Source: Streptosporangium saharense (GTDB lineage Bacteria; Actinomycetota; Actinomycetes; Streptosporangiales; Streptosporangiaceae). From it: DNA of 64,000 nt. Positions within the stretch are counted from its first letter, which is position 1. Each line of letters opens with the position of its first letter. The notes below the pieces were generated by a model that did no database searches, was not told the origin of the DNA, and was given only the letters and a program-made list of their open reading frames with translations. Location: NCBI RefSeq assembly GCF_014203715.1, contig NZ_JACHJP010000005.1, forward strand, positions 124,001 to 188,000. The letters are read 5' to 3'. This document shows, piece after piece, positions 1 to 64,000 of this stretch. Position numbers and translations under genes: made by a program.

Positions 1-1
1 C

Positions 2-397
2 CTCGTCGGCCTGGTACGCGCCGACGGCCGCCCCGGCCTGCGGCGGCACTGGGCGCGCTGGGTCGCGATCCCCCTCCTCGGGACGGTCACCGCCGTGCTC
101 CTGACCTTCGACACCTCCTACGCCGTCCGGTTCGCGCTGTCGGAGAAGAGCATGGAGGCCATCGCCCGCGAGCTCGTGGCCGGTGGGAAGACCTCCGCCG
201 ACCCGGGATGGGCCGGGCTGTTCCAGGTGTCGTCCGTCGAGCGGCAGGGCGGCGCCGTAACCTTCGTCCTTGAGGACACGGGCTTCCTCGCGCGCTACGG
301 CCTGACCTGGAGCCCCGACCGCAAACCCGGGGTGGATTCCGACGCCAGCTATCGGCACTTCACCGGCCCCTGGTACGAGTGGATGGAGCGGTTTTGA
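2..397 (+). CDS. C-terminal part of an unrecognised membrane protein
   Basis: The frame is already open at base 2, so the start lies outside the window; 131 residues are visible. A hydrophobic segment (about visible residues 20-37, WVAIPLLGTVTAVLLTF) precedes a soluble domain of about 90 residues ending PWYEWMERF. One membrane anchor with an extracytoplasmic tail is the simplest reading. I recognise no family. Its stop codon overlaps the probable TTG start of the next small membrane gene, so the two are probably cotranscribed and translationally coupled. Function unknown. Confidence 0.6.
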   Translation, partial: LVGLVRADGRPGLRRHWARWVAIPLLGTVTAVLLTFDTSYAVRFALSEKSMEAIARELVAGGKTSADPGWAGLFQVSSVERQGGAVTFVLEDTGFLARYGLTWSPDRKPGVDSDASYRHFTGPWYEWMERF

Positions 398-618
398 CCC
401 TTCCCGGCAGGCCCGTCGACTGGATCGTCGGAGGCGTCGTCCTGACCCTCGTGCTGATCTACCCCCTGGGCGGGATCGGCTGGCCGCTCTACCTGTTCAT
501 CATGCCGCTGGCCATGACGGCGGCGACGGTCCTGGCCTACCAGGAGGCGGCCAGGGCACGTGCGGCGGGCCTCAGCGCTCGGCGAGAACAATCACCGAGT
601 CACCCTCCCCAAGAGTGA
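394..618 (+). CDS. Small two-helix membrane protein
   Basis: This 74-residue protein has two hydrophobic stretches (VGGVVLTLVLIYPLGG and WPLYLFIMPLAMTAATVLAY) and a short basic, Ser/Pro-rich tail. I chose TTG at 394 because GGAGCGG lies just upstream and the codon overlaps the previous stop. A GTG at 379 in the same frame is the alternative and adds five residues. The last 47 bases overlap the end of the convergent channel gene, so the tail is weakly constrained and its true extent is uncertain. No family recognised; the short coupled arrangement suggests it works with the upstream membrane protein. Confidence 0.45.
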   Translation: MTLPGRPVDWIVGGVVLTLVLIYPLGGIGWPLYLFIMPLAMTAATVLAYQEAARARAAGLSARREQSPSHPPQE

Positions 619-2437
619 CCGGGCGGGACTTGTCGGGGTTGAGGACGACGCCGAAGTGCGGCGCCTCGTTCGCCCGCTCCGCCAGCCGGTAGCCGATCGC
701 CGTCTCCCCACGGCGCCTGGCCGACTCGATCATCGAGGCGAAGCTGACCGGCGTGCCCGTGCGGACGTACCGGGCGGCGGGACGCGGGTAGATCTCCGAG
801 CCCCTGGAGTCGAAGAGGTAGCCGAACACCTCGGCCAGGTGCCGGTTCTCGGCGAGCTGGGCCAGCAGCAGGCCGATGACCGTGTCGCTGATCACGATGT
901 CGTCGGCCTCGGTGACCTCGGCGAGGCTCCGGTTGTTCTCGTCGTGCATCTCGCTGACGATCGAGTACCGCTCGCCGAGCGCGGTCTGCATGTCCCGAAG
1001 CTGCAACAGCGTCATCAGGGTGCGGGTGTCGGCGTGCTCGGCCGGGTAGCGGTCGTCGGAGAGCACGATGACGTGCTGGTAGACGCCCAGGCCCAGCGAC
1101 TCCAGCGCGTAGCGGTCGGTGGTCTCGCACTCCTTGGCGTTGACGGTCAGGTTGACCAGCCCCTCGAAGGGGACCGAGGCGTCGGGGTGGTCGGAGGCGA
1201 TGTCCAGCGCGGAGCCCGGCGCCACGTAGCCGTCGAGATAGTGGACGACCTGGCGGCCCCTGCCGTTCCAGTTGAGCACGAGCGTGCGCTCCGGGCCGGG
1301 CCTGACGTGCGGGGCCGCGACGATCACCTCCTCGTCGGCCTCGGGCATGCCCTCCGCGAGGTGGATCAGCGAGTCGTCCTGGGCGATCACGACGACCTCG
1401 TCCTCCGCGGTGATCACCGTGTCCGTCGGCGGGTTCAGCATGACGCCGCCGGGACGGCGCAGCCCGATGACCGTGGCCGTCCGGTAGGCCGGGAGCGCCT
1501 GGCCGTACGTCATGCCGGTCAGGCCGGGGTCGGAGCGCAGATAGATCTCACCGGCGTCGAAGTTGAGCAGGTCCATGCAGACGACGGACATGCCCGACTG
1601 CCGGGACGACTGCACGATGAGCCGGGAGGCGGTGTCGTCGGAGTCCACCAGGTGGACGTCAGGGCCGCCCGCGAGCCTGGCGGCGGCCATGTTCGCGGTG
1701 CGGGCGATGGCGGCGACCACGGGCGGGTGGTCACCCGCCCGCTTGGCCAGCGCGAGCAGCGTCTTGATGACGTGCGCGTCCGGGTCGTTCCCCTGCGGCG
1801 ACAGGACGACCACGGAACGGGCGGTGTCGAGGTTCATCAGGTCGAGGTCGGCGGGCTCGGTCGGCCGTCCGGTCCTGCAGACCAGCTTGGTCCTGCCGAG
1901 GTCGCTGACATGGCGGCGGATGTCATCCTCCATGCGAGATTTGTCCCGGTCGGCGAGGACCGCGATGACCGAACGGCTGTCGCTCGCGTGCGCCTGAACC
2001 AGCTCGGTGACGATCGTGAAGACCTGCTCCGACCAGCCGAGGACCACGATGTGGCCGTTCTCGATGATCCGGGACCTGCCCTCGCGCAACTGCTCGAACT
2101 TGGTCTTGAGCCCGTTGGAGAGCACGCCGACCAGGGCGCTGACGATGAACAGGCCGCCCATGGAGGCGAGGAACATCAGTGCGACGAACAGGGTGCTCCC
2201 GGTGTCGCTGGCGACCTTGCCCGGGCTCAGCGCGCGCATCAGCGACACCCACAGCATGCCGGGCAGGCCGCTGTTCCTCGCCGCGTCCCCGGGGGTCAGC
2301 CAGAGACTGAGCACGCTGACCAGCAGGATCAGCCCCATCGAGATGAGGGCCAGCCAGCCGATCAGCGCCACCGTGCCCCGCGACATGGTGTTGTCGAACC
2401 AGTACCGCAACCGCTCCCGGACCGTCGGCCTCGACAC
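572..2437 (-). CDS. CASTOR/POLLUX-type putative ion channel with RCK/TrkA-like domains
   Basis: This 621-residue protein has two membrane helices near the N terminus (about residues 20-46 and 80-105) separated by a short loop. A nucleotide-binding fold follows, opening HIVVLGWSEQVFTI, which is typical of RCK/TrkA-N domains, then further regulatory repeats. This is the layout of bacterial relatives of plant CASTOR/POLLUX channels, which gate cations in response to ligands. The GTG at 2437 is preferred because a strong GGGGAGGGG lies three bases upstream; an in-frame ATG 96 bases earlier lacks such a site. It is monocistronic and convergent with the small membrane gene. The ion selectivity cannot be read from sequence. 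Confidence 0.82.
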   Translation of the reverse strand: MSRPTVRERLRYWFDNTMSRGTVALIGWLALISMGLILLVSVLSLWLTPGDAARNSGLPGMLWVSLMRALSPGKVASDTGSTLFVALMFLASMGGLFIVSALVGVLSNGLKTKFEQLREGRSRIIENGHIVVLGWSEQVFTIVTELVQAHASDSRSVIAVLADRDKSRMEDDIRRHVSDLGRTKLVCRTGRPTEPADLDLMNLDTARSVVVLSPQGNDPDAHVIKTLLALAKRAGDHPPVVAAIARTANMAAARLAGGPDVHLVDSDDTASRLIVQSSRQSGMSVVCMDLLNFDAGEIYLRSDPGLTGMTYGQALPAYRTATVIGLRRPGGVMLNPPTDTVITAEDEVVVIAQDDSLIHLAEGMPEADEEVIVAAPHVRPGPERTLVLNWNGRGRQVVHYLDGYVAPGSALDIASDHPDASVPFEGLVNLTVNAKECETTDRYALESLGLGVYQHVIVLSDDRYPAEHADTRTLMTLLQLRDMQTALGERYSIVSEMHDENNRSLAEVTEADDIVISDTVIGLLLAQLAENRHLAEVFGYLFDSRGSEIYPRPAARYVRTGTPVSFASMIESARRRGETAIGYRLAERANEAPHFGVVLNPDKSRPVTLGEGDSVIVLAER

Positions 2438-2557
2438 GGACCCCTCCCCGAAGGTGAACACCGGATCAACAATCGCACAAAAGTGACAGGTCGCTCTGGT
2501 GTTCGCAAATCCATGAAATATGGCGCGTTCCATGGCCTTCCAGAAGGGGGCCCGGGG

Positions 2558-3319
2558 TCACGCCTGGCGGGTCGGCAGCACCACGATCTGCCGCAGGTTG
2601 ACGTGCCGGGGACGGCTCACCGTGTAGGCGACCAGGTCGGCGACGTCCTCCGGCGCGAGCGAGCCGATCGCCTCGAACATCTCGCCGAGCTGGCCGTCGA
2701 GCCCAAGTTCCGCGTTGTCGGTGTGCCGGCCAAGTTCGGTGTCGGTCAGGCCGGGCTCCACGTTCGTCACCCGGACGTCGCGCGGGCCGTACTCGCTGCG
2801 CAGCGCCGCCGACAGGAAGGTGACCGCCGCCTTGGTCGCGCCGTACACCCCGTAGTTGGGGAAGACCATGTGCGCGCCGATCGAGGAGATGTTGACCAGG
2901 TCGGCAGTCGCTCCCTCCGCCGCGGCCGAGACGAGGTCGGCGGAGAAGGCGCGGATCACCCGCAGGACCCCGGTGACGTTCGTGTCGATCATGCGGGTCC
3001 ACTCGTCGAGACGGCCGTCGTCGACCGGGTTGGGCAGCATGACCCCGGCCGCGTTCACGACGAGGTCGACCCGGCCCAGCTCGGCGCGCACCCGGGCCGC
3101 CGCCGCGTCGACCGAAGCCTGGTCGGTCACGTCGACCACGACCGGCACGGCAGTCCCGATCTCGGCCGCCAGCTCCTTCAGGCGGTCCTCACGGCGGGCC
3201 AGCAGGGCGACCCGCGCGCCCCCGGCCGCCAGGAGACGGGCGGTCGCGGCGCCGATGCCGCTCGCGGCCCCGGTGACGACGGCGGTACGGCCCGACAGGT
3301 CAGAAGAGGTGGTGCTCAT
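2558..3319 (-). CDS. SDR family NAD(P)-dependent oxidoreductase
   Basis: This is a classical short-chain dehydrogenase of 253 residues. The cofactor loop TGAASGIG is at residues 16-23, an NAAG motif follows in the middle, and the active site has NISS followed by YGATK (catalytic Ser, Tyr, Lys). It is probably a soluble NAD(P)H-dependent carbonyl/alcohol oxidoreductase; the substrate is unknown. ATG 3319 is preceded by GGGGAG; the longer reading frame upstream shows no family similarity. It is divergent from an MmyB-like regulator with 115 bases between the starts, a common arrangement in actinomycetes in which the regulator controls the oxidoreductase. Confidence 0.9.
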   Translation of the reverse strand: MSTTSSDLSGRTAVVTGAASGIGAATARLLAAGGARVALLARREDRLKELAAEIGTAVPVVVDVTDQASVDAAAARVRAELGRVDLVVNAAGVMLPNPVDDGRLDEWTRMIDTNVTGVLRVIRAFSADLVSAAAEGATADLVNISSIGAHMVFPNYGVYGATKAAVTFLSAALRSEYGPRDVRVTNVEPGLTDTELGRHTDNAELGLDGQLGEMFEAIGSLAPEDVADLVAYTVSRPRHVNLRQIVVLPTRQA

Positions 3320-3434
3320 GGTGCTGTGCTCCCCGAAGTGGTTCTCGTTGACGGATCCGACTCTGCCGCCACGCGTGGAACCGGCCCAGGGCAGCGGTTT
3401 TCCTGGGTCTGCGAGTACCACCTAAAGTCTTCCC

Positions 3435-4268
3435 ATGAGCGATGATTCCGGACAGTTGGGTGACTTCCTCCGGTCCCGGAGAGCGCGGATCCAGCCCGAG
3501 GACGCCGGGCTGCCGATCTTCGGCCGTCGCCGTCGCGTCCCCGGGCTGCGCCGCGAGGAGGTCGCGCAGCTCGCCGGGGTCAGCGTCGACTACTACGTCC
3601 GCCTTGAGCAGGGACGCGGGCAGAACGTCTCCGACACCGTCCTCGACGCGGTCGCCCGCGTGCTGCGCCTGAACCGGACCGAGACCGACCACCTGCGGGA
3701 CCTCGCCCACCCCACCCGCCTGCCCGTCACCTCCCCCCAACTTCTCGTACGGCCCGGCGTCCAGGTGCTGATCGACGCGATCGCCGGGCCCGCCTTCGTG
3801 CTCGGCCGCAGGATGGACGTGCTGGCGTGGAACGCCGCCGCGGACGCCGTCGTCGGCTTCTCCGGGATGCGCCAGCGGCCACGCAACATGGCACGCCACG
3901 CCTTCCTCGACCCCGCGGGCCGCGCGCTCTACGCCGACTGGGAGCGGGTCGCCGTCGAGACCGTCGCCTACCTGCGCATGGACGCCGCCCGCCACCCCGG
4001 CGACACGAGGACGGCGGCGCTGATCGAGGAACTGTCCGAGGGCGACCCGGCCTTCCCGCGCATCTGGGAGGAGCACCAGGTCGCCGAGAAGACACACGGC
4101 GTCAAGCGGCTGCGCCACCCCGAGGTGGGGGAGTACGAGGTCGGCTACGAGACACTCGCGCTGCCCGGCGACACCGACCAGATGATCGTGGTCTACACGA
4201 CCGTGCCGGGCTCGGAGGCGGCGGAGAAGCTGGCCCTGATCACCCAGGGGGTCCTGAGCCTACGGTAG
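3435..4268 (+). CDS. XRE-family regulator with MmyB-like ligand-binding domain
   Basis: The 277-residue protein begins with a helix-turn-helix domain (about residues 5-75, with GLRREEVAQLAGVSVDYYVRLE as the recognisable core). A longer C-terminal domain follows, containing NRTETDHLRDLAHP and ending in the DQMIVVYT region, as in the MmyB-like ligand-binding domain that is thought to bind fatty-acid-like molecules. It is divergent from the SDR gene, so control of that gene and of itself from the 3320-3434 spacer is likely. Its stop overlaps the end of the convergent DUF4262 gene by 9 bases, leaving no room for a separate terminator. Confidence 0.88.
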   Translation: MSDDSGQLGDFLRSRRARIQPEDAGLPIFGRRRRVPGLRREEVAQLAGVSVDYYVRLEQGRGQNVSDTVLDAVARVLRLNRTETDHLRDLAHPTRLPVTSPQLLVRPGVQVLIDAIAGPAFVLGRRMDVLAWNAAADAVVGFSGMRQRPRNMARHAFLDPAGRALYADWERVAVETVAYLRMDAARHPGDTRTAALIEELSEGDPAFPRIWEEHQVAEKTHGVKRLRHPEVGEYEVGYETLALPGDTDQMIVVYTTVPGSEAAEKLALITQGVLSLR

Positions 4269-4799
4269 CTTCGTCCACGGCCCCGGAGGGTGGTCGTCCC
4301 TGGGGAGCCACAGCGAGGGCTGCAGGTCACGCAGCCGGGGCGTCGCGTCGGCGTCCCAGGGGAACAGCCCCGCCCTGTCGGGCCAGACGACCTCCATGAA
4401 GGACAGCGGGGGCCTGCGGTAGAGGCGCAGCGCGACGCCGAACAGCGAGCGGTACCAGCTCGGATCGACCGCGCGCGTGACGACCGGGTAATTTCTGATG
4501 ACGTCGTCCCGCTCCTGGCCGTCCACCATCAGGTGCCCGGCCGCGACCCGGTCGGCCAGGGTGTTCAGACACCGGCGCATCACCTCGACGTCCAGCCCGA
4601 ACATGGCCGCCTCCGGCGACCTGAAGGTGTGCCACAGCCCGACGGTGAACGCCCACCCGGGGCCGTCCTCGTCCTCGGGGACCATGATCACGGCCCAGCC
4701 GTCCCGCTCGACCCGCCGTACGGTGTCGAGGTCGAGTTCGTCGAGCTCCTCGTCGTACGCGGCGCAGATCGGGCACTGACAGATGAGCCGGTCGAACAT
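4260..4799 (-). CDS. DUF4262 domain-containing protein
   Basis: This soluble protein of about 179 residues has an N-terminal cysteine pair (CQCPIC), then GWAVIMVPEDEDGPGWAFTVGLWHTF, which is the hallmark of DUF4262 proteins. Their biochemical role is unknown. ATG 4799 was taken as the start since the recognisable domain begins soon after; GTG 4820 and TTG 4850 are in frame and remain possible because none has a good ribosome site. It lies convergent to the MmyB-like regulator, overlapping by 9 bases, and divergent from the DinB gene. Confidence 0.7.
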   Translation of the reverse strand: MFDRLICQCPICAAYDEELDELDLDTVRRVERDGWAVIMVPEDEDGPGWAFTVGLWHTFRSPEAAMFGLDVEVMRRCLNTLADRVAAGHLMVDGQERDDVIRNYPVVTRAVDPSWYRSLFGVALRLYRRPPLSFMEVVWPDRAGLFPWDADATPRLRDLQPSLWLPRDDHPPGPWTKLP

Positions 4800-4951
4800 G
4801 CCTTTGAGCGTACTGGTCACCGGGTCCGCCGCATTCGAGGGGCTTGCCAAGGTTGGGTGCGAAGGGTCTTTCCTGGCACCGCGGAACTGTCGGTGGCAAG
4901 CCCTAATCTGGCGGAGCAGGGGTTACACCGGATGATCTGAGAGGCCACGCC

Positions 4952-5455
4952 GTGACACACAACGACACCATCACCGGTGAGCGCGCCGACCTGCTCGAAA
5001 CGCTTGCCGCGCACCGGGCCTTCCTGAAGGGCACGGTCGAGGGCCTCACCGACGAGCAGGCGGCCATGCGCACCACCGTGAGCGAGCTGTGTCTCGGCGG
5101 CCTCATCAAGCACGTGGCGGGCGTCGAGGCCCGCTGGATGCGCTTCGCGCTCGGCGACCCCGACGCGATGACGATGAACGAGGCCGACTGGACGGGCCAG
5201 TTCCGCATGCTTGAGGGCGAGACCCTGCAGAGCCTGCTCGCCGCCTACGACGAGGTCGCCCGCACCACCGACGAGCTGGTGGCGACGATCGACCTGGACG
5301 TCTCCCACCCGCTGCCGCCCGCCCCGTGGTTCGAGCCGGGCGCGAGCAGGTCGGTGCGCCGGGTCGTGCTCCACGTCATCGCCGAGACCTCCCAGCACGC
5401 CGGGCACGCCGACATCATCCGCGAGTCCCTCGACGGCGCCAAGAGCATGGGCTGA
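4952..5455 (+). CDS. DinB family protein (DUF664-like four-helix bundle)
   Basis: The 167-residue protein has the DinB/YfiT four-helix layout: LLETLAAHRAFL at the start, LGGLIKHVAGVEARWM in the second helix region with a conserved His, and VLHVIAETSQHAGHADIIRE near the end. In the family three histidines bind a divalent metal. Actinobacterial members include mycothiol-dependent or other small-thiol transferases, but this one cannot be assigned. GTG 4952 follows GAGAGG at a suitable distance. It is probably single, with a TetR gene ending convergently four bases after its stop. Confidence 0.85.
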   Translation: MTHNDTITGERADLLETLAAHRAFLKGTVEGLTDEQAAMRTTVSELCLGGLIKHVAGVEARWMRFALGDPDAMTMNEADWTGQFRMLEGETLQSLLAAYDEVARTTDELVATIDLDVSHPLPPAPWFEPGASRSVRRVVLHVIAETSQHAGHADIIRESLDGAKSMG

Positions 5456-5459
5456 CCCG

Positions 5460-6068
5460 CTAGCTCTCCGCCTCCTGGGGGGCCGCGGCCTCGAAGAGGC
5501 TCACGAGGGACCGCAGCCCCTCCAGGATCTCGGCCCCGGTCGGCGCCTGCTCCGGATCGGCCAGCCACTGCACCATCACCCCGGACAGCAGGGCCAGCTG
5601 CACCGAGCCGAGGGTGCGAACGGTGCCCTCCTGAAGCGCGTCCTCCTCCACGCCCAGCAGGATCGAGGCCAGCCCCCTGCGGCCCTCCCGCTGGCCGTCG
5701 GCGAGATACTTCCGCAGGTCGGGCGAGTGCTCGGCCTGCACCAGGGCCTCGACGCTGGCCATCCACAGCTTCCTGTGGGTGCCGAACGACTTCGAAAGCC
5801 GCGTCCACAGGGCCTCGTACCGCTCCTCGGGGGTGGCGGTGAGATCGTCGTAGGCGGAGGACGCCGTCTGCCCGGTCTCCAGGCCCCATTCGTCGATCGC
5901 CTGGATGAGTGCCGCGTTCAACAGCGCCTCCCGCGAGCCGAAGTGGTAGCCGATGGCCGCCATGCTCACCCCGGCCGCCGCCGCGATGTCGCGCACGGTC
6001 GTCCGCGCCCACCCCTTCTCCTCCAGGCAGCGTCTCGCCCCGGCGAGCAGGTCCTCGCGATTTCCCAT
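5460..6068 (-). CDS. TetR family transcriptional regulator
   Basis: This 202-residue protein has an N-terminal helix-turn-helix (about residues 5-50, TTVRDIAAAAGVSMAAIGYHFGSREALL) and a helical ligand-binding C-terminal part ending in an acidic tail. It is divergent from an alpha/beta hydrolase with 133 bases between the starts. That spacer carries a 13-base near-perfect repeat that is a reasonable operator. Repression of both genes with release by a hydrolase substrate is inferred from the arrangement; the ligand is unknown. Confidence 0.9.
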   Translation of the reverse strand: MGNREDLLAGARRCLEEKGWARTTVRDIAAAAGVSMAAIGYHFGSREALLNAALIQAIDEWGLETGQTASSAYDDLTATPEERYEALWTRLSKSFGTHRKLWMASVEALVQAEHSPDLRKYLADGQREGRRGLASILLGVEEDALQEGTVRTLGSVQLALLSGVMVQWLADPEQAPTGAEILEGLRSLVSLFEAAAPQEAES

Positions 6069-6107
6069 AGCGGGATGCTACTTGCCTGCTCGCGACGTCC
6101 CACGCTC

Positions 6108-6146
6108 TTGCGCATATGCCTTAGGCGATCGCATTGCGCAAATGCC
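6108..6146. promoter_or_regulatory. Candidate TetR operator: 13-base direct repeat
   Basis: TTGCGCATATGCC (6108-6120) and TTGCGCAAATGCC (6134-6146) differ at one base and start 26 bases apart, in the spacer between the divergent TetR and hydrolase genes. Each copy has internal dyad character (GCATATGC in the first). Binding by the TetR protein is inference. Confidence 0.45.
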
Positions 6147-6201
6147 CAAACCATTGGTAGCTTCGTGCCAAGCGAGGGGCAGCCGAGTGGAGGAGAAGGC
6201 C

Positions 6202-7008
6202 ATGAACCACGTCATCACGCCGACGCGGGCGGAGCTGGACATCGCGGGCCGCCGCCTGTCCTACGTCGACTTCGGCGGGCAGGGCCGTCCGCTGCTCGCC
6301 CTGCACGGGCACCTGTCGGAGGGGAAGAGCTTCGCCGCCGTCGCCGCCGGGCTGGCCCCCGAGTGGCGGGTCATCGCGCCCGACCAGCGGGGACACGGCG
6401 ACTCCGACCGGGCCGCCGACTACTCCCGGGAGGGCTACCTCGCCGACATCCTCGCCCTGCTCGACCACCTCGGCCTCGACCGGGTGGCGGTGATAGGCCA
6501 CTCACTGGGCGGCGTCAACGCCTACCACCTCGCCGCCCGCCACCCCGAGCGGGTCACCGCCTTCGTCAACGCGGACGCGCCGGTCGCCCTCGGCCTCGAC
6601 GGGAAGCCCAACCCGCTGGCGTTCGTCCTGCCGCTGCCGTACCGGGCACCCACGCGCGAGGCGCTGGTCGAGGCCCTCGGAGAGGCCGCCCCCTACTTCA
6701 CCGAGAACCTGCGGGAGAACCCCGACGGCACCTGGCGGCTGCCCTTCCATCCCCGGGACATGGTCGACTCCGAGGACCTCGTCCACGGCGACCACTGGGA
6801 CGTCTGGCTCGCCAGCACCTGCCCCGCCCTCCTCGTCCGGGGCACCGAGGGCGGTGTCATCCCCGCGGACCAGGCCCAGGCCATGATCGACCGCCGCCCG
6901 AACACCCGCCTCGCCGAACTGGCCACCGACCACTTCGTCTACGCCGGTGACCCCGAGGGCTTCACCGTGGCCGTCCGTGAGTTTCTCGGCTCCCTGCCCA
7001 CCGGCTGA
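6202..7008 (+). CDS. Alpha/beta hydrolase
   Basis: This 268-residue cytoplasmic hydrolase has the usual landmarks: LLALHGH (oxyanion region), PDQRGHGDSD, the nucleophile elbow GHSLGG with Ser101, and a terminal DHFVYAGDPEGF that supplies the catalytic His. The substrate could be an ester, epoxide or lactone; the sequence does not decide. ATG 6202 follows GGAGGAGAAGG, an excellent ribosome site, so the longer in-frame extension upstream is discarded. It is divergent from a TetR gene and probably controlled by it. The ECF sigma gene ends convergently four bases after its stop. Confidence 0.9.
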   Translation: MNHVITPTRAELDIAGRRLSYVDFGGQGRPLLALHGHLSEGKSFAAVAAGLAPEWRVIAPDQRGHGDSDRAADYSREGYLADILALLDHLGLDRVAVIGHSLGGVNAYHLAARHPERVTAFVNADAPVALGLDGKPNPLAFVLPLPYRAPTREALVEALGEAAPYFTENLRENPDGTWRLPFHPRDMVDSEDLVHGDHWDVWLASTCPALLVRGTEGGVIPADQAQAMIDRRPNTRLAELATDHFVYAGDPEGFTVAVREFLGSLPTG

Positions 7009-7011
7009 GGG

Positions 7012-8247
7012 TCAGGCCCCGAGGCGTTCGGCCTTCGATCGCAGATAGCGCTGCTCGGGGATGCTGGCCGTGTGCCGGGCGGCCAGGAGATATTCGTCGT
7101 GGGCCGCGCGGGGATCGTCGGCCATCTCCAGCAGATGGGCGCGCACCGCGCGGAAACGGTGGTGCCTGGTCATCCGGTCGTCGTTCTCCAGCTCCTCAAG
7201 GAGCAGCAGACCGGCCCTCGGCCCCTCGGTCATCGCGACGGCGACGGCCCGGTTGAGCGTGACCATCGGGTTGGGCGTGAGCCGTTCGAGAATCTTGTAG
7301 AGGATCGCGATCTGCGTCCAGTCGGTGTCCTCAGGCCGAGCCGCCTCGGCGTGCACGGCCGCGATGGCCGCCTGCAGTTGGTACGGCCCCAGCCCCGAGC
7401 GCGACATGGCCTCGGTGACCAGCGCCGTGCCCTCCGCGATGGCGGCGGCGTCCCAGCGGGACCTGTCCTGCTCGGCCAGCGGGATCAACGCGCCGTCGTC
7501 ACCGGTCCTGGCGGGACGCCGCGCCTCGGTGAGCAGCATGAGCGCCAGCAGCCCGGCCACCTCACCGTCGTCGGGCAGCCGCCGCAACACCTTCCGCGTC
7601 AGCCGTACGGCCTCGCGGGTCAGGTCGGTTCGGTGCAGGTCGGGGCCGCAGGTGGCGGTGTAGCCCTCGTTGAAGATCAGATAGAGCACCTGGAGCACCA
7701 CGCGCAGCCGTTCGGCCCTCTCGGACTCGGGAGGCTCCTCGAAACGCGCGCCCGCCGCCCTGATGCGCTGCTTGGCCCGGCTGATGCGGGGCGCCATGGT
7801 CGCCTCGGGAACGAGGAAGGCGCGGGCGATCTCGGCCGCGGTCAGCCCGCCGACCGCGCGCAGGGTCAGGGCCACCTGGGAGGCCGGGGTCAGCGCGGGA
7901 TGGCAGCACAGGAACAGCAGGGTCAGGGTGTCGTCCTGGTCGCCCCAGGAGTGCTCGTCGGGCCCCGGCGCGACCTCGGGGAGCTGCGCAGCGACGGTGG
8001 CCTCGCGGCGGCGTCTTGCCTGCTCGGCGCGGAGCAGGTCGACCAGGCGGCGGGAGGCGACTGTCGTCATCCAGCCCCGCGGATTGTCGGGGACCCCCTC
8101 GACCGGCCACTGCTGCGCCGCGGCCAGCAACGCCTCCTGGACGGCGTCCTCGCAGAGACCGAAGTCGTCGTAGCGGCGGGCGAGCGCGCCGAGAACCTGC
8201 GGCGCGAGCGAACGCAACAGATCTTCCAGTCCGGTTCCGGCTGTCAT
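7012..8247 (-). CDS. ECF42-type RNA polymerase sigma factor with C-terminal TPR-like extension
   Basis: The 411-residue protein begins with sigma-2 (about residues 8-80, including DDFGLCEDAVQEALL and GWMTTVASRRLVDLLR). Sigma-4 lies around residues 105-170 (TLRAVGGLTAAEIARAFLVPEATMAPRISRAKQRI). A long helical extension of about 230 residues follows, with the TPR-like ALxHEYLLAAR region near the end. ECF42 sigma factors characteristically have this extension and an adjacent DGPF/YciI protein; here that partner lies 39 bases upstream in the same operon. No anti-sigma factor is visible, consistent with the extension regulating activity. The target genes are unknown. Confidence 0.9.
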   Translation of the reverse strand: MTAGTGLEDLLRSLAPQVLGALARRYDDFGLCEDAVQEALLAAAQQWPVEGVPDNPRGWMTTVASRRLVDLLRAEQARRRREATVAAQLPEVAPGPDEHSWGDQDDTLTLLFLCCHPALTPASQVALTLRAVGGLTAAEIARAFLVPEATMAPRISRAKQRIRAAGARFEEPPESERAERLRVVLQVLYLIFNEGYTATCGPDLHRTDLTREAVRLTRKVLRRLPDDGEVAGLLALMLLTEARRPARTGDDGALIPLAEQDRSRWDAAAIAEGTALVTEAMSRSGLGPYQLQAAIAAVHAEAARPEDTDWTQIAILYKILERLTPNPMVTLNRAVAVAMTEGPRAGLLLLEELENDDRMTRHHRFRAVRAHLLEMADDPRAAHDEYLLAARHTASIPEQRYLRSKAERLGA

Positions 8248-8286
8248 GTCCCCTCCGCTCGTCTCAGGGGTGTCCGTCTCCCAGTG

Positions 8287-8655
8287 TCACACCGGGCTGC
8301 CCGCGGAGAACATGACGGGGCGCACCTCGATGCCGATGCCCGGGACCGAGGCGTCGGGGATCATCGCGGCCAGTTCGAAGGCGCGCTCCCGGCTCTCACA
8401 GTTGATCATGTAGAAGCCCGCGAGGTATTCCTTGGTCTCAAGGTAGGGGCCGTCGGAGACCACCGGGACGCCGTCGGTGACCCGGACCACGGCGCTGGTC
8501 GCGGGGCCTTCGAGCACCTGGTGGCCGACCAGTTCGCCGGACTTCTGGACCGCCTCGATGAACGGCTGGTGGCCGTTCATGACCTCCTTGCGCTCCTCCT
8601 CGGTCAGCGAGTCCCAGATCTCCGGGTTCATATGCATGATCAGCAGGAACTTCAT
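8287..8655 (-). CDS. YciI/DGPF domain protein, partner of the ECF42 sigma factor
   Basis: The 122-residue protein has the dimeric alpha/beta fold signature of YciI-like proteins: an N-terminal MKFLLIMHMNPE strand, a VVSDGPYLETKEYLAGFYMI segment carrying the DGP[FY] motif, and a closing EVRPVM strand. ATG 8655 follows AGGAG with good spacing; sequence upstream in frame is not conserved. It is the first gene of an operon with the ECF sigma gene. DGPF proteins are the conserved companions of ECF42 factors and may be either regulators or targets. An enzymatic role has not been settled for the family. Confidence 0.88.
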   Translation of the reverse strand: MKFLLIMHMNPEIWDSLTEEERKEVMNGHQPFIEAVQKSGELVGHQVLEGPATSAVVRVTDGVPVVSDGPYLETKEYLAGFYMINCESRERAFELAAMIPDASVPGIGIEVRPVMFSAGSPV

Positions 8656-8755
8656 GGGGGTTCTCCTCTCGTCCCTGTACCGGTGCTTCCACGGTGAGGT
8701 CGGAGACGGCGTCGAATTCTTGACTCCCCGGCGCAAGATCTGAGAACCCGTTCCG

Positions 8756-8772
8756 ACCTCTCAGTGAGAGGT
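8756..8772. promoter_or_regulatory. 17-base palindrome upstream of an MFS gene
   Basis: ACCTCTCA-G-TGAGAGGT is a perfect inverted repeat with 8-base arms, 56 bases before the MFS start and in the spacer shared with the YciI/sigma operon. A CTATCT at 8777-8782 could serve as a -10 element next to it. A repressor site is the likely role; no regulator gene adjoins it. Confidence 0.4.
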
Positions 8773-8827
8773 AACCCTATCTGTCACCTCCTCACCAACG
8801 GGACGCATCCACGAAGAGGAGCCCAAC

Positions 8828-10366
8828 ATGTCCGTCAGCAAGACGGAGGAGACCGAGCCAAGGGCGACAAGTCGCACCTGGATGGGGCTGGCGGTGCTGG
8901 CACTGCCCACGCTGCTGGTCGCCCTGGACATGAACGTGCTGTTCCTGGCGCTGCCGAGGCTGACCGCCGAGCTGGGTGCCGACAGCGTCGAACAGCTATG
9001 GATCACCGACGCCTACGGGTTCATGGTCGCCGGACTGGTGATCACGATGGGCACGCTCGGCGACAGGATCGGGCGGCGCAAACTGCTGCTGACCGGGGCG
9101 TTCGCGTTCGCGATCGCCTCGCTGGCCAGTGCCTACGCGCCCAACCCGACGGTGCTGATCGCGGCCAGGACGGTGCTGGGCATCGCGGGCGCGACGGTGA
9201 TGCCGTCCACGCTGGCGCTGATCACCAACATGTTCCGCGACGCCCAGGATCGCGGCAAGGCCATCGCCGTCTGGGCCACCTGCAACTTCACCGGCGCCGC
9301 GCTCGGCCCGGTGGTCGGTGGCATCCTGCTCGACCACTTCTGGTGGGGGTCGGTGTTCCTGATGGCCCTGCCGATCATGGTGGTCGTGCTCATCGCCGGG
9401 CCGCTGCTGCTGCCGGAGTTCCGTCCGCCGCAGGCGGGGAAGCTCGACCTCACCAGCGTGCTGCTGTCCATGCTGGCGATCCTGCCCGTCGTGTACGGCA
9501 TCAAGACCCTCGCCACCGGGAACGGCACGGCCACCGTGTCCGTCGTGGCGATCCTGGTCGGCCTGGTGTTCGCGATCGTCTTCGTCCGCCGTCAGCTCCA
9601 CCTGGACAACCCGCTGCTCGACCTGCGGCTGTTCACGCGGCGCTCGTTCGCCCTGGTGGTGCTCGCGCTCGCCCTCGCCGGGATCGTGATGGCCGGGGTC
9701 GGTCTGCTGGTCACCCAGTTCCTGCAGAGCGTGCTCGGCTACTCCCCGCTGACCTCCGCCCTGTGGTTCGCGCCCATGGGCCTGGCGGTCGCGGTCGGCA
9801 CGATGGTCACCCCGGCCTTCACCAAGTCGCTCAAGCCCAGCGTCGCCATCGCCGGTGGCCTGGCGGTCTCCACGATCGGCGCCGCCGTACTGATCGTGGT
9901 GAACTCCACGTGGGGGCCGGTGCCGGTCGTGATCGGCATCGCGATCCTCGCCGTGGGCACCGGGCCACTCTTCACGATCGGCACCGGGCTCGTCGTCGGC
10001 TCGGTCCCGCCGGAGCGGGCGGGTTCGGCGGCTGCCATGTCGGAGACCGCGAACTTCCTCGGCGGCGCGCTCGGCCTGGCCCTGCTCGGCACGATCGGCG
10101 CGGCCGTCTACCAGCACCAGATGGCCGGGGCCGTACCCGACGGAGTGCCCGAGGCGGCGGCCGACGCCGCACGCGAGACCGTCGCGGGGGCCACCTCCGT
10201 CGCGGCGAGCCTGCCCGCCGACCAGGCGACCGAGCTGCTGCGGCAGGCGCACAGCGCCTTCACCTCGGGCCTCAACACGGCCGGGGTGGTCTCCACCGTC
10301 ATCTTCGCCCTCTTCACCGTCCTCGCGGCGGTCTTCTTCCGCAGGGCGGGCGGTGAGGAGAGCTGA
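8828..10366 (+). CDS. MFS transporter, DHA2 (EmrB/QacA) drug-efflux family, 14 helices
   Basis: This 512-residue integral membrane protein has the DHA2 pattern. Helix 1 carries PTLLVALDMNVLFLALPRL (motif D1), motif A is GDRIGRRKLLL around residue 80, and motif C lies in FTGAALGPVVGGILL. About 14 hydrophobic segments end in a short charged tail. It probably exports cationic or lipophilic drugs in exchange for protons. ATG 8828 follows GAGGAG at eight bases. The promoter region contains a 17-base palindrome. It is monocistronic, with a strong hairpin just after the stop. Confidence 0.9.
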   Translation: MSVSKTEETEPRATSRTWMGLAVLALPTLLVALDMNVLFLALPRLTAELGADSVEQLWITDAYGFMVAGLVITMGTLGDRIGRRKLLLTGAFAFAIASLASAYAPNPTVLIAARTVLGIAGATVMPSTLALITNMFRDAQDRGKAIAVWATCNFTGAALGPVVGGILLDHFWWGSVFLMALPIMVVVLIAGPLLLPEFRPPQAGKLDLTSVLLSMLAILPVVYGIKTLATGNGTATVSVVAILVGLVFAIVFVRRQLHLDNPLLDLRLFTRRSFALVVLALALAGIVMAGVGLLVTQFLQSVLGYSPLTSALWFAPMGLAVAVGTMVTPAFTKSLKPSVAIAGGLAVSTIGAAVLIVVNSTWGPVPVVIGIAILAVGTGPLFTIGTGLVVGSVPPERAGSAAAMSETANFLGGALGLALLGTIGAAVYQHQMAGAVPDGVPEAAADAARETVAGATSVAASLPADQATELLRQAHSAFTSGLNTAGVVSTVIFALFTVLAAVFFRRAGGEES

Positions 10367-10378
10367 CCGTGACCCGGA

Positions 10379-10408
10379 CCCCGGTCCGCCGCGACGAGCG
10401 GACCGGGG
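10379..10408. terminator. Bidirectional hairpin terminator between MFS and acyltransferase genes
   Basis: CCCCGGTCCGC and GCGGACCGGGG form an 11-base stem with an 8-base loop; flanking CCCGG and CCGGG can extend it with a bulge. It lies between two convergent stops. There is no U tract, as is common in actinomycetes. Confidence 0.7.
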
Positions 10409-10422
10409 ACCCGGGAGCGTGC

Positions 10423-11592
10423 TCACACCTTCGCGTCCACCTGACCGCCACCTGACCTGGCGCGCCAGGTGCCGCCCGCGGTGCCGAAGCGGCGCATCAC
10501 GGGACGTTCGAACAGGCTGAACGTCAGCCACGACACGAAGAGCGTCACGCAGAACAGCAGCACACTGATGGCGAAGGCGGTCGGGGTCGGCCACGCCCCG
10601 CCCGCGCCGAGCAGGTCATGACCGGTGATCAGGACCAGCCGGTGCCACATGTAGAAGGCGAAGGACACCTCACCGAGCCACACCCACACCCGGCCCGACA
10701 GCCCGGTCCGCCTGCCGTCCCGGTCGGCGACGGCGCCGTTGGCGATGACCAGCCCGAGCGGGACGCACAGTGCCGCGACGAAGGCGTAGGTCGGCGGGAT
10801 CAGCGGGGTCAGCGCGTAGACGACCACGCTGAGCAGCACCGACCCCCGGTAGCCGAGGGGGATCCTCCTGCCGGTCAGCACCATCTGGGCCAGCAGGATG
10901 CCGAAGACGAAGTCCAGCATCCGCACCGGCGGGAAGTGGTAGATGAACCAGGTCTCCCACTCGGTCACCCCGAGGATCGGGTACGGCTGCTGCGCGGGCA
11001 GCAGGCCGGAGGCGAGCGGGACGAGGAAGATCACCACGACCACACCGGCCGCCCACCTCCACAGCCGCTCCGGCCTGATCCTGCGCACGAGGCCGAGCAG
11101 GAGAGGGAAGCACAGGTAGAAGAACGCCTCGCAGGAGAGCGACCACGCCACCGGGTTGACGCTGGTGATGGTCTGCGCCTGCGGGAAGAACGCCTGCAGC
11201 AGGAACAGGTTGCGTACGGCGTCGGCCAGGCCGACGGTGTTTCCCACCACCAGGGTGATGACGAGAAGCGCCGCGAGGAACGTCAGCAGGTGGTTCGGAT
11301 ATATCTTGAAGAAACGCCGCCGCCAGAATGTCCGGGGCGTGTCGTCGGAGCGCGCCGACCAGGTCAGCACGAATCCACTGAGGACGAAGAAGAAACCGAC
11401 GCCGGCTCCGCCGCCGAGGGCGAGCATTTTGAAGAGCGTCGGGTGTGAGGCTCCCGAGGCGAATATCCCCTCGACCATCACGTGCAGGGCGAAGACCATG
11501 GTTGCGGCGACGAATCGCATTCCCGTCAGCGAGGGAAGACGAGACGGAAGTCCGGTTGGGCGGGGTTCTGACTGGCGCGACGACTCGACCAT
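10423..11592 (-). CDS. Acyltransferase family 3 membrane protein
   Basis: This 389-residue protein has about 10 hydrophobic segments and the acyltransferase-3 signatures. The first helix is followed by the catalytic-type His (VFALHVMVEG), then GVGFFFVLSGFVLTWS, an RRRFFKIYPNH loop, and a late SFAFYMWH segment. Such enzymes O-acylate sugars, antibiotics or cell-surface polymers. ATG 11592 follows GGAG with nine bases between; a TTG 15 bases upstream is the alternative. A second, clearly related acyltransferase lies divergently at 12050, with P450 genes beyond it. Macrolide or glycan acylation is a reasonable guess but not shown. Confidence 0.88.
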   Translation of the reverse strand: MVESSRQSEPRPTGLPSRLPSLTGMRFVAATMVFALHVMVEGIFASGASHPTLFKMLALGGGAGVGFFFVLSGFVLTWSARSDDTPRTFWRRRFFKIYPNHLLTFLAALLVITLVVGNTVGLADAVRNLFLLQAFFPQAQTITSVNPVAWSLSCEAFFYLCFPLLLGLVRRIRPERLWRWAAGVVVVIFLVPLASGLLPAQQPYPILGVTEWETWFIYHFPPVRMLDFVFGILLAQMVLTGRRIPLGYRGSVLLSVVVYALTPLIPPTYAFVAALCVPLGLVIANGAVADRDGRRTGLSGRVWVWLGEVSFAFYMWHRLVLITGHDLLGAGGAWPTPTAFAISVLLFCVTLFVSWLTFSLFERPVMRRFGTAGGTWRARSGGGQVDAKV

Positions 11593-12049
11593 GTGGTGCG
11601 ACTCCAAACAGGGTTGGTGCGAACTCTCCGTGCCGTTCCCACGGCCGGGCGGGGTGTCTGAGTGCGTGTCCCTGGAGCCGGGTCACGGATGGTCGCGGGT
11701 CCTCCCGCGCGGGGGAGACGTCAGGTACGGCATGGCGGTGCCTCCTCTTTGCGTGGCTCTTTCCACGGCCGGGCTTTCAGCGGCCCGGCACGCTCGGCGT
11801 TGGCACCCGTCCCCGATCCGGGTCGTCCGGCGAAGAGCCGTCCTCACGGATATGTCGGAGCCGCTTCCGCGTTCTTGACGTCCGCCATCGTTCTTTTCGG
11901 CTTCACAGCATTTTCGAAGAAATCGGGCCGGAGAAGTTGTGGCACTGTCAAGGAACCGCGGTCGGCTCCGACCTTTGTGTGGGAGGAAATCTCCGCCGGG
12001 AGACCGGGGCACGCCCCCGGCCCGTCGACTTTCGGGAGAGTAACCGCCA
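11593..12049. other. 457-base spacer between divergent acyltransferase genes
   Basis: No credible gene on either strand. The right 150 bases are less GC-rich and should carry the promoter of the 12050 gene; TTGACG at 11875 could be a -35, but no good -10 follows. The word CCACGGCCGGGC occurs twice (11639 and 11764). I see no stable long hairpin. Confidence 0.4.
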
Positions 12050-13243
12050 ATGACCTCCACGCAGGAAGCAACCCCAGGAAACCTCTCTTCGCTGACTGGC
12101 CTGCGGGCCGTCGGCATGTTGTTCGTCTTCGTCGCCCACGGCGCCGCGGCCTCGGTCTTCGCGGACAAGGGCGTCGCCGCCGGTTACAACACCCTCATCG
12201 ACAACGGGGCCCTCGGCTTCCTCGCCGTCTCGTTCTTCTTCGTGCTCAGCGGGTTCGTGCTCACCTGGTCGGCCAGGCCGGGCGCGCGGCGTTTCTGGCG
12301 ACGGCGGCTGGTGCGTGTCTTCCCCAACCACCTGGTGGTGCTCGTCATCTCGGCCCTCATCTTCCTCGCGGCGGGGGAGACGATCAGGCTCGTCCCGGCG
12401 CTCGCCAACGTGTTCCTGGTGCAGAACTGGTGGCCGGACGCCGACCTGATGTACTACCAGCTCAACGGCCCCACCTGGACGCTCTCCGTGGAGCTGTTCT
12501 GCTACGCGGCCTTCCCGGTGCTGTTCATGCTGGTCAACCGGATCAGGCCGCAGCGGCTCTGGTTCTGGTGGGTGGGGGTCGGCGTGCTCGCCCTGGCCAT
12601 GCCGCTGCTGAGTGAACCGTTCCTGGCGGGCTACGGGCCGAGCAAGGTCTTCGGGGTCGGCTCGTGGCCGCAGCAGTGGTTCCTGTACTTCTTCCCGGTC
12701 GTCCGCTCGCTGGAGTTCGTGCTCGGGATGATCCTGTGCCGGATCGTCCAGACGGGCCGCTGGGTCCGCGTCCCGGTCGTGGTCTCCGCGCTCTGCGTGC
12801 TGGCCGTCTACGTCGCCCTGTACTTCCTGCCGCAGAACTTCGTCTTCGCCGCGCTCTATCCCATCCCGGTCGCCCTGCTCGTCGGCTCGGTCGCGACGGC
12901 CGACCTCGCGGGCCGTGCCAGGGTGATGAACAGCAGGTTCATGGTCAAACTCGGCGACCTGTCCTTCGCCTTCTACATCGTGCACATCCCGGTGCTGTTC
13001 TCGGTGCACGCCGCCTTCGCCGGGGAGTGGGTCGGATACGCCAACCACTACACCCGGACCCAGTGGAGCGTCCCCACCGGGATCGCCTTCCTCGTCGGCG
13101 TCTACCTGCTGTGCGTGCTCGCGGCCTGGGTCCTGCGGACCGCGGTCGAGATCCCGGCGATGCGCCGCTGGGGCGGACGCCGTACCCGAGGAACGCCGGA
13201 CCTGCCGCGGCCGAAGACCTCGGGGCCGCAGCTCCAAGCGTGA
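12050..13243 (+). CDS. Acyltransferase family 3 membrane protein
   Basis: The 397-residue protein is a paralogue of the divergent acyltransferase at 10423. It shares the first-helix His (FVFVAHGAAAS), an almost identical SFFFVLSGFVLTWSARPG segment, the RRRLVRVFPNH loop and FAFYIVHIPVL near the end, with about 10 helices overall. The C-terminal 25 residues are basic and Pro/Thr-rich. ATG 12050 follows GGGAG. The next gene, a P450, starts 35 bases downstream on the same strand, so the two are probably cotranscribed and may act on the same small molecule: oxidation by the P450, then acylation at the membrane. Confidence 0.88.
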   Translation: MTSTQEATPGNLSSLTGLRAVGMLFVFVAHGAAASVFADKGVAAGYNTLIDNGALGFLAVSFFFVLSGFVLTWSARPGARRFWRRRLVRVFPNHLVVLVISALIFLAAGETIRLVPALANVFLVQNWWPDADLMYYQLNGPTWTLSVELFCYAAFPVLFMLVNRIRPQRLWFWWVGVGVLALAMPLLSEPFLAGYGPSKVFGVGSWPQQWFLYFFPVVRSLEFVLGMILCRIVQTGRWVRVPVVVSALCVLAVYVALYFLPQNFVFAALYPIPVALLVGSVATADLAGRARVMNSRFMVKLGDLSFAFYIVHIPVLFSVHAAFAGEWVGYANHYTRTQWSVPTGIAFLVGVYLLCVLAAWVLRTAVEIPAMRRWGGRRTRGTPDLPRPKTSGPQLQA

Positions 13244-13278
13244 CCACCGTCGACCGTCACCCTTCCAGGAGAGTCCTG

Positions 13279-14481
13279 ATGACCGACGAGACCTATCCGA
13301 CGCTGTCCTATCCGATGCGGCGCACCTGCCCGTTCGAGCCGCCCCCCGGCTACGCCGAGCTGCGCGAGCGCCCGACGATCTCCAAGGTCGAGCTGCCGAC
13401 GGGCAGACTGGCCTGGGCGGTCACCCGCTACCGGGACGTCAGGGCGATGCTGACCGACCCGAGGTTCAGCTCGGACCTGCGCCACCCCGGCTTCCCCGTC
13501 CTGTACGAGCACCAGGTGCCCGCGCCCGGGTTCTCGACCTCGCTGATCGGCATGGACGCGCCGGAGCACACGCTCGCCAGGCGGGCCGTGGCCGGGGAAT
13601 TCACCGTCCAGCGGCTGCGCAGGCTGCGGCCCCGCATCCAGGAGATCGTCGACGAGCACGTCGAGCGGCTCCTTGAGGGGCCACGCCCGGTCGACCTGGT
13701 GCGGGCCTTCGCCGACCCGGTCCCGCTCATGGTGATCTGCGAGCTGATCGGCGTGCCGTACGCCGACCGTGAGTTCTTCCTCAAGATCTCCTCGACCGTG
13801 ATGAACGCGCCCTCGCCGGAGGAGGGCGCGCGGGCCATGGTCGAGCTGACGGACTATCTGGACGCGCTGGTCCGCGACAAGGAGCGCGAACCGACCGAGG
13901 ACGTGATCGGCAGGCTGGCGGCGAGGCCGGGGGAGCCGGGGGTCCCCGAGCACAAGGACCTCGTCGGGATGGCGTTCATGCTGCTGATGGCCGGGCACGA
14001 GACTCCCGCGAACATCATCGCGCTCGGCACCCTGCTGCTGCTCGAACACCCCGACCAGCTCGCCGAGCTGCGCGCCGACCCGGCGAGGACCCCGGCCGCC
14101 GTCGAGGAGCTGCTGCGCTACTTCACGATCGCCGAGATCGCCACCTCCCGGGTCGCGGTCGAGGACGTCGAGCTGGGCGGCGCCCTCATCAGGGCGGGGG
14201 AGGGCGCCCTGGCCCTCATCACCGGGGCGAACCGGGACCCGGACCAGTTCGCGGCGCCGGACGAGTTCGACATCCGGCGCGGCAACCACCACCACGTGGC
14301 CTTCGGCTTCGGCGGCCACCAGTGCCTCGGCCAGCACCTGGCGCGCCTTGAGCTGCAGATCGCCTTCGACACGCTGTTCGCGCGGATCCCCGGCCTGCGG
14401 CTCGCCGAGCCGGTCGAGGCGCTGCGCTTCAAGGACGAGGCCATCAACTACGGCGTGTTCGAGCTCCCGGTCACCTGGTGA
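13279..14481 (+). CDS. Cytochrome P450 (bacterial CYP105/107-like)
   Basis: The 400-residue soluble P450 has all the invariant elements. The I-helix oxygen motif AGHET is at residues 238-242, the K-helix ExxR is in VEELLRYF, and the heme ligand is Cys349 in FGFGGHQCLGQ. Its size and lack of a membrane anchor fit a soluble actinobacterial biosynthetic or xenobiotic enzyme, which would need separate ferredoxin and reductase; none is nearby. ATG 13279 follows AGGAGAG. It follows the acyltransferase gene by 35 bases and overlaps the end of the convergent AraC gene by 11 bases. A sister P450 is at 15753. Confidence 0.93.
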   Translation: MTDETYPTLSYPMRRTCPFEPPPGYAELRERPTISKVELPTGRLAWAVTRYRDVRAMLTDPRFSSDLRHPGFPVLYEHQVPAPGFSTSLIGMDAPEHTLARRAVAGEFTVQRLRRLRPRIQEIVDEHVERLLEGPRPVDLVRAFADPVPLMVICELIGVPYADREFFLKISSTVMNAPSPEEGARAMVELTDYLDALVRDKEREPTEDVIGRLAARPGEPGVPEHKDLVGMAFMLLMAGHETPANIIALGTLLLLEHPDQLAELRADPARTPAAVEELLRYFTIAEIATSRVAVEDVELGGALIRAGEGALALITGANRDPDQFAAPDEFDIRRGNHHHVAFGFGGHQCLGQHLARLELQIAFDTLFARIPGLRLAEPVEALRFKDEAINYGVFELPVTW

Positions 14482-15259
14482 GATCGCGCCGTACGAGCAG
14501 GCGGCGCAGCGCGGTCGGGGTGTGGCCCAGGTGCTCGCGGACGGTCCTGGTCAGGTGGGCCTGGTCGGCGAAGCCGAGGTCGGCGGCCAGGGCGGCGAGA
14601 TCGTCCCCCGCCTCCTCGACGTGCCGCAGCACCCTGCCGACCCGGACCCGGTTGCGGTAGCGGGTCAGCGAGACCCCCATCTGCCGGGAGAAGACCCGAC
14701 TCAGCCGGTACGGCGAGGCCCCCAGCAGGTCGGCCAGCGAGCAGAGCCCGGCGGCGTCGGGATGATCGGCGACGATCGCCTCACGGGCGGCGGCGACGAG
14801 TGCCCGGTCCGCGGGGCTCGGCGGGCGGCCGGGACGGTGCCCGGTGGCCGAGGCGACCAGCCCGAGCAGCTCCTCGGTGAGCGCGTAGTCGACATCGCCG
14901 CCCCGCGCCGCCGCGAGCAGCCGCCGGTGGGCCAGATCGACCCGGGCGTCCACGTAGACCGTCGCGCCGGTCCACGGCCCCTCCCAGAGGTCGGGGGAGA
15001 CGGTCACCGAGGTGCACAGGTCGCCGCCCGCGGGGTGGGCGAAGCGCTCCTCCTCACCCGGCGCCGCCAGGTAGGCCATCGTCGGGTCCAGGTCGGTGTC
15101 CACCCCGTCGACCCGCCTCCTGAACCTGCCACGCCGTACGAGAACGAGCCGGTGGGCCCTGTCGGCGTCGGGCTCCGACCAGCGGGTGTGGTGGGCGCGG
15201 CAGGTCACCGTGGACACGGTGAAGCGGGGGCGGACGGCGAGGGACACGGCGGACAGCAC
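14471..15259 (-). CDS. AraC family transcriptional regulator
   Basis: The 262-residue protein has a variable N-terminal cupin-like sensor region (about residues 1-110, with HTRWSEPDADRAHRLVLVRRG) and a C-terminal double helix-turn-helix (about 160-260). The latter has LCSLADLLGASPYRLSRVFSRQMG and the closing LAADLGFADQAHLTRTVREHLG. GTG 15259 is the first in-frame start, but its ribosome site is weak. It is divergent from a VOC-family gene, with an inverted repeat in the spacer, and convergent with a P450. It may control the VOC gene and possibly the P450/acyltransferase genes around it. Confidence 0.88.
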   Translation of the reverse strand: MLSAVSLAVRPRFTVSTVTCRAHHTRWSEPDADRAHRLVLVRRGRFRRRVDGVDTDLDPTMAYLAAPGEEERFAHPAGGDLCTSVTVSPDLWEGPWTGATVYVDARVDLAHRRLLAAARGGDVDYALTEELLGLVASATGHRPGRPPSPADRALVAAAREAIVADHPDAAGLCSLADLLGASPYRLSRVFSRQMGVSLTRYRNRVRVGRVLRHVEEAGDDLAALAADLGFADQAHLTRTVREHLGHTPTALRRLLVRRDLTR

Positions 15260-15291
15260 GGCTGGACACTACCCGCAAGAATCTTCAAGAC

Positions 15292-15322
15292 CGTAACCGC
15301 CGTATGGGCGAAGCTGGTTACG
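15292..15322. promoter_or_regulatory. Inverted repeat in the AraC/VOC spacer
   Basis: CGTAACC (15292-15298) and GGTTACG (15316-15322) are perfect 7-base arms 17 bases apart, between the AraC start and the VOC ribosome site. The position suits an AraC-type activator or autoregulatory site; binding is not shown. Confidence 0.4.
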
Positions 15323-15350
15323 CAAACGACGAACGACTTCAGGAGTCACG

Positions 15351-15710
15351 ATGACCGCTCTCGCGGCGCCCACCGCTATCATCCTCGACTGCGCCGACCC
15401 CGGGGCGCTCGCCGAGTTCTACCGCGAGGCCACCGGCTGGGAGCTCACCCACAGCGACGGCGATACCGCCTATCTCGGCGACGGCCCGATCCAGCTCGCC
15501 TTCCAGCGGGTCGAGGGCTACCGGGGACCCGGCTGGCCCGACGCGGCCAAGCACGCCCACCTGGACTTCAGGGTCGCCGACGTGGAGACCGCCACGAGGG
15601 AACTGCTGGCCCTCGGCGCCACGAAGCCCGACTTCCAGCCCGGTGGCGACGACTGGACGGTCCTGGCCGACCCCGAGGGGCACCTCCTCTGCATCAGCGC
15701 GGGTTCATGA
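15351..15710 (+). CDS. VOC family (glyoxalase/dioxygenase-fold) protein
   Basis: This short protein of 119 residues has the paired beta-alpha-beta modules of the vicinal oxygen chelate superfamily. It starts AIILDCADPGALAEFYREATGW, has HAHLDFRVADVETA in the middle and ends VLADPEGHLLCI. In family members the metal ligands are His/Glu at such positions; here DPEGH near the end is the best-kept motif. It could be a lyase, isomerase or drug-binding resistance protein. ATG 15351 follows AGGAG. It is divergent from the AraC regulator and convergent with the second P450 gene. Confidence 0.88.
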   Translation: MTALAAPTAIILDCADPGALAEFYREATGWELTHSDGDTAYLGDGPIQLAFQRVEGYRGPGWPDAAKHAHLDFRVADVETATRELLALGATKPDFQPGGDDWTVLADPEGHLLCISAGS

Positions 15711-15752
15711 GCTGCTCGCGCTCACGCCGGATCTGGAAGTTCATCGACGCGT

Positions 15753-16934
15753 TCACCAGGTGACGGGCAGCTCCCGCACGCCGTAGATCACCGAGTCGGC
15801 CCGCAGGTCGAGTTCCTCGACAGGCCGGTCGAGGGCGAGGCCGGGGAAGCGGGCGAACAGCCGGGAGAGCGCCACCTCAAGCTCGATCCTGGCCAGGTTC
15901 TGGCCGAGACACTGGTGTGGACCGAACCCGAACGCGACGTGGAACTTCGGATCACGCCGCAGGTCCAGCCGGTCGGGCTCGGGGAAGGCGCGCTCGTCCC
16001 TGTTGGCCGACAGCAGCGACATCACCACCCCGTCGCCCGCCCGCACGCTCACCCCGCCCACCTCAAGCGGCGCCAGCGCCATCCGCGCCATGGGCCCCTG
16101 CGTGATCGTCAGGAACCTCAGCAGCTCGGCGACCGCGGAACGGGCGAGCGCCGGGTCGGCACGCAACTCGGCGAGCTGGTCGGGATGGCTCAGCAGGGTC
16201 AGCACGCTCAACGCCAGCACGTTCGCGGTGGTCTCGTGCCCGGCGATCAGGAGCACCCGCGCCATGCCGAGCGCCTCGTCGTAGTCGAGCTCCCCATGAC
16301 CGACCCGCGCCGCGAGCCTGCTGAGCAGGTCGTCCTTCGGCTCACGCATCTTGTCGGTCAGGAGCCGGTCGAGATAGACGGCGATCTCGGCGAAGGCGGG
16401 CCCCGCGACCTCGGGTGGGTTGGAGGAGAGGATGGCCGCGCTGCGCGTCTGGAAGAAGTCGTGGTCACCGTACGGCACGCCGAGGAGCCCGCAGATCACC
16501 AGCGTCGGCACCGGCAGGGCGAAGCGCCGTACCAGATCGGCGGGGCCGCCACCCTTCTCCAGGTCGTCGAGCAGGCCGTCGACCACGCCCTCGATCGTCG
16601 GCCGCATCGCCTCGACCCGAGGGACGCTGAACTCGGAGGTCAGCATGCGCCGCAGCCGCCCGTGCTCGGGGTCGTCCATCCGGGTGAAGGACAGCTCGCC
16701 CGGTTTCGCCCCGGGAAGCAACTGGGGGAAACCGTCGCGCCTGTCGTCGGCGCTGATGCGCGGATCGGCCAGCACCGCCCGGACATCGGCGTGACGGCTC
16801 AGCACCCAATGATCTTTACCGTCGGCGAAGCGGATGCGGCAGGGCGGCTCCCCACGAAGCTCGGCGAGCTCCGCGGGGGTGCCGGACGGGTCCGGTCGGT
16901 GCATGGGAAACGTACGTTCGGCGGGCTGGTCCAT
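15753..16934 (-). CDS. Cytochrome P450 (bacterial CYP105/107-like)
   Basis: The 393-residue P450 resembles the one at 13279 in length and in the ends of the proteins (both stop at ELPVTW). It has AGHETTAN in the I helix, AELLRFL containing the ExxR site, and heme ligand Cys342 in FGFGPHQCLGQ. It differs enough to have a distinct substrate. ATG 16934 follows AGGAAGGGG. It is monocistronic; no redox partner is close. With the sister P450 and the two acyltransferases it makes up an oxidation/acylation locus without a visible scaffold-building enzyme. Confidence 0.93.
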   Translation of the reverse strand: MDQPAERTFPMHRPDPSGTPAELAELRGEPPCRIRFADGKDHWVLSRHADVRAVLADPRISADDRRDGFPQLLPGAKPGELSFTRMDDPEHGRLRRMLTSEFSVPRVEAMRPTIEGVVDGLLDDLEKGGGPADLVRRFALPVPTLVICGLLGVPYGDHDFFQTRSAAILSSNPPEVAGPAFAEIAVYLDRLLTDKMREPKDDLLSRLAARVGHGELDYDEALGMARVLLIAGHETTANVLALSVLTLLSHPDQLAELRADPALARSAVAELLRFLTITQGPMARMALAPLEVGGVSVRAGDGVVMSLLSANRDERAFPEPDRLDLRRDPKFHVAFGFGPHQCLGQNLARIELEVALSRLFARFPGLALDRPVEELDLRADSVIYGVRELPVTW

Positions 16935-17286
16935 GGTGCCCCTTCCTCACAGGCGGGAGGCCGGATCCGGGCGTCAGTCAACCGGCTCGAATCATATGCA
17001 GCCGGTAATGCCTGGAGAAGAGGTGAAAAAAACAGAGCATTTTCCAATAAATACCCTTGAAGAACGCGACCTTTCTGCTCTCCACCTGTTTTGCCACGCA
17101 CCGTACGACCGCGCGGGTCTTCTGGCGTGCTGTACGGCTGCGCGGACCTTCAGGCGTGCTGTACGGCTGGGCGGATCTTCTGGTTGCCGTACGGCCGGGC
17201 GCGGCATGGGGCGCCCGGATCGCGCTCAGCCGACCGAGCGGAGCACCGTCACGCTCACGACCGTCGCGAGACCCCTGGTCGATGGG
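16935..17286. other. 352-base non-coding stretch with AT-rich island and tandem repeat
   Basis: No gene on either strand. Bases about 17020-17095 are unusually AT-rich for this chromosome and may hold the P450 promoter or be a rearrangement scar. A 29-base tandem repeat follows immediately. Downstream lies a truncated gene, which supports a history of deletion here. Confidence 0.5.
17103..17201. repeat. 29-base tandem repeat, about 3.4 copies
   Basis: Units begin at 17103, 17132, 17161 and 17189 (partial). The shared pattern is GTACGRCYGSGCGG, then RYCTTCWGG, then a variable end of 5-6 bases; the third copy lacks one base. It lies between a P450 gene and a gene remnant, outside any reading frame I accept. 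Confidence 0.75.
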
Positions 17287-17530
17287 TCACACCATCTGCT
17301 GGTTGAGGCACGTCTCCTCCAGTTGCCTGGCGTAGATCTCGCGCAGCCCCTCCCAGCCGTGGTCACGCGCCTTCCTCCCCCGGATCGGACCCACCGGGTA
17401 CCCGTCAAGCAGACGTTCGGCGACGTCGAGGCACAGGTGCCACCCGGCCGCGATCTCCGGCATCCACCTGCGTTCCCCAAGCGTGTGCCGCAGGGTCAGC
17501 CGTGTCCCCGAGCCGAGCGCGACCAGTGTT
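17287..17530 (-). pseudogene. Remnant of an SRPBCC (AHSA1-like) family gene, C-terminal part only
   Basis: Reading the minus strand from about 17530 gives LVALGSGTRLTLRHTL, then AAGWHLCLDVAERLLDG, PVGPIRG and a closing GLREIYARQLEE region before a TGA at 17287-17289. The AGWHLCLD segment and the order of these pieces match the last third of START/AHSA1-like SRPBCC proteins. An in-frame TAA lies just upstream at the break, and no N-terminal part exists. The break is 35 bases from the stop of the upstream membrane gene, so a deletion or insertion of that gene probably removed the front half. Confidence 0.65.
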
Positions 17531-17565
17531 GAATGCTGGGTGCGTTAGTCCTTGTTGGTTTCTCC

Positions 17566-19014
17566 TCAGGGGTAGTTGCGGTAGATCACGGGCTTCTTCT
17601 CCTTGCCGGGGAAGACCATGATCAAGAGTTGGATGGTGGCGTCGGGGGCGTCGTAGTGTTCCTGGACGGTTTTGCGGTCTCGGATGTGGACGCGGACTCG
17701 GTAGTCTCCCGGGCCCATGGCCGCGAGGTTGGGCATGCTCTCGCCCCGGCCGTCCACGAAGGACAGGGTTCCCTTGGTGGTCCGGTAACTCACCTCGACG
17801 ACCTGGTCCCAGCCCCGGGTCTCGACCGGAGGGCGGCGCCGGTAGGCCTCGCCCGTCACGCACGCGTGCCCGATCTCGTCGGCGGCCCAGACGTCCAACG
17901 CGCCGGGGCTGCTCCCCACCAGGTTGGCGACCATCTTGCCGGTGCTTCCGCCCTCGTTTCCCTCGTCCCAGGCGTTGATGTACCAGAACTCCGTCCACAT
18001 GGTCGCGGCGGCCTGCCGTACCGGCTTGATCTTGGGGCGGTGGCGGGGATGGGCGGCGCAGCGCCGTTTCGCGGTGGCGACATACGCGTCGTTCGCGGCC
18101 TTCATGCGCTGTTCCTCCTCCGCGATCGCCTGCGCCACGACGGGGCATCTCCCGGCCAATGCCCCGGTCAGCGTGGAGGTGTCCTGTATGCGGCCCATCG
18201 CCCTCTCAAGCTCGGGCGCGCGCAGATCTCCCCCGTTTCGTACGGCGAGCGCGCACAGTTGGTCGCCGTAGGCGAGGAGTTCGCGGTCGGGCATCCGTGC
18301 CAGTTCGGGCGCCCCCTCCCTGGTGAGACCGTTCCGGATCGCGCACAGGAACCGTCTGTCCCGCTCGTTGAGCTTCGAGGGGGCGGCTTCTTCGGGTGCG
18401 AAGCAGTCGAGGTCGCGCGAGGCGCTCACCTTCCCCGCCGGGGCACTGGCCGTGACGCACAGCAGGACCGGGGCGGCGAGTACGAGCGAGACTCCCACGC
18501 GGGCGAGGCGGCCACGCCGGGCTCCCGGGGTGCGCAGGGCGAGCAGGACCAGGACGGCCGGGACCAGGGAGTAGAGCCCCATGGCGTTGCTCCAGGCGGT
18601 GATCTCCAGCGGTCCCCAGTTCCCAGCGCACGCCGGGTCCCTCGCTGTGTCGAGTACGAACAGCAGCGGGGACGTCAGGTTGGAGACGACCAGCAGCGCG
18701 ACGGTCAGGGAGGGCAGGATCCGCCCGAGCCAGGGACGGCCGATCCGTTGGGCCAGCAGGACGCCTGCCCAGGAGAGCGCGATCAGCGGCGCGGCGCCGT
18801 ACTCCATGAGGAGGAGGTCCCGCAGGGGAATGAGCAGGATCTGAAGCCGGAGGTCGAGCTCGAAGCCCGGGCATATACCGCCCATCGTGACGATGAGGGA
18901 GGAGTAGGAGCCACCTGACTCGTTGGACAGTGTCGCCACGATCCAGAACCAGGCGGAGGGGGCCGCCGCAGTCAGGGTCGCCGCCGCCCAGAGAACTGTT
19001 GATCGTTTGGACAC
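17566..19014 (-). CDS. Membrane protein of unknown function with large extracytoplasmic domain
   Basis: The 482-residue protein has an N-terminal helix, three or four further hydrophobic segments to about residue 190 (LLMEYGAAPLIALSWAGVLL, ILPSLTVALLVVSNLTSP, GLYSLVPAVLVLLAL, VSLVLAAPVLLCVTASA), then a soluble region of nearly 300 residues. This has four to six cysteines (LDCFAPEE, FLCAIRNG, QLCALAV, GRCPVV, RRCAAH, HACVTG), suggesting disulfides outside the membrane. I recognise no family. The end (RDRKTVQEHYDAP to VIYRNYP) looks beta-rich. GTG 19014 is the first start in frame; no clear ribosome site precedes it. Neighbours give no hint. Confidence 0.7.
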   Translation of the reverse strand: MSKRSTVLWAAATLTAAAPSAWFWIVATLSNESGGSYSSLIVTMGGICPGFELDLRLQILLIPLRDLLLMEYGAAPLIALSWAGVLLAQRIGRPWLGRILPSLTVALLVVSNLTSPLLFVLDTARDPACAGNWGPLEITAWSNAMGLYSLVPAVLVLLALRTPGARRGRLARVGVSLVLAAPVLLCVTASAPAGKVSASRDLDCFAPEEAAPSKLNERDRRFLCAIRNGLTREGAPELARMPDRELLAYGDQLCALAVRNGGDLRAPELERAMGRIQDTSTLTGALAGRCPVVAQAIAEEEQRMKAANDAYVATAKRRCAAHPRHRPKIKPVRQAAATMWTEFWYINAWDEGNEGGSTGKMVANLVGSSPGALDVWAADEIGHACVTGEAYRRRPPVETRGWDQVVEVSYRTTKGTLSFVDGRGESMPNLAAMGPGDYRVRVHIRDRKTVQEHYDAPDATIQLLIMVFPGKEKKPVIYRNYP

Positions 19015-19079
19015 GGGAAGGAAGGCTAGCGACCCCTCCCGACAAACTCATTTACACCGATAAATCGGCATTTATCATT

Positions 19080-19904
19080 TCAAGCCAATGCCTGGGCGAG
19101 TTCCGGGAGGATCGTGCCCAGGGGGGCGTCGAGGGTGAGGGTGGCGTAGGGGTCGCCGCGGGTTTCGCCCTGGTTGATGATCACCACGGGGATGCCGAGC
19201 CTGGCGGCGTGCAGGACGAACCGGCGTCCGGAGAGCACCGTCAGCGACGACCCGAGGACCAGCAGCAGGCGCGCCCCCGCCACCAGGGCGTAGCTCGTGT
19301 GCACCCGGTCGGCGGGTACGGTCTCCCCGAAGAAGACGACGTCGGGCTTGAGCGTCCCCCCGTCGCACGCCAGGCACCCGACCACCCGGAACCCGCTGAC
19401 CTCGGCGTCCCCCAGTTCGACGTCACCGTCCGGGTTGATCGTGGTGGTCTTGAAGCCGAAGGAGGGGTTCGCCTGCCGCAGGCGGTGGTCCAGCTCCTCA
19501 CGCGGGGTCGAGTCGCCGCAGTCGAGGCAGACCACGTGGTGCAGGCTGCCGTGCAGCTCGACGACCTCGCGGGCACCGCCCGCCTGGTGCAGGCCGTCCA
19601 CGTTCTGCGTCACGATGCCGGTCACCAGACCCTGCCGCTGGAGGGCGGCGACCGCCTCATGACCGCTGTTCGGCGCGGCCCCGGTCATCGTCCGCCAGCC
19701 GACGTGGCTGCGGGCCCAGTAACGCCGCCTGGCCGCCTCGCTGCCGGTGAAGTCCTGGTAGGTCATGGGCGTGTGCCGGCTCAGGGAACCCCGCGGCCCC
19801 CGATAGTCGGGAATCCCCGACTCGGTGGACATCCCGGCCCCACTCAACACAACAACGCCGCCCCCGGCGACCAACCCCGCCAACCGGCTCCTGCCCTCGC
19901 TCAC
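19080..19904 (-). CDS. Sir2 family NAD-dependent protein deacetylase (sirtuin)
   Basis: The 274-residue protein carries the sirtuin signatures in order: GAGMSTESGIPDYRG near the N terminus, TQNVDGLHQ with the catalytic HGS further on, a zinc site of two cysteine pairs (CLDC and CLAC), and the NAD-binding VLGSSL. It would remove acetyl or acyl groups from lysines using NAD. GTG 19904 gives the usual N terminus; ATG 19949 in frame is possible but has no ribosome site. It is monocistronic; the 212-base spacer before the next gene shows no other feature I can name. Confidence 0.93.
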   Translation of the reverse strand: MSEGRSRLAGLVAGGGVVVLSGAGMSTESGIPDYRGPRGSLSRHTPMTYQDFTGSEAARRRYWARSHVGWRTMTGAAPNSGHEAVAALQRQGLVTGIVTQNVDGLHQAGGAREVVELHGSLHHVVCLDCGDSTPREELDHRLRQANPSFGFKTTTINPDGDVELGDAEVSGFRVVGCLACDGGTLKPDVVFFGETVPADRVHTSYALVAGARLLLVLGSSLTVLSGRRFVLHAARLGIPVVIINQGETRGDPYATLTLDAPLGTILPELAQALA

Positions 19905-20116
19905 CCTTCCATGGTGCCTCACCGTATGTGGCGGTCCGTGCGGCGGCATGGCCGATGGGTGGTTATCTCACTTTCGCGCGGTGGCTTACGAGAAAACGAC
20001 ATAAGGGGGCATAGGTGATTTTGTCATCAATAAAGTAATTACTCCTTGGTGACTGGCGGCGTGTTTATACCATCGGCCGGGCGGCTTTCCGGATTTGGCA
20101 GAACGATTGAGGCGCG

Positions 20117-20665
20117 ATGGTCTCCGGGCGGGATTGGGAGCGGAACACTCTGCAAGGTGACTTCGGGGAAGCATGGCTTGAGGTGGTCGCCGCGGGTAGT
20201 GGTCTTCTCCATGGGCGGCCGACCACCCTGGATCTCCAGAAATCGGACGTGCAGCTTTTTCTTCGCGGCGTTGAGCAGGGCACGTACAATCCCGCCGTTC
20301 TCGTGCAGGTCAAGACCACGGTGGACCTTCGTCGGTCGGGCGACGGTGATTACTACTATGACCTGGATATCGAGACCTATGACGTGCTGCGGCGAATCGA
20401 CCATTCGGTCAGGAGAATACTCGCCGTCATCGGTCTGTCGAAGAATGGCGAGAACGTGCGCCTCTACGACGAGGGAACCCTTCTGGTCGGTCGTGGAGCA
20501 TGGGTCTCACTGGAGGGCTTGTCGGCGTCCGACAACGCGAAGACCCAGGTCGTCTGCCTTCCAGCGGAGAACACTCTGGACCGCGACGGGCTTCTCATGA
20601 TGCTCAGGACCTACGGAGTCCGTAGATCCACCCCCGTGCCTGACGTCGACGCGTGGGAGTTGTAG
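20117..20665 (+). CDS. DUF4365 domain protein (nuclease-like)
   Basis: The 182-residue protein fits DUF4365: an opening NTLQGDFGEAWLEVVAAGSG helix, an acidic residue in DLQKSDVQLFL, then LVQVKTT on the next strand. The D...QxK arrangement resembles a PD-(D/E)XK nuclease core, although activity is not established for this protein. ATG 20117 follows TGAGG. Base composition is somewhat less GC-rich at the start than in flanking genes. The stop overlaps the start of the next gene by one base (TAGTG), so the two are translated together. Such pairs occur in bacterial accessory and defence-rich regions; a defence role here is inference. Confidence 0.72.
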   Translation: MVSGRDWERNTLQGDFGEAWLEVVAAGSGLLHGRPTTLDLQKSDVQLFLRGVEQGTYNPAVLVQVKTTVDLRRSGDGDYYYDLDIETYDVLRRIDHSVRRILAVIGLSKNGENVRLYDEGTLLVGRGAWVSLEGLSASDNAKTQVVCLPAENTLDRDGLLMMLRTYGVRRSTPVPDVDAWEL

Positions 20666-21843
20666 TGGGTGGACCAGGGGAAAGTCTTGTGGAAGAGGCG
20701 GCGGCGTTTCCCAGCCTGGCCGTCTTCGTCGCTTATCTGCGCGGTTCCGGGTGGACTCTCGAAGACGACGACGGCCGGACCACGTTGTGGCGGCCGGTGC
20801 GATCCGACATGGAAACGATGATGCGGATCGTTCTCCCGAACAGGCAGGAGGTCCGCGACTACGCCGAGCGGGCGGACGAGGCGTTGCGAACGCTCGCTTA
20901 CGTGGAGCGTCGCCTTCCCCAGGAAGTTTCCGCGGACATGAGCTTCGGTGGTGCGGACAATGTGTCGGTACGGCTGACGCCGGACGCTCCGGCCGGGGAG
21001 GCACCACTGTTCCTGGCGCATTCCGCGATATCGGCCCTGCGGAACTACGTGGTGGCCTCGGCCACGGCGCTGGACGCCGACTATCTCGTGCTGCCTCCCC
21101 GGCGTCCGCAACGGGCGGAGTCCTATGCGGCGCAGACCCGTATTTCCACCCAGCCGGGAAGTTTCGTGCTCTCCCTGGCCCTTCCACTGGTGGACGCGTA
21201 CACGGAAGGGGCGACCGCCTCCGCGGCCGGTCAGGAATCCCTGCTGGACATTCCTCCTCGGCCCTTCGGTCGTAAGGTGACGAGCAGAATGCTCGCCGCG
21301 GCTCAGCGGGCACGGCGTCTGGCGGAGGAAGTCGGCGAGGGGGACAAACCCCTTTCGGCTTTCGGGCAACTCGGTCAGGCTTCTCCGAATGCCACCGAGT
21401 TGGAAGCGCTGAGCCTTCTCGGAGGGCCGGATCACGATGTGTACCAGATCCGGTTCTCACAGTCTCCACTCGCTCCCGGATCCCATGAGCCCACGCGTCT
21501 GAAGATAACGCCGGGTCAGCAGAGAATCCTCGGGGAGGCCGCGGACTTTCTACGGACGAAACAACCGAGAGCCGGGATCACGGTCAGCGGCCTGGTCGTC
21601 CGCCTGTTCCGGGAGAGGAAGTACGGAAAAGGGGAAGTCGTCATCCAGGGAGTCGACGACGACACGGGTGAGACGAGAAGGTTCCGCGTCGAGCTTGACG
21701 AGTCCGACTACAACCTCGCGGTGCAGGCGCACAAGACCGGCCTTGAGGTCACCGCGACAGGTGATCTCGACGTTCGCGGGACACGCCGCTCCCTGCGTCG
21801 TCTGACCTGCTTCTCGGTACTGCCCGCCCTCGGAGACGACTAG
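20665..21843 (+). CDS. Unknown protein coupled to the DUF4365 gene
   Basis: This 392-residue soluble protein has no family I can name. The N-terminal 100 residues are acidic and rich in aromatic/charged residues (FVAYLRGSGWTLEDDDGRTTLW). The middle contains an alanine-rich helix near LAAAQRARRLAEEVGEGD. The last 110 residues look like a compact beta-rich domain (ITVSGLVVRLFRERKYGKGE, then YNLAVQAHKTGLEVTATGDL). GTG 20665 overlaps the previous stop by one base and follows GGGAG by five bases; a GTG 12 bases upstream is in frame but less likely. The tight coupling means it should act with the DUF4365 protein. A strong terminator follows. Confidence 0.65.
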   Translation: MGGPGESLVEEAAAFPSLAVFVAYLRGSGWTLEDDDGRTTLWRPVRSDMETMMRIVLPNRQEVRDYAERADEALRTLAYVERRLPQEVSADMSFGGADNVSVRLTPDAPAGEAPLFLAHSAISALRNYVVASATALDADYLVLPPRRPQRAESYAAQTRISTQPGSFVLSLALPLVDAYTEGATASAAGQESLLDIPPRPFGRKVTSRMLAAAQRARRLAEEVGEGDKPLSAFGQLGQASPNATELEALSLLGGPDHDVYQIRFSQSPLAPGSHEPTRLKITPGQQRILGEAADFLRTKQPRAGITVSGLVVRLFRERKYGKGEVVIQGVDDDTGETRRFRVELDESDYNLAVQAHKTGLEVTATGDLDVRGTRRSLRRLTCFSVLPALGDD

Positions 21844-21847
21844 AAGC

Positions 21848-21884
21848 CGAAGTGGCGGTCCCCACGGGGGTGACCGCCACTTCG
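21848..21884. terminator. Hairpin terminator
   Basis: CGAAGTGGCGGTC and GACCGCCACTTCG form a perfect 13-base stem around an 11-base loop, five bases after the stop of the two-gene unit and before the convergent ABC transporter operon. It serves both directions. Confidence 0.8.
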
Positions 21885-21918
21885 CATGATCGGGCCAGGC
21901 CGTACGGCCCGGCGGGGG

Positions 21919-23910
21919 TCAGGTGGATGATTCGGTGTCGGCGGGGACGAGGGCGCCGGTGAACTGGGCTGAGTAGAGGCGGTGGTAGGGGCCCTGGGTG
22001 GTGAGGAGTTGTTCGTGGGTGCCCTGTTCGACGATGCTGCCCTCCTCCATCACCAGGATCAGGTCTGCGTCGCGGATGGTGGACAGGCGGTGGGCGATGA
22101 CGAAGCTGGTGCGGTCGGAGCGCAGTGCGGCCATGGCGTGCTGGACCAGGACCTCGGTGCGGGTGTCCACGGCGCTGGTCGCCTCGTCGAGGATCAGCAG
22201 GGACGGGTTGGACAGGAAGGCGCGGGCGATGGTCAGCAGCTGGCGTTCACCGGCGCTGATGTTGCCTCCCTCTTCGTCGATCACGGTGTCGTAGCCGTCG
22301 GGCAGGGAGCGGACGAACCGGTCGACGTAGGTGGCCCGCGCGGCGGCCTGGATCTGCTCCTCGGTCGCCCCGGGGTTGCCGTAGGCGATGTTCTCCCTGA
22401 TGGTCCCGCCGAACAGCCAGGTGTCCTGGAGTACCATGCCGACGTGGGAGCGCAGGTCGTCGCGGCGCATCGCGGTGATGTCCACGCCGTCGAGGGTGAT
22501 GCGGCCCGCGTCCAGCTCGTAGAAGCGCATGACCAGGTTGACCAGGGTGGTCTTGCCGGCGCCGGTCGGGCCGACGATGGCGACCGTGTGCCCGGGTTCG
22601 GCCACCAGGGACAGGTCCTCGATGAGGGGACGGTCGGCCTCGTAGCGGAAGGAGACGTGCTCGAACTCGACGCGGCCCCGCCGTACGGTCGGGGGCACCG
22701 GGTTGGCCGGGTCGGGGGTCTGCTCCTCGGCGTCGAGCAGCTCGAAGACCCGTTCGGCCGAGGCCACCCCGGACTGCAGCAGGTTGGTCATGGAGGCGAC
22801 CTGGGTCAGCGGCTGGGTGAACTGCCGGGAGTACTGGATGAACGCCTGCACGTCGCCCAGGCTCATCGACCCCGTGGCGACCCGCAGGCCGCCGACGACC
22901 GCGATGGCGACGTAGTTGAGGTTCCCGACGAACATCATCGTCGGCATGATGATCCCGGAGATGAACTGGGCGCCGAAGCTGGCCTTGAACAGCTCCTCGT
23001 TCCTGGTGCGGAACACCTCCTCGACCTCGGGGCCACGGCCGAAGACCTTCACCAGCTCGTGGCCGGTGAACGCCTCCTCGATGTGGGCGTTCAGGGTGCC
23101 GGTGTGCGTCCACTGCGCGACGAACAGCTTCTGCGAGCGCTTCATGATCTGCCCGGTGAGGATCGTCGAGATCGGGATGGTCACCAGGGCGATCAGCGCG
23201 AGCAGCGGGGAGATCACGAACATCATTACCAGCACGCCGACCACGGTCAGCAGCGCGGTCAGCAACTGGCTCAACGTCTGCTGCAGGGTCTGGGAGACGT
23301 TGTCGATGTCGTTGGTGACCCGGCTGAGGAGTTCGCCGCGCGGCTGGCCGTCGAAGAAGCGCAGGGGGAGCCGGTTGAGCTTGTCCTCGACGTCGGAGCG
23401 CAGCCGGAACACCGTCCGCTGCACCACGTCGTTGAGCAGGTAGCCCTGCAGCCAGCCGAAGACCGACGCCGCGACGTAGAGAGCCAGGGCCCAGGACAGG
23501 ACCGTGGCCAGCGCGCCGAAGTCGATGCCCTGGCCGGGGACGACGTGCATCCCGGCGAGCATGGCGGCGAAGTTCTCGTTGCCCGAGGCGCGGGCGGCCT
23601 GGACCGCCTGTTCCGTGGTCGTCCCCGCGGGCAGTTGCCTGCCGATCACGCCGCTGAAGATCAGGTCGGTGGCCTGACCGAGGATCTTGGGACCGATGAC
23701 GCCGAAGACCACGCTGATCACGGCCAGGCCGATCACCGCGAAGAGCCGGGTGCGCTCCGGGGCGAGCCGCCGTACGAGACGGCGCATGGAGGGGCCGAAG
23801 TTCATCGACTTCTCGGTCGGCATCCCGCCGCCGAAGGGGTTGCGGCCGAAGGGGCTGCCGCCCGCGGGGGGACGGGGACGCGCGGGCGTCGCCTGTTGGT
23901 TGCCGCTCAT
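21919..23910 (-). CDS. ABC transporter, fused permease and ATPase (heterodimer subunit)
   Basis: The 663-residue protein has a Pro/Gly-rich cytoplasmic N terminus, six membrane helices (about residues 50-360) and an ATPase domain from about 410 to 640. Walker A is GPTGAGKTT, the signature is SAGERQLL, Walker B is [10 protein letters not shown], and the H-loop is IAHRLST. The signature begins SAG rather than SGG, a change often seen in one half of heterodimeric exporters with a degenerate site. ATG 23910 overlaps the end of the partner gene (ATGA). It is the third gene of the TetR operon. Its substrate is unknown, perhaps a drug or lipid. Confidence 0.92.
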
Positions 23911-25640
23911 GCCGCCCTCTCCTCGGTGAGCTGGGACTCGACGATCTCGACATAGGTCGGGCAGGAGTCGAGCAGTTCGTCGTGGGTTCCCCTGCCGACG
24001 ACCACGCCGTCGTCGAGGACGACGATCTGGTCGGCGTCGGCGATGGTGGAGACCCGCTGGCCGACGATCACGACGGCGGCGTCGGCGGTACGCGGGCGCA
24101 GGGCGGCGCGCAGCCGGGCGTCCGTCGCCAGGTCGAGGGCGGAGAACGAGTCGTCGAACAGGTAGATCTCGGGCCTGCTGACCAACGCCCTGGCGATCGA
24201 GAGGCGCTGACGCTGGCCACCGGAGACGTTCGTGCCGCCCTGGACGATGGGCGCGTCGAGTCCCTCGGACATCGCCTCGACGAAGTCACGGGCCTGGGCG
24301 ACCTCAAGGGCCTCCCACAGCTCCTCGTCGGTCGCCTCGGGGTTGCCGTAGCGCAGGTTGCTGGCGACGGTGCCGGTGAAGAGGTACGGCTTCTGCGGCA
24401 CCAGGCCGATCCGCGTCCAGAGCATCGCGGGGTCGAGGTCGCGCACGTCCACTCCGTCCACCAGCACGGTGCCCTCGGTGGCGTCGAAGAGGCGGGGGAC
24501 GAGGGAGATCAGCGTCGTCTTGCCCGCCCCGGTGCTGCCGATGACGGCGGTCGTCTGCCCCGCGGTGACGCGGAAGGAGACGCCGGACAGCACCGGTGCC
24601 GCGGCGCCCGGGTAGCGGAACCCGACGTCACGCAGTTCGAGCTCGGCGTGCGTGTGCACCCGCCGTACCGGATCGGTTGGCGGCGGCACGGAGGAGTCGG
24701 TGCGCAGCACCTCGCCGATGCGCTCGGCGCAGACCGCGGCGCGCGGGATCATGATCGAGATGAAGGTGGCCATCATCATCGCGCCGAGGATCTGGATCAG
24801 ATACATGAGGAAGGCGGTGAGCGCGCCGACCTGCATCTCCCCGCTGTCCACGCGGAAGGCGCCGAACCAGAGCACGGCGACGCTCGACGCGTTGAGGATC
24901 AGCATGACGAGGGGGAAGATGAGCGCGGTCAGTCGTCCCACGCGCAGCGCGGTCGCGGTCAGTTCGTCGTTCGCCTCGGCGAAGCGCCGGGTCTCCTCAC
25001 GCTCCCTGACGAAGGCGCGCACGACGCGGATGCCGGTCAGCTGCTCGCGCAGCACCCGGTTGACCGTGTCGATCCTGGTCTGCATGGCGCGGAACTGGGG
25101 GACCATGCGGGAGACGAGCAGGCCGATCGTGACCAGCAGCACCGGGACGCAGACCAGCATCAACCAGGACAGGCCGATGTCCTGACGCAGCGCCATGATG
25201 ACGCCGCCGACGCACATGATCGGCGCGGCCACCAGCATGGTGCAGGTCATCATCACCAGCATCTGGACCTGCTGGACGTCGTTGGTGGTGCGGGTGATCA
25301 GCGAGGGGGCGCCGAAGTGGGACAGCTCCCTGCTGGAGAAGCCGTTCACCCGGTGGAACACGGCGGCCCTGACGTCGCGGCCGAAGCCCATCGCGGCGCG
25401 GGCGCCGTAGTAGACCGCGGCGATCGAGCAGGCGATCTGCACGAGGGAGACGGCCAGCATCCAGCCGCCCGCGGTGAGGATGTAGCCGGTGTCCCCGGTG
25501 GCGACGCCCCGGTCGATGATGTCGGCGTTGAGGCTCGGGAGGTACAGCGAGGTGATGGTGCTGATCAGCTGCAGGACGATGACGGCGATCAGGGTCGAGG
25601 TGTAGGGCCGTAGGTGCGTGCGGAGCAGCCTACTCAGCAT
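23907..25640 (-). CDS. ABC transporter, fused permease and ATPase (partner subunit)
   Basis: The 577-residue half-transporter has six membrane helices in the first 320 residues and an ATPase with Walker [10 protein letters not shown], signature VSGGQRQRL and Walker [14 protein letters not shown]. Here the usual catalytic Glu after Walker B is replaced by Ser (DDS), so this nucleotide site is probably degenerate, as in TM287/288-like heterodimers. In place of the canonical H-loop His there is VGQRVST, with Gln. ATG 25640 follows GGAG by seven bases and overlaps the end of the TetR gene by 11 bases, so the operon order is TetR, this subunit, then its partner. Confidence 0.92.
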
Positions 25641-26292
25641 GGGGGTCTCCACGTTCTGGGAGGAGGAGGTCGTCGTCACGCCGTTGGCGGATGCCGTCCA
25701 GCAGCATGGAGACGATCTCCGTGGGAGCCAGGGGGTCGTTCTCGACGAGCTTGGGGTGGCTGCCCGCGGCGGTCAGCAGGTGCAGGCGCCGTGCCGCCTC
25801 CTGGGCGGTGCAGCGCAGCAGGTCGCGGTCGGGGACGATCAGGTTGACGATCGTCTGCCTGATGACGGCACGCGGGTCGTCGCAGTCGTCCTCGCCGAGT
25901 TGCGCCCTGCGCTCGCGGTCGTACTTGGTGATCGCCTCGACGCCCAGCGCGTCGACCAGCCGGAAGACACGCACCGTGTGGCGTTGCAGGATCTCGACGG
26001 CGGTGACGAGGCGTGCCCCGAGCGGAGCCGTACGGTCGATGGCCGTCAGGTCGCGGATCAGCGCCGTGGAGTCGAAGGCGCTGGTGATGGCCGCCCTGAC
26101 CAGCTCGTCCTTGGTGGCGAAGACGCGGAAGATCGTCCCCTCCGCCACCCCGGCCGCCTGGGCGATCTGCCGGGTGTTCACATCCGGGCCCTCGGCGAGG
26201 ATCAGCGCGAGGGTGGAGGCGATGAGCGCGGCCCGCCGTTCGTCCGGGGGGAGTGGCGCGGCACGCGGAGAGGTAGAGATCACGCGAATCAC
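25630..26292 (-). CDS. TetR family regulator of the ABC exporter operon
   Basis: The 220-residue protein has an N-terminal DNA-binding domain (about residues 18-65, VNTRQIAQAAGVAEGTIFRVFATKDELV) and a helical C-terminal domain. It is the first gene of an operon with the two ABC half-transporter genes and overlaps the first of them. A 29-base perfect palindrome begins four bases upstream of the GTG at 26292, so it should repress its own operon, with release by a substrate of the pump. GTG 26283 is a second possible start. The close palindrome and lack of a ribosome site suggest a leaderless or very short leader transcript. Confidence 0.9.
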   Translation of the reverse strand: MIRVISTSPRAAPLPPDERRAALIASTLALILAEGPDVNTRQIAQAAGVAEGTIFRVFATKDELVRAAITSAFDSTALIRDLTAIDRTAPLGARLVTAVEILQRHTVRVFRLVDALGVEAITKYDRERRAQLGEDDCDDPRAVIRQTIVNLIVPDRDLLRCTAQEAARRLHLLTAAGSHPKLVENDPLAPTEIVSMLLDGIRQRRDDDLLLPERGDPHAE

Positions 26293-26295
26293 CCT

Positions 26296-26324
26296 ATATG
26301 AGTGAGTGACTCACTCACTCATAT
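26296..26324. promoter_or_regulatory. 29-base perfect palindrome, operator of the TetR/ABC operon
   Basis: The arms are ATATGAGTGAGTGA and TCACTCACTCATAT around a single central C. The inner part is an iteration of GAGT/ACTC tetramers. It sits directly before the TetR start, overlapping a probable -10 region, and is the most convincing operator in the window. Confidence 0.8.
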
Positions 26325-26354
26325 TTATTGGGGAGCTACCGGTTCGGTCTGAGT

Positions 26355-27335
26355 TCAGCGTGAGTGCCACCTGGTCAGCAACTCGTTTTCCCGCTCCTGG
26401 GTGATCGTGCTCTCCGTCGAGAACCCGGCCTCCGAGGCGCGGATCTCACGGACCGTACGGCTGAGCGGGCGTGGGTCGAGTCCGGTGGCGCGGGCGGCGG
26501 CCGGGTCGGCGGTGTTGACGGTCATCCACCTGTCGCCCTCCGACCACAGCGGCAGGGACGTGCCATCCTCCCCCTCGGCGAACAGGAAGTCCGCGCCGAC
26601 CCAGGTCAGGGTCGTCCCTGGCGGTCCGACCTCGGCCAGGATCGCCTCCAGCATGTCTTTGAAGGAGTACGGCGGAGCCGGGCTGACCGCGTGGAAGACA
26701 GTGGGACCTGCCGGCCGGTCGAGCAGGCCGACGATCCACGAGGCCATGTCCCGGGCGTCGATCACCTGGATCGGGTCCGTGGGGTCGCCGGGCGCCAGGA
26801 CCTCGCCGCCCTCGGCGATCCGGTTGACCCAGTAGGTGAAGCGTCCGGTGTGGTCGTGGGGACCGACCACATAGGTCGGCCGTACGACCAGGGCGTTCTC
26901 GCCGAACCTGGCGGCGGCGGTCCGCTCGCACAGCACCTTCAGCGCGCCGTACGTCTCGACGGTCACCTCGGTGGGGACCGGGCCGTCGAACTCGGCCAGC
27001 GGTGAGTCCTCGGTGAAGCCGGGGGAGGCGGGAGGGGTGTAGACGGCGGTGCTGGAGATGAGGACGTAGCGCCCGGTGGACAGCGCGTCGGCGAGGGAGT
27101 CGACCTGGGCGGGCAGGTAGGCGCTGACGTCGATCGTCGCGTCCCAGGCCCGGTCCCGCAGGAGCGACAGGTCGGCGTTGCGGTCGGCCGTCAGGTGCTC
27201 GGCCTCGGGGAACAGGTCGGCCCCGGTCCTTCCCCGGTGCAGGAGGGAGACCTCGTGCCCCGCCGCGAGGGCGGCCTCGGTGATGTGCCGTCCGACGAAC
27301 CTGGTGCCGCCGATGATCAAAATTTGCATAGTCAT
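26355..27335 (-). CDS. NAD-dependent epimerase/dehydratase family protein
   Basis: This extended SDR of about 326 residues begins MTMQILIIGGTRFVGRH, with the glycine-rich NAD loop GGTRFVG, then LISSTAVY with catalytic Ser/Thr and VETYGALKVLCE holding the YxxxK pair. Such proteins work on nucleotide sugars or as isoflavone-reductase-like enzymes; the substrate is unclear. Two ATG codons (27335 and 27329) are possible starts; neither has a ribosome site, so a short leader is likely. The gene points towards the TetR operator region but is a separate unit: its stop lies 31 bases from the palindrome. Confidence 0.86.
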   Translation of the reverse strand: MTMQILIIGGTRFVGRHITEAALAAGHEVSLLHRGRTGADLFPEAEHLTADRNADLSLLRDRAWDATIDVSAYLPAQVDSLADALSTGRYVLISSTAVYTPPASPGFTEDSPLAEFDGPVPTEVTVETYGALKVLCERTAAARFGENALVVRPTYVVGPHDHTGRFTYWVNRIAEGGEVLAPGDPTDPIQVIDARDMASWIVGLLDRPAGPTVFHAVSPAPPYSFKDMLEAILAEVGPPGTTLTWVGADFLFAEGEDGTSLPLWSEGDRWMTVNTADPAAARATGLDPRPLSRTVREIRASEAGFSTESTITQERENELLTRWHSR

Positions 27336-27488
27336 AATTTTGTCGCATATGCCTGCTGTACGGCAGGCCGAAATTCCCGAGTGTTCCCGCCGGAATGGTC
27401 GATAGCAGGAAATGTCGGGAAAAGGGCAGGTAGGGCTGCTTTTGGGATGTCCTTTGGCGGTCGTCGGCTTCGCCGAGAAAGGCGGCAG

Positions 27489-27510
27489 GGGGTACGTTGG
27501 ACGGTACCCC
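27489..27510. promoter_or_regulatory. Inverted repeat upstream of the MEDS-HATPase gene
   Basis: GGGGTAC and GTACCCC form perfect 7-base arms with an 8-base centre, about 89 bases before the MEDS-HATPase start. It may be an operator or a leader hairpin. Confidence 0.35.
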
Positions 27511-27598
27511 TTCTCTAGTTCAGGATCATCGCCATGGCAATTCGGCCAGAGCCGGGACCTGCGCCCGCTCACCCCTCATCGGTCGGCGCGGAGGCGTG

Positions 27599-28537
27599 AT
27601 GGACACCGCGACAGCCGATCTCGATCCTTTCGTCCATCCTGCCCTGTTCTATCGGGGCGACCACGAGTATCTCCAGGCGACTCTGCCGTTCATCCGGGGC
27701 GGACTGGCGGCCGGAGAGCCCGTCGCGGTCGCCGTCCCCGAGCGGAACCTCAGGCTGCTGCGGGCCTGGCTCGGTCCGCAGGCGTCGGCGGTGTGCTTCC
27801 TCGACATGACCAGGGAGGGCCGTAACCCGGGACGCATCATCCCCGGGGTGCTGCGTGCCTTCGCCGACCCGCACGAGGGCCGCAGGGTGCGGATCGTCGG
27901 GGAGCCGGTCTGGCCGGGGCGCTCGCTCACCGAGTATCCCGCCTGTCTCCAGCACGAGGCCCTGGTCAACCTGGCCTTTCCCGGCAGGGCCGTCACGATC
28001 ATGTGTCCCTACGACGCCGACGCCCTGGCACCCGGGGTCGTCAGGGACGCCGAGACGACCCACCCCGTCCTGCTCGACGGTTCCGGGCTGCGGCTCAGCG
28101 AGGCCTACGCGCCGGAACGCGCCATCCGCGACGCCAACAGGGCACTGCCCGACCCCGAGACGGCCGAGACGCTCACCTTCGGGAGCGGGGACGGCGATCC
28201 GGGACGGGCACGGGAGTTCGCCGCGGGGCGCGCCTCCAGGGCCGGGCTCTCCGGCGAGCGCCTCGGCGACCTGCGGCTGATCGCCGGTGAGCTGGTGGCC
28301 GACAGCCTCGGCCACGGCGGCGGCGGGGGAGTGCTGCGGGTGTGGACCGAGGGCGGCCAGGTCGTGATGGACGTCAGGGACGCCGGGCGCATCACCGACC
28401 CCCTCGCCGGGCGCGGGCCCGTCGATCCCCGGCTGCGGGGCTCACGCGGGCTGCTCGTCACCAACCTGCTCAGCGATCTCGTCCGCGTCCACACCGGCGA
28501 GGACGGCACGACCGTCCGGGTTTACTTCACGATCTGA
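27599..28537 (+). CDS. MEDS sensor domain fused to HATPase (RsbA-like anti-sigma/kinase switch)
   Basis: This 312-residue soluble protein has an N-terminal MEDS-like domain (about residues 10-165: HPALFYRGDHEYLQATLPFIRGG, then TIMCPYDAD) and a C-terminal GHKL ATPase domain (about 205-312: LIAGELVADSLGHGGGGG in place of the N-box, then GSRGLLVTNLLSD). The architecture is that of actinobacterial RsbA-like anti-sigma regulators, which bind anti-sigma antagonists or sigma-B-type factors. ATG 27599 follows GGAGG. No sigma factor or antagonist lies nearby, so the partner is elsewhere. Light or redox control is known for some MEDS proteins but cannot be read here. Confidence 0.87.
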   Translation: MDTATADLDPFVHPALFYRGDHEYLQATLPFIRGGLAAGEPVAVAVPERNLRLLRAWLGPQASAVCFLDMTREGRNPGRIIPGVLRAFADPHEGRRVRIVGEPVWPGRSLTEYPACLQHEALVNLAFPGRAVTIMCPYDADALAPGVVRDAETTHPVLLDGSGLRLSEAYAPERAIRDANRALPDPETAETLTFGSGDGDPGRAREFAAGRASRAGLSGERLGDLRLIAGELVADSLGHGGGGGVLRVWTEGGQVVMDVRDAGRITDPLAGRGPVDPRLRGSRGLLVTNLLSDLVRVHTGEDGTTVRVYFTI

Positions 28538-28808
28538 CCGTCAGGAAAAACCGGGTATTCGACAGGGGGATTCAACCAGGTTATATCCGAAGTTGACAGG
28601 CCGACGCCGCTTTTTTGCCGCTGGCGGATTACCAGTTGGAATTAAGGGCGTCGTGTGCCTTTTTGGGTCTTTTCTCCGGGCTCTAACTGGGTTATCAATG
28701 GCGCAGAGGCCAAGGATCCGCGTCTTCCACCCCCCCCTGATGAGCACCGGAGTCAACCGGTGTCGCTCCCATATGCCATCACACCCCCCAGAAAAGATGG
28801 AGAACCGT

Positions 28809-29894
28809 ATGCGCCGGTTGAGAAAACCCTTTCTCGGAGTCCTGTGCGGCGTCGTCGCACTCCTCGCCGGGCTCGTCCCCGCCACGACCGCCCAGGCCGC
28901 AGTTCCCGACCGCTGGGGATTCGCCTTCGTCGACGTCTTCTCCGGCGTCCCCAACCTGGCCCACCAGGCGGGAAGCTGGTCGTCGGGGTCGAACGTCACC
29001 GTCTCGGCGGGCTCGACGGGCCAGGTGAAGGTCGTCTTCCCGACCATCGCGGCCCGGGGCGGCGTCGCGCACGTGACCGCCGTCTCGCCGAACGCCGAGT
29101 GGTGCCAGCTCCAGAACTGGGGCCCCTCGGGTGCCGACGAGGTCGCGGTCGTCCAGTGCTACAAGTACGGCGGCGCCCCCGTCTTCACCCCGTTCACCAT
29201 CGTCTACGAGACCAGCAGTGGAACGCTCCCCGCTCCGCAGGCGCTCGGCTACATCCACTACAACGGCGGTGGGATCGTCACGCAGTTCAACTCGGCCGGT
29301 GGCGTCAACACCGTCACGCCGAGTGGGACCGGCGTCTGGGGCGTCACCCTTCCCGGGCTCGGCTCGGCCGGTCCCGAGGGTGGTCTCCAGGTGACCGCCG
29401 TCGACCCGCAGCAGCCCGCCCGCTGCAAGGTCGGCTCGTGGGGGTCGGCGACCAGCGCGCAGAACGTGAAGGTGATCTGCCACGACGCGACGAACCGGCC
29501 GATCAGGACCGGCTGGACGCTGACCTACCAGCGCCAGCGGGCGATCACCGGCGCCGCGGTCCCGCCCCGGTTCTTCGGCTACGTCCTCGACACCAACCCC
29601 ACGGCGGCCGGGCCGTACGCGCCGACTCCCGCGGGGATCAACTTCAACACCCTGGTGCCCGGAGGGAACACCATCCAGAACTTCGCCCCCGGCCGTCAGG
29701 TGACCTTCCCCAAGATCGGTTACCTGCGTGACCACGTCCAGGTGACCGCGTTCGGTCCCGGGCCCGAGTACTGCAACATCTACAAGCTCTGGGTGACCCC
29801 GCCGAACGACGCCATCGTCAACGGCGTCAAGTGCTACAACGCCGTCACGCTGAAGCCGGAACGTTCCTTCGTCAGCTACACGTCGGAGAAGTAA
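28809..29894 (+). CDS. Secreted protein with three cysteine-containing repeats, function unknown
   Basis: The 361-residue protein has a clear Sec signal peptide (RRLRKPFLG, a hydrophobic core LCGVVALLAGLV, then ATTAQAA as the likely cleavage region). The mature part contains three successive beta-rich units of about 100 residues. Each has a pair of cysteines around a Trp (AEWCQLQNW...VVQCYK; ARCKVGSW...VICHD; EYCNIYKLW...VKCYN) and ends in an aromatic strand (FTIVYE, WTLTYQ, SFVSYT). Disulfides within units are likely. ATG 28809 follows GGAG by six bases. No family recognised; it may bind a surface polymer or protein. A hairpin terminator follows. Confidence 0.75.
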   Translation: MRRLRKPFLGVLCGVVALLAGLVPATTAQAAVPDRWGFAFVDVFSGVPNLAHQAGSWSSGSNVTVSAGSTGQVKVVFPTIAARGGVAHVTAVSPNAEWCQLQNWGPSGADEVAVVQCYKYGGAPVFTPFTIVYETSSGTLPAPQALGYIHYNGGGIVTQFNSAGGVNTVTPSGTGVWGVTLPGLGSAGPEGGLQVTAVDPQQPARCKVGSWGSATSAQNVKVICHDATNRPIRTGWTLTYQRQRAITGAAVPPRFFGYVLDTNPTAAGPYAPTPAGINFNTLVPGGNTIQNFAPGRQVTFPKIGYLRDHVQVTAFGPGPEYCNIYKLWVTPPNDAIVNGVKCYNAVTLKPERSFVSYTSEK

Positions 29895-29899
29895 TCCAC

Positions 29900-29933
29900 C
29901 GGCCGGTGGCCTCGGGAACGGGGCCACCGGCCG
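29900..29933. terminator. Bidirectional hairpin terminator
   Basis: CGGCCGGTGGCC and GGCCACCGGCCG form a perfect 12-base stem with a 10-base loop, filling the gap between the convergent stops of the secreted protein and MarR genes. Confidence 0.8.
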
Positions 29934-29934
29934 T

Positions 29935-30354
29935 TCAGCGGTCCCGGATCCCGGTGATCAGCCGGATGAGCTCGGCGCGCAGCGCCTCGGGGTCCTCGAC
30001 CCGGTCGGCGATGATCCGCTCGGCCGGGTCTCCCTCCATGATCTCGGCGTAGGTCCGCTTTCCCAGGTCGGTACGGGTCACCATCACCCGGCGCCGGTCG
30101 GCCGTGTCACGTTCGCGGGCGATGTGACCGTCGCGTTCGAGCCGGTCGAGCACCGGCCTGATCGTCTGCTCCTCGACGTAGGTGCGGGCCGCGAGTTCCC
30201 GCTGGGTCCGTGGGCCGTCCTGCAGGACGTGCAGGGCCAGGAAGCCCGCGTGGGTCAGGCCACGCTCGGCGAGCACGGCGTTCCACTCGCGTTCGACCAG
30301 GCGCGCGGCGACCAGGAGCAGGCGGCCGGTCGCCCACGAGGCGTGATCGTCCAT
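29935..30354 (-). CDS. MarR family transcriptional regulator
   Basis: The 139-residue winged-helix protein shows the MarR core: LTHAGFLALHVLQDGPRTQRELAARTYV, then QTIRPVLDRLERDGHIARERDTADRRRVMVTRT with the wing DxRRR. It probably dimerises and represses the divergent MFS gene, responding to a phenolic or drug ligand as in many MarR/pump pairs. ATG 30354 is the only convincing start. The spacer to the pump gene holds a small CTAAG/CTTAG dyad that may be its operator. Confidence 0.9.
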   Translation of the reverse strand: MDDHASWATGRLLLVAARLVEREWNAVLAERGLTHAGFLALHVLQDGPRTQRELAARTYVEEQTIRPVLDRLERDGHIARERDTADRRRVMVTRTDLGKRTYAEIMEGDPAERIIADRVEDPEALRAELIRLITGIRDR

Positions 30355-30413
30355 GGAACCCCGCTCGAAAGAACCCTCGAAAGAAACCGTCCGCCCACGC
30401 TATCCGAAGGATG

Positions 30414-30427
30414 CTAAGGGTACTTAG
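30414..30427. promoter_or_regulatory. Candidate MarR operator
   Basis: CTAAG-GGTA-CTTAG is an inverted repeat in the MarR/MFS spacer. A TAGTAT at 30425-30430 overlaps it and could be the -10 of the MFS promoter, so bound MarR would block transcription. Confidence 0.4.
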
Positions 30428-30463
30428 TATTTCCATCTCGAAGCGGGACACATGGGAGGACAC

Positions 30464-32062
30464 GTGGGCGTGACGGCGCCACCGGAGACGGCCGAGGCGA
30501 AGGGGCGGGCGCGGTGGGCCGGGCTCGCCTTCATCGCGCTGGCCGTGGCGATGATCATCTCCAGCACGACGATCACCAACGTGGCCGTCCCACAGATCAT
30601 CGGCGACCTCGGGCTCAGCTCAACGGACGCGCAGTGGATCCAGGAATCCTACGCGCTGGTCTTCGCCGCGCTGCTGCTCACCTTCGGCAGGCTCGCCGAC
30701 CGGCTGGGCAGGCGCAGGCTGCTGCTGACCGGGGTCACGCTGTTCGCGCTGACGTCCCTGCTGGCCTCCGCCTCCGTCAGCGGGCCGATGCTCGTCGGGT
30801 CCAGGATCCTGCAGGGCGTCGGCGGGGCCATGATCTTCCCCACCACGCTCTCGCTGCTGAACGCGGGCTTCCGCGGCAGGGACAGGGCGACCGCGTTCGC
30901 CGTCTGGGGCGCCACGATCGGCGGGATGGCCGCCCTCGGGCCGCTGGTCGGCGGCTGGCTCACCACTGACCTGTCCTGGCGCTGGGCCTTCGGGATCAAC
31001 ATCCCCGTCGCGGTCGCCGTACTGGCCGGGGTGCTGGTGTTCGTGCCCGAGTCGCGGGAGTCGGACGGTCAGCGGGGCGCGGACCTGGGCGGCGCCGTGC
31101 TCTCGACGCTCGGGTTCGGCCTGCTGGTCTTCGGGCTGGTCGAGGGCCGGGTCTACGGCTGGTGGCGGTCCGTCGAGCCCTTCACCGTCGGCGGCTGGCG
31201 CTGGCCGTTCGCGCTGTCGCCCGTGCCCGTCGCCTTCGCCGCCTCCGCGCTGGCCCTGACCACCTTCGTGCTGGTCGAACGAGGACGGGCCCGCCGGGGC
31301 CGGGTCGCCCTGCTCGACCTGTCGCTGCTGTCCATCACCTCCTTCCGCAACGGCAACATCGCCGCGCTGATCGTCAGCCTCGGTGAGTTCGGCGTGCTGT
31401 TCGCGCTGCCGCTGTGGATGCAGTTCGTCCTGGGCTACTCGCCGCTGCAGACGGGCGTCGCCCTGCTGCCGCTCGCGGTCGGCTCCTTCGCCGCGAGCGC
31501 GTTCGCCTCCCCGCTGTCCCGGGCCAGGGGAGCTGCCTTCGTGGTACGGCTCGGCCTGGCACTGGAGATCGCCGGGATCGCCGGACTCGGCCTGGTGATC
31601 TCCGCGGACACCCCGTGGGCGCTGCCGGTGCCGTTTCTGTTCTGCTACGGCATGGGCATCGGGCTGGCCACCGCCCAGCTCACCGGGGTGGTGCTGGCCG
31701 AGGTCCCGGTCGAGCGCAGCGGTCAGGGGTCGGGCACGCAGAGCACGGTCAGGCAGATCGGCTCCGCGCTGGGCATCGCCGTACTCGGCACGCTGCTCTT
31801 CGGCGGGCTCAGCGCCGACCTCGACCACCGGCTGAGCCAGGCCGACGGCATCGATCCGGTACGGCGGGAGCAGATCGTCACGGCCGTGCAGAGCAGCGCG
31901 GGAGGGGCCATCGCCGGGTTGTCCCGGATGCCCGGGGTCGCCGAGGCGGCCAAGGAGTCCTTCGCGGTCGGCACGCGCTACGCGGCCTTCGGGGCTGCCG
32001 GTTTCCTCGCGGTCGGCCTGCTAGCCAGCCTGTCCCTCGGCGCACGCCGTACCGAGGAATGA
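30464..32062 (+). CDS. MFS transporter, DHA2 family, 14 helices
   Basis: The 532-residue pump has helix-1 motif STTITNVAVPQII, QWIQESYALVFAALLLTFGRLADRLGRRRLLL (motif A), and LGPLVGGWLTTDLSWRWAFGINIP (motif C region), with about 14 hydrophobic segments. It should export a lipophilic compound with proton exchange. GTG 30464 is favoured because GGAGG lies just upstream; the ATG at 30452 is inside that ribosome site. It is divergent from, and probably repressed by, the MarR protein. Codon use is typical of the window. Confidence 0.9.
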   Translation: MGVTAPPETAEAKGRARWAGLAFIALAVAMIISSTTITNVAVPQIIGDLGLSSTDAQWIQESYALVFAALLLTFGRLADRLGRRRLLLTGVTLFALTSLLASASVSGPMLVGSRILQGVGGAMIFPTTLSLLNAGFRGRDRATAFAVWGATIGGMAALGPLVGGWLTTDLSWRWAFGINIPVAVAVLAGVLVFVPESRESDGQRGADLGGAVLSTLGFGLLVFGLVEGRVYGWWRSVEPFTVGGWRWPFALSPVPVAFAASALALTTFVLVERGRARRGRVALLDLSLLSITSFRNGNIAALIVSLGEFGVLFALPLWMQFVLGYSPLQTGVALLPLAVGSFAASAFASPLSRARGAAFVVRLGLALEIAGIAGLGLVISADTPWALPVPFLFCYGMGIGLATAQLTGVVLAEVPVERSGQGSGTQSTVRQIGSALGIAVLGTLLFGGLSADLDHRLSQADGIDPVRREQIVTAVQSSAGGAIAGLSRMPGVAEAAKESFAVGTRYAAFGAAGFLAVGLLASLSLGARRTEE

Positions 32063-32088
32063 TTGGGGTAAACCTGCTGTGTCCAATG

Positions 32089-32117
32089 TAGACATTTGAC
32101 CCTATGGAACGTAGGGT
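32089..32117 (+). promoter_or_regulatory. Predicted promoter (TAGACA-N17-TAGGGT)
   Basis: TAGACA (32089-32094) and TAGGGT (32112-32117) are 17 bases apart, a good housekeeping-sigma match. The -10 is part of a dyad ACCCTA-N7-TAGGGT (32099-32117). Transcription would start near 32124, about 328 bases before the MerR start codon. Confidence 0.45.
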
Positions 32118-32123
32118 TTGTGG

Positions 32124-32451
32124 TGTCACGGAAAGCGAAAGCCGACCGTGACGAGTGACGAAACGCCGTGCGACGCCGGAGGCCACCGGTCGCGCGGGAC
32201 TTCGCGACACGGTCCCGCCCGTGCCAACGGCGCCGCGGAACGTGGGAAAGGGGAGACGAACACCACGCCACAGACCCACGGCTCGGGAGGTGGTCCCTCG
32301 GTTACTCACAGACGGTTCCCGCCCGCCCTGCCTTCCATGAGGGCGTGTGCGGTCAAGAAAAACCGGCAAGATAGCCGGTAGATGGTGTTGAACTCTTCGG
32401 GCCCCGGTGCTTCGCGCGCACCGGGGCCTGACACACGTCACGGAAGGTGCG
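32124..32451 (+). ncRNA. Candidate long structured 5' leader or small RNA before a MerR gene
   Basis: About 330 bases without a credible gene lie between the predicted promoter and the MerR start. The RNA would begin with GTCACGG (32125-32131) pairing with CCGTGAC (32146-32152), enclosing a GC-GAAA-GC tetraloop element. Later come ACCGGC-N6-GCCGGT (32362-32379) and an 11-base GC stem (32400-32428). I cannot match it to a known riboswitch; it could be a regulatory leader, or an independent RNA. Confidence 0.35.
32400..32428 (+). terminator. Strong hairpin just upstream of the MerR gene
   Basis: GGCCCCGGTGC and GCACCGGGGCC make a perfect 11-base stem with a 7-base loop, 23 bases before the MerR ATG. 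There is no U tract. It could be an attenuator of the leader transcript or simply a stabilising stem. Confidence 0.5.
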
Positions 32452-32766
32452 ATGGGAGAAGCGCTGTCCGACAGATTCGACGACGACGACTACCCCGCCT
32501 ACAGCATGGGACGGGCCGCCGAGATCCTCGGCGTCACCCCGGCGTTCCTGCGCAGCCTGGGCGCCGCCAGACTGATCGAACCCCTCCGCTCCGCCGGGGG
32601 CCACCGGAGATACTCCCGCCGCCAGCTCCGTCTGGCCGCCCGCGCCCGCAGGCTGCTCGACCAGGGCACCCCGCTCGACGCGGCCTGCCGCATCATCTCC
32701 CTTGAGGACCAGCTCGAAGAGGCCCTGCGCCTCAACGCCGAACTGCGCCCGAACACCGAGCCGTGA
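32452..32766 (+). CDS. Short MerR-type DNA-binding protein
   Basis: The 104-residue protein has a MerR winged helix (about residues 15-80: AYSMGRAAEILGVTPAFLRSLGAARLIEPLRSAGGHRRYSRRQL) and a short helical tail (SLEDQLEEALRLNAEL) instead of a long effector domain. GGHRRYS is the typical wing. No cysteine pattern for metal binding is present, so it probably recognises DNA without a small ligand or pairs through its tail. ATG 32452 follows GGAAGG. It is convergent with the acireductone dioxygenase gene, eight bases apart. Confidence 0.85.
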   Translation: MGEALSDRFDDDDYPAYSMGRAAEILGVTPAFLRSLGAARLIEPLRSAGGHRRYSRRQLRLAARARRLLDQGTPLDAACRIISLEDQLEEALRLNAELRPNTEP

Positions 32767-32774
32767 CGCCGTGG

Positions 32775-33350
32775 TCAGCGGGTGGCGATCAGCGTGTCGA
32801 AGTCCGCGAAGTCGTCGGCCAGCCGACTGCCGGTGAAGTCACCGACCCAGCCGTCCTCGTCGTGGAAGAACCGGATCGCCACGAAGTCGGGCCGGGTGCC
32901 CATGTCGAACCAGTGCGTCGTGTCGGCGGGCACGCTGAGCAGGTCGCCCGCCTCGCACAGCACCGCGTAGACCCGCTCGTCGAGGTGCAGGTAGAACACC
33001 CCGGCGCCCCTGGCGAAGAAACGGTCCTCGTCGTCGGCGTGGGTGTGCTCGGAGAGGAACTTCTCCCGCGCCAGCGCGGCCTGCTCCACCCACCCGGGGT
33101 CGTCGGAGGGCGTCATGCGCACCGCGTCGACCAGCACGTATCCCTCCTGCCCGATCACCCGGTCCACCTCGTCGCGGTAGGCGTCGAGCACCTGCTCCGG
33201 GGTCGGCTCGGCAGGCAGGTCCCTGACCGGCCCCCACCGCTCGAACCTGATCCCGTACGGCTTGAGCGCGTCGGCGATCTCCTCGGCGTCCTCGGTCCTG
33301 GCGATCACGGTGTCCGGGTCATTGTCGGCCCAGACGGTCAGTAAGGTCAT
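32775..33350 (-). CDS. mtnD: Acireductone dioxygenase (ARD/cupin)
   Basis: The 191-residue cupin matches acireductone dioxygenases, which oxidise the enediol intermediate of the methionine salvage pathway with Fe or Ni. The metal site is EHTHADDED (His, His, Glu spacing), with the second cupin half in DTTHWFDMG giving the last His. ATG 33350 follows GAGGAG. It sits 72 bases downstream of the PpiC-related maturase gene on the same strand, so read-through from the RiPP cassette is possible, but its own promoter could lie in that gap. The other salvage genes are not adjacent; MTA phosphorylase is 22 kb away. Confidence 0.88.
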   Translation of the reverse strand: MTLLTVWADNDPDTVIARTEDAEEIADALKPYGIRFERWGPVRDLPAEPTPEQVLDAYRDEVDRVIGQEGYVLVDAVRMTPSDDPGWVEQAALAREKFLSEHTHADDEDRFFARGAGVFYLHLDERVYAVLCEAGDLLSVPADTTHWFDMGTRPDFVAIRFFHDEDGWVGDFTGSRLADDFADFDTLIATR

Positions 33351-33422
33351 CGGGGTCTCCTCGTCACGGGTTTCCGTCCGTGTTCCGGTGCTTTCCTCCC
33401 CCGCGCTCCGGGCGCTCTCCCC

Positions 33423-34442
33423 TTACCTTTCGGGCTGATTTCCCGGCACGTTACCGGTGCGCTCCGCCGTACCCCAGAACCACTCGACTTTGGCCGCGCG
33501 TCTGCGCCGCTCGATCCACCCGGCGAAGATCTCCCGTTCGACGAGGTCGCGGACGGCGTCGTCGAGCACGGCGGGCTCGACCGCCAGCACCTTGACCGTC
33601 AGCTCTCCCCGGTCCGTGGGGAAGGGGCCCGCGAGCGTCCCCGGCGCGGCGGACATGACCGTCCCGGCCGCCTCCTCGCCGAGCTCCGCGACCAGCTCGC
33701 GCCTGCGCGCGGCGACGAACGTCTCACCCGGTACGGCCTGGCCCCGCGCGAACGCCCTCTCGACGTCGCCGAGGAAGCCGTCGCCGGTGAGGGGTGTGCC
33801 GGGGACGAGGACGACCCTGGCCAGCCGTACGACGTCGAGGTTGTGACCGTGGGCGGCGAACCAGTCCTCGACGTGATCCGCGGCGATCCGCGAGCGCAGC
33901 CGGGCGACCGAGGCCTCGACCGCGACCAGCTCCTCAAGCTCGGCGTGGGAGAGGTGGTTGCGTTCCATCCAGGCCCGGGTCTCGGCGCCGGTCAGCAGCC
34001 CGCGCGCCCTGCGGAAGGCGTCCATCGCCCGCTGCAGCTCCGCGTCGGAGACCGGCTCCGGCTCCTCCTCAAGCGCCTCCCGGACCAGGCAGTCCGTCAC
34101 CAGGCGGTCGGCGACCCCGCGTTCGTCCCAGACGAAGTCCAGGCAGGCGACGGCCCTGGCGACCGGGGTCTCGACGCCGTTGACCCGCAGCAGCAGGTGC
34201 TCGCCCGCCCGGTGCACACCGCGCAGCGGCCAGGGCAGCCCCAGGTCGGGGGACCACGACAGGGAGACGGTCGAGCCGTCCGGCCCCTTGAGGAGCAGGG
34301 CGTGCTGGAGGGAGCCGTCGAACTCCTCCCGCTGGGCGACCAGCCGTACCCGCAGATCGGGGTTGGCGGCCCGGAACGCGTCCAGGTCGGCGCCGTCGGT
34401 GAGCACGCGGAGCGCCTGCGCCAGGGTCCGGCCGTCCGTCAT
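33423..34442 (-). CDS. PpiC-related putative peptide maturation protein
   Basis: The 339-residue protein begins MTDGRTLAQALRVL and has an N-terminal domain of about 110 residues, an all-helical middle (LQRAMDAFRRARGLLTGAET to VARLRSRIAADHVEDWFAAH), and a C-terminal part. The C-terminal part resembles a parvulin rotamase: APGTLAGPFPTDRGELTVKVL, then EREIFAGWIERRRRAAKVEWFWG. This fits the family known as putative peptide maturation system protein, PpiC-related, that accompanies ATP-grasp ligases in RiPP clusters; I name it from memory of the family pattern. Its ATG shares the A of the preceding TGA (TGATG), so it is coupled to the ligase. It may bind or isomerise the precursor; the actual reaction is unknown. 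Confidence 0.7.
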   Translation of the reverse strand: MTDGRTLAQALRVLTDGADLDAFRAANPDLRVRLVAQREEFDGSLQHALLLKGPDGSTVSLSWSPDLGLPWPLRGVHRAGEHLLLRVNGVETPVARAVACLDFVWDERGVADRLVTDCLVREALEEEPEPVSDAELQRAMDAFRRARGLLTGAETRAWMERNHLSHAELEELVAVEASVARLRSRIAADHVEDWFAAHGHNLDVVRLARVVLVPGTPLTGDGFLGDVERAFARGQAVPGETFVAARRRELVAELGEEAAGTVMSAAPGTLAGPFPTDRGELTVKVLAVEPAVLDDAVRDLVEREIFAGWIERRRRAAKVEWFWGTAERTGNVPGNQPER

Positions 34443-35410
34443 CACGTCAGTCCGTTCATGAGCAGGTCGCGGATCGCGGCCGCGACGGGAAGTCCCGTGG
34501 CGGCCTCGATCCACTGGAACTGGCCGTTCGGGTTGATCTCCAGGAAGACGTGGCGGCCGTCAGGGGTGAGGATCAGGTCGATCGCGCCGTAGGTGAGCCC
34601 GAGCCGCTCGACCAGCCGCACGCACCGCGCGGCGACCTCCCCGGGCAGCTCGTGCGGCCTGATGGGGGTGACGCCCGGGTCGTAGTGCCGCCAGTCGTAG
34701 CGCGTGTGGTTGCTCACCTGGGAGTGGATCTCCGCCGCGAAGACCCGCCTTCCGACCACGGTCACCCGGACCTCGACCTCCTTGGGCACGTAGGCCTGGA
34801 CGATGACCGGGCACAGCCGCAGCGCGTCGGCGTGCGCCACGTCCACGGGGGTGACGGGCGCCGCGAACCGGCCGAGCCACTCCCCGTCCGCCTCGAACCG
34901 GTTGCCGTGCACGGGCTTGGTGATCACCCGGCCCTCGTGCCGGTCGTAGAAGTCGAGGAAGGCGTCGGGATCGGTGGTGACCAGCGTCTCCGGCAGCGCG
35001 AAGCCGAGCAGCCGAGCCTGTTCGAGCTGGTACGGCTTGCGCCCGGCCCGGTCGAGGACCGACCTCGGGGCGGGAACCGTCAGGCAGCCGAGGCCGTCCC
35101 ACAGCCCCTCGGTCACGGCCAGGCACTCCTGCTCCACGTAGGCCCTCACCTGTTCCGGGTGGGCCGGGCTCGCGGCAGGGGGCAGCGGCCTGCGGTACCA
35201 GAGCGAGGTCAGCTCGTCCAGCACGACCCCGCGCTCCCCGGTGTCGAGCACCCTGCGGGTCGAGCCGTCACGTGAAAGGCCGATCTCCACGCTCGCGCGG
35301 GCCGGGTAGGAGGCGGGGTCGAAGACGACGACGTCCGCGCCCGCGGACGTGAGGAGGCCGACCACCTGGTCCGCGTGGTCGTCCCCGGCTGAGGTCAGAA
35401 CGAGGATCAT
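34442..35410 (-). CDS. ATP-grasp peptide ligase (RiPP maturase, MvdD/SAV_5884-like)
   Basis: The 322-residue protein has the preATP-grasp domain MILVLTSAGDDHADQVVGLL with VVVFDPASYPA and the family mark SLWYRRP. ATP-grasp follows: RVITKPVHGNR (ATP-binding Lys), VIVQAYVPKEVEVRVTVVG, and the metal-binding end HVFLEINPNGQFQW. It joins a carboxylate to an amine or hydroxyl through an acyl phosphate. Its length and the WYRRP/EINPNGQ marks fit the ribosomal-peptide maturases rather than RimK or glutathione synthetase. ATG 35410 follows GGGGA; a GTG at 35425 is an alternative. It lies 51 bases downstream of the candidate precursor gene. Confidence 0.85.
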   Translation of the reverse strand: MILVLTSAGDDHADQVVGLLTSAGADVVVFDPASYPARASVEIGLSRDGSTRRVLDTGERGVVLDELTSLWYRRPLPPAASPAHPEQVRAYVEQECLAVTEGLWDGLGCLTVPAPRSVLDRAGRKPYQLEQARLLGFALPETLVTTDPDAFLDFYDRHEGRVITKPVHGNRFEADGEWLGRFAAPVTPVDVAHADALRLCPVIVQAYVPKEVEVRVTVVGRRVFAAEIHSQVSNHTRYDWRHYDPGVTPIRPHELPGEVAARCVRLVERLGLTYGAIDLILTPDGRHVFLEINPNGQFQWIEAATGLPVAAAIRDLLMNGLT

Positions 35411-35461
35411 CTGGAGTCCCCGCACGGGGACGCGGTCCCACGCGTCCCCGTGGCGGATCGA

Positions 35462-35608
35462 TCAGCTGTCGCCGGAGGTGTGGCTGTGGTTGCCGTGGAT
35501 CACGATCACCTGGCTCTTCGCGCCGCCGCTGACCTGGAGGAGCTGGTTCTCGTCGAGCTCGGGGCCGAGGGCCGCGATGTCGTCGAGCGTGGTGCGCGAC
35601 TTGCTCAC
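35462..35608 (-). CDS. Candidate RiPP precursor peptide with double-glycine leader
   Basis: A 48-residue reading frame starts at GTG 35608, with AGGGA just upstream, and stops 51 bases before the ATP-grasp ligase. The front has MSKSRTTLDDIAAL, followed by GPELDENQLLQVSGG, an amphipathic acidic stretch ending in GG at residues 28-29, like leaders of peptide natural products. The remaining 19 residues are AKSQVIVIHGNHSHTSGDS: one Lys, four Ser, one Thr, three His and only one acidic residue (Asp47). It is the first gene of a three-gene unit with the ligase and the PpiC-related protein. No homologue search was possible; the position, start site and leader are the evidence. Confidence 0.72.
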   Translation of the reverse strand: MSKSRTTLDDIAALGPELDENQLLQVSGGAKSQVIVIHGNHSHTSGDS

Positions 35609-35870
35609 GTCGTCCCTGCCTTCCTGTTGTTCCCGTGGACCGCCCGATGCGGTCCGACGCCGTGAAGGCTAGGCGGGGGAGGTGGGGAGGGTCGTCCGTC
35701 ACGCGGATGATCGGCCGTCCCCCGTCCAGGGGACTTCTTGATGATCGTCTGGTCGGCGGAAGCGGCATAATGCCCGGGTTATGTAGTAACCGGCGACCGA
35801 TGCCCGGCCCGTGACGCTGTGCCAACGGGGGCGACACAGCCGTCATCGGTCCTCTCTGATCGGAGAACCC
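35609..35870. promoter_or_regulatory. Divergent promoter region between the RiPP cassette and a DUF1444-like gene
   Basis: The 262-base spacer has no credible gene. Its right part is locally AT-richer (CATAATGCC and TTATGTAGTAAC, about 35767-35790), where promoters may lie. I found no consensus pair I would defend and no regulator gene beside it. Confidence 0.35.
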
Positions 35871-36791
35871 ATGTCCCACGATGCCATCGGCGAAGGCCTG
35901 CTCAGGGCCCTGGCCGAGGAGGGCGTCACGGGCAGGCTCACCGGCCCGGCGACCGTCGCCGTCAGCCGTCCGGACGGCGACCTCACCGTGGACATCGGCG
36001 AGTGGCGCGTCCACGCCGCCGAGATCCCCCCGGCCGACCTGCCGGGATTCGCCGCGCACTTCGCCCGGGGGTTCGCGCGGTCGGTCCGCGCCGAGGCGCG
36101 GCCGTCGCCCGACATCGAACGGCTGCTGGCCGAGGGGTCCCTGCGGATGCGCGTCTACACCGAGGAGGCGCTGGCCGAGCCGCCCGGCCTGCGGGACGCC
36201 CTGCTGACCCGCCCGCTCGCCCCGGGACTCGTCGAGACGGTGGTCGTCGACACCCCCGACTCGATCGTGCCGCTCAACCGCGTCCACCTCGGAGACAGGC
36301 CGCAGGAGCAGGTCTTCGGCGCCGCGCTGCACGCCTCCCTGACCAGGGAGCCGCACTACGCCAAGACCGACGCGGTCTGGGGCGTCCCGATCACGCACGT
36401 CGGGGAGACCCACCGCTACATCGGCTCTCACGTCCACGTGCTCAGGCGCCACGTCGGATCCGCCCCGTACGGCGCGCTTGTCGCCTTCCCCGTCCCGGAG
36501 TACCTGATCGTCCACGAGATCGGCGACACCCACATCGTCGCGGCCCTCGAAGCCATGCAGGAACTCGCCGCGACCCACGTCGAGAAGGGGGACAACGCCC
36601 TCACCGCGCAGGTCTACTGGTGGTGCCCGGGGCCGTACGAGCAACTGCCCGAGCCGGACGCGCTCGCCAGCGGGCGGGTCCCCGACCTGCGGCCCGTGAG
36701 AGTAGAGGTGGACCACCGGGAGCGGAGCGTCACCCCGCGCACCCCCGACACCGAACGCCTCATCGAACTCTGGCTGGGCGACCGCCCCTGA
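35871..36791 (+). CDS. DUF1444-like protein of unknown function
   Basis: The 306-residue soluble protein starts MSHDAIGEGLLRALAEEG and carries VSRPDGDLTVDIGEWRVHA, RMRVYTEEAL, TVVVDTPDSIVPLNRVHLGD, a GSHVHVLRRHVGSAPYGALV strand pair, AFPVPEYLIVHEIGD, and VYWWCPGP near the end. The order of these strands recalls DUF1444 (YtpQ) proteins, but the similarity is faint and is my own reading. ATG 35871 follows GGAG. It is divergent from the RiPP precursor gene. A role in immunity or regulation of the peptide is only a guess from position; it could equally be a separate housekeeping gene. Confidence 0.55.
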   Translation: MSHDAIGEGLLRALAEEGVTGRLTGPATVAVSRPDGDLTVDIGEWRVHAAEIPPADLPGFAAHFARGFARSVRAEARPSPDIERLLAEGSLRMRVYTEEALAEPPGLRDALLTRPLAPGLVETVVVDTPDSIVPLNRVHLGDRPQEQVFGAALHASLTREPHYAKTDAVWGVPITHVGETHRYIGSHVHVLRRHVGSAPYGALVAFPVPEYLIVHEIGDTHIVAALEAMQELAATHVEKGDNALTAQVYWWCPGPYEQLPEPDALASGRVPDLRPVRVEVDHRERSVTPRTPDTERLIELWLGDRP

Positions 36792-36890
36792 GCCCGCGTC
36801 CCGTGACGCCGGTCTTTTCTCACGCCGGTCGGGCCGCTCACCCTTTCCGCCTCGTACGGCTGCCCGCCCCACGGTCGGGTCGTGGGTGAT

Positions 36891-36912
36891 TTATCAGCTT
36901 TTTTCGTGATAA
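36891..36912 (+). promoter_or_regulatory. Inverted repeat directly before the polysaccharide lyase gene
   Basis: TTATCA (36891-36896) and TGATAA (36907-36912) flank GCTTTTTTCG. It is AT-rich in a GC-rich context and ends seven bases before the GTG at 36920. It could be an operator, or a terminator stem of the upstream gene because of its T run. Confidence 0.4.
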
Positions 36913-36919
36913 TCAGGGG

Positions 36920-39202
36920 GTGTCTTGGGGGTCTCGGCGGGCGTTCCTGCGGCTTGGCGGGGTCGCCGTGGCCGGGACGCTCGTCCTGGGGGCCGACGGC
37001 AGGCTCGTACGTCTCAGGGAACACCCCGGGGACGAGGCCTTCGCCGGGCTTCGCCGTACCTGGCGGGACGTGACGGCGGGGGCGGGGTTCGACCCGGAGG
37101 CGGAGCCGTACCGGACGAGACTGGTGCGGCTGGGAAGGAAGGCGGCCAGGCACCGGGACGCCATGGCGCCGACCGATGGCTCCCTCTGGCCCGACCAGGC
37201 GTTCCCGTCGTTCGTCACGACCCCGGCGCGGCTGCGGAGCATGGCCCGCGCCTACGCGCTGCCGGGGACCGGGGTGACCGGGGACGCGGGCCTGGCCGAG
37301 GCCGTCGCCGTGGGCGTCGACCACTACCGGCGCCGGGTGTACGCCCAGGGTGCCGCGCAGACCGGCAACTGGTGGCACTGGCAGATCGGCGTCCCCAGGG
37401 CGCTCCTCGACGCGGCCGTGCTGGTCGGCCCGCACCTGACGGAGGCGCGGAGCAGGGCGCTGCGCGACGCGGTCGACCACTTCGTCCCGGAACGCCGCCT
37501 GACCGACTACGGCGGGACCAGCACCGGGGCCAACCGGGTGGACCTGTGCACGGTGATGCTGCTGCGCGCCATGCTCAGGTCGGACCCTGACCGGGCGGCG
37601 CTTGCCGTCTCGGCGCTGTCCCCGGTCCTGCGCCACGTCACCGAGGGCGACGGCTTCCACCGGGACGGCTCGTTCGTCCAGCACACCTTCGTCCCCTATC
37701 AGGGGACCTACGGCGCCTCGCTGCTGAACGGCGTCGCCACGCTGCTGGCCGTACTGCGTGGCTCGCCCTGGGAGATCACCGACCCGAACATCCGGATAAT
37801 TCACGAAATGGTGGACAGGTCGTTCGCGCCGGTCGTGCACGACGGCCTCTGCATGGATCTCGTCAGCGGCCGGGCCGTCGGCAGGAGGCCGTACGGCGAC
37901 CACGACAGGGGCCGCGCGATCGCCGCCGCGATCCTGCTGCTCGGGGAGAGCGCCCCGGCCGCCGACCGGGACCGCTGGCGGGGCATGGTCAAGGGCTGGG
38001 CGCTGCGGGACACCGCCAGGCCCATGCTCGCCGAGGCCGAACGCGACGACCTGGCCTTCCACGCCCGCCTCGCGACCCTCATGGACGACGAGACCGTGCC
38101 CGCCCTCGACGAACCCGCCGGGCACCGCCTGCTGGCGGCGAGCGCCCGCGCCGTCCATCGTGGACCGGGCTGGTGCGCGGGGCTCAGCATGGCCTCCTGG
38201 CGGATCGGCCACTACGAACACGGCAACGGTGAGAACCTCCGTGGCTGGCACACCGGCTCGGGGATGCTCACCTGGTGGGCCGAGGGCCACGGCGCCCAGT
38301 ACTCCGACTCCTTCTGGCAGACCGTGGACCCCTACCGGCTACCCGGCACGACCGTCTCGACCCGGCGCCTGGCCGACGGCGAGGGGGAGGGCTGGGGCGA
38401 CACCTGCCCCCCTGGCCGCTGGGTCGGCGGCGCGAGCGACGGTGTTTACGCGACCATTGGCCAGCACCTGTACGGCTTCGCGAGCACGCTTGAAGCCTTC
38501 AAGACGTGGCTCTTCCTCGACGACGCGGTGGTCTGCCTGGGCGCCGGGATCACCTGCGCCGACGGCGTCCCGGTGGAGACCGTCGTGGACAACCGCAGGA
38601 CCTCCGGCGCCCTCACCGTGGACCCCGAAGCGGGCTGGGCGCACATCGCGGGCCACGGCGGCTACGTCCTGCCGTGCTCCCGGCCGCGCACCCTCCGCGA
38701 GGAGCGCTCCGACGCCTCGGGTTCGGTACGGCGAAGCTACGCGACCCTCTGGCTCGACCACGGCGTCGATCCCCGTGGTGAGAGCTACGTCTATCTGCTC
38801 ATGCCGGGCGCGAGCCCTTCGGCGACCAGGGCCAGGGCCGCCGACCCCGGCTGGGCGCGGGTGCTCGCCAACACCGCTCTCCAGCAGGGCGTCCACGTCC
38901 CCTCACTCGGCCTGACCGCCGTCAACTTCTGGACGCCGGGCACCGTCGGGCCCCTGACCGCCTCGGCCCCGTGCGCGGTCCTCGTCAGGGAGCCCGGCGA
39001 CGGTACGGCCACGCTCACGGTCTCCGACCCGCGCTGCGACCTGGACGCGCTGACCGTCACCTGGGACCGCCCCGTGGCCGAGGTGCTCCGCACTCCCCGC
39101 CTTCTGAAGGCCGCCACCCCCGGTCCACGCCTCACCCTGTCCTTCGGCCGCCTCGCCGGCGAGGAGGGCGCCTCGCAGACGGTCACCGTACGGCTCACGT
39201 GA
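36920..39202 (+). CDS. Polysaccharide lyase family 8 (hyaluronate/chondroitin/xanthan lyase type), Tat-exported
   Basis: The 760-residue protein opens with a Tat signal (SRRAFLRLGGVAVAG). The alpha/alpha-barrel carries NWWHWQIG (Asn150 region) and the catalytic set Asn205, His255, Tyr264, Arg318 and Arg322. These spacings (50, 9, 54 and 4) equal those of streptococcal hyaluronate lyase Asn349, His399, Tyr408, Arg462 and Arg466. The C-terminal half (from about 400) is beta-sandwich-like. The enzyme should cleave a uronic-acid polymer by beta-elimination outside the cell; which polymer is not decided. GTG 36920 abuts AGGGG with too short a spacing, so the exact start is slightly uncertain. The end overlaps the SoxR gene by 8 bases. 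Confidence 0.92.
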   Translation: MSWGSRRAFLRLGGVAVAGTLVLGADGRLVRLREHPGDEAFAGLRRTWRDVTAGAGFDPEAEPYRTRLVRLGRKAARHRDAMAPTDGSLWPDQAFPSFVTTPARLRSMARAYALPGTGVTGDAGLAEAVAVGVDHYRRRVYAQGAAQTGNWWHWQIGVPRALLDAAVLVGPHLTEARSRALRDAVDHFVPERRLTDYGGTSTGANRVDLCTVMLLRAMLRSDPDRAALAVSALSPVLRHVTEGDGFHRDGSFVQHTFVPYQGTYGASLLNGVATLLAVLRGSPWEITDPNIRIIHEMVDRSFAPVVHDGLCMDLVSGRAVGRRPYGDHDRGRAIAAAILLLGESAPAADRDRWRGMVKGWALRDTARPMLAEAERDDLAFHARLATLMDDETVPALDEPAGHRLLAASARAVHRGPGWCAGLSMASWRIGHYEHGNGENLRGWHTGSGMLTWWAEGHGAQYSDSFWQTVDPYRLPGTTVSTRRLADGEGEGWGDTCPPGRWVGGASDGVYATIGQHLYGFASTLEAFKTWLFLDDAVVCLGAGITCADGVPVETVVDNRRTSGALTVDPEAGWAHIAGHGGYVLPCSRPRTLREERSDASGSVRRSYATLWLDHGVDPRGESYVYLLMPGASPSATRARAADPGWARVLANTALQQGVHVPSLGLTAVNFWTPGTVGPLTASAPCAVLVREPGDGTATLTVSDPRCDLDALTVTWDRPVAEVLRTPRLLKAATPGPRLTLSFGRLAGEEGASQTVTVRLT

Positions 39203-39602
39203 CCAGCCCGCCGGGATCGACCAGCGCACACCGCTCGAACGACAGGCAGCCGCAGCCGACGCACTCGGTGAACCGGTCACGCGTCCGCTCCATGCGTTCG
39301 ATGCGCTCGTTGAGCTGTTCGCTCCAGCACGCGGAGGCCCGCACCCAGAACTCCCGGGTGGGCGTGTGGTCGGCGGGGACCAGGGCGAGGACCTCGCCGA
39401 TCGCGGAGAGCGGAAGGCCGACGCTCTGGGAGGCGCGGATGAAGGCCACCCTGCGCAGCGTGCCCCCGCTGTAGCGACGCTGGTTCCCGGTGGTGCGCCT
39501 GCTGTGGATCAGTCCCTGGCGTTCGTAGAAGCGCAGGGCGGAGGCGGGGACACCGCTGCGGGCGGCCAACTCGCCCACGGTGAGCTCCTCGACGCGTGTC
39601 AT
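39195..39602 (-). CDS. soxR: SoxR-like redox-sensing MerR family activator
   Basis: The 135-residue protein has the MerR winged helix (about residues 8-75: TVGELAARSGVPASALRFYERQGLI), a dimerising helix, and the iron-sulfur motif CVGCGCLSFERC (Cys114, 117, 119, 125). This matches the C-x2-C-x-C-x5-C [2Fe-2S] site of SoxR. It senses redox-active compounds and activates from long-spaced promoters. ATG 39602 is used; a GTG 9 bases upstream is possible. It is divergent from a three-gene redox operon, its probable target, with 79 bases between the starts. Confidence 0.92.
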   Translation of the reverse strand: MTRVEELTVGELAARSGVPASALRFYERQGLIHSRRTTGNQRRYSGGTLRRVAFIRASQSVGLPLSAIGEVLALVPADHTPTREFWVRASACWSEQLNERIERMERTRDRFTECVGCGCLSFERCALVDPGGLVT

Positions 39603-39614
39603 GCGGCCCACACT

Positions 39615-39642
39615 AACTTGACGTCAACCTTTGTTTAAGTTC
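39615..39642. promoter_or_regulatory. Candidate SoxR-type operator/promoter in the soxR spacer
   Basis: CTTGACGTCAAC, a CTTT centre and GTTTAAGTTCGAG form an imperfect dyad containing the perfect TTGACGTCAA palindrome. A TTGAC within it can be the -35 of the reductase operon. The position between soxR and its likely target fits; the match to characterised SoxR boxes is partial. Confidence 0.4.
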
Positions 39643-39681
39643 GAGGCTTGTCCTCACGGACTCTTCTGAGGAGGACATGTC

Positions 39682-40293
39682 ATGAAATTATTGGAACCGT
39701 TGCGGCTTGCGGTGATCGTGGGCAGCGTCAGGCAGGGCAGGTTCGGGCCGACCGTGGCGAACTGGTTCGCCGCCCAGGCCGGAAACCGCGACGACGTCCT
39801 GGTCGACCTCGTCGATCTGGCCGACACGCCACTGCCCGAGGCGCTCCCCGCCTTCGGCCAGCCCCCGGGCCCCGAGGCCGCGCGGACCCTGGCGAAACTG
39901 ACCCCGAGGCTGGAGGCGGCGGACGCCTTCGTCGTCGTCACCCCCGAGTACAACCACAGCTTCCCCGCGTCCCTGAAGACCGCGATCGACTGGCACTTCA
40001 CCCAGTGGCAGGCCAAACCGGTCGGCTTCGTCTCCTACGGCGGCATGGCCGGTGGCCTGCGGGCTGTCGAACACCTCCGCGCGGTCTTCGCCGAACTGCA
40101 CGCGGTCACCGTCCGCGAGACGGTCAGCTTCCACGGCGCCTGGGAGCGCTTCGGCCCCGACGGCCTGCCGAAGGACCCCGATGGTTGCGACGCGGCGGCC
40201 GGGGTCATGCTCGACCAGCTCCTGTGGTGGGGACACGCGCTCAGGGAGGCCAGGGCCAGGAATCCGTACACCGAGAGGAAGCAGGCGTCATGA
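39682..40293 (+). CDS. NADPH-dependent FMN reductase
   Basis: The 203-residue flavoprotein has GSVRQGRFGPTVANWF (phosphate-binding loop), VVVTPEYNHSFPASLKTAIDW (flavin-contact PEYN motif) and GFVSYGGMAGGLRAVEHLR. These are standard for the NADPH-dependent FMN reductase/azoreductase-like family. It would reduce flavin or quinones in the cytoplasm. ATG 39682 follows GAGGAGG. It is the first gene of the SoxR-divergent operon and overlaps the next gene by ATGA, so all three gene products are made together, fitting a quinone or redox-drug detoxification unit. Confidence 0.92.
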   Translation: MKLLEPLRLAVIVGSVRQGRFGPTVANWFAAQAGNRDDVLVDLVDLADTPLPEALPAFGQPPGPEAARTLAKLTPRLEAADAFVVVTPEYNHSFPASLKTAIDWHFTQWQAKPVGFVSYGGMAGGLRAVEHLRAVFAELHAVTVRETVSFHGAWERFGPDGLPKDPDGCDAAAGVMLDQLLWWGHALREARARNPYTERKQAS

Positions 40294-40922
40294 CCTCCCC
40301 TGTTCATCCCGACCCGGCCAACCCCGAGGCCCGTGCCGTACTGACAGCCCACTGGCCCCGCCACCACGCCCCGCTGGAGACCGTGACGGCGAGTTGGCAG
40401 GACAGACCGTGGCCGGAGGACCTCGTCTCGGTCAACGCCTACGTGAGCACCGACGGCGAGGACGTCCTGGTCTACGAGCAGTGGGCGATCGATCCTCCGG
40501 CAGCCCACTCGACGATGGGGGCCGAACCGGTCGCCTACCGGCTCTACCGCAGCGGGGCCAGGCAGGACGCGCCGGTGCCGGGGTGCGTTGTCATCGTCTC
40601 CGTCGAGTTCGTCGGCCCCGACCGGAGGCGGCAGGAACGGTGGATCGACACCGTCTTCGACGCGCTGGCCGCCGAGACCGACCCGCATCCCGGAGGGATC
40701 TCCGGCCACTTCCACGTCAGCCTGGACGGCACCCGGGTGCTCAACTACGCGGAATGGACGGACGAGGCGTCCCACAGGGAGGCCCTGGCGAACAGCGGAC
40801 AGGGAACCGTCGGCTCCGCACCCGAATGGCGACGGGTTCTGGAGTTCCCCGGCGTGCGGGAGAGTGGGGTCAGGCGCTACCGCCTCCACGCGAGCCTCAC
40901 CACAGCAGGGGGAACCAGATGA
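40290..40922 (+). CDS. Antibiotic biosynthesis monooxygenase (ABM)-like double-domain protein
   Basis: The 210-residue protein contains two ABM-like ferredoxin folds: one around VSVNAYVSTDGEDVLVYEQW, the other around GHFHVSLDGTRVLNYAEWTDEASHREAL. The repeated pattern SxDGxxVLxYxxW marks the second strand pair in each. ABM proteins oxidise polyphenols without a cofactor or act as heme or quinone handlers. ATG 40290 overlaps the preceding stop (ATGA), and its own stop overlaps the next start. The context suggests oxidation of quinol-type compounds sensed by SoxR. Confidence 0.8.
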   Translation: MTSPVHPDPANPEARAVLTAHWPRHHAPLETVTASWQDRPWPEDLVSVNAYVSTDGEDVLVYEQWAIDPPAAHSTMGAEPVAYRLYRSGARQDAPVPGCVVIVSVEFVGPDRRRQERWIDTVFDALAAETDPHPGGISGHFHVSLDGTRVLNYAEWTDEASHREALANSGQGTVGSAPEWRRVLEFPGVRESGVRRYRLHASLTTAGGTR

Positions 40923-41350
40923 CGGATCCAGAGGTGTACGACAGCACGACGGACTGGGTGGCCAGGCACATCCGCCGCTACGTCGAGTCCGACGGCGCGG
41001 ACGGCCACATCTACCAGGGGATTCCGACCCTGCTGCTCACCACCCGGGGCAGGAAGAGCGGCAAGCTGCGCCGTACCGCGTTGATCTATGGCGAGGACGA
41101 GGGCCGCTACCTGCTGGTGGCCTCGAACGGCGGCTCGGCGGGACACCCCGCCTGGTATCTCAACCTGACCGAGGACCCCGAGGTCGCGGTGCAGGTAGGC
41201 CCGGACAAGTTCACCGCCCGGGCCCGAGTCGCCACCGCCGAGGAGAAGCCCCACCTGTGGCGGCTGATGACCTCGATCTTCCCCCTCTACGACACCTACC
41301 AGGCCAAAGCCCCCCGAGAAATCCCCCTGGTGATCCTGGACCGCCAGTAG
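40919..41350 (+). CDS. F420-dependent nitroreductase family (DDN-like) protein
   Basis: The 143-residue split-barrel protein shows LLLTTRGRKSGKLRRTALIYGEDEGRYLLVASNGG, then HPAWYLNLTEDPEVAVQVG. The RKSGKLRRT loop is the F420-binding stretch of deazaflavin-dependent nitroreductases (Ddn family), which reduce quinones or nitro drugs in mycobacteria. ATG 40919 overlaps the ABM stop (ATGA) and has AGGGGGAA upstream. It is the last gene of the SoxR-facing operon, so the three enzymes probably form an electron-transfer route for redox-cycling compounds. Confidence 0.9.
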   Translation: MTDPEVYDSTTDWVARHIRRYVESDGADGHIYQGIPTLLLTTRGRKSGKLRRTALIYGEDEGRYLLVASNGGSAGHPAWYLNLTEDPEVAVQVGPDKFTARARVATAEEKPHLWRLMTSIFPLYDTYQAKAPREIPLVILDRQ

Positions 41351-41407
41351 AACCACGGTTCAGGCGCGTCGGAGTCTACGTAGGTGTGAGTCTCCGGACG
41401 TGCTGAT

Positions 41408-41438
41408 GGCCCGTCCCTTCTCTTCTCCGGGACGGGCC
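41408..41438. terminator. Hairpin terminator
   Basis: GGCCCGTCCC and GGGACGGGCC form a perfect 10-base stem around an 11-base pyrimidine-rich loop, between the convergent redox operon and the MazG-like gene. Confidence 0.75.
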
Positions 41439-41503
41439 GTTCAGCTCCACAACCGATGTGGGAGTTCCTCCACGGTCCTTACCTGCTCTGGTCCGTGAGC
41501 CTC

Positions 41504-41857
41504 TCACCCGTCGGACTCGCCGGGAGACGTCACCTCGTCGAGCCACAGGCGGCGACCGAAGCCGCCCCGTTCGGTCCGTTTGCGGCGTGCCGCCTCCCGG
41601 ACCTGCTCGTCGGAGAACCCGAGTGCTCCGGCGAGAGCCGCCAGCACCTCGTGGAGGTCGGCCAGTTCGCCCAGACGGTCGTCGGGTCCGGCCTGGCGTA
41701 GCTCCTCGGCCTCCTCGGCGAGCTTGGCGACCAGCGCGGGAACCACCTCCCGCTCGTCGAGGACGCGCACCCCGGCCGTCAGCCCCTCGGCCTCGATGAT
41801 CTCCGGAATCCGGTCGCGGACCAGCTTGCCATAGGTCGTTGTCCGTCTTTGGTGCAA
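41504..41857 (-). CDS. MazG-like nucleoside triphosphate pyrophosphohydrolase
   Basis: This 117-residue protein has the MazG-type helical core: YGKLVRDRIPEIIEAEG at the start, KLAEEAEEL (EExxE metal motif) and LGELADLHEVLAALAGALG. It should hydrolyse (d)NTPs or a related phosphoester, perhaps house-cleaning. TTG 41857 follows GGGGG; no ATG or GTG lies at the right place, so the start is rare but plausible. It is divergent, 30 bases away, from a broken HNH-type gene. Small MazG-like genes often sit beside such genes in actinomycetes; this is my recollection rather than a shown link. Confidence 0.72.
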   Translation of the reverse strand: MHQRRTTTYGKLVRDRIPEIIEAEGLTAGVRVLDEREVVPALVAKLAEEAEELRQAGPDDRLGELADLHEVLAALAGALGFSDEQVREAARRKRTERGGFGRRLWLDEVTSPGESDG

Positions 41858-41887
41858 AATGTCGCCCCCTTGATCAATACTGCACGG

Positions 41888-42273
41888 GTGGATTACCGAC
41901 GCGGCGTGGTCACCGGTGAGAGCGTATGGCGCGCCATCGTGCTGTACGGAGCCAACTCGGCCACCTACAAGTTCCCCTTCGGCGAGACCCTGCTGCGGGC
42001 CGCCGCCACCGGCCGCACCCACGTCACGCTCGACGAGCTGGCGCCGCCGTACGCCGAACTGCTCTGTGAGGCCCTGAGGCACCACGACCGACAGGGCATC
42101 GCCGCCAACAGCAGGTTCCTGGACGCCTGCCGCGCGTTCAACACGGGCGAAATCGACCAGGACACCCTGCACAGACGCACCGTCCAGTACGGCTTCGCCA
42201 ACGTCATCGACGCCTTTCCCAACTCAGCGGCACCCCGGCGCCGGTGCGCTACGTCGATCACACCGTTGTCTGA
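41888..42273 (+). pseudogene. Decayed N-terminal fragment of an HNH endonuclease-type gene
   Basis: From GTG 41888 the frame gives VDYRRGVVTGESVWRAIVLYG, then FLDACRAFNTGEI and QYGFANVIDAFPN. This matches the conserved N-terminal region of an actinobacterial HNH-endonuclease-associated protein as I remember it. After about 115 residues the similarity moves to another frame, with GTPAPVRYVDHTVV, and then ends at TGA 42271-42273. A one-base change thus breaks the gene and the HNH catalytic half is missing. The original frame stays open for another 500 bases only because of GC bias; no known protein matches there. Confidence 0.55.
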
Positions 42274-42361
42274 AGCCATGTCTGTAGACATCTTTGTGCT
42301 CTATCGACCCCGGCGACCCCAAGAGAAGATCACGGCTCAGATCTCGTCGGAGCCGCATGGA

Positions 42362-42428
42362 TTTGTATCAATCGGTTGCGACAAGTGGGTTGGGTCGGGC
42401 AGACTTTGTATCGTCCGGTTGATACAAA
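42362..42428. promoter_or_regulatory. Operator with three GntR-type half-sites
   Basis: TTTGTATC-N8-GATACAAA (42405-42428) is a perfect dyad whose end overlaps the ribosome site of the membrane protein gene. A third copy, TTTGTATC at 42362, is followed by nearly the same bases (ATCGGTTG against GTCCGGTTG). The YtrA-type GntR protein encoded downstream is the likely ligand. Confidence 0.7.
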
Positions 42429-42437
42429 GGAGATGGC

Positions 42438-43322
42438 ATGGGACCTGTGGACCCCCTTGTCCTCGCGGTGTCGCTGGTGCTGGTCGCCGGGCTCCTCGCC
42501 GTGTTGATGTCGCTGAACCGCGTGGTCTCGGTGCCGGCCGGTGGCGATCTGTCCGTGCTGCGCGTGACCGCGACCCGGCTCCTCTGGGCGCGGCTCACCG
42601 GGCTGGTGGTCGGCCTCGCCGCCTCCTGGCTCGTGTCGAGCTGGGACAGTCTTGGCCGGGGGCTGATGCTGGCCGCCCCCGTCCTGGGCATCGGCCTGTT
42701 ACTGGGCACGTTGGCGGGAGAGCTCGCCGTGCCGCGTCCCCACGGACCGATCCGGGGCGCGTCGCTGGAGATCAGAAGGGCGCGTGACTACCTGCCCAGG
42801 TTCTCGGCGTGGCTGGCCGGTGTCCTCTCCCTGGTGACCGTCCTGCTGCTGGGGGCCACGTCCGTCACGGCGAGCGCCGACGACCTGGGCCGTGCGGGTC
42901 GGGTGCTGGCCATGTCCAGTCCCGACGGCATGGTGCGCAGCGCGGTCGGTCCCTGGCCCGGCTGGTTCTACGCGTGGCCCATGCTGGCCGTGCTCGCCAC
43001 CGCGTTCCTGCTCTCCGCGCTGGTGGTGCACCGCGTCGTGCAGCGGGGACGTCCGGGTCTCGACGCCGCGGCGAGAGCCGTGGACGACGTGCAGCGCGCC
43101 CATACCGCCCGCGTGGTCACCGCGGCCTACGGCCTCTGCGTGGCCCTGCCACTGGCCGGTGTCGCGGTCATCGCTGCGGGAGCACTCTTCGGGCAGAGCG
43201 AGTTCGCCGACTGGGCCGTGCCCGCAGCGTTCACTCTCCTGGGGATCGCGGTCTTCGCCGCTGGCTCGGCCACCTGGTACCTGGCCGAACTGCTCTCCCA
43301 TCCGACGATCAGAGCCTCATGA
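42438..43322 (+). CDS. Integral membrane protein of unknown function, in operon with GntR regulator
   Basis: The 294-residue protein has about seven hydrophobic segments, among them LVLAVSLVLVAGLLAVLMSL, GLMLAAPVLGIGLLLGTLAGE, FSAWLAGVLSLVTVLLLG, and AAFTLLGIAVFAAGSATWYLAE at the end. No catalytic motif is obvious. Similar proteins with a GntR neighbour are DUF1648-like or ABC-related membrane components, but I do not claim membership. ATG 42438 follows AAAGGAG. It is cotranscribed and coupled with the GntR gene (ATGA overlap), and the operator overlaps its ribosome site, so it is probably the regulated target. Confidence 0.78.
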   Translation: MGPVDPLVLAVSLVLVAGLLAVLMSLNRVVSVPAGGDLSVLRVTATRLLWARLTGLVVGLAASWLVSSWDSLGRGLMLAAPVLGIGLLLGTLAGELAVPRPHGPIRGASLEIRRARDYLPRFSAWLAGVLSLVTVLLLGATSVTASADDLGRAGRVLAMSSPDGMVRSAVGPWPGWFYAWPMLAVLATAFLLSALVVHRVVQRGRPGLDAAARAVDDVQRAHTARVVTAAYGLCVALPLAGVAVIAAGALFGQSEFADWAVPAAFTLLGIAVFAAGSATWYLAELLSHPTIRAS

Positions 43323-43807
43323 TCGAGGTCGATGTCACCAGTCCCTCACCGCCGTACGAGCAGATCCGGGCGCAGTTCGCGGAGCTGATCAGGTGCGGGG
43401 TGCTGGCCGTCGGCACCCGGCTCCCTCCGGTCCGCCAACTCGCCGCCGACCTCGGCCTGGCGGCGGGCACGGTGGCACGGGCGTACAAGGAGCTTGAGCA
43501 GGCCGGATATGTCACCGGAAAACGCGGCGGTGGCACCCGGGTTCTGCCACAGTCCGAGCCCCAGACGGCACGGGCGGAGCTGATCAGAGACCACGCCCGC
43601 GCCTACCTCGCCGAGGTGACCCGACTCGGCGGATCCCCCGAGGAAGCGATCGTCGCCCTGTCCAACGCCGTCGCGGCCCTTCACCCAGCAGCCCCTCAAG
43701 GACCTTTCGCGAGGGCGGTCATCGCCGCGCCGACCGTTCCCGTGCGGTCTCGCGATAGTGCCGTTGCTGACATGCCCGTGAGCAGTACCGGCGGCGACGC
43801 CCGGTAG
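43319..43807 (+). CDS. GntR family regulator, YtrA subfamily
   Basis: The 162-residue protein has an N-terminal winged helix (about residues 10-75: PPYEQIRAQFAELIRCGVLAVGTRLPPVRQLAADLGLAAGTVARAYKELEQAGYV) and only a short C-terminal dimerising region, as in YtrA-type regulators. The last 30-40 residues (PQGPFARAVIAAPT onward) look unstructured and lie in an 89-base overlap with the convergent MerR gene, so the original C terminus may have been lost or extended. ATG 43319 overlaps the membrane gene stop. The operator at 42362-42428 should be its site, making it autoregulatory. Confidence 0.87.
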   Translation: MIEVDVTSPSPPYEQIRAQFAELIRCGVLAVGTRLPPVRQLAADLGLAAGTVARAYKELEQAGYVTGKRGGGTRVLPQSEPQTARAELIRDHARAYLAEVTRLGGSPEEAIVALSNAVAALHPAAPQGPFARAVIAAPTVPVRSRDSAVADMPVSSTGGDAR

Positions 43808-44366
43808 GCGCTTGGGCGAATGTGCCTGCGCAGACGGCGCAGCGACTGAGCGGTACTCCCGTTTCGTCACAGACTTCCACTGTTTCGTCACGGTCGGCCG
43901 AGGCGTTGGTACGGCGCGGCGTCGACTGAGCCGCGGCGACGAAGCTCTCGGCCGCGACCCGGCCTCGTGGGGTGTGACTCATCAGTTCGCCGTCGAGCCA
44001 GGGGCACTCGTCCACGATGTCGTCGTCGGGACATTCCAGCAGGTGCATCAGGTACGTATGAGCGTTCCGCAGCTCTTCGATCTTCTGCTCTAGCAGCCGA
44101 ACCTGGCCCTTCACCGTCCTGTGCCATAGATCGTTGCGGCGGCCGATCGTGACTTCGGAGACCTGGTCGAGGGACATCACGCCGGTCACGGAGCACAGGT
44201 AGGCGAGGCCGATGCGACGGAGATCGGTCTCGCTGTAGACGCGCCGCCCGTTCACGCGTGTCGCCCTGGGGAGCACTCGCTGGGACTCCCACCACCTCAA
44301 CGTGGAGGGGGCGAGGTCGTAGAGGGCCGCTGCCTTGCCGATCGAGACGCTTGCTGGATCGCTCAT
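43719..44366 (-). CDS. MerR family regulator with C-terminal zinc-finger-like domain
   Basis: The 215-residue protein has a MerR DNA-binding domain (about residues 5-75: SIGKAAALYDLAPSTLRWWESQRVL, RRVYSETDLRRI), a coiled helix, and a C-terminal finger of the type CAVC-x15-CSRACQQRHYRE, which is common as a zinc-binding tail in actinobacterial proteins. The fusion of these two is unusual. ATG 44366 follows GGAG closely; ATG 44375 is also in frame. Its stop region overlaps the GntR gene by 89 bases. It is divergent from the metallophore transport operon, which makes regulation by metal or by the transported compound conceivable. Confidence 0.85.
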   Translation of the reverse strand: MSDPASVSIGKAAALYDLAPSTLRWWESQRVLPRATRVNGRRVYSETDLRRIGLAYLCSVTGVMSLDQVSEVTIGRRNDLWHRTVKGQVRLLEQKIEELRNAHTYLMHLLECPDDDIVDECPWLDGELMSHTPRGRVAAESFVAAAQSTPRRTNASADRDETVEVCDETGVPLSRCAVCAGTFAQAPTGRRRRYCSRACQQRHYRETARERSARR

Positions 44367-44415
44367 GTACTCCATTTGACATCAAGTCGCCTTCAAGATT
44401 CACGATGGGAGGCAT

Positions 44416-44433
44416 GGTTAGGCATGCCTTACT
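44416..44433 (+). promoter_or_regulatory. Iron-box-like site (IdeR/DmdR type)
   Basis: GGTTAGGCATGCCTTACT contains the near-dyad TTAGGC-AT-GCCTTA, similar to the core of actinobacterial iron boxes that read TTAGG...CCTAA. It lies 55 bases upstream of the first ABC gene. One arm position differs from symmetry. Confidence 0.6.
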
Positions 44434-44487
44434 TCTCCCTGCACGAGTCCGGCGGCCGGAGCGAACCGACGACGGAGGAACACGGTC

Positions 44488-46293
44488 TTGAGCACGACAA
44501 CATCGGAACCACGCACGGACTCCGTGCCCGAACCCGCCGTGGGCACGGAGCAGGGGCCGGGTCTTGCCGAGCCGGGCGCCCTGGCGCGGCTGTTCGCCCC
44601 CATCCGGTCATATCTCATCGCATGCGGCCTGTTGTCGGCGCTCTCCTCGGGGGCGGGGATCGTGCCCTACGTCGCCGCGGCCGAGATCGCGCGGGTCACG
44701 CTCAGCACCCCGTCGGTTTCCGCCGCGGCTGTCTGGACGTGGGTGGGAATCGGGGCTGCCGGGGCCGGACTGTGGCTCGTCCTGATGGTGCAGTCCTCCC
44801 GTCTCGGGCACTACGCCGACGCCGCGATCCTGCACCACCTCCGGGTGCGGATCGTGCGTCATCTCGGCGCGTTGCCGCTGGGCTGGTTCCGTGCCTCGGG
44901 GTCGGGCCGGGTCAAGCGGGCGATGACCGGCGACCTGGAGGAGATGCACGAGGTCATCGCCCACGCCCTGGGTCAGCTCGTCGGGGCGGTCACGGTGATC
45001 GCCGTCTCCGGGGTCTATCTCTTCTCCGTCGACGTGCCGATGGCGCTGGTGGTGCTGGGTGTCCTGGGGCTGATGACCGTCAGCTACCGAGTCTCGATGC
45101 GCTCGATGGCGGCCCACGTGAACCGGCTCATCGCCGCTGAGGGGCGGATCAGCGCCGCCAGCGTCGAGTACGCAGACGGCATCCAGGTGGTCAAGGCGTT
45201 CGGCACCGGGGGCCGCGTCCTGCACCGCTTCGACGAGGCCGTGAACGAATACGCCGAAGCGTTCGCCGCCTGGGTCAACGAGGTTCGCCACAGCTCGGCG
45301 GTCACCCGGCTGCTCGGCTCGGAGATGGCCGTCCTCACGGCGGTCACGGCCGCGGGGGTGGCCTTCATAGCCCAGGGATCGCTCACCGGCGCGGAGCTGG
45401 TGGCGTTCCTGGTCGTCTCGGTCGGTCTGCCCGCCTCGATCATCCCCGCCGTGTCCGGCGCCCAGGCGGTGCGCAAGGGCCGGATGGGCGCGGCCAACAT
45501 CGAACGGCTGCTCGCGCGCATGCCGCTCCCCGAGCCCGAACGGTCACGCACCCCGGACGGCCACGAGGTCGAGTTCGACCACGTGTCCTTCTCCTACGAC
45601 GGGACGACCTGTGCGGTCGAAGACGTGAGCGCCGTCTGCCCGACGGGCACGGTGACCGCGATCGTGGGACCCTCCGGCGCGGGCAAGACGACCCTGACGA
45701 GCCTGCTGCCGCGCTTCTACGACGTTACCGGCGGCGCGATCCGGATCGGCGGCGTCGACATCCGCGAGATCGGATCGGCCAGGCTGCTGGCCTCGATGTC
45801 GCTGGTGTTCCAGGACGTCTCGCTGCTGCGCGACAGCGTGGCGGAGAACATCCGCATCGGCCGCCCCGGTGCCGGCGACGAAGACGTCCGCGAGGCCGCG
45901 ATCGCCGCGCACATCCACGACGTGATCGAAGCACTGCCCCAGGGCTATGACACGCCGCTCGACGCGGGCGGCGGAGGTCTGTCCGGCGGCGAGCGTCAGC
46001 GCCTGACAATCGCGCGAGCGATCCTGTCCGGAGCACCGATCGTCGTGCTCGACGAGGCGACCGCCGCACTCGACCCCGACAGCGAGACCGCGGTCCAGGA
46101 GGCGCTGGCCAGGCTGGCGGTGGGCAAGACGGTGATCGTGATCGCTCACCGGCTGCACACCATCGCCGGGGCCGACCAGATCCTCGTGCTCGACAACGGA
46201 CGACTGGTCGAGCGGGGCCGCCACGACGAACTGCTCACACGCGACGGCCTGTACGCGCGGATGTGGATGGCGCAAGAAGGAGTAACGGCATGA
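44488..46293 (+). CDS. ABC half-transporter (permease-ATPase), metallophore type (IrtA/YbtP-like)
   Basis: The 601-residue protein has six helices in the first 330 residues and an ATPase with Walker A GPSGAGKTT, signature LSGGERQRL, Walker B PIVVLDEATAALD and IAHRLHT. It resembles the IrtA/IrtB and YbtP/YbtQ exporter-fold transporters that move iron-siderophore complexes inward. No siderophore-reductase domain is fused. TTG 44488 follows GGAGGAA by nine bases. It overlaps its partner by ATGA and lies downstream of an iron-box-like site. Import or export cannot be told from sequence alone. Confidence 0.87.
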   Translation: MSTTTSEPRTDSVPEPAVGTEQGPGLAEPGALARLFAPIRSYLIACGLLSALSSGAGIVPYVAAAEIARVTLSTPSVSAAAVWTWVGIGAAGAGLWLVLMVQSSRLGHYADAAILHHLRVRIVRHLGALPLGWFRASGSGRVKRAMTGDLEEMHEVIAHALGQLVGAVTVIAVSGVYLFSVDVPMALVVLGVLGLMTVSYRVSMRSMAAHVNRLIAAEGRISAASVEYADGIQVVKAFGTGGRVLHRFDEAVNEYAEAFAAWVNEVRHSSAVTRLLGSEMAVLTAVTAAGVAFIAQGSLTGAELVAFLVVSVGLPASIIPAVSGAQAVRKGRMGAANIERLLARMPLPEPERSRTPDGHEVEFDHVSFSYDGTTCAVEDVSAVCPTGTVTAIVGPSGAGKTTLTSLLPRFYDVTGGAIRIGGVDIREIGSARLLASMSLVFQDVSLLRDSVAENIRIGRPGAGDEDVREAAIAAHIHDVIEALPQGYDTPLDAGGGGLSGGERQRLTIARAILSGAPIVVLDEATAALDPDSETAVQEALARLAVGKTVIVIAHRLHTIAGADQILVLDNGRLVERGRHDELLTRDGLYARMWMAQEGVTA

Positions 46294-48032
46294 TCCGCCG
46301 CCTCTACCACCTGTGGCCCGATCCGAAGCTGCTCGCCCGGCTCTGGTCGCTCACCGTGATCCAAGCGGTCCTGCAAGGTCTGCTGCTCGGCCTCCTGGTT
46401 CCGATCCTGCATGCCGTTGTACGGCAGGAGCCGGATATCGCCGCGGCGACGCCGTGGCTCGTGCTCGGCGGCATCGGGGCCGTCGTCTACGGGCTGCTGG
46501 CCATCGTCTCCGACCCGGTGGGCTACGCGGCGGGCGGTGTTCTCGCGGCACAGCTGCGCAAGCAGTTGATGCGTCACGTGAGCACCCTGCCGCTCGGCTG
46601 GTTCACCGCCGCGCACAAGGCGAGGCTCGCGCGCGCGGTGACCGCCGATGTCGGTGACGCCGCACACCTGGCCGTGGTGATCGGCAATCCGGTGATCACT
46701 TCGACGCTGTTGCCCGCCACCGTGGTCGCGATCGTGTTCGTCGCCGACTGGCGAGTAGCCGTACTGCTGTGCGTGATCGCTCTGGTCGGTTCCTGGACAC
46801 TCAGGCGCGCCGCACGGGTCTCCGCCGAAGCGGAGATCGAGTTGGAGCGCGCGGCGGCTGACGTGGCCAGTCGTGCGATCGAGCTTGGCCAGGTCCAGCC
46901 CGTTCTCCGCGCGGCCGGACACGCCCACGGAACGCCCCGGATGCATGCCGCGCTCGACCGCCACCGGGACACCTACCGGGAAGGCATGGATCGCGCTCGC
47001 CGACCGTTCTTCCTCTACACCGGCGTTGTCGCGACCGGGTTCGTCGCCGTGCTCGCCCTGGTGGCGTGGCTGATGGTCAGCGAGCGCGTCGAGGTCGCCA
47101 CGGCGGTTGCGCTGCTCGTGCTCGCCGCTCGCTTCCTGCAGCCGCTCGGCAATCTCATCGAGCTCATCGGGGCACTGCGCGCGATGACGAACAAGATCAC
47201 CCGCATCGAGGAGTTCCTCGCCACGCCCGTGCTGCCGGTACCCGCCGAACCTGTGCGCCGAATCGTGGACCCCCACGTCGAACTCACCGGGGTCACCTTC
47301 ACCTACCCCGGTGGCGAGGCGCCCGCGCTCCGCGAGGTGACGATCAGGTGCCGGGCGGGCACCACCACCGCGCTGGTCGGCCCGTCGGGTTCGGGAAAGA
47401 CCACTGTCACCCGGCTCGTCGCCCGGTTCTTCGATGCCGAGGAAGGCCAGGTGCGCATCGGTGGCGTCGATGTCCGGGACCTCGACCCAGAGGTCCTGCT
47501 CAACGACATGGCGATCATCTTCCAGGACGTCTATCTCTTCGACGACACCATCGAGAACAATCTTCGCCTCGCACGACCGGAGGCGACCTGGGACGAACTC
47601 CGCGAGGTCGCCAGGGCGGCTCGACTCGACGAAGTGATCGAACGGCTTCCCGGCGGCTGGAACACCCGTGTCGGGGAGGCGGGAGCCCAACTGTCAGGGG
47701 GTGAACGTCAGCGGGTCGCGATCGCGCGGGCGATGCTCAAACAGGCCCGCATCGTGCTCGTCGACGAGGCGAGCTCCGCGCTCGACCCGGAGAACGAGGC
47801 GGCGATCACCCAGGCGATCGCGAACCTCGGTGCCGGCCGTGACCGCACCGTCATCGTGATCGCCCATCGCCCCGCGACGCTGGCATCGGCCGACCAGGTG
47901 GTGTCACTCGACGCGGGCCGGGTCGTCGAGACCGGAACCCCGGCAGAACTGCTGCGCACCGGCGGCACGTTCGCTCGCATCAGCCGGCAGTACGAACGAG
48001 CCCGGCACTGGCGCATCGGGACCGTTTCGTGA
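46290..48032 (+). CDS. ABC half-transporter (permease-ATPase), partner (IrtB/YbtQ-like)
   Basis: The 580-residue partner starts MIRRLYHLWPDPKLLARLW and has six helices, then an ATPase with Walker A GPSGSGKTT, LSGGERQRV, IVLVDEASSALD and IAHRPAT. Both ATP sites appear complete. ATG 46290 overlaps the previous stop (ATGA) and follows AAGGAG, so the two half-transporters should form a heterodimer. The gene lies 47 bases before the substrate-binding lipoprotein gene, and no terminator separates them; one transcript over all five transport genes is likely. Confidence 0.87.
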   Translation: MIRRLYHLWPDPKLLARLWSLTVIQAVLQGLLLGLLVPILHAVVRQEPDIAAATPWLVLGGIGAVVYGLLAIVSDPVGYAAGGVLAAQLRKQLMRHVSTLPLGWFTAAHKARLARAVTADVGDAAHLAVVIGNPVITSTLLPATVVAIVFVADWRVAVLLCVIALVGSWTLRRAARVSAEAEIELERAAADVASRAIELGQVQPVLRAAGHAHGTPRMHAALDRHRDTYREGMDRARRPFFLYTGVVATGFVAVLALVAWLMVSERVEVATAVALLVLAARFLQPLGNLIELIGALRAMTNKITRIEEFLATPVLPVPAEPVRRIVDPHVELTGVTFTYPGGEAPALREVTIRCRAGTTTALVGPSGSGKTTVTRLVARFFDAEEGQVRIGGVDVRDLDPEVLLNDMAIIFQDVYLFDDTIENNLRLARPEATWDELREVARAARLDEVIERLPGGWNTRVGEAGAQLSGGERQRVAIARAMLKQARIVLVDEASSALDPENEAAITQAIANLGAGRDRTVIVIAHRPATLASADQVVSLDAGRVVETGTPAELLRTGGTFARISRQYERARHWRIGTVS

Positions 48033-48079
48033 ACACCGTCCGGTCCCGGTTCACTCAACCAATCTCATGAGAAGACTTC

Positions 48080-49087
48080 ATGTTCACAGTTAATACATCG
48101 TCACGTCGCATCCGACGAAGGAGCGCGCTCGCGCTCACGGTGGCCTCGTGCGTCATCGCCATGGCCGGGTGCGGCTCTGACCCAGGTTCAACCTCTGCGG
48201 CGTCGGGTCAAGGCGCGATCGAAGTCCAGTCCTGCGGCCGCACCGTGAGCCTTGCCAAGCCCGCGGAGAGCGTGGTGGTCATCGGTGGCGGCTCGGTCGA
48301 CACGCTGTTCGAGATGGGCGTCGGCGACCGCGTCGTCGGTGTCGTAGGAGTGCACGCGAAACCGGCTGAGAAGTACCGCGGGCAACTCGGTGAACTCCCC
48401 GACATCGGCGACGCGCTGCCGGGACGCGAAGCCCTGCTCGCCCTCCACCCTGACCTGGTGATCGCCGAGCAGGGACGGACTCTGTCGGGCGACGGAGGGA
48501 CGCCCACGACAGAGCAGTTGGAGGAAGCCGGCATCGCGGTCTACATCGCGAACAGTGGCTGCGAGAAGAACTCGGCGACCAACAAGGTCAGCGACGTGTT
48601 CGGCGAGATCAAGAACATGGGCGCACTGCTGGGCGTTTCCGATGGCGCGAAGACCCTCAACGAGCGCCTCCAGAAGGTGCTCGATGACGTCGCCAAACGG
48701 GTCGATGGCAGAAAGCCCGTCAAAGTCGCGGGGGTCACGCTGATCGGGTCGGATCTGTGGGTCAACACGGGCGGGTTGGACGTGGACATCGCCGAACTCG
48801 CGGGCGGATCCAACAGCCTGTTCGACGATCCGAGCGAGGAGTTCAAGATCCTGAGCAAGGAGGAGATCACCGCCGCCAACCCGGAGGCGATCCTGTTCTT
48901 CCCCTCGACGACCACCAACGATCCGGTCGGCTTCGTCCAGCAGACATTCCCAACTACTGACGCGGTGAAGAACGACCGGATTCTCATCGTGAATCCCGAC
49001 ACCGCCGCGAGGACGGGCGTCCGACCGGTGTACGAGGTGGAAGAGTTCGCGCGCTTCCTGCATCCCGAAGCCTTCAAACAGGAGTGA
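48080..49087 (+). CDS. Siderophore/metal-chelate substrate-binding lipoprotein (FecB/FhuD type)
   Basis: The 335-residue protein has a lipoprotein signal (VIAMAGC lipobox after a hydrophobic core). The mature domain carries VVIGGGSVDTLFEMGVGDRVVGV, LHPDLVIAEQ, and a closing RPVYEVEEFARFLHP, typical of cluster-VIII binding proteins with two Rossmann-like lobes joined by a long helix. It would bind heme, cobalamin or a ferric siderophore outside the membrane. ATG 48080 follows GAGAAG. The permease gene starts three bases after its stop, making a classic binding protein-permease-ATPase order. Confidence 0.92.
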   Translation: MFTVNTSSRRIRRRSALALTVASCVIAMAGCGSDPGSTSAASGQGAIEVQSCGRTVSLAKPAESVVVIGGGSVDTLFEMGVGDRVVGVVGVHAKPAEKYRGQLGELPDIGDALPGREALLALHPDLVIAEQGRTLSGDGGTPTTEQLEEAGIAVYIANSGCEKNSATNKVSDVFGEIKNMGALLGVSDGAKTLNERLQKVLDDVAKRVDGRKPVKVAGVTLIGSDLWVNTGGLDVDIAELAGGSNSLFDDPSEEFKILSKEEITAANPEAILFFPSTTTNDPVGFVQQTFPTTDAVKNDRILIVNPDTAARTGVRPVYEVEEFARFLHPEAFKQE

Positions 49088-49090
49088 GCC

Positions 49091-50152
49091 GTGCGTCCAC
49101 GCTCTGACCGTGTACCGGTCACGAACGCGGCGAAGGCGACCACCCTGTGGGGCGTCGTGTCAGTCCTCTGCGTGGTGCTGGTCGCCATGGGAGCGTTCGG
49201 TATCGCGTTCGGCGCGGTCAACATCGACCTGGGGACCGTGGCCGACGTGATCTGGAACCGCCTCCTCGGCGGCTCACAGCACATCGGCGGCGTGAACGAC
49301 CAGATCGTCTGGAACCTGCGCACGCCTCGCGTGCTGCTCGCTGCCGCTGTCGGGGCGGGCCTGGCGCTTGTCGGCACGGTCCTGCAGGCGACCGTGCGTA
49401 ATCCACTCGCCGACCCCTACGTCCTCGGTGTCTCAGCGGGCGCCGGGCTCATGGCCTCGATCACCATCACGTACGGCGCGGCGGCCCTGGCCGGTCTGCC
49501 GACCTCGACGACGGCGTTCGCCGGTGCCCTCATGGCGACCGTCGCCGTGCTCTGGCTGGGCCAGCGGGGCGGGCGATACTCGCCCACCCGCCTGGTCCTG
49601 GCCGGAGTCACGCTGTCCTACCTGTTCACCGGACTGACCAGTTTCGTGATCTTCCGCTCGGCGGATCCTGACAAGACGCGATCGGTGATGTTCTGGCTGC
49701 TCGGCTCCCTCGGACAGGCCAAGTGGTCAAATATCGCGATTCCCACAACGGTGGTGGTGGTCGGATGCGGCTATCTCCTCCTCCAAACCCGCGCGCTGAA
49801 CGCGATGGTGCTCGGGGACGAGGCCGCGCTCTCCCTTGGCTTCCCCGTCCACCGGCTCCGATGGAAGTTCCTCATCAGCACCTCACTCATGACCGGAGTC
49901 CTCGTCGCCCTCGTCGGTGGCATCGGATTCGTGGGCCTCGTCATCCCGCACCTCGTCCGGATCATCGTCGGCCCCGACCATCGCCGGGTGCTTCCGATCG
50001 CCGTCCTCGTCGGGGCGATCTATCTCATCGCGGTCGATCTGCTGTGCCGCATCGTCATCAGCCCCGAGGAACTGCCGATCGGCATCGTCACCTCCGTGCT
50101 CGGTGCGCCATTGTTCCTGTGGCTGCTACGACGTAAAGGGGCCGAGCGGTGA
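49091..50152 (+). CDS. FecCD-family iron-chelate ABC permease
   Basis: The 353-residue membrane protein has about 10 helices and the FecCD signature: RTPRVLLAAAVGAGLALVGTVLQATVRNPLADPYVLGVSAGAGL, and late GFVGLVIPHLVRIIVGPDHR. It forms the homodimeric channel of a BtuCD-like importer. GTG 49091 follows AGGAG by six bases. It shares GTGA with the ATPase gene. Together with its neighbours it completes a binding-protein importer next to the two half-transporters. Confidence 0.94.
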   Translation: MRPRSDRVPVTNAAKATTLWGVVSVLCVVLVAMGAFGIAFGAVNIDLGTVADVIWNRLLGGSQHIGGVNDQIVWNLRTPRVLLAAAVGAGLALVGTVLQATVRNPLADPYVLGVSAGAGLMASITITYGAAALAGLPTSTTAFAGALMATVAVLWLGQRGGRYSPTRLVLAGVTLSYLFTGLTSFVIFRSADPDKTRSVMFWLLGSLGQAKWSNIAIPTTVVVVGCGYLLLQTRALNAMVLGDEAALSLGFPVHRLRWKFLISTSLMTGVLVALVGGIGFVGLVIPHLVRIIVGPDHRRVLPIAVLVGAIYLIAVDLLCRIVISPEELPIGIVTSVLGAPLFLWLLRRKGAER

Positions 50153-50988
50153 CACGACTCCAACTGGCCGGCGTCAGCGTCGAACTCGGGGGAGTGCCGA
50201 TCGTCACCGAGTGCGATCTTGAGGTCGGCGACAACGAACGCGTCGGGCTCGTTGGTCCGAACGGCAGCGGGAAGAGCACACTGCTGCGCACCGTCTTCCG
50301 CGCGGTCGATCCCGTCGCCGGTCGGGTCGCGCTCGACGGCGACGACGTACGGTCCCTCAGCCAACGACAGATCGCGCGTCGTGCCGCCCTCGTGCACCAG
50401 GAACCGGTCACCGATTTCGACTTCACCGTCGAGGACATCGTGGCGCTCGGCCGCGCGCCCTGGCAGGGACCGTTCGACCGCACCGGCCCAGCCGACCACG
50501 ACGCCGTCATGAACGCCCTCGCACGTGTCAATCTCCTCGACTACCGATCACGCCAGATCGGCACCCTGTCAGGTGGCGAGAAACAGCGCGTCCTCGTCGC
50601 CCGGGCCATCGCACAGGACAGCCCCCTGCTTCTGCTCGACGAGCCGACCAACCACCTCGACATCCACGCCGCCCTCGATCTCCTCGAACTCGTCCGGACA
50701 CTCGAACGCACAACCCTGTGCGTGCTGCACGACCTCAACTTCGCCGCGAGCTACTGCGACCGCCTCTACGTCCTCAAAGCAGGCCGCGTCGTCGCGGGCG
50801 GCCCCCCGGCGGATGTACTCAGCCCCGAACTGGTCAGAGACATCTTCGGCGTCGAATGCACACACCTGACCCACCCCACCACCGGCCAACTCCTTCTAGC
50901 CTTCTCACCAACACCCCCACGAACCCCCGACCCGGCGAGCGGCAACGTGCCCCTGGGAGAGAAAATGAAGAGCCGAGTCGGCCAGTGA
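50149..50988 (+). CDS. FecE-family iron-chelate ABC ATPase
   Basis: The 279-residue ATPase has Walker A GPNGSGKST, Q-loop LVHQEPV, signature LSGGEKQRVL, Walker B LLLLDEPTNHLD and H-loop LHDLNFA, all standard for FecE/BtuD proteins. The last 40 residues are Pro/Thr-rich and not part of the fold. GTG 50149 overlaps the permease stop (GTGA). It is the last gene of the transport operon. The stop is almost adjacent to a decayed HAD gene on the other strand. Confidence 0.94.
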   Translation: MTRLQLAGVSVELGGVPIVTECDLEVGDNERVGLVGPNGSGKSTLLRTVFRAVDPVAGRVALDGDDVRSLSQRQIARRAALVHQEPVTDFDFTVEDIVALGRAPWQGPFDRTGPADHDAVMNALARVNLLDYRSRQIGTLSGGEKQRVLVARAIAQDSPLLLLDEPTNHLDIHAALDLLELVRTLERTTLCVLHDLNFAASYCDRLYVLKAGRVVAGGPPADVLSPELVRDIFGVECTHLTHPTTGQLLLAFSPTPPRTPDPASGNVPLGEKMKSRVGQ

Positions 50989-50990
50989 GC

Positions 50991-51178
50991 TCATCCCAGA
51001 TGTACGGCGCGCACATGCTCACCCGCGCCGACGCGACCCTTGTCGGCGAGATCGATCACCCAACTCATGCCACCATTCCCAAGACCGTTCTCCTGAGGGA
51101 ACCCCGCGGTCCATATCTGAAATGCCTGTCGAGATCCACGAGGGTGTTGTTCGGGTCGAAGAGCGTCAACCATCGCAT
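50991..51178 (-). pseudogene. Frameshifted fragment of a HAD-family hydrolase gene
   Basis: On the minus strand an ATG at 51178 opens MRWLTLFDPNNTLVDLDR, which is the HAD motif-I region. The normal FDLDNTLVD has been changed to FDPNNT, losing the second acidic residue. About 20 codons in, the similarity continues in the next frame as AFQIWTAGF, GLGNGGMSWVIDLADKG and then stops at TGA 50991-50993. The cap and remaining motifs are absent. Two defects plus truncation mark a dead gene. Confidence 0.6.
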
Positions 51179-51300
51179 GGCGGCTGATGCTAGGAAGAGC
51201 CTCTTGCAGGGCTGAGAATCCGCGATGGAATGATTCCCTCTCTCGTTGTGACGGTGACGAGAAGGGCGTGGAACGGCTGGCTGACGTTGGGGGAGCGGCG

Positions 51301-51948
51301 ATGTCGAAACCGCGTGGGCGGCGGTTGCCTGTATGGGTGAGCGGCGCTTTAGCTCTTGCGATCATGGTCGTTGCATGGTCCGTCCTGCAGCCGATCTGGT
51401 CCGGTGTCACAGGCAAGGCCGAAGAGGAAGTTGTCTGGGTCGACTCCTCGACGCGCGAGGCGCTCATCGAGGTCGCTGACCGTTTTCTGGAGACGGATTC
51501 TGATCGTGTTGGAAACTATGTGCTGGCCAGTGACAGGCCGGATCTGAATCCGCGGGTGTTCTGCCACGAGGAATTCGTAGAGGTACGTCGGAAGGGCTCT
51601 GACCTACTGCTCGGGATTGTGGCCGCGTGCGAGGAACTCGCCCGTTCCGGGACCCTGCTCGTTGGCGGTAGCGGGTACCGGACCTCGCTTCTTCTGACCG
51701 TGGAGTCGGCCGACGGGCGCTTGGCCGTACGGCAGGTGAAGGAGCCTCTGGACGGTGACCTGAACACCCCTTCGGTCCGTGAGATGTTCTCCTTCTGGGG
51801 CGCGCCGCGGGCATTGAGGCTGGAGGCCACCGGTTCGGACATGCACGATGTGGTCAGAGAAGCGGCCTGTGAGGTCTTTGGCCTGCCCTCGGACACCGAT
51901 GTCACGTACACCCTCGACCTGAAGAGCCTTCCCACTCCAGGTTCGTAG
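51301..51948 (+). CDS. Membrane-anchored protein of unknown function
   Basis: The 215-residue protein has a short basic N terminus, one hydrophobic segment (VWVSGALALAIMVVAWSVL, about residues 12-30) and a soluble, acidic extracytoplasmic domain of about 180 residues. The domain contains two cysteines in its middle (VFCHEEF, AACEELA) and one near the end (AACEVFG). I recognise no family. ATG 51301 follows GGGGGAG by five bases. Composition is less GC-rich than the flanking genes. It stands between a broken HAD gene and the tRNA-Arg gene. Confidence 0.7.
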   Translation: MSKPRGRRLPVWVSGALALAIMVVAWSVLQPIWSGVTGKAEEEVVWVDSSTREALIEVADRFLETDSDRVGNYVLASDRPDLNPRVFCHEEFVEVRRKGSDLLLGIVAACEELARSGTLLVGGSGYRTSLLLTVESADGRLAVRQVKEPLDGDLNTPSVREMFSFWGAPRALRLEATGSDMHDVVREAACEVFGLPSDTDVTYTLDLKSLPTPGS

Positions 51949-52145
51949 CCCTTGACCGGGCTCCTACAGGGCTTCGTGATGGTCGCGAGCTCGGGAGGCT
52001 CCGGCATACTGATGGCTCACCGAGCCAGAGACGCCATCATCATCAAGTGCGTATTCCGCAACCACTGACACAGGGCGGCCTGTGGCCGTTCAGAAATATG
52101 ATCATGGATGCCCCAGGCCGAGGGCGTATCCACTGACAGGAAGAG

Positions 52146-52218
52146 TGCCCCCGGCATGATTCGAACATGCGACACCCGCTTTAGGAGAGCGGTGCTCTAT
52201 CCCCTGAGCTACGGAGGC
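52146..52218 (-). tRNA. tRNA-Arg (anticodon CCU)
   Basis: On the minus strand the 73 bases fold perfectly: acceptor GCCTCCG with CGGGGGC (one G-T pair), D arm GCTC/GAGC, anticodon arm CCGCT-CTCCTAA-AGCGG with anticodon CCT, five-base variable loop, and T arm GCATG-TTCGAAT-CATGC, then discriminator A. CCA is not encoded. Confidence 0.95.
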
Positions 52219-52339
52219 AGGGACTCTCCTTAAGAGTAGCGAAAGTGTGGAGTGGATGTGCGCTCGGAGGGGGAGTTGGGGGCGATCGCTGGGTTATCGG
52301 TTCGCTGAGCTGCGGTAAAGGGGCGGCAAGTGGGTGAGT

Positions 52340-52356
52340 GTCGCCGGAGTGGCGAC
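52340..52356 (+). repeat. Hairpin upstream of a membrane-anchored protein
   Basis: GTCGCC-GGAGT-GGCGAC is a perfect 6-base stem between the tRNA and the 52374 gene. TAGTGT at 52361-52366 just downstream could be a -10, giving a very short leader. Confidence 0.4.
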
Positions 52357-52373
52357 GTTTAGTGTCGCACTCC

Positions 52374-53168
52374 GTGACTGAGCGGCAACGGAAGCGGATC
52401 GGCGGGCATCGGGCGTTACGGCCGTTCGTGCTGTGCGGGGCGATGCTGGCGCCCGCGCTTCTGGCGGTAGGTCTGCTGGTGGCGGAGCTCGCTGGCTACC
52501 GGGCTGCCGCTCGTGGGATCGCCGCGGGGGCGCAGTTCCGTGGCGGGCCGTCGCCCTACGACCCTCGTGCTCAGGGCATCGGTGAGGGTTTTGAGGGGTT
52601 CGGTGTACGGCCTGCCTTTCGGGAGTTGGGTGAGGTTGGTAAACCCTCGGGGCTCGGTGAGGACTGTGTTCTCGCTGAGGCTCCTGTTCGCGGTCTCCGG
52701 GAGACCTACGCGGAGGAAACGGGGGCGATGGGGCTTGGGGTCTGGGGGGTGACGGAGGAGGCGGGGGACGGTGCTTCGGAACCGGCGATCGCCCTGGTGC
52801 CCATCACGATCGCGCCGATACGGAACATCGTGCGAGTGTCCGAGGTCGCCCCTTCGACCGCGTCCGCGCGGCCGGGAACCGTCTCGGCGAGCATGGTCCT
52901 GGAGCCGAAGGTCGTCCCGCCTCCGTATCGGCCTGTCCGTGTCTACGGGAGACAGGTGCCCCCGGTGGTCGTCACGAGGACGCGGCCCTCGGTGGTCGCC
53001 GCGCCGCCTCCTGTGATCAGGAGGGAGCGTCCGGCTCCACCCGCGCAACGGCCTGTACGGAGACCTCCGCGTCCCGAACCGGTGAGTGACGCGTTCGGAT
53101 GCCCCAAGGAGTGGCGGGACACCTGGTTGTGGGAGGTCTGTAGGGAGCGGATGCGGAGCGAGGCCTGA
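52374..53168 (+). CDS. Proline-rich membrane-anchored protein of unknown function
   Basis: The protein of about 264 residues has one hydrophobic segment near the start (FVLCGAMLAPALLAVGLLVAEL), a glycine-rich linker, a long proline/arginine-rich stretch (YRPVRVYGRQVPPVVV, PPPVIRRERPAPPA), and a compact end FGCPKEWRDTWLWEVCRERM with two cysteines 14 residues apart. That end looks like a conserved small motif, perhaps a disulfide hairpin, outside the membrane. No family known to me. GTG 52374 is preferred; GTG 52338 in frame is possible. No good ribosome site precedes either, so a leaderless start is likely. Confidence 0.6.
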   Translation: MTERQRKRIGGHRALRPFVLCGAMLAPALLAVGLLVAELAGYRAAARGIAAGAQFRGGPSPYDPRAQGIGEGFEGFGVRPAFRELGEVGKPSGLGEDCVLAEAPVRGLRETYAEETGAMGLGVWGVTEEAGDGASEPAIALVPITIAPIRNIVRVSEVAPSTASARPGTVSASMVLEPKVVPPPYRPVRVYGRQVPPVVVTRTRPSVVAAPPPVIRRERPAPPAQRPVRRPPRPEPVSDAFGCPKEWRDTWLWEVCRERMRSEA

Positions 53169-53296
53169 GACGCCAGAGTGCCAAATGGGGTGTTTGGCGC
53201 ATATCAGCTGTAGTGAGTCTGACCCAGGCACTTGGTTGGCTGTAGTAACGTGCGTGCCTGACCCAGGTCACGAGTTCGCAAACGGAGGGGTCGAAC

Positions 53297-54430
53297 GTGC
53301 CACCTCGTCGATCAGCGGGCCTGATCGTCGTCGTCGCGACGATGTCTTCCCTCGTCCCGGGGGTGGCTGTCGCGAATCCGACGCAGACGAAGGCTCAGCC
53401 GGTCGCCGCCGGTCAGTCGACCAACCTCGCGAAAAGAACGCAGGTCACCCCTACCGGAACCCTTCGCGAACCCATCAACCTCACCGAACTGCGGCGTGAG
53501 GCGGAGAAGGCCGCCAAGGAGCTGGAGGACGCGACAAAGGCGCTTGAGCAGAGACGCGCCAAGATCCAGGCTTCGGAGAAGGAACTGGCCGCCAAGCTCC
53601 GCGAACTGCAGGCCGCGGAGAAGGCCTTCGCGGAGGTACGGCAGCCGCTGTCGGATCTGATCGGTCAGCTCTACCAGCACCCCATCGGGGGTGACGCTCT
53701 CTTCTTCCTGTCCGGTGACGCCGACGGCTCCACCCTCAGGGCCCTGGCCGACGTCAACCAGATCACCGCCGAACGCAGCCAGGTCCTGGACGACGGGGCC
53801 CGTCTGCAGGCGGAGAAGGAACGCCTGGCAGGGGAGGCCCAGGAGCTGAGGGCGGGCAACCTCCTGGCCGAAGCCCAGATGAACGCCGAGATCCAGACCC
53901 TCAGGGAGCGCTCCTCCAAGATCGTGAAATCACTGACGCAGGCGTTGGTGAAGCTGGGGGTCAAGGTCAACAGGTCGGGCAATCCCGTGGGAGGGTGCGA
54001 TCCGACGAGGGCGACCTCGCTGGGTGACTTCCCCAACGGCCTGATTCCCAAGGCCTATCTCTGTCCGCTCCAGCAGCAGGGCAACCAGTTGCGGGCCGAC
54101 GCGGCGCTGGCGTTCATCAGTCTGAACGAGGCCTATCGGCGGAAATTCGGCAAGCCCATGTGCGTGACGGACAGCTATCGGAGTCTCGCCGAGCAGCAGT
54201 CGGTCTACTACCGCAGGCCTGGATTCGCCGCGGTGCCCGGCCGTAGCAACCACGGTCTCGGCCTTGCCGTGGACCTGTGCGGGGGCGTGGAGCGGTTCCG
54301 GTCGATCGAGTTCAACTGGCTGGAAGCCAACAGCAAGCAATATGGATGGATGCACCCGAAGTGGGCGTATGTTAGTCCCTTCGAGCCTTGGCACTGGGAG
54401 TACGACCCGAAACTCGGTTCACTGCTGTAG
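53297..54430 (+). CDS. Secreted M15-family D,D-carboxypeptidase with coiled-coil region
   Basis: The 377-residue protein has a Sec signal (LIVVVATMSSLVPGVAVA), a long coiled coil (about residues 60-205, starting LTELRREAEKAAKELEDATKAL), and a C-terminal VanY-like domain. Its zinc ligands are in SNHGLGLAVDLCGG (His and Asp) and EPWHWEY (His); DSYRSLAEQ is the usual upstream motif. It should trim peptidoglycan stem peptides outside the cell; the coiled coil may couple it to division proteins as in EnvC-like factors. GTG 53297 follows GGAGGGG by six bases. The repeat CTGACCCAGG occurs twice in the upstream 80 bases. Confidence 0.92.
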   Translation: MPPRRSAGLIVVVATMSSLVPGVAVANPTQTKAQPVAAGQSTNLAKRTQVTPTGTLREPINLTELRREAEKAAKELEDATKALEQRRAKIQASEKELAAKLRELQAAEKAFAEVRQPLSDLIGQLYQHPIGGDALFFLSGDADGSTLRALADVNQITAERSQVLDDGARLQAEKERLAGEAQELRAGNLLAEAQMNAEIQTLRERSSKIVKSLTQALVKLGVKVNRSGNPVGGCDPTRATSLGDFPNGLIPKAYLCPLQQQGNQLRADAALAFISLNEAYRRKFGKPMCVTDSYRSLAEQQSVYYRRPGFAAVPGRSNHGLGLAVDLCGGVERFRSIEFNWLEANSKQYGWMHPKWAYVSPFEPWHWEYDPKLGSLL

Positions 54431-54463
54431 ACCGTGACACGAGGGCATGACGTGTCTTCGTGA

Positions 54464-54868
54464 TCAGAGGACGGGGGTGACCTGGGCGGTGCACTGGGAG
54501 CATCGGGCGGCGGCCCTGGGGATCTCGGAGAGGCATTCCGGACAGTCACGCATGACGCTCTCCTCCTGCCTGGCGAACCTGGAGGAGATCTTCTCGTAGG
54601 GGCGGACGACGAGGAAGTAGATGACCGCCGCCACCATCAGGAACGAGATCAGGGCGTTGAGGAAGAGGCCGTACTTGATCTCGCCCCCGCCGATACGCAG
54701 GGTGAGCGCGGAGAAGTCGGGACGACCGCCGATGGCGGCTATGAACGGCGTGAGGATGTCGCTGACGAAGGAGTTCACGATCGCCGTGAAGGCGGCGCCG
54801 ATGACCACCGCGACGGCGAGGTCGACCACGTTGCCGCGCAACAGGAAGTTCTTGAATCCGTTGATCAT
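54464..54868 (-). CDS. mscL: Large-conductance mechanosensitive channel MscL
   Basis: The 134-residue protein starts with the MscL amphipathic N terminus (MINGFKNFLLRGNVVDLAVAVVIGAAFTAIVNSFVSD) and has the two-helix layout with LFLNALISFLMVAAVIYFLVVRP as TM2. It opens under membrane tension to release solutes in hypo-osmotic shock. Unlike Escherichia coli MscL, its C-terminal tail carries two CxxC pairs (CPEC, CSQC), a zinc-ribbon-like extension seen in some actinobacteria. ATG 54868 is clear. It is convergent with the M15 peptidase gene. Confidence 0.96.
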   Translation of the reverse strand: MINGFKNFLLRGNVVDLAVAVVIGAAFTAIVNSFVSDILTPFIAAIGGRPDFSALTLRIGGGEIKYGLFLNALISFLMVAAVIYFLVVRPYEKISSRFARQEESVMRDCPECLSEIPRAAARCSQCTAQVTPVL

Positions 54869-54929
54869 GGTTCCCCCTCGTCCATGCTCTCAGCCGGTAT
54901 TCATATCGCTACTTTAGGCATCTGTCACA

Positions 54930-55613
54930 TTACTCTACGTGAGGATTGATGGTGATCGACAGGCGGCCACTCGCCTGGGCGGATGCCAGCTCGGCGGCCT
55001 GTGCCGAGGAGGTGGCCAGCACGACGAGCGCGCCCTGGTCCGCCTCGCCTCCGGGTGTGGCCAGCACGGTGACCCCCTCGGCCACGGTCCGCGCCGGGGC
55101 GGAGCCGTCCCAGGAGGAAGGAGCGGCGAGCACGTTCACGATGTCACCGGGGGAGAGCAGACGGGCCGTCTGAGGGTCGGCGACCCGGATGGGAGCGGCG
55201 ACCGTCCCCGGCCCCCGGGCGGTCAGCAGGCCGGGGCCGAGAAGGCGGACGTTCGTCAGCGGTTCCCCACGCCGCACGGGACCGGTCAGGACCTTTCCGG
55301 CGATCGGCGCACCGGGTCTCAGCGCACCGTCAGGGACGGTCTCGGGCCGCATGGCGACCGTCTTCAGGTCGGATGCCCTCAGCGCCCCTCCGGGAAGATC
55401 TCTGGCCGCGGTGAGCACGGCCACCGACGCGCTGTCGGGCCGTAGCCCGATCAGGGCACAGGCCATCGCCGACGCGGCGACGAAGGTCGCGATGATCCGG
55501 TGACGACGCCCTCCGAAGCGGCGCGCGATGTCCCGGCTCCGGGTGGAGGCGGCGGGAGGGGAGGGGGCGCGTGGCTGGGCGGAGGAACCGGTCAGATCAC
55601 GGAGGACGCGCAT
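54930..55613 (-). CDS. SAF-domain protein (CpaB/RcpC-like)
   Basis: The 227-residue protein has a basic N-terminal cytoplasmic stretch, one membrane helix (IIATFVAASAMACALIGL) and an extracytoplasmic SAF domain (VAVLTAARDLPGGALRASDLKTVAM; GLLTARGPGTVAAPIRVADP). This is the layout of CpaB/RcpC proteins of Flp pilus assembly and of related actinobacterial anchors. No pilus genes lie beside it, so a pilus role is not established. ATG 55613 is the first start in frame. It precedes mscL on the same strand by 61 bases and could share its transcript. Confidence 0.85.
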   Translation of the reverse strand: MRVLRDLTGSSAQPRAPSPPAASTRSRDIARRFGGRRHRIIATFVAASAMACALIGLRPDSASVAVLTAARDLPGGALRASDLKTVAMRPETVPDGALRPGAPIAGKVLTGPVRRGEPLTNVRLLGPGLLTARGPGTVAAPIRVADPQTARLLSPGDIVNVLAAPSSWDGSAPARTVAEGVTVLATPGGEADQGALVVLATSSAQAAELASAQASGRLSITINPHVE

Positions 55614-55786
55614 GTCTGACTCCAGAGGTGGTTGGGACGAGGCGGAGAGGAGTTTTGTGGCATGCCGAAGGCGGGTGCGCTGTGGGAAAGGCAGCCCTCA
55701 TGCTGGGTGGTCGGGGCTTCGGCCGGGTTTCGCCGTACGGCAGGCCCGGCGTGGGAGAGCCGGGGGCCTGCCGTAGGAGATCTTGG

Positions 55787-56596
55787 TCAGCCGGGGAGCT
55801 CGAAGGGGAGAGTCAGGCCTTTCAGGGTGGTGGGGCAGGGGCAGGTGCGCTCTTCCGGCAGGGCCGTGACGACGTCGGCGACCAGGGAGCGCATCCGGTT
55901 GATGTTGGTGGCGAAGAAGGCCAGGACCTCCTCGTGGGTGACCCCCTCGCCCACCTCGACACCGGCGTCGTGGTCGGTGACCAGGGACAGCGTGGTGTAG
56001 CACATGGCCAGCTCGCGGGCGAGGATCGCCTCGGGAGAGCCGGTCATGCCGACGATCGTCCAGCCGTTCGAGGTGAACCAGCGGGACTCGGCGCGGGTGG
56101 AGAAGCGGGGGCCTTCGATGACAACCAGCGTGCCGTCCTCGGCCAGCTCCCACCCGGCGGAGCGGGCGGTCCCGATGGCCGCCGCGCGGCCCGAGGGGCA
56201 GTAGGGGTCGGCGAAGGTGACGTGGACGACGCCACCGTTGTCGTAGTAGGTCTGCGTGCGGCCCATGGTGCGGTCGACGAGCTGGTCGGGGACGACCAGG
56301 GTGCCGGGGCCGAGCTCGGGCCGCAGTGAGCCGACCGCGCTGGGAGCCAGGACCTGGCGGACCCCCAGGGAGCGCAGTGCCCACAGGTTGGCGCGGTAGG
56401 GGATGAGGTGGGGGGCGAAACGGTGGTCGCGGCCGTGCCTGGGCAGGAAGGCGACCGACCGTGACCCGATCCGCCCGACGGTGATGACGTCGCTGGGTGG
56501 GCCGTACGGGGTGGCTACCTCGATCTCTGCCGCGTCGTCGAGCAGAGAGTAGAAGCCCGAGCCGCCGATGACTCCGATGTCCGCTTTGGTGACCAT
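55787..56596 (-). CDS. mtnP: S-methyl-5'-thioadenosine phosphorylase
   Basis: The 269-residue enzyme has IGVIGGSGFYSLL at the start, LPRHGRDHRFAPHLIPYRANLWAL, and EGPRFSTRAES with the conserved MTA-phosphorylase active-site elements. It cleaves methylthioadenosine to adenine and methylthioribose-1-phosphate for methionine salvage. ATG 56596 has no ribosome site but TAATCT lies seven bases upstream, so it is probably made from a leaderless mRNA. An acireductone dioxygenase of the same pathway is at 32775. Confidence 0.93.
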   Translation of the reverse strand: MVTKADIGVIGGSGFYSLLDDAAEIEVATPYGPPSDVITVGRIGSRSVAFLPRHGRDHRFAPHLIPYRANLWALRSLGVRQVLAPSAVGSLRPELGPGTLVVPDQLVDRTMGRTQTYYDNGGVVHVTFADPYCPSGRAAAIGTARSAGWELAEDGTLVVIEGPRFSTRAESRWFTSNGWTIVGMTGSPEAILARELAMCYTTLSLVTDHDAGVEVGEGVTHEEVLAFFATNINRMRSLVADVVTALPEERTCPCPTTLKGLTLPFELPG

Positions 56597-59032
<2,436 letters not shown>

Positions 59033-59034
59033 GG

Positions 59035-59346
59035 TCAGGAGGCCGGGGCGCTCGCGGCGGCCGCGGGCTTGGTCTCGCTGGGCTTCGACTCACCGGACTT
59101 CGACTCGCCCGAGGAACCCGAGGAACCGGACGTGGAGGACGTGTTCGAGCTCACCGTGCTGGACGAGGAGGACCTGCTGTCGGTCCGGTAGAAACCGGAG
59201 CCCTTGAACACGATGCCGACCGCGGAGAACACCTTGCGCAGCTCACCGGCGCAGGTCGGGCACTCGGTGAGCGCGTCGTCTGAGAACTTCTGGACGATGT
59301 CGAACTCGTTGCCGCATGCGCTGCAGGCGTACTGGTAGGTGGGCAC
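59035..59346 (-). CDS. FmdB family zinc-ribbon protein
   Basis: The 103-residue protein has the FmdB N-terminal zinc ribbon: VPTYQYACSACGNEFDIVQKF, then ECPTCAGELRKVFS with the two CxxC pairs, and FKGSGFYRTDSR. The tail is a long low-complexity Ser/Gly/Lys/Pro/Ala stretch, probably disordered. GTG 59346 follows GGAGGAGGAACG, a very strong ribosome site. The family is named for a putative formamidase regulator, but its true role is unsettled. It is convergent with the MFS gene, which ends two bases before its stop. Confidence 0.93.
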   Translation of the reverse strand: MPTYQYACSACGNEFDIVQKFSDDALTECPTCAGELRKVFSAVGIVFKGSGFYRTDSRSSSSSTVSSNTSSTSGSSGSSGESKSGESKPSETKPAAAASAPAS

Positions 59347-59465
59347 CGTTCCTCCTCCTTCGATCCGCGCCGATTGGCACTCTACTGACGCGACTGCTAA
59401 TGATAGGCAGCCGACAAGCATAAACGCGAGTCGGATCTGTCGCATTCCGGGTAGGAATGGATGGA

Positions 59466-60971
59466 TCAGCTCCCCAGCTCGCCGAACCAGCCCGCCAGCT
59501 TGCCTCGGCGGCTGATCGCCTTCATCCTGCGTTCGACCGTGTCCCTGCACGTCGCGGTCGTCACGATCAGGAGTTGGTCGTCGATCCTGATCCTCGTCGA
59601 GTCCGAGGGAACGAACGTTCTGCCGTCCCTGACGATCAGTGTGACCTGGGCGTCGGTCGGCAGCCTGAGCTCGAAGATCTCCACACCCTGGAGCTTGGAG
59701 GTCGGCGGAACCTTGATCTGCAGCAGGTCGGCGTTGAGCTCCTCAAGGGGCGCCGACTCGACCTCCAGGTCGCGTGCCTCGTCCGGCGTCGACAGGCCCA
59801 GGGCCTTGGCGACGAAGGGCAGCGTCGGCCCCTGCACCAGTGTGTAGACGACGACGATCACGAAGACCTCGTTGAACACGAGCTTCGCGGTGCCGTTGTG
59901 CACCGAGTTCGTGGCCCAGGGGATGGTCGCCAGCACGATGGGAACCGCGCCGCGCAGACCCGCCCAGGACAGGAAGGCCTGTTCCCGCCAGTTCAGCCGG
60001 TCGATCTGCGCGGTCCTGACGATCAGGGCGGAGATCACGATCGAGAGCGGCCTGGCGACGGCGACCAGGATCAGTCCGGCGACCAGGCCGGGGACGATCG
60101 CCGCGGGCATCTCCGAGGGGCTGGCAAGCATGCCGAGCATGACGAACAGGCCGATCTGGGCCAGCCAGGCGACGCCCTCGGCGAAACCCCTCGACGAGGC
60201 GCGGTGGGGCATCCGGGAGTTGCCCATGACCAGGGTGGCCAGATAGACCGCGAGGAAGCCGCTGCCGTGCAGGAGCACGGCGCCCGCGTAGGCGACGAAC
60301 GCCAGCGCGAGCACCGCGATCGGATAGAGGCCGGAGACCGGGAGCGCGATGCGGCGCAGCGCGTAGACACCGAGCGGCCCGACCCCCAGGCCGACGACCG
60401 CTCCGACGGCCAGCTCCACGAGGACCATGAGCAGTGCCTCGCCCAGGCTGGGGGAGGTGGCGGCGCTCAGCAGCACGACCGCGATGACGGTCGGCGCGTC
60501 GTTGAATCCGGACTCGGCCTCCAGGATGCCCGCCAGGCGGGTGGGCAGCGGCAGGCGGCGCAGCACCGAGAACACGGCCGCCGCGTCGGTCGAGGCGAGG
60601 ACAGCGCCGAGCAGCAGCGCGGTCTGCCATTCCATACCGAGCAGGGCGTGCACCGAGGCCGCGACGGCGGCGATGCTCACCCCGACCCCGACGGTCGCGA
60701 GCACGAGCGCGGTGGGAATGGACCGTTTTACATGGCTCCAGTTGGTGGTCAGACCACCTTCGGCCAGGATGACCGCCAGGGCGATCAGGCCCATCTGCTG
60801 GGCGAGCACCGGGTTCTCGAACTGGAGCCCGAAGCCGGACTCGCCGAGGAGCAGTCCGAAACCAAGGAAGATCAGAAGACTGGGAAGTCCGCTGCGGTGG
60901 GCGACCCGTACGGCGACGATCGCCGCGATGACGACACCCGCTCCGAGAAGCAGCCAGACATCCAATCCCAT
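59466..60971 (-). CDS. cvrA: Potassium/proton antiporter, CvrA (NhaP2)-like
   Basis: The 501-residue protein has about 12 helices with the CPA1/CPA2 antiporter core (SLLIFLGFGLLLGESGFG; AVLASTDAAAVFSVLRRLPLP; LSWAGLRGAVPIVLAT). A C-terminal cytoplasmic RCK_C-like domain begins around residue 400 (LEELNADLLQIKVPP, VTLIVRDGRTFVPSDSTRIRIDDQLLIV). It exchanges K+ (or Na+) for protons and helps with osmotic stress. ATG 60971 follows GAGAGGGGG. It lies just downstream of the folate cyclo-ligase gene on the same strand. Confidence 0.92.
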   Translation of the reverse strand: MGLDVWLLLGAGVVIAAIVAVRVAHRSGLPSLLIFLGFGLLLGESGFGLQFENPVLAQQMGLIALAVILAEGGLTTNWSHVKRSIPTALVLATVGVGVSIAAVAASVHALLGMEWQTALLLGAVLASTDAAAVFSVLRRLPLPTRLAGILEAESGFNDAPTVIAVVLLSAATSPSLGEALLMVLVELAVGAVVGLGVGPLGVYALRRIALPVSGLYPIAVLALAFVAYAGAVLLHGSGFLAVYLATLVMGNSRMPHRASSRGFAEGVAWLAQIGLFVMLGMLASPSEMPAAIVPGLVAGLILVAVARPLSIVISALIVRTAQIDRLNWREQAFLSWAGLRGAVPIVLATIPWATNSVHNGTAKLVFNEVFVIVVVYTLVQGPTLPFVAKALGLSTPDEARDLEVESAPLEELNADLLQIKVPPTSKLQGVEIFELRLPTDAQVTLIVRDGRTFVPSDSTRIRIDDQLLIVTTATCRDTVERRMKAISRRGKLAGWFGELGS

Positions 60972-61022
60972 CTGGCCCCCTCTCTAACTCTTGGGACCAT
61001 TGTGTCGTATTGGACGGAGTCG

Positions 61023-61604
61023 TTAGGCACGTCCGGGGACAATTCGGGTGATTCCATCCGGTTGCGCCACGTAGCGAACCGGGATGTCGTGCGGCTCCCC
61101 GGGGATGCCTTCCCGCAGCTCACCGTCGTAGAGCAGGGCGACCGTCGGCACATTCGGACCGACCCTCGCCAGGGCTCTGTCGTAGGAGCCGCCGCCGCGG
61201 CCGAGCCGTACGCCCGTGGAGCGGTCTACCGCGAGAGCGGGCACGATCACCAGCGCCGCGGTCCTTACGGCGTCCACGCCACGCCGGACGTCGACCGGCT
61301 CCATGATCCCGAAACGCCCGGGGGCGAGGGTGTCGGGACCGTCGTAGACCGCCCAGTCGAGATCGTCGTCCTCGCGCAGCACCGGCAGCATCACGGTGGT
61401 CCCGTGCTTCCACAGCGCCAGGACGAGCCCGTGCGTCGAGGGCTCGGAGCCGATCGACCAGTAGCACGCGACCAGCCCCGCCATCTGGACCCACGGCTGT
61501 TCGAGCAGCGCCTCTCGCGTCATGACGGAGGCGGTGTGCCTGTCGTCCTCGGACACCGCGGCGCGCGCGGCCCCGATCGCCGACCGCAGCCTCGGCTTGT
61601 CCAC
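61023..61604 (-). CDS. 5-formyltetrahydrofolate cyclo-ligase
   Basis: The 193-residue enzyme has a basic N terminus with RLRSAIGAARAAVS, LVACYWSIGSEPSTHGLV, and the signature VRLGRGGGSYDRALARV, which binds ATP and phosphate. It converts 5-formyl-THF to 5,10-methenyl-THF with ATP. GTG 61604 follows GGAGGGG. It is divergent from galU with 23 bases between starts, which is the typical actinobacterial arrangement, and it precedes the antiporter gene on the minus strand. Confidence 0.93.
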   Translation of the reverse strand: MDKPRLRSAIGAARAAVSEDDRHTASVMTREALLEQPWVQMAGLVACYWSIGSEPSTHGLVLALWKHGTTVMLPVLREDDDLDWAVYDGPDTLAPGRFGIMEPVDVRRGVDAVRTAALVIVPALAVDRSTGVRLGRGGGSYDRALARVGPNVPTVALLYDGELREGIPGEPHDIPVRYVAQPDGITRIVPGRA

Positions 61605-61627
61605 AACCCCTCCACTATCGTTTTCGT

Positions 61628-62527
61628 ATGGCCGACTTCGATCTCGTGACCAAAGCCGTCGTCCCTGCCGCGGGCCTGGGCACCCGCTTCCTACCGGCGA
61701 CCAAGGCGACTCCCAAGGAGATGTTGCCGATCGTCGACAAGCCCGCAATCCAGTATGTCGTCGAGGAGGCGGTCTCCGCCGGACTGCTCGACGTCCTCAT
61801 GGTCACCGGCAAGAACAAGCGCTCCATCGAGGACCACTTCGATCGAGCCATCGAGCTGGAGGAAGTCCTGGAAGCCAAGGGTGACGACGAGCGGCTCTCG
61901 CAGGTGCGCGAGCCCGCCGACCTCGCCACCCTCCACTACGTACGGCAGGGCGAGCCGAGGGGTCTCGGTCACGCGGTGCTGTGCGCCAAACAGCACGTCG
62001 GCGACCACCCCTTCGCCTGTCTGCTCGGCGACGACCTGATCGACTACCGCGACGAACTGCTCAAGCGCATGATCGAAGTCCGCCAGGCCCGTGGCGGCAG
62101 CGTCATCGCCCTGATGGAGGTCCCCAAGGAGCAGGTCTCCCTGTACGGCTGCGCCGCCATCGAGCCGACCGACGAGGACGACGTGGTCCGCGTCACCGAC
62201 CTCGTCGAGAAGCCACCGGCCGACGAGGCCCCGTCCAACTGGGCGATCATCGGCCGCTACGTGATCGACCCGGCCGTCTTCGAGGTTCTTGAGAACACCC
62301 CGCCCGGCAGGGGGAACGAGATCCAGCTCACCGACGCCCTGCGCACCCTGGCCGGCCGTGGCGGCGACGAGGGCGGCCCGGTGCACGGCGTGCTGTTCCG
62401 GGGACGCCGCTACGACACGGGCAACAAGCTCGACTATCTGCGCACGGTGGTCCAGTTCGCCGCCGACCGCCCCGACCTGGCGCCCGAGTTCGTGCCCTGG
62501 CTCAAGGAGTTCCTGGCCAACCGATGA
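61628..62527 (+). CDS. galU: UTP-glucose-1-phosphate uridylyltransferase GalU
   Basis: The 299-residue enzyme has VTKAVVPAAGLGTRFLPATKATPKEMLPIVDKPAIQYVVEEAV, the nucleotide-binding consensus, then LGDDLID and GRGNEIQLTDAL. It makes UDP-glucose from UTP and glucose-1-phosphate for cell-wall polymers and glycolipids. ATG 61628 has no ribosome site; TATCGT lies six bases upstream, so transcription probably starts at the initiator codon. The stop overlaps the MoeA start (ATGA), which is the conserved order galU-moeA-moaC of actinobacteria. Confidence 0.96.
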   Translation: MADFDLVTKAVVPAAGLGTRFLPATKATPKEMLPIVDKPAIQYVVEEAVSAGLLDVLMVTGKNKRSIEDHFDRAIELEEVLEAKGDDERLSQVREPADLATLHYVRQGEPRGLGHAVLCAKQHVGDHPFACLLGDDLIDYRDELLKRMIEVRQARGGSVIALMEVPKEQVSLYGCAAIEPTDEDDVVRVTDLVEKPPADEAPSNWAIIGRYVIDPAVFEVLENTPPGRGNEIQLTDALRTLAGRGGDEGGPVHGVLFRGRRYDTGNKLDYLRTVVQFAADRPDLAPEFVPWLKEFLANR

Positions 62528-63717
62528 CCTTCACACGATCGGTCGAGAAGCACCTCGCCGACATCCTGCTCGCCGTACGGCCGACGGCACCGAGGGAGAC
62601 CGGCCTTCAAGAGACGCTGGGCACGGTCCTGGCCGAGGAGGTCACCTCTCCCGTCGCGCTGCCGCCCTTCGCGAACTCGGCCATGGACGGCTACGCCGTA
62701 CGGGCGCGTGACGTCGCCGAGGTTCCGGTGAGACTGCCGGTGACCGGCGACGTCGCGGCGGGCGAGGCCGGACGGCCGGTCGTCGCGCCGGGTACGGCCA
62801 TGCGCATCATGACCGGCGCCCCCCTGCCAGAGGGCGCCGACGCCGTCATACCGGTCGAATGGACGGACGGCGGTACGGAACAGGTCGAGATCGGGCGTTC
62901 CGCCCCCGAGGGGAACGCGATCCGCCAGGCGGGCGAGGACGTCAGGGCCGGTGACGTCGTGCTGCGGGAGGGGACGCTCATCGGCCCCGCCCAGCTCGGC
63001 ATCCTGGCCGGTGTCGGCCGCGCCCACGCACTGGTACGGCCCCGCCCCCGGGTGGTGGTCATCTCGACCGGCGCCGAGCTGGCCGAGCCGGGCACACCGC
63101 TGGCGCCGGGGCAGATCTGGGAGTCCAACAGCTACGCCCTGGCCGCCGCGGTGCGGCAGGCGGGTGGCGAGGGTTACCGGGCCGGGATCACCGCCGACGA
63201 CGCCGGGAGCTTCCTCGACCAGCTCAACGCCCACCTTCCCGGGGTCGACGCCGTGATCACCAGCGGCGGAGTCTCGATGGGGGCCTACGAGCCGGTCAAG
63301 GAGGCCTTCGGCGGTCTCGACACCTTCCGTTTCGAGCGGGTCGCGATGCAGCCGGGCATGCCCCAGGGCTTCGGCCTCGTGGGGGAGAACCAGGTCCCGG
63401 TCTTCGCCCTGCCGGGCAACCCGGTGTCGTCGTTCGTGTCGTTCGTCCTGTTCGTCGCTCCGGCGCTGCGGAAGATGCGGGGGCTGACGCCGGAGTCCCC
63501 GCCCGCCGTACGGGCCGTGACCGGTGTCCCGCTCCGCTCGCCCGCGGGCAGGCGCTCCTACCTGCGCGCCGTACTCACCGGAGAGTCCGTCACCCCGGTG
63601 AGCCGGCAGGGCTCCCACCAGCTCGCCGCGCTGGCCTCGGCGAACGCGTTGATCGTGGTCAACGAGGACGTCACCGCCGTGCCAGAGGGAACGGAAGTCG
63701 AGGTCATCCCGCTATGA
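62524..63717 (+). CDS. moeA: Molybdopterin molybdenumtransferase MoeA
   Basis: The 397-residue enzyme has ANSAMDGYAVRARDV near residue 50, MTGAPLPEGADAVIPVE, and ITSGGVSMGAYEPVKEAF with the conserved Gly-Gly and Asp/Glu residues of the metal insertion site. It inserts molybdate into adenylated molybdopterin. ATG 62524 overlaps the galU stop, and its own stop overlaps the MoaC start (ATGA). Several actinobacteria have more than one MoeA; this one, in the galU-moaC context, is often called Glp-like. Confidence 0.95.
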   Translation: MTFTRSVEKHLADILLAVRPTAPRETGLQETLGTVLAEEVTSPVALPPFANSAMDGYAVRARDVAEVPVRLPVTGDVAAGEAGRPVVAPGTAMRIMTGAPLPEGADAVIPVEWTDGGTEQVEIGRSAPEGNAIRQAGEDVRAGDVVLREGTLIGPAQLGILAGVGRAHALVRPRPRVVVISTGAELAEPGTPLAPGQIWESNSYALAAAVRQAGGEGYRAGITADDAGSFLDQLNAHLPGVDAVITSGGVSMGAYEPVKEAFGGLDTFRFERVAMQPGMPQGFGLVGENQVPVFALPGNPVSSFVSFVLFVAPALRKMRGLTPESPPAVRAVTGVPLRSPAGRRSYLRAVLTGESVTPVSRQGSHQLAALASANALIVVNEDVTAVPEGTEVEVIPL

Positions 63718-64000
63718 GTGGCTTCACGCACATCGACGAAACCGGCGCGGCGCGCATGGTGGACGTCTCGGCCAAGGACGTCACGGTCCGTACGGCCCGC
63801 GCCACCGGCAGGGTGCTGCTGGCCGAACAGGCCGTCGCCCTGCTGCGGTCGGGGGAGGTGCCCAAGGGTGACGCGCTGGGCACCGCGCGGATCGCGGGCA
63901 TCATGGGGGCCAAACGCACCCCCGACCTGGTCCCGCTCTGCCACCCGATCGCGCTGCACGGGGTGAAGGTCGAGCTGGCCGTCGCCGACGACGGGGTGGA
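63714..64000 (+). CDS. moaC: Cyclic pyranopterin monophosphate synthase MoaC (3' end outside window)
   Basis: The visible 95 residues start MSGFTHIDETGAARMVDVSAKDV and include EVPKGDALGTARIAGIMGAKRTPDLVPLCHPIALHGVKV, the MoaC active-site region with its conserved Lys, Asp and His. The enzyme rearranges the 3',8-cyclo-GTP made by MoaA into cyclic pyranopterin monophosphate. ATG 63714 overlaps the moeA stop (ATGA). The remaining third lies beyond the window. Confidence 0.95.
   Translation, partial: MSGFTHIDETGAARMVDVSAKDVTVRTARATGRVLLAEQAVALLRSGEVPKGDALGTARIAGIMGAKRTPDLVPLCHPIALHGVKVELAVADDGV

What the first reader, a model, noticed from the sequence alone, without database searches (positions are those of the whole stretch)
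20117..21843. Coupled DUF4365 nuclease-like gene and unknown partner, a candidate two-gene defence unit
The DUF4365 protein carries a D...QVKTT core that resembles PD-(D/E)XK nucleases. Its stop overlaps the start of a 392-residue partner that has a conserved-looking C-terminal domain and no known family. A strong terminator closes the unit. The accessory setting (gene remnants close by) fits defence genes.
Basis: partly seen in the sequence, partly recalled or inferred. Interest (0 to 1): 0.55.

Follow-up and report, generated by a model that had tools for sequence, protein, structure and literature searches.

The report
Two-gene nuclease defence candidate (PDC-M02)
Two overlapping bacterial genes make a likely DNA/RNA-cutting enzyme and a partner that probably senses invaders; the pair is real, widespread on mobile DNA and probably an anti-virus unit, but it is already catalogued as an untested candidate.

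Summary
The pair is real at 20117-21843. Gene A (182 aa) is DUF4365. Its stop shares one base with the GTG start of gene B (392 aa). Both hit PADLOC candidate system PDC-M02 over nearly full length (PDC-M02A 2e-86, PDC-M02B 2e-174), so "no known family" is wrong and "candidate defence unit" is already catalogued.

In 198 related genomes, 37 of 37 near-full-length B genes have A directly upstream, and 37 of 38 A matches have B; the other is a 26-residue fragment. The D…QxK residues match those that are catalytic in SPARDA DREN nucleases. B has two confidently modelled ends, an N-terminal domain and a C-terminal SSB-like OB fold. Cyanobacterial plasmids carry a compact B (~180 aa) holding only these two parts.

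In the genus the pair sits in a variable interval between a Sir2 gene and an ABC-transporter gene. Distant members lie beside Hma, HEC-01A, type IIG and DUF262 genes, on plasmids, and in Leptospira phage LE1 and an M. abscessus prophage.

Best model: B senses phage or foreign nucleic acid and assembles or licenses A, an Argonaute-free DREN nuclease. Nuclease activity, sensing and protection are inferred; nothing was tested at the bench.

The parts
20117..20665 (+). Gene A: 182-aa DUF4365 (DREN-type PD-(D/E)XK) nuclease, PDC-M02A; D39, D44, Q64, K66
   Evidence: PF14280 37.7 bits; PDC-M02A E 2.2e-86; QxK in 37 of 37 homologues; best Foldseek matches are SPARDA chains, E 3.7e-4
20665..21843 (+). 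Gene B: 392-aa partner, PDC-M02B (an in-frame GTG at 20653 is an alternative start)
   Evidence: PDC-M02B E 2.3e-174; 37 of 37 near-full-length B genes in relatives have A upstream
20704..20943 (+). B N-terminal domain (residues about 14-93), alpha-beta-beta-beta-alpha-alpha; 4 of B's 8 invariant columns lie here (L25, W30, P58, D65)
   Evidence: block means mostly pLDDT 61-86; invariants; kept in compact B
20944..21564 (+). B middle region (residues about 94-300), no confident fold, missing from compact cyanobacterial B
   Evidence: pLDDT < 50 for 94-300; compact B goes from model position about 72 to about 282-301
21565..21828 (+). B C-terminal OB fold (residues about 301-388)
   Evidence: block means pLDDT 74-91; OB-fold matches including S. 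coelicolor SSB Z 8.9 and SilF Z 10.1
21849..21883 (.). Hairpin between the converging B and ABC-transporter genes, probable bidirectional terminator without T-tract
   Evidence: z -3.56; not reported by the intrinsic-terminator scan
20028..20116 (+). Upstream segment shared (78% identity) only with the pair-bearing relative G008; probable promoter/leader
   Evidence: blastn of flanks against 17 site loci

Best explanation
This is a two-gene anti-mobile-element defence unit of the PDC-M02 type. Gene A is a DREN (DUF4365, PD-(D/E)XK) metal-dependent nuclease. Gene B is a regulator/sensor made of an N-terminal domain, a variable middle and a C-terminal ssDNA-binding-like OB fold. Proposed mechanism: A alone is inert or restrained; B recognises a phage or plasmid replication product (most simply single-stranded DNA/RNA or a protein bound to it) through its OB fold and brings A molecules together, switching on collateral or invader-directed cleavage, as filament formation does for DREN in SPARDA. 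Shown here: obligate pairing, conserved catalytic residues, OB fold prediction, mobility, defence-gene neighbours of distant members. Inferred: nuclease activity, the B-A complex, the ligand, phage protection, and whether the outcome is cell death or clearance.
For: PADLOC matches of both genes over nearly full length. Pairing 37/37 and 37/38 in 198 genomes, plus Proteobacteria, Clostridia, Spirochaetota and Cyanobacteriota plasmids. A/B distance correlation r 0.966 over 37 loci, permutation maximum 0.23. Q64 and K66 in 37/37 and D39 in 37/37; these match D41/Q60/K62 of the NbaSPARDA DREN (passages of PMC12205087) and Q62/K64 of TmuRE, whose double mutant was made as the inactive form (passages of PMC10810196). 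The A model's best structural matches are SPARDA chains. OB fold in B. Neighbours HmaA/HmaB, HEC-01A, type IIG-like enzymes, DUF262 and Abi genes. Phage and prophage carriage. In loci that keep an intact B, A is lost or broken in five (L004, L040, L044, L134, L135), whereas no intact A without B was seen in 198 genomes.
Against: No bench data for any PDC-M02 pair was found. The A model is weak (mean pLDDT 54.3), and profile searches by sequence find no PDB relative, SPARDA included. The middle of B is unmodelled. An OB fold does not prove nucleic-acid binding: toxin B-subunits and SilF are also matched. The window's own clade is not shown to be in a defence island. PADLOC neighbour enrichment was not counted per locus. 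Five loci keep B with A missing or broken, so the unit decays.
Confidence: 0.68

Rival explanations
1. Toxin-antitoxin or plasmid/prophage maintenance module: A is a toxic nuclease and B neutralises it; the pair stabilises mobile elements rather than fighting phages.
For: Carried on many small mobilizable or conjugative plasmids next to integrases and ParA genes and in temperate phages. Gene A is lost while B stays, and no intact A without B was seen. Short, overlapping genes.
Against: Toxin-first order with a partner twice as large; chromosomal copies next to Hma, HEC-01A and type IIG genes; [quoted passage not shown] Nuclease toxins also serve abortive infection, so this overlaps the best explanation.
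Confidence: 0.15
2. Restriction-like system: B recognises a sequence or modified base in foreign DNA and A cuts it directly, sparing self.
For: PD-(D/E)XK nuclease next to a DNA-binding-like partner; type IIG-like genes beside L086 and L092.
Against: No methyltransferase next to the window pair; no SRA or other known modification-reader domain found in B.
Confidence: 0.09
3. DNA repair or recombination accessory pair (nuclease plus SSB-like protein).
For: OB fold resembles SSB, PriB and RecO domains; Streptomyces-like genomes carry the pair near a thrS-like gene.
Against: Patchy distribution (5 of 16 congeners with any B match, 9 of 396 phylum-wide genomes), lower third-position GC than its neighbours (0.74 vs 0.89-0.92) and mobile-element carriage do not fit a housekeeping repair role.
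Confidence: 0.05

Closest known systems
PDC-M02 (PADLOC-DB 2.0.0 phage defence candidate, genes PDC-M02A and PDC-M02B)
   Same: Both proteins match the models over nearly full length; same two genes, adjacent
   Different: Nothing that excludes membership. The catalogue gives only names; the mechanism, variable site, compact form and phage carriage described here are additions
SPARDA (short prokaryotic Argonaute with DREN/DUF4365-APAZ)
   Same: DUF4365 nuclease with the same D, Q, K residues; two-gene operon with the nuclease gene first (TmuRE-Ago)
   Different: No Argonaute or APAZ found; the nuclease is a separate 182-aa protein; the partner has an OB fold; no guide RNA component seen
Single-stranded DNA-binding proteins and other OB-fold proteins (SSB, PriB, RecO N-terminal domain)
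   Same: C-terminal fold of B (Z 7-9)
   Different: No sequence relation detected; OB fold fused to a distinct N-terminal domain and paired with a nuclease

Membership tests
PDC-M02 (PADLOC) | Protein matching PDC-M02A | tested here: met
   PDLC04281 E 2.2e-86, residues 1-181 of 182
PDC-M02 (PADLOC) | Adjacent protein matching PDC-M02B | tested here: met
   PDLC04299 E 2.3e-174, residues 14-391 of 392; overlapping genes
PDC-M02 (PADLOC) | Demonstrated antiviral activity | not testable with these tools
   No paper in the library names PDC-M02 (related spellings); PMC12988326 calls PDCs unvalidated (passages)
DUF4365 (PF14280) | Score above the curated cut-off | tested here: met
   37.7 vs 24.3 bits
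DREN / PD-(D/E)XK nuclease | Catalytic D, Q, K (D41, Q60, K62 in NbaSPARDA) | tested here: met
   D44 in 36/37 (the exception L045 is shifted in the alignment), Q64 37/37, K66 37/37, D39 37/37; correspondence to the SPARDA numbering is by motif and spacing, not by a sequence alignment to SPARDA
[quoted passage not shown]
   Foldseek top ten rows are SPARDA chains (best E 3.7e-4, nine of the ten with prob 0.99-1.00, one 0.80), but the model has mean pLDDT 54.3
DREN / PD-(D/E)XK nuclease | Nucleic-acid cleavage | not testable with these tools
   needs biochemistry
SPARDA | Short pAgo encoded in the operon and APAZ domain fused to the nuclease | tested here: not met
   A is only 182 aa; B has no Pfam, NCBIfam or PDB-sequence match and no PADLOC match other than PDC-M02B among the 25 rows shown; flanking genes are a Sir2 and an ABC transporter
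OB-fold nucleic-acid-binding protein | OB fold (five-stranded barrel with helix) | tested here: met
   predicted residues 301-388, block means pLDDT 74-91, many OB-fold matches; fold only, not function
Restriction-modification system | Cognate methyltransferase next to the nuclease | tested here: not met
   adjacent genes in the window are Sir2 and an ABC transporter; type IIG-like neighbours occur only in some distant members
Type II toxin-antitoxin | Free A toxic, B neutralising | not testable with these tools
   needs expression assays

The most novel reading that the evidence does not exclude
PDC-M02 is an Argonaute-free counterpart of SPARDA. A stand-alone DREN nuclease is switched on by a modular partner in which an N-terminal domain holds the nuclease and an OB fold senses single-stranded phage or plasmid nucleic acid. 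A compact version of about 1 kb (a 164-167-aa nuclease plus a 175-180-aa NTD-OB protein) on cyanobacterial plasmids would be the minimal form, and temperate phages would carry the system for inter-phage exclusion.
Probability: 0.33. Interest if true: 0.72.

Novelty: new member of a known kind. Interest (0 to 1): 0.45.

Why it matters
SPARDA's DREN nuclease needs a guide RNA, Argonaute and filament formation to switch on. A system with a similar nuclease core but no Argonaute would show a second way to gate it and would ask what is sensed without a guide. PDC-M02 is widespread (Actinomycetota, Pseudomonadota, Bacillota, Spirochaetota, Cyanobacteriota, Bdellovibrionota, temperate phages), and no test of it was found in the papers searched. 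The compact cyanobacterial pair is small enough for direct biochemistry and structure work.

Tried and rejected
Rejected: membership of SPARDA (no Argonaute/APAZ); the Sir2 gene at 19080-19949 as a third defence gene (it has a match in 16 of 16 congeners, so it is core). 'No known family' for B. The idea that B pairs with different effectors: the loci lacking A were inspected and no alternative effector was seen next to B in L040, L044, L134 or L135, while L004 keeps a truncated A.

Led nowhere: four viral-contig scans with B alignments found no relative; direct tblastn of the window B against phages found none, and only divergent B queries reached phages. Sequence searches of A and B against the PDB found nothing useful. 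The B model is poor from 94 to 300, so no fold search covers that part, and the N-terminal domain is not tested for fold relatives (warns of this). In the VIA-align rows almost only the OB region was matched, so absence of other folds means nothing.

Neighbour test limits: 120 ORFs around 20 pair loci vs 118 of 120 ORFs from 20 control loci (two ORFs of 2460 and 1906 aa dropped for the size limit) gave 261 vs 59 PADLOC models at E <= 1e-10. These are counts of models, not of proteins or loci; large model sets such as GajB and PD-T4-6 inflate them; some ORFs come from a simple caller and may be spurious. The 20 proteins scanned one by one were hand-picked from the 120. The controls also hold defence genes (Wadjet-like JetA/JetC, Csx1). 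No significance is claimed.

Row drops: for nine duplicate loci and loci with A under about 120 or B under about 300 model positions were left out. For 'near-full-length B' means at least 280 of 383 model positions (37 of 44 B matches). The A13 profile used was itself built from A proteins that sit next to B, which favours the 37/38 figure.

Full report
What is there. ORF A runs 20117-20665 (+, ATG, 182 aa) and ORF B runs 20665-21843 (+, GTG, 392 aa; an in-frame GTG at 20653 would give 396 aa). A's TAG and B's GTG share one base. The pair lies between a Sir2-family gene on the minus strand (19080-19949; PF02146), 167 bp upstream, and a minus-strand ABC transporter gene (21919-23910), 75 bp downstream. 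A hairpin (z -3.56, 0 of 200 shuffles as good) separates the converging genes. It has no T-tract and the intrinsic-terminator scan does not list it. Third-position GC of the pair is 0.74 for both genes, against 0.89 and 0.92 for the flanking genes, which points to foreign origin (locus L075).

Known families. A is DUF4365 (PF14280, 37.7 bits, cut-off 24.3), and one PF14280 match is found in the whole genome. B has no Pfam or NCBIfam match. Both are covered by PADLOC-DB 2.0.0 models: PDC-M02A (E 2.2e-86) and PDC-M02B (E 2.3e-174) over almost the whole proteins. PDC means phage defence candidate (PMC11514479, passages). PMC12988326 (passages) says the PDCs come from a guilt-by-embedding screen, cites a 2024 bioRxiv preprint for it (10.1101/2024.01.29.577857, not held and not read), and calls the PDCs unvalidated. 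No paper in the library contains 'PDC-M02', and related spellings gave nothing on it (listing only). Papers naming DUF4365 number 10 (listing); those on defence in that list concern short Argonautes.

Pairing. With profiles of A and B, 198 related genomes hold 44 B matches. All 37 near-full-length ones have A directly upstream on the same strand, and 37 of 38 A matches have B, the last being a 26-residue fragment. Pairwise distances of A and B over 37 loci correlate at r = 0.966; the largest of 2000 permutations was 0.23. The B family is patchy: 33 of 198 relatives, 9 of 396 phylum-wide genomes, 8 of them from one genus besides the window's own, and 5 of 16 congeners.

Catalytic residues. Over 37 loci, Q64 and K66 are present in 37, D39 in 37 and D44 in 36, the remaining one being shifted in the alignment. 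In NbaSPARDA the DREN (DUF4365) catalytic residues are D41, Q60 and K62 (PMC12205087, passages). In TmuRE the predicted active-site residues are Q62 and K64, and the double mutant was used as the inactive form (PMC10810196, passages). The spacing agrees (D-20-Q-2-K in A, D-19-Q-2-K in NbaSPARDA). The A model is weak (mean pLDDT 54.3), yet its ten best PDB matches are all SPARDA chains (best E 3.7e-4; nine with prob 0.99-1.00, one 0.80). A sequence profile of A finds no PDB chain.

Partner B. The model is confident in residues about 14-93 and 301-388 and not between (mean pLDDT 52.3). The C-terminal part is an OB fold, with matches to SilF (Z 10.1), S. coelicolor SSB (Z 8.9), PriB, RPA and RecO. 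A fold match is not proof of function, and toxin B-subunits share the fold. Eight columns are invariant over 26 diverse B proteins, four of them in the N-terminal domain and three in the OB fold. tblastn with a compact B finds 20 plasmid records, 17 of which hold a match over at least 80% of it; all 17 are cyanobacterial, down to 41% identity. Seven were fetched and all seven show the N-terminal domain joined directly to the OB fold, with the middle absent. Of these seven, five have an intact A with QxK, one has a frameshifted A (L135) and one has no A (L134). This independently supports the two-domain reading of the model.

Location in the genus. In 16 genomes of the genus the Sir2 gene and the ABC gene lie within 60 kb of each other in 14, and the interval ranges from 0.7 kb (G003) to 57 kb (G004). 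The pair is in this interval in four (G000, G005 with a truncated A, G008, G014), and G012 has a B remnant just beyond the Sir2 gene. Flanking similarity stops at or near the coding ends except in pair-bearing G008, which shares 89 bp upstream of A and part of the hairpin. The rest of the cargo looks metabolic or regulatory, for example an ATP-grasp plus PCMT-like pair in G008. It is therefore a variable interval and not shown to be a defence island.

Defence context elsewhere. Among ORFs around 20 pair loci, 261 PADLOC models match at E <= 1e-10, against 59 around 20 control loci (limits are given under Tried and rejected). Twenty hand-picked neighbours from seven loci show, beside the pair: HmaA and HmaB (L084), HEC-01A (L082), a kinase, UvrD-like helicase and restriction-enzyme match (L085) and type IIG/DrmMI-like enzymes (L086, L092); L083 and L087 gave none. 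An Entomospira plasmid carries the pair beside DUF262 genes, with HicA and Abi genes nearby.

Mobility. Pairs occur on plasmids of Gluconobacter, Tistrella, Methylobacterium, Phaeobacter, Pusillibacter, Entomospira and Nostocales. In Pigmentibacter an IS6 element has cut A. Genes 1-2 of M. abscessus prophage prophi102-2 and two genes of Leptospira phage LE1 are also PDC-M02 pairs by PADLOC models.

Mechanism. The best reading is a gated nuclease. [quoted passage not shown] filament formation makes it tetrameric and active (PMC12205087 passages). PDC-M02 keeps a DREN-like core but replaces Argonaute/APAZ with B. The simplest role for B is to hold A through one domain and sense single-stranded nucleic acid through the OB fold. 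Five loci keep an intact B with A lost or broken (L004, L040, L044, L134, L135), and no intact A without B was found in the 198 genomes. That fits A being the costly effector, and does not separate defence from toxin-antitoxin. All functional steps are inferred.

Verdict. What is added here is the obligate-pairing test, the SPARDA-based mechanism, the OB fold, the compact form, the site history and the phage carriage.

Noticed in passing
L127 4001-4543, L131 3001-3543, L132 3001-3540, L133 5001-5528, L134 4001-4543, L135 4001-4543, L136 3001-3528: Compact PDC-M02B (about 175-180 aa) on Nostocales plasmids: N-terminal domain joined to OB fold, usually with an intact DUF4365 gene overlapping it by 4 bases, often near an integrase.
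   Followed up: yes
L122 1638-3149 (+): B's N-terminal domain fused to a ChlI/ComM-like domain, directly after a large P-loop-like gene; the module is used outside PDC-M02.
   Followed up: partly
L123 2555-3112 (-): A 185-aa protein carrying B's N-terminal domain at its C-terminus, between genes that look like a nucleotidyltransferase and a metallophosphatase (judged by eye, not scanned); no DUF4365 seen beside it.
   Followed up: partly
window 19949-21919: Interval between a core Sir2 gene and an ABC-transporter gene varies from 0.7 to 57 kb in 14 of 16 congeners: a variable insertion site in this genus.
   Followed up: partly
L066 2617-4718 (-): PCMT-like methyltransferase next to a MvdD-type ATP-grasp protein in the same interval of G008; possibly an ATP-grasp peptide cluster.
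   Followed up: no
L055, L089, L090, L095: In several genomes of one other genus of the class (probably Streptomyces) the pair sits beside a threonyl-tRNA-synthetase-like gene, suggesting a fixed chromosomal position there.
   Followed up: no
L135 3434-4001; L044 9612-9944; L124 582-914: Gene A decayed three different ways (frameshift, IS6 insertion, loss of the N-terminal half) while B stays intact.
   Followed up: partly

Follow-up and report, generated by a model that had tools for sequence, protein, structure and literature searches.

Graspetides that depend on a partner protein have one described precedent close to the locus analyzed here. The group 21 graspetide cluster of Micromonospora rosaria encodes a precursor (MirA), a ligase of family TIGR04187 (MirB), a TIGR04500 protein (MirC) and a transporter (MirD) (PMC13097080, March 2026). 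MirB or MirC alone is inactive; together they form three macrolactones, Ser8–Asp22, Ser9–Asp26 and Thr11–Asp24, to give rosaritide, whose rings span 13–17 residues and are all esters (PMC13097080). The two proteins copurify as an active complex, and MirC was proposed to serve as a chaperone or delivery partner, with a C-domain said not to resemble the PPIase domain of Cj1289 (PMC13097080). A 2022 survey had already placed the TIGR04500 family beside actinobacterial ATP-grasp loci (PMC8939145).

Here we describe a cassette in a 64,000-nucleotide stretch of the Streptosporangium saharense genome (hereafter, the window). It has in common with the rosaritide cluster a TIGR04187 ligase, a TIGR04500 partner, the gene order and a GG-type precursor with a related leader. 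We conclude that it is very probably a rosaritide-type (partner-dependent) graspetide cassette, and that its core is a new conserved subtype within graspetides.

Results

Gene content and surroundings of the cassette

Re-reading of the sequence placed a peptide with a GG leader (A), a ligase (B) and a PpiC-related protein (C) as the initial annotation had described them (Table 1). The peptide stop codon lies 51 bases from ATG 35410, the most likely start of B; B may instead begin at a GTG five codons earlier. Base 34442 is common to the stop codon of B (34444–34442) and the start of C (TGATG). Both sequence marks attributed to the ligase, SLWYRRP and EINPNGQF, were found in B.

Table 1. Features of the cassette, in window coordinates
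Feature	Position	Strand	Details
Conserved promoter block	35693..35712	minus	GATCATCCGCGTGACGGACG; position -104 from peptide start
-10-like box	35666..35672	minus	CTAGCCT; 16/16 loci, fixed spacing to upstream block
5'-UTR hairpin	35637..35655	minus	GGACCGC-ATCGG-GCGGTCC; between promoter and ribosome-binding site; 16/16 relatives
Precursor gene A	35462..35608	minus	48 codons, GTG start, GG at residues 28-29
Leader of A	35522-35608	minus	Residues 1-29, ends QVSGG; MSKSRTTLDDIAALGPELDENQLLQVSGG
Core of A	35465-35521	minus	AKSQVIVIHGNHSHTSGDS
Ser32 codon	35513..35515	minus	AGC in 16/16; candidate ester donor (putative role)
Asp47 codon	35468..35470	minus	GAC in 16/16; candidate ester acceptor (putative role)
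ATP-grasp graspetide synthetase B (MirB/MvdD-like)	34442..35410	minus	TIGR04187/TIGR04184, Pfam MvdD pre-ATP-grasp domain
TIGR04500 partner protein C (MirC-like)	33423..34442	minus	ATG 34442, stop ends 33423
Domains of C			N-domain ~1-80; SurA-like chaperone core ~80-200 and 290-324; parvulin-fold domain ~203-289, without catalytic His

Directly 3' of the cassette is a gene for a cupin of the acireductone dioxygenase (ARD) family (32775–33350, minus strand), which is absent near the other 15 cassettes of this precursor type (class A; see below). On the other side, a divergent reading frame of 326 aa (35811–36791, plus strand), with no Pfam or NCBIfam match, adjoins the cassette. We rejected these two genes and the one at 36920–39202 as members, as none of them occurs near the other 15 cassettes. 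Beyond A, B, C and a peptidase-containing ABC transporter (PCAT), no neighbour was common to all 16 class-A loci. Nor was any known RNA family found by Rfam in window positions 31000–39000.

A PCAT gene is absent from the window cassette, unlike the rosaritide cluster, where one is adjacent. Among the class-A loci, PCAT follows A-B-C in 10 of 16 and is absent from six, the window included. Thus, the view of the locus as a three-gene cassette held for A, B and C, which occur together, but missed a fourth gene that most close relatives carry. The six cassettes without PCAT, which include two deep clades, retain A, B and C. An adjacent PCAT is a typical companion and has not been reported as required for ring formation. 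The genome of the strain contains exactly three TIGR04500 graspetide cassettes, and its only two full-length PCAT matches sit in the other two. The window peptide may therefore be processed in trans. Each of these sister cassettes (L084 and L085; G000:C10:213711-217979 and G000:C16:2632-7382) has its own PCAT, and their cores, RWHVTWYIKGKPAEWSV and those of two peptides with RP...CTS cores, are unrelated to that of the window.

The ligase and its partner protein

B matched TIGR04187 (E = 2.4e-76, 257 bits, below the cut-off of 350), TIGR04184 MvdD (3e-63) and the Pfam MvdD pre-ATP-grasp domain. The DFR motif is replaced by DWR (Asp-Trp-Arg) in B, and EINPNGQ is kept; Asp244 and Arg246 are invariant in an alignment of 17 relatives. 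A profile of B matched the solved structures of AMdnB (7m4s), ATP-grasp ligases 5ig8 and 5ig9, and CdnC (7mgv). The cassette thus has an ATP-grasp ligase of the graspetide-synthetase clade beside a precursor gene. The microviridin synthetases MvdC/MvdD and MdnB/MdnC are homologous to B in the ATP-grasp fold and the pre-ATP-grasp domain, yet they act without a TIGR04500 partner. A microviridin cassette was rejected, given the presence of this partner and the absence, by inspection, of the microviridin core motif from the window peptide.

C matched TIGR04500 ('PpiC_rel_mature') at E = 3.3e-104 and 348.8 bits, well above the cut-off of 180. Its predicted structure (mean pLDDT 85.4) matched SurA (2pv3) and Cj1289 (3rgc) in Foldseek/VIA searches. 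Residues 203–289 aligned with the SurA P1 domain (2pv1) at a middling Z of 8.1 (2.3 Å over 79 residues), and a profile of C matched SurA with E = 1.7e-8. Together, the modeled fold and this sequence match point to a parvulin assignment. Yet both positions that hold the catalytic histidines of SurA P1 (in the HIL and GFHI motifs) are occupied by other residues in a profile of 27 relatives. Because the parvulin domain lacks both catalytic histidines, C probably acts as a partner in folding or docking. A role as an active prolyl isomerase was rejected on the same grounds, and the window core contains no proline. C is thus like the chaperone-isomerases SurA, Cj1289 and PrsA in sequence and fold, as seen from the match to SurA; unlike them, it is predicted to be cytoplasmic, has an extra N-domain and has lost both histidines. 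The degenerate parvulin fold recovered here differs from the published description of MirC (PMC13097080) but still agrees with a non-enzymatic role.

Other forms of the TIGR04500 protein were also seen. Several matches span only about profile positions 84–339 and lack the N-domain (G133:C22, G134:C42, G132:C10, G047:C73, G129:C24, G130:C8 and others). At one locus (L070, 7209–8708, minus strand), the frame of the protein is 500 aa long, ∼420 bases being inserted ahead of the C-terminal EWFWG region.

Co-conservation of precursor, ligase and partner

Within the same family, 77 of 342 genomes contain TIGR04500 matches above the cut-off, as many as six in a genome. In a sample of 396 genomes drawn from the phylum, one further genome does. 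We examined 40 loci, 16 picked via the peptide and 24 via TIGR04500. All 40, the window included, encode a ligase together with a TIGR04500 protein, and a short GG-leader peptide lies upstream of the pair. Automatic search gave 37 of these precursors, and a second look gave the other three (L085, L139 and L155). This bears out the initial annotation, which had taken the locus for a ribosomal peptide pathway and proposed looking for just such co-conservation. Its failure to place the modifying proteins in a characterised class no longer stands: the class exists, in the NCBIfam models TIGR04187, TIGR04500 and TIGR04497 and in the rosaritide experiments (PMC13097080).

The leaders share the pattern ..I..G.ELDE..L..VSGG across core classes in the 40 loci, and at least six mutually unrelated types of core can be distinguished. 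Examples are R(M/W).VSWY..GKPAEW, ..DPPG.C..D and RKFEWSSQVMTPDG(T/S)(V/I)DAKDLDF. A shared leader with differing cores is the usual RiPP pattern. One core (L155) is rosaritide-like, LPRNGAGSSKTIDDIPGGGRPDTDTDFD (GSSKTIDDIPGGGRPDTDTDFD), and its Ser8, Ser9, Thr11, Asp22, Asp24 and Asp26 stand at the positions numbered so in rosaritide; B and C of this locus are 47% and ∼40% identical to those of the window. At L143 (G271:C1) and L146 (G267:C22), a single ligase/TIGR04500 pair is preceded by an array of precursors, three or four in number, which differ from one another and all have GG leaders. These arrays hold cores with a PPG.C motif, and ..DPPG.C..D occurs in arrays of up to four at L143.

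Of the 343 family genomes, 16 encode a full peptide of the window type (class A); the named relatives are Nonomuraea and Sphaerisporangium species. Elsewhere in the 396-genome phylum sample, the sole match (G559, E = 2.7e-4) extends over part of the model; it falls within an open frame of 722 aa and probably arose by chance. The order A-B-C is kept at all 16 class-A loci. This conservation across 16 genomes, together with a leader dN/dS of ∼0.14, argues that the cassette is not a chance arrangement.

The class-A core

The window peptide matched TIGR04497, 'putative ATP-grasp target RiPP' (GRASP_targ_2), weakly and only through its leader (E = 2.8e-5, 24.1 bits; curated cut-off, 32 bits). Leader and core are both conserved within class A rather than varying freely; the core dN/dS is 0.49, a value that rests on very low dS over 19 codons. 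The core consensus of the 16 loci is (A/V)(K/R)SQVI(V/E/T)I(H/C)(G/N)(G/N)H(S/T)HTSGDS(N), and the window peptide alone lacks the final Asn. HTSGDS had no match in the literature text searched; supplementary tables, outside the scope of that search, may list it.

Ser32 and Asp47 are invariant (16/16) and make a candidate donor and acceptor; no acidic residue other than Asp47 is invariant. The window core has one acid. His41 and His43 are also invariant, and position 38 is His in 14 loci and Cys in two. Every locus has Ser or Thr at position 42, even though the codon may be AGC, TCG, ACG or ACC, and positions 39–40 vary as GN, GG or NG. The rosaritide set of acceptors (Asp22/24/26) and donors (Ser8/Ser9/Thr11) is not present in the window core. 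In rosaritide, three Asp acceptors are joined to three donors by interlocking esters, whereas the window type is His-rich with one invariant acceptor. The three-ester pattern of rosaritide is thus impossible for the class-A core, and the product would differ accordingly. Because Asp47 is the sole invariant acid, no more than one ring can be common to all class-A members.

These patterns suggest that the class-A core probably carries one ring, most likely joining Ser32 to Asp47. The GN, GG and NG pairs resemble those of tight beta turns, so we place a turn at 39–40. If this is a two-residue turn, residue i would face residue 79-i, which would set Ser32 opposite Asp47 in a ring spanning 15 residues, similar to the spans seen in rosaritide. 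In this putative hairpin register, His/Cys38, His41 and His43 would share one face. The AlphaFold2 model of the precursor gave no confident structure for the core (mean pLDDT 58.5).

Promoter block and 5'-UTR hairpin

A block GATC[AG]..GGA[CT]G is present at all 16 class-A loci and starts exactly 40 nt upstream of the TA-containing -10-like box. The hairpin that follows has 89.6% of stem cells paired. Compensatory changes were found in 18 cells, compared with 5.7 ± 2.4 in shuffles (0/500 as high), although kinship inflates such comparisons. Covariation was 0.418 versus 0.205, and slid controls were all lower. The hairpin may be either an RNA element or a palindromic DNA operator; an intrinsic terminator was rejected, as no T-run follows it. 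Inverted repeats were also noticed, by eye, upstream of precursors of other core types.

Discussion

The rosaritide-type reading draws on the gene families and on rosaritide itself, an experimentally studied case in which these families occur in this order (PMC13097080). It is further supported by the presence of precursor, B and C at 40/40 loci, the rosaritide-like core of L155, the leader common across classes, the match of the ligase to solved graspetide synthetases, the likeness of C to SurA, and the retention of Ser/Thr at position 42 across differing codons. Against it stand the sub-threshold scores of the peptide (TIGR04497) and the ligase (TIGR04187), the absence of a transporter gene from the cassette, and a single invariant acid where rosaritide has three acceptors. 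By analogy with MirA/B/C, a relative on which ring formation was demonstrated, the window core would be modified as follows. The dedicated, conserved promoter would drive an mRNA encoding A, B and C, and a B–C complex would recognize the leader of A. B would use ATP to phosphorylate, and thereby activate, a core carboxylate, which would then be attacked by the side chain of a Ser/Thr (or Lys) residue, forming a macrolactone or macrolactam (-18 Da). C would be required as a chaperone or as a docking or activating partner, and would not isomerize prolines. Finally, the leader would be cut after GG. As the window cassette has no C39-peptidase transporter of its own, the cut would presumably be made by that of one of the two sister cassettes.

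Where a ring would close is less certain than the type of the cassette. B and C could form another bond on this core, for example a Lys31 lactam, a link between molecules, or more than one ring by way of Glu36 or the C-terminal carboxylate. Each core offers six Ser/Thr/Lys donors, Lys31 is present in 15 of 16 loci (Arg in one) and Glu36 in four, so we hold this to be a substantial possibility, if short of an even chance. What favors Ser32–Asp47 instead is that these are the invariant donor and sole invariant acid, that a turn at 39–40 would bring them face to face, and that the rosaritide rings, with comparable spans, are all esters. A question of function is raised by the histidines. In a ring-closed beta hairpin, His/Cys38, His41 and His43 (with Glu36 in some) could form a metal site on one face, the ring pre-organizing the ligands. 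The invariance of His41 and His43 and the ligand-preserving swap of His for Cys at position 38 speak for this. We nevertheless consider both the site and the pre-organization unlikely, as the 16 loci share no metal-related genes and AlphaFold2 does not model the hairpin confidently.

The missing PCAT also invites a less constructive view, namely that the cassette is decaying and that, with its transporter lost, the strain has no more use for the peptide. The long window branch in the B+C tree, the missing terminal Asn and the GTG start codon would fit. However, all three frames are intact with their catalytic residues, the promoter and hairpin are kept, the other PCAT-less cassettes have retained A, B and C even in deep clades, and the leader is under constraint (dN/dS 0.14); decay is therefore very improbable. 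Returning to the rosaritide-type reading, its most elaborate form would be a new topology: a single Ser32–Asp47 ester stapling the open end of a two-strand hairpin, a conserved His/Cys-x-x-His-x-His metal site at the other end, a ligase dependent on a catalytically dead SurA/parvulin partner, and export by a transporter encoded elsewhere. That all of these hold together is a long shot, slightly longer than the metal site.

The demonstration of partner-dependent graspetides dates only from 2026, and for those that need a TIGR04500 protein it covers a single example with three rings. A core with one invariant acceptor, available in 16 genomes, would offer a simple readout for dissecting the role of the PpiC-related partner. 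More broadly, across the loci examined, a single platform of leader, ligase and partner carries these six or more unrelated core types.
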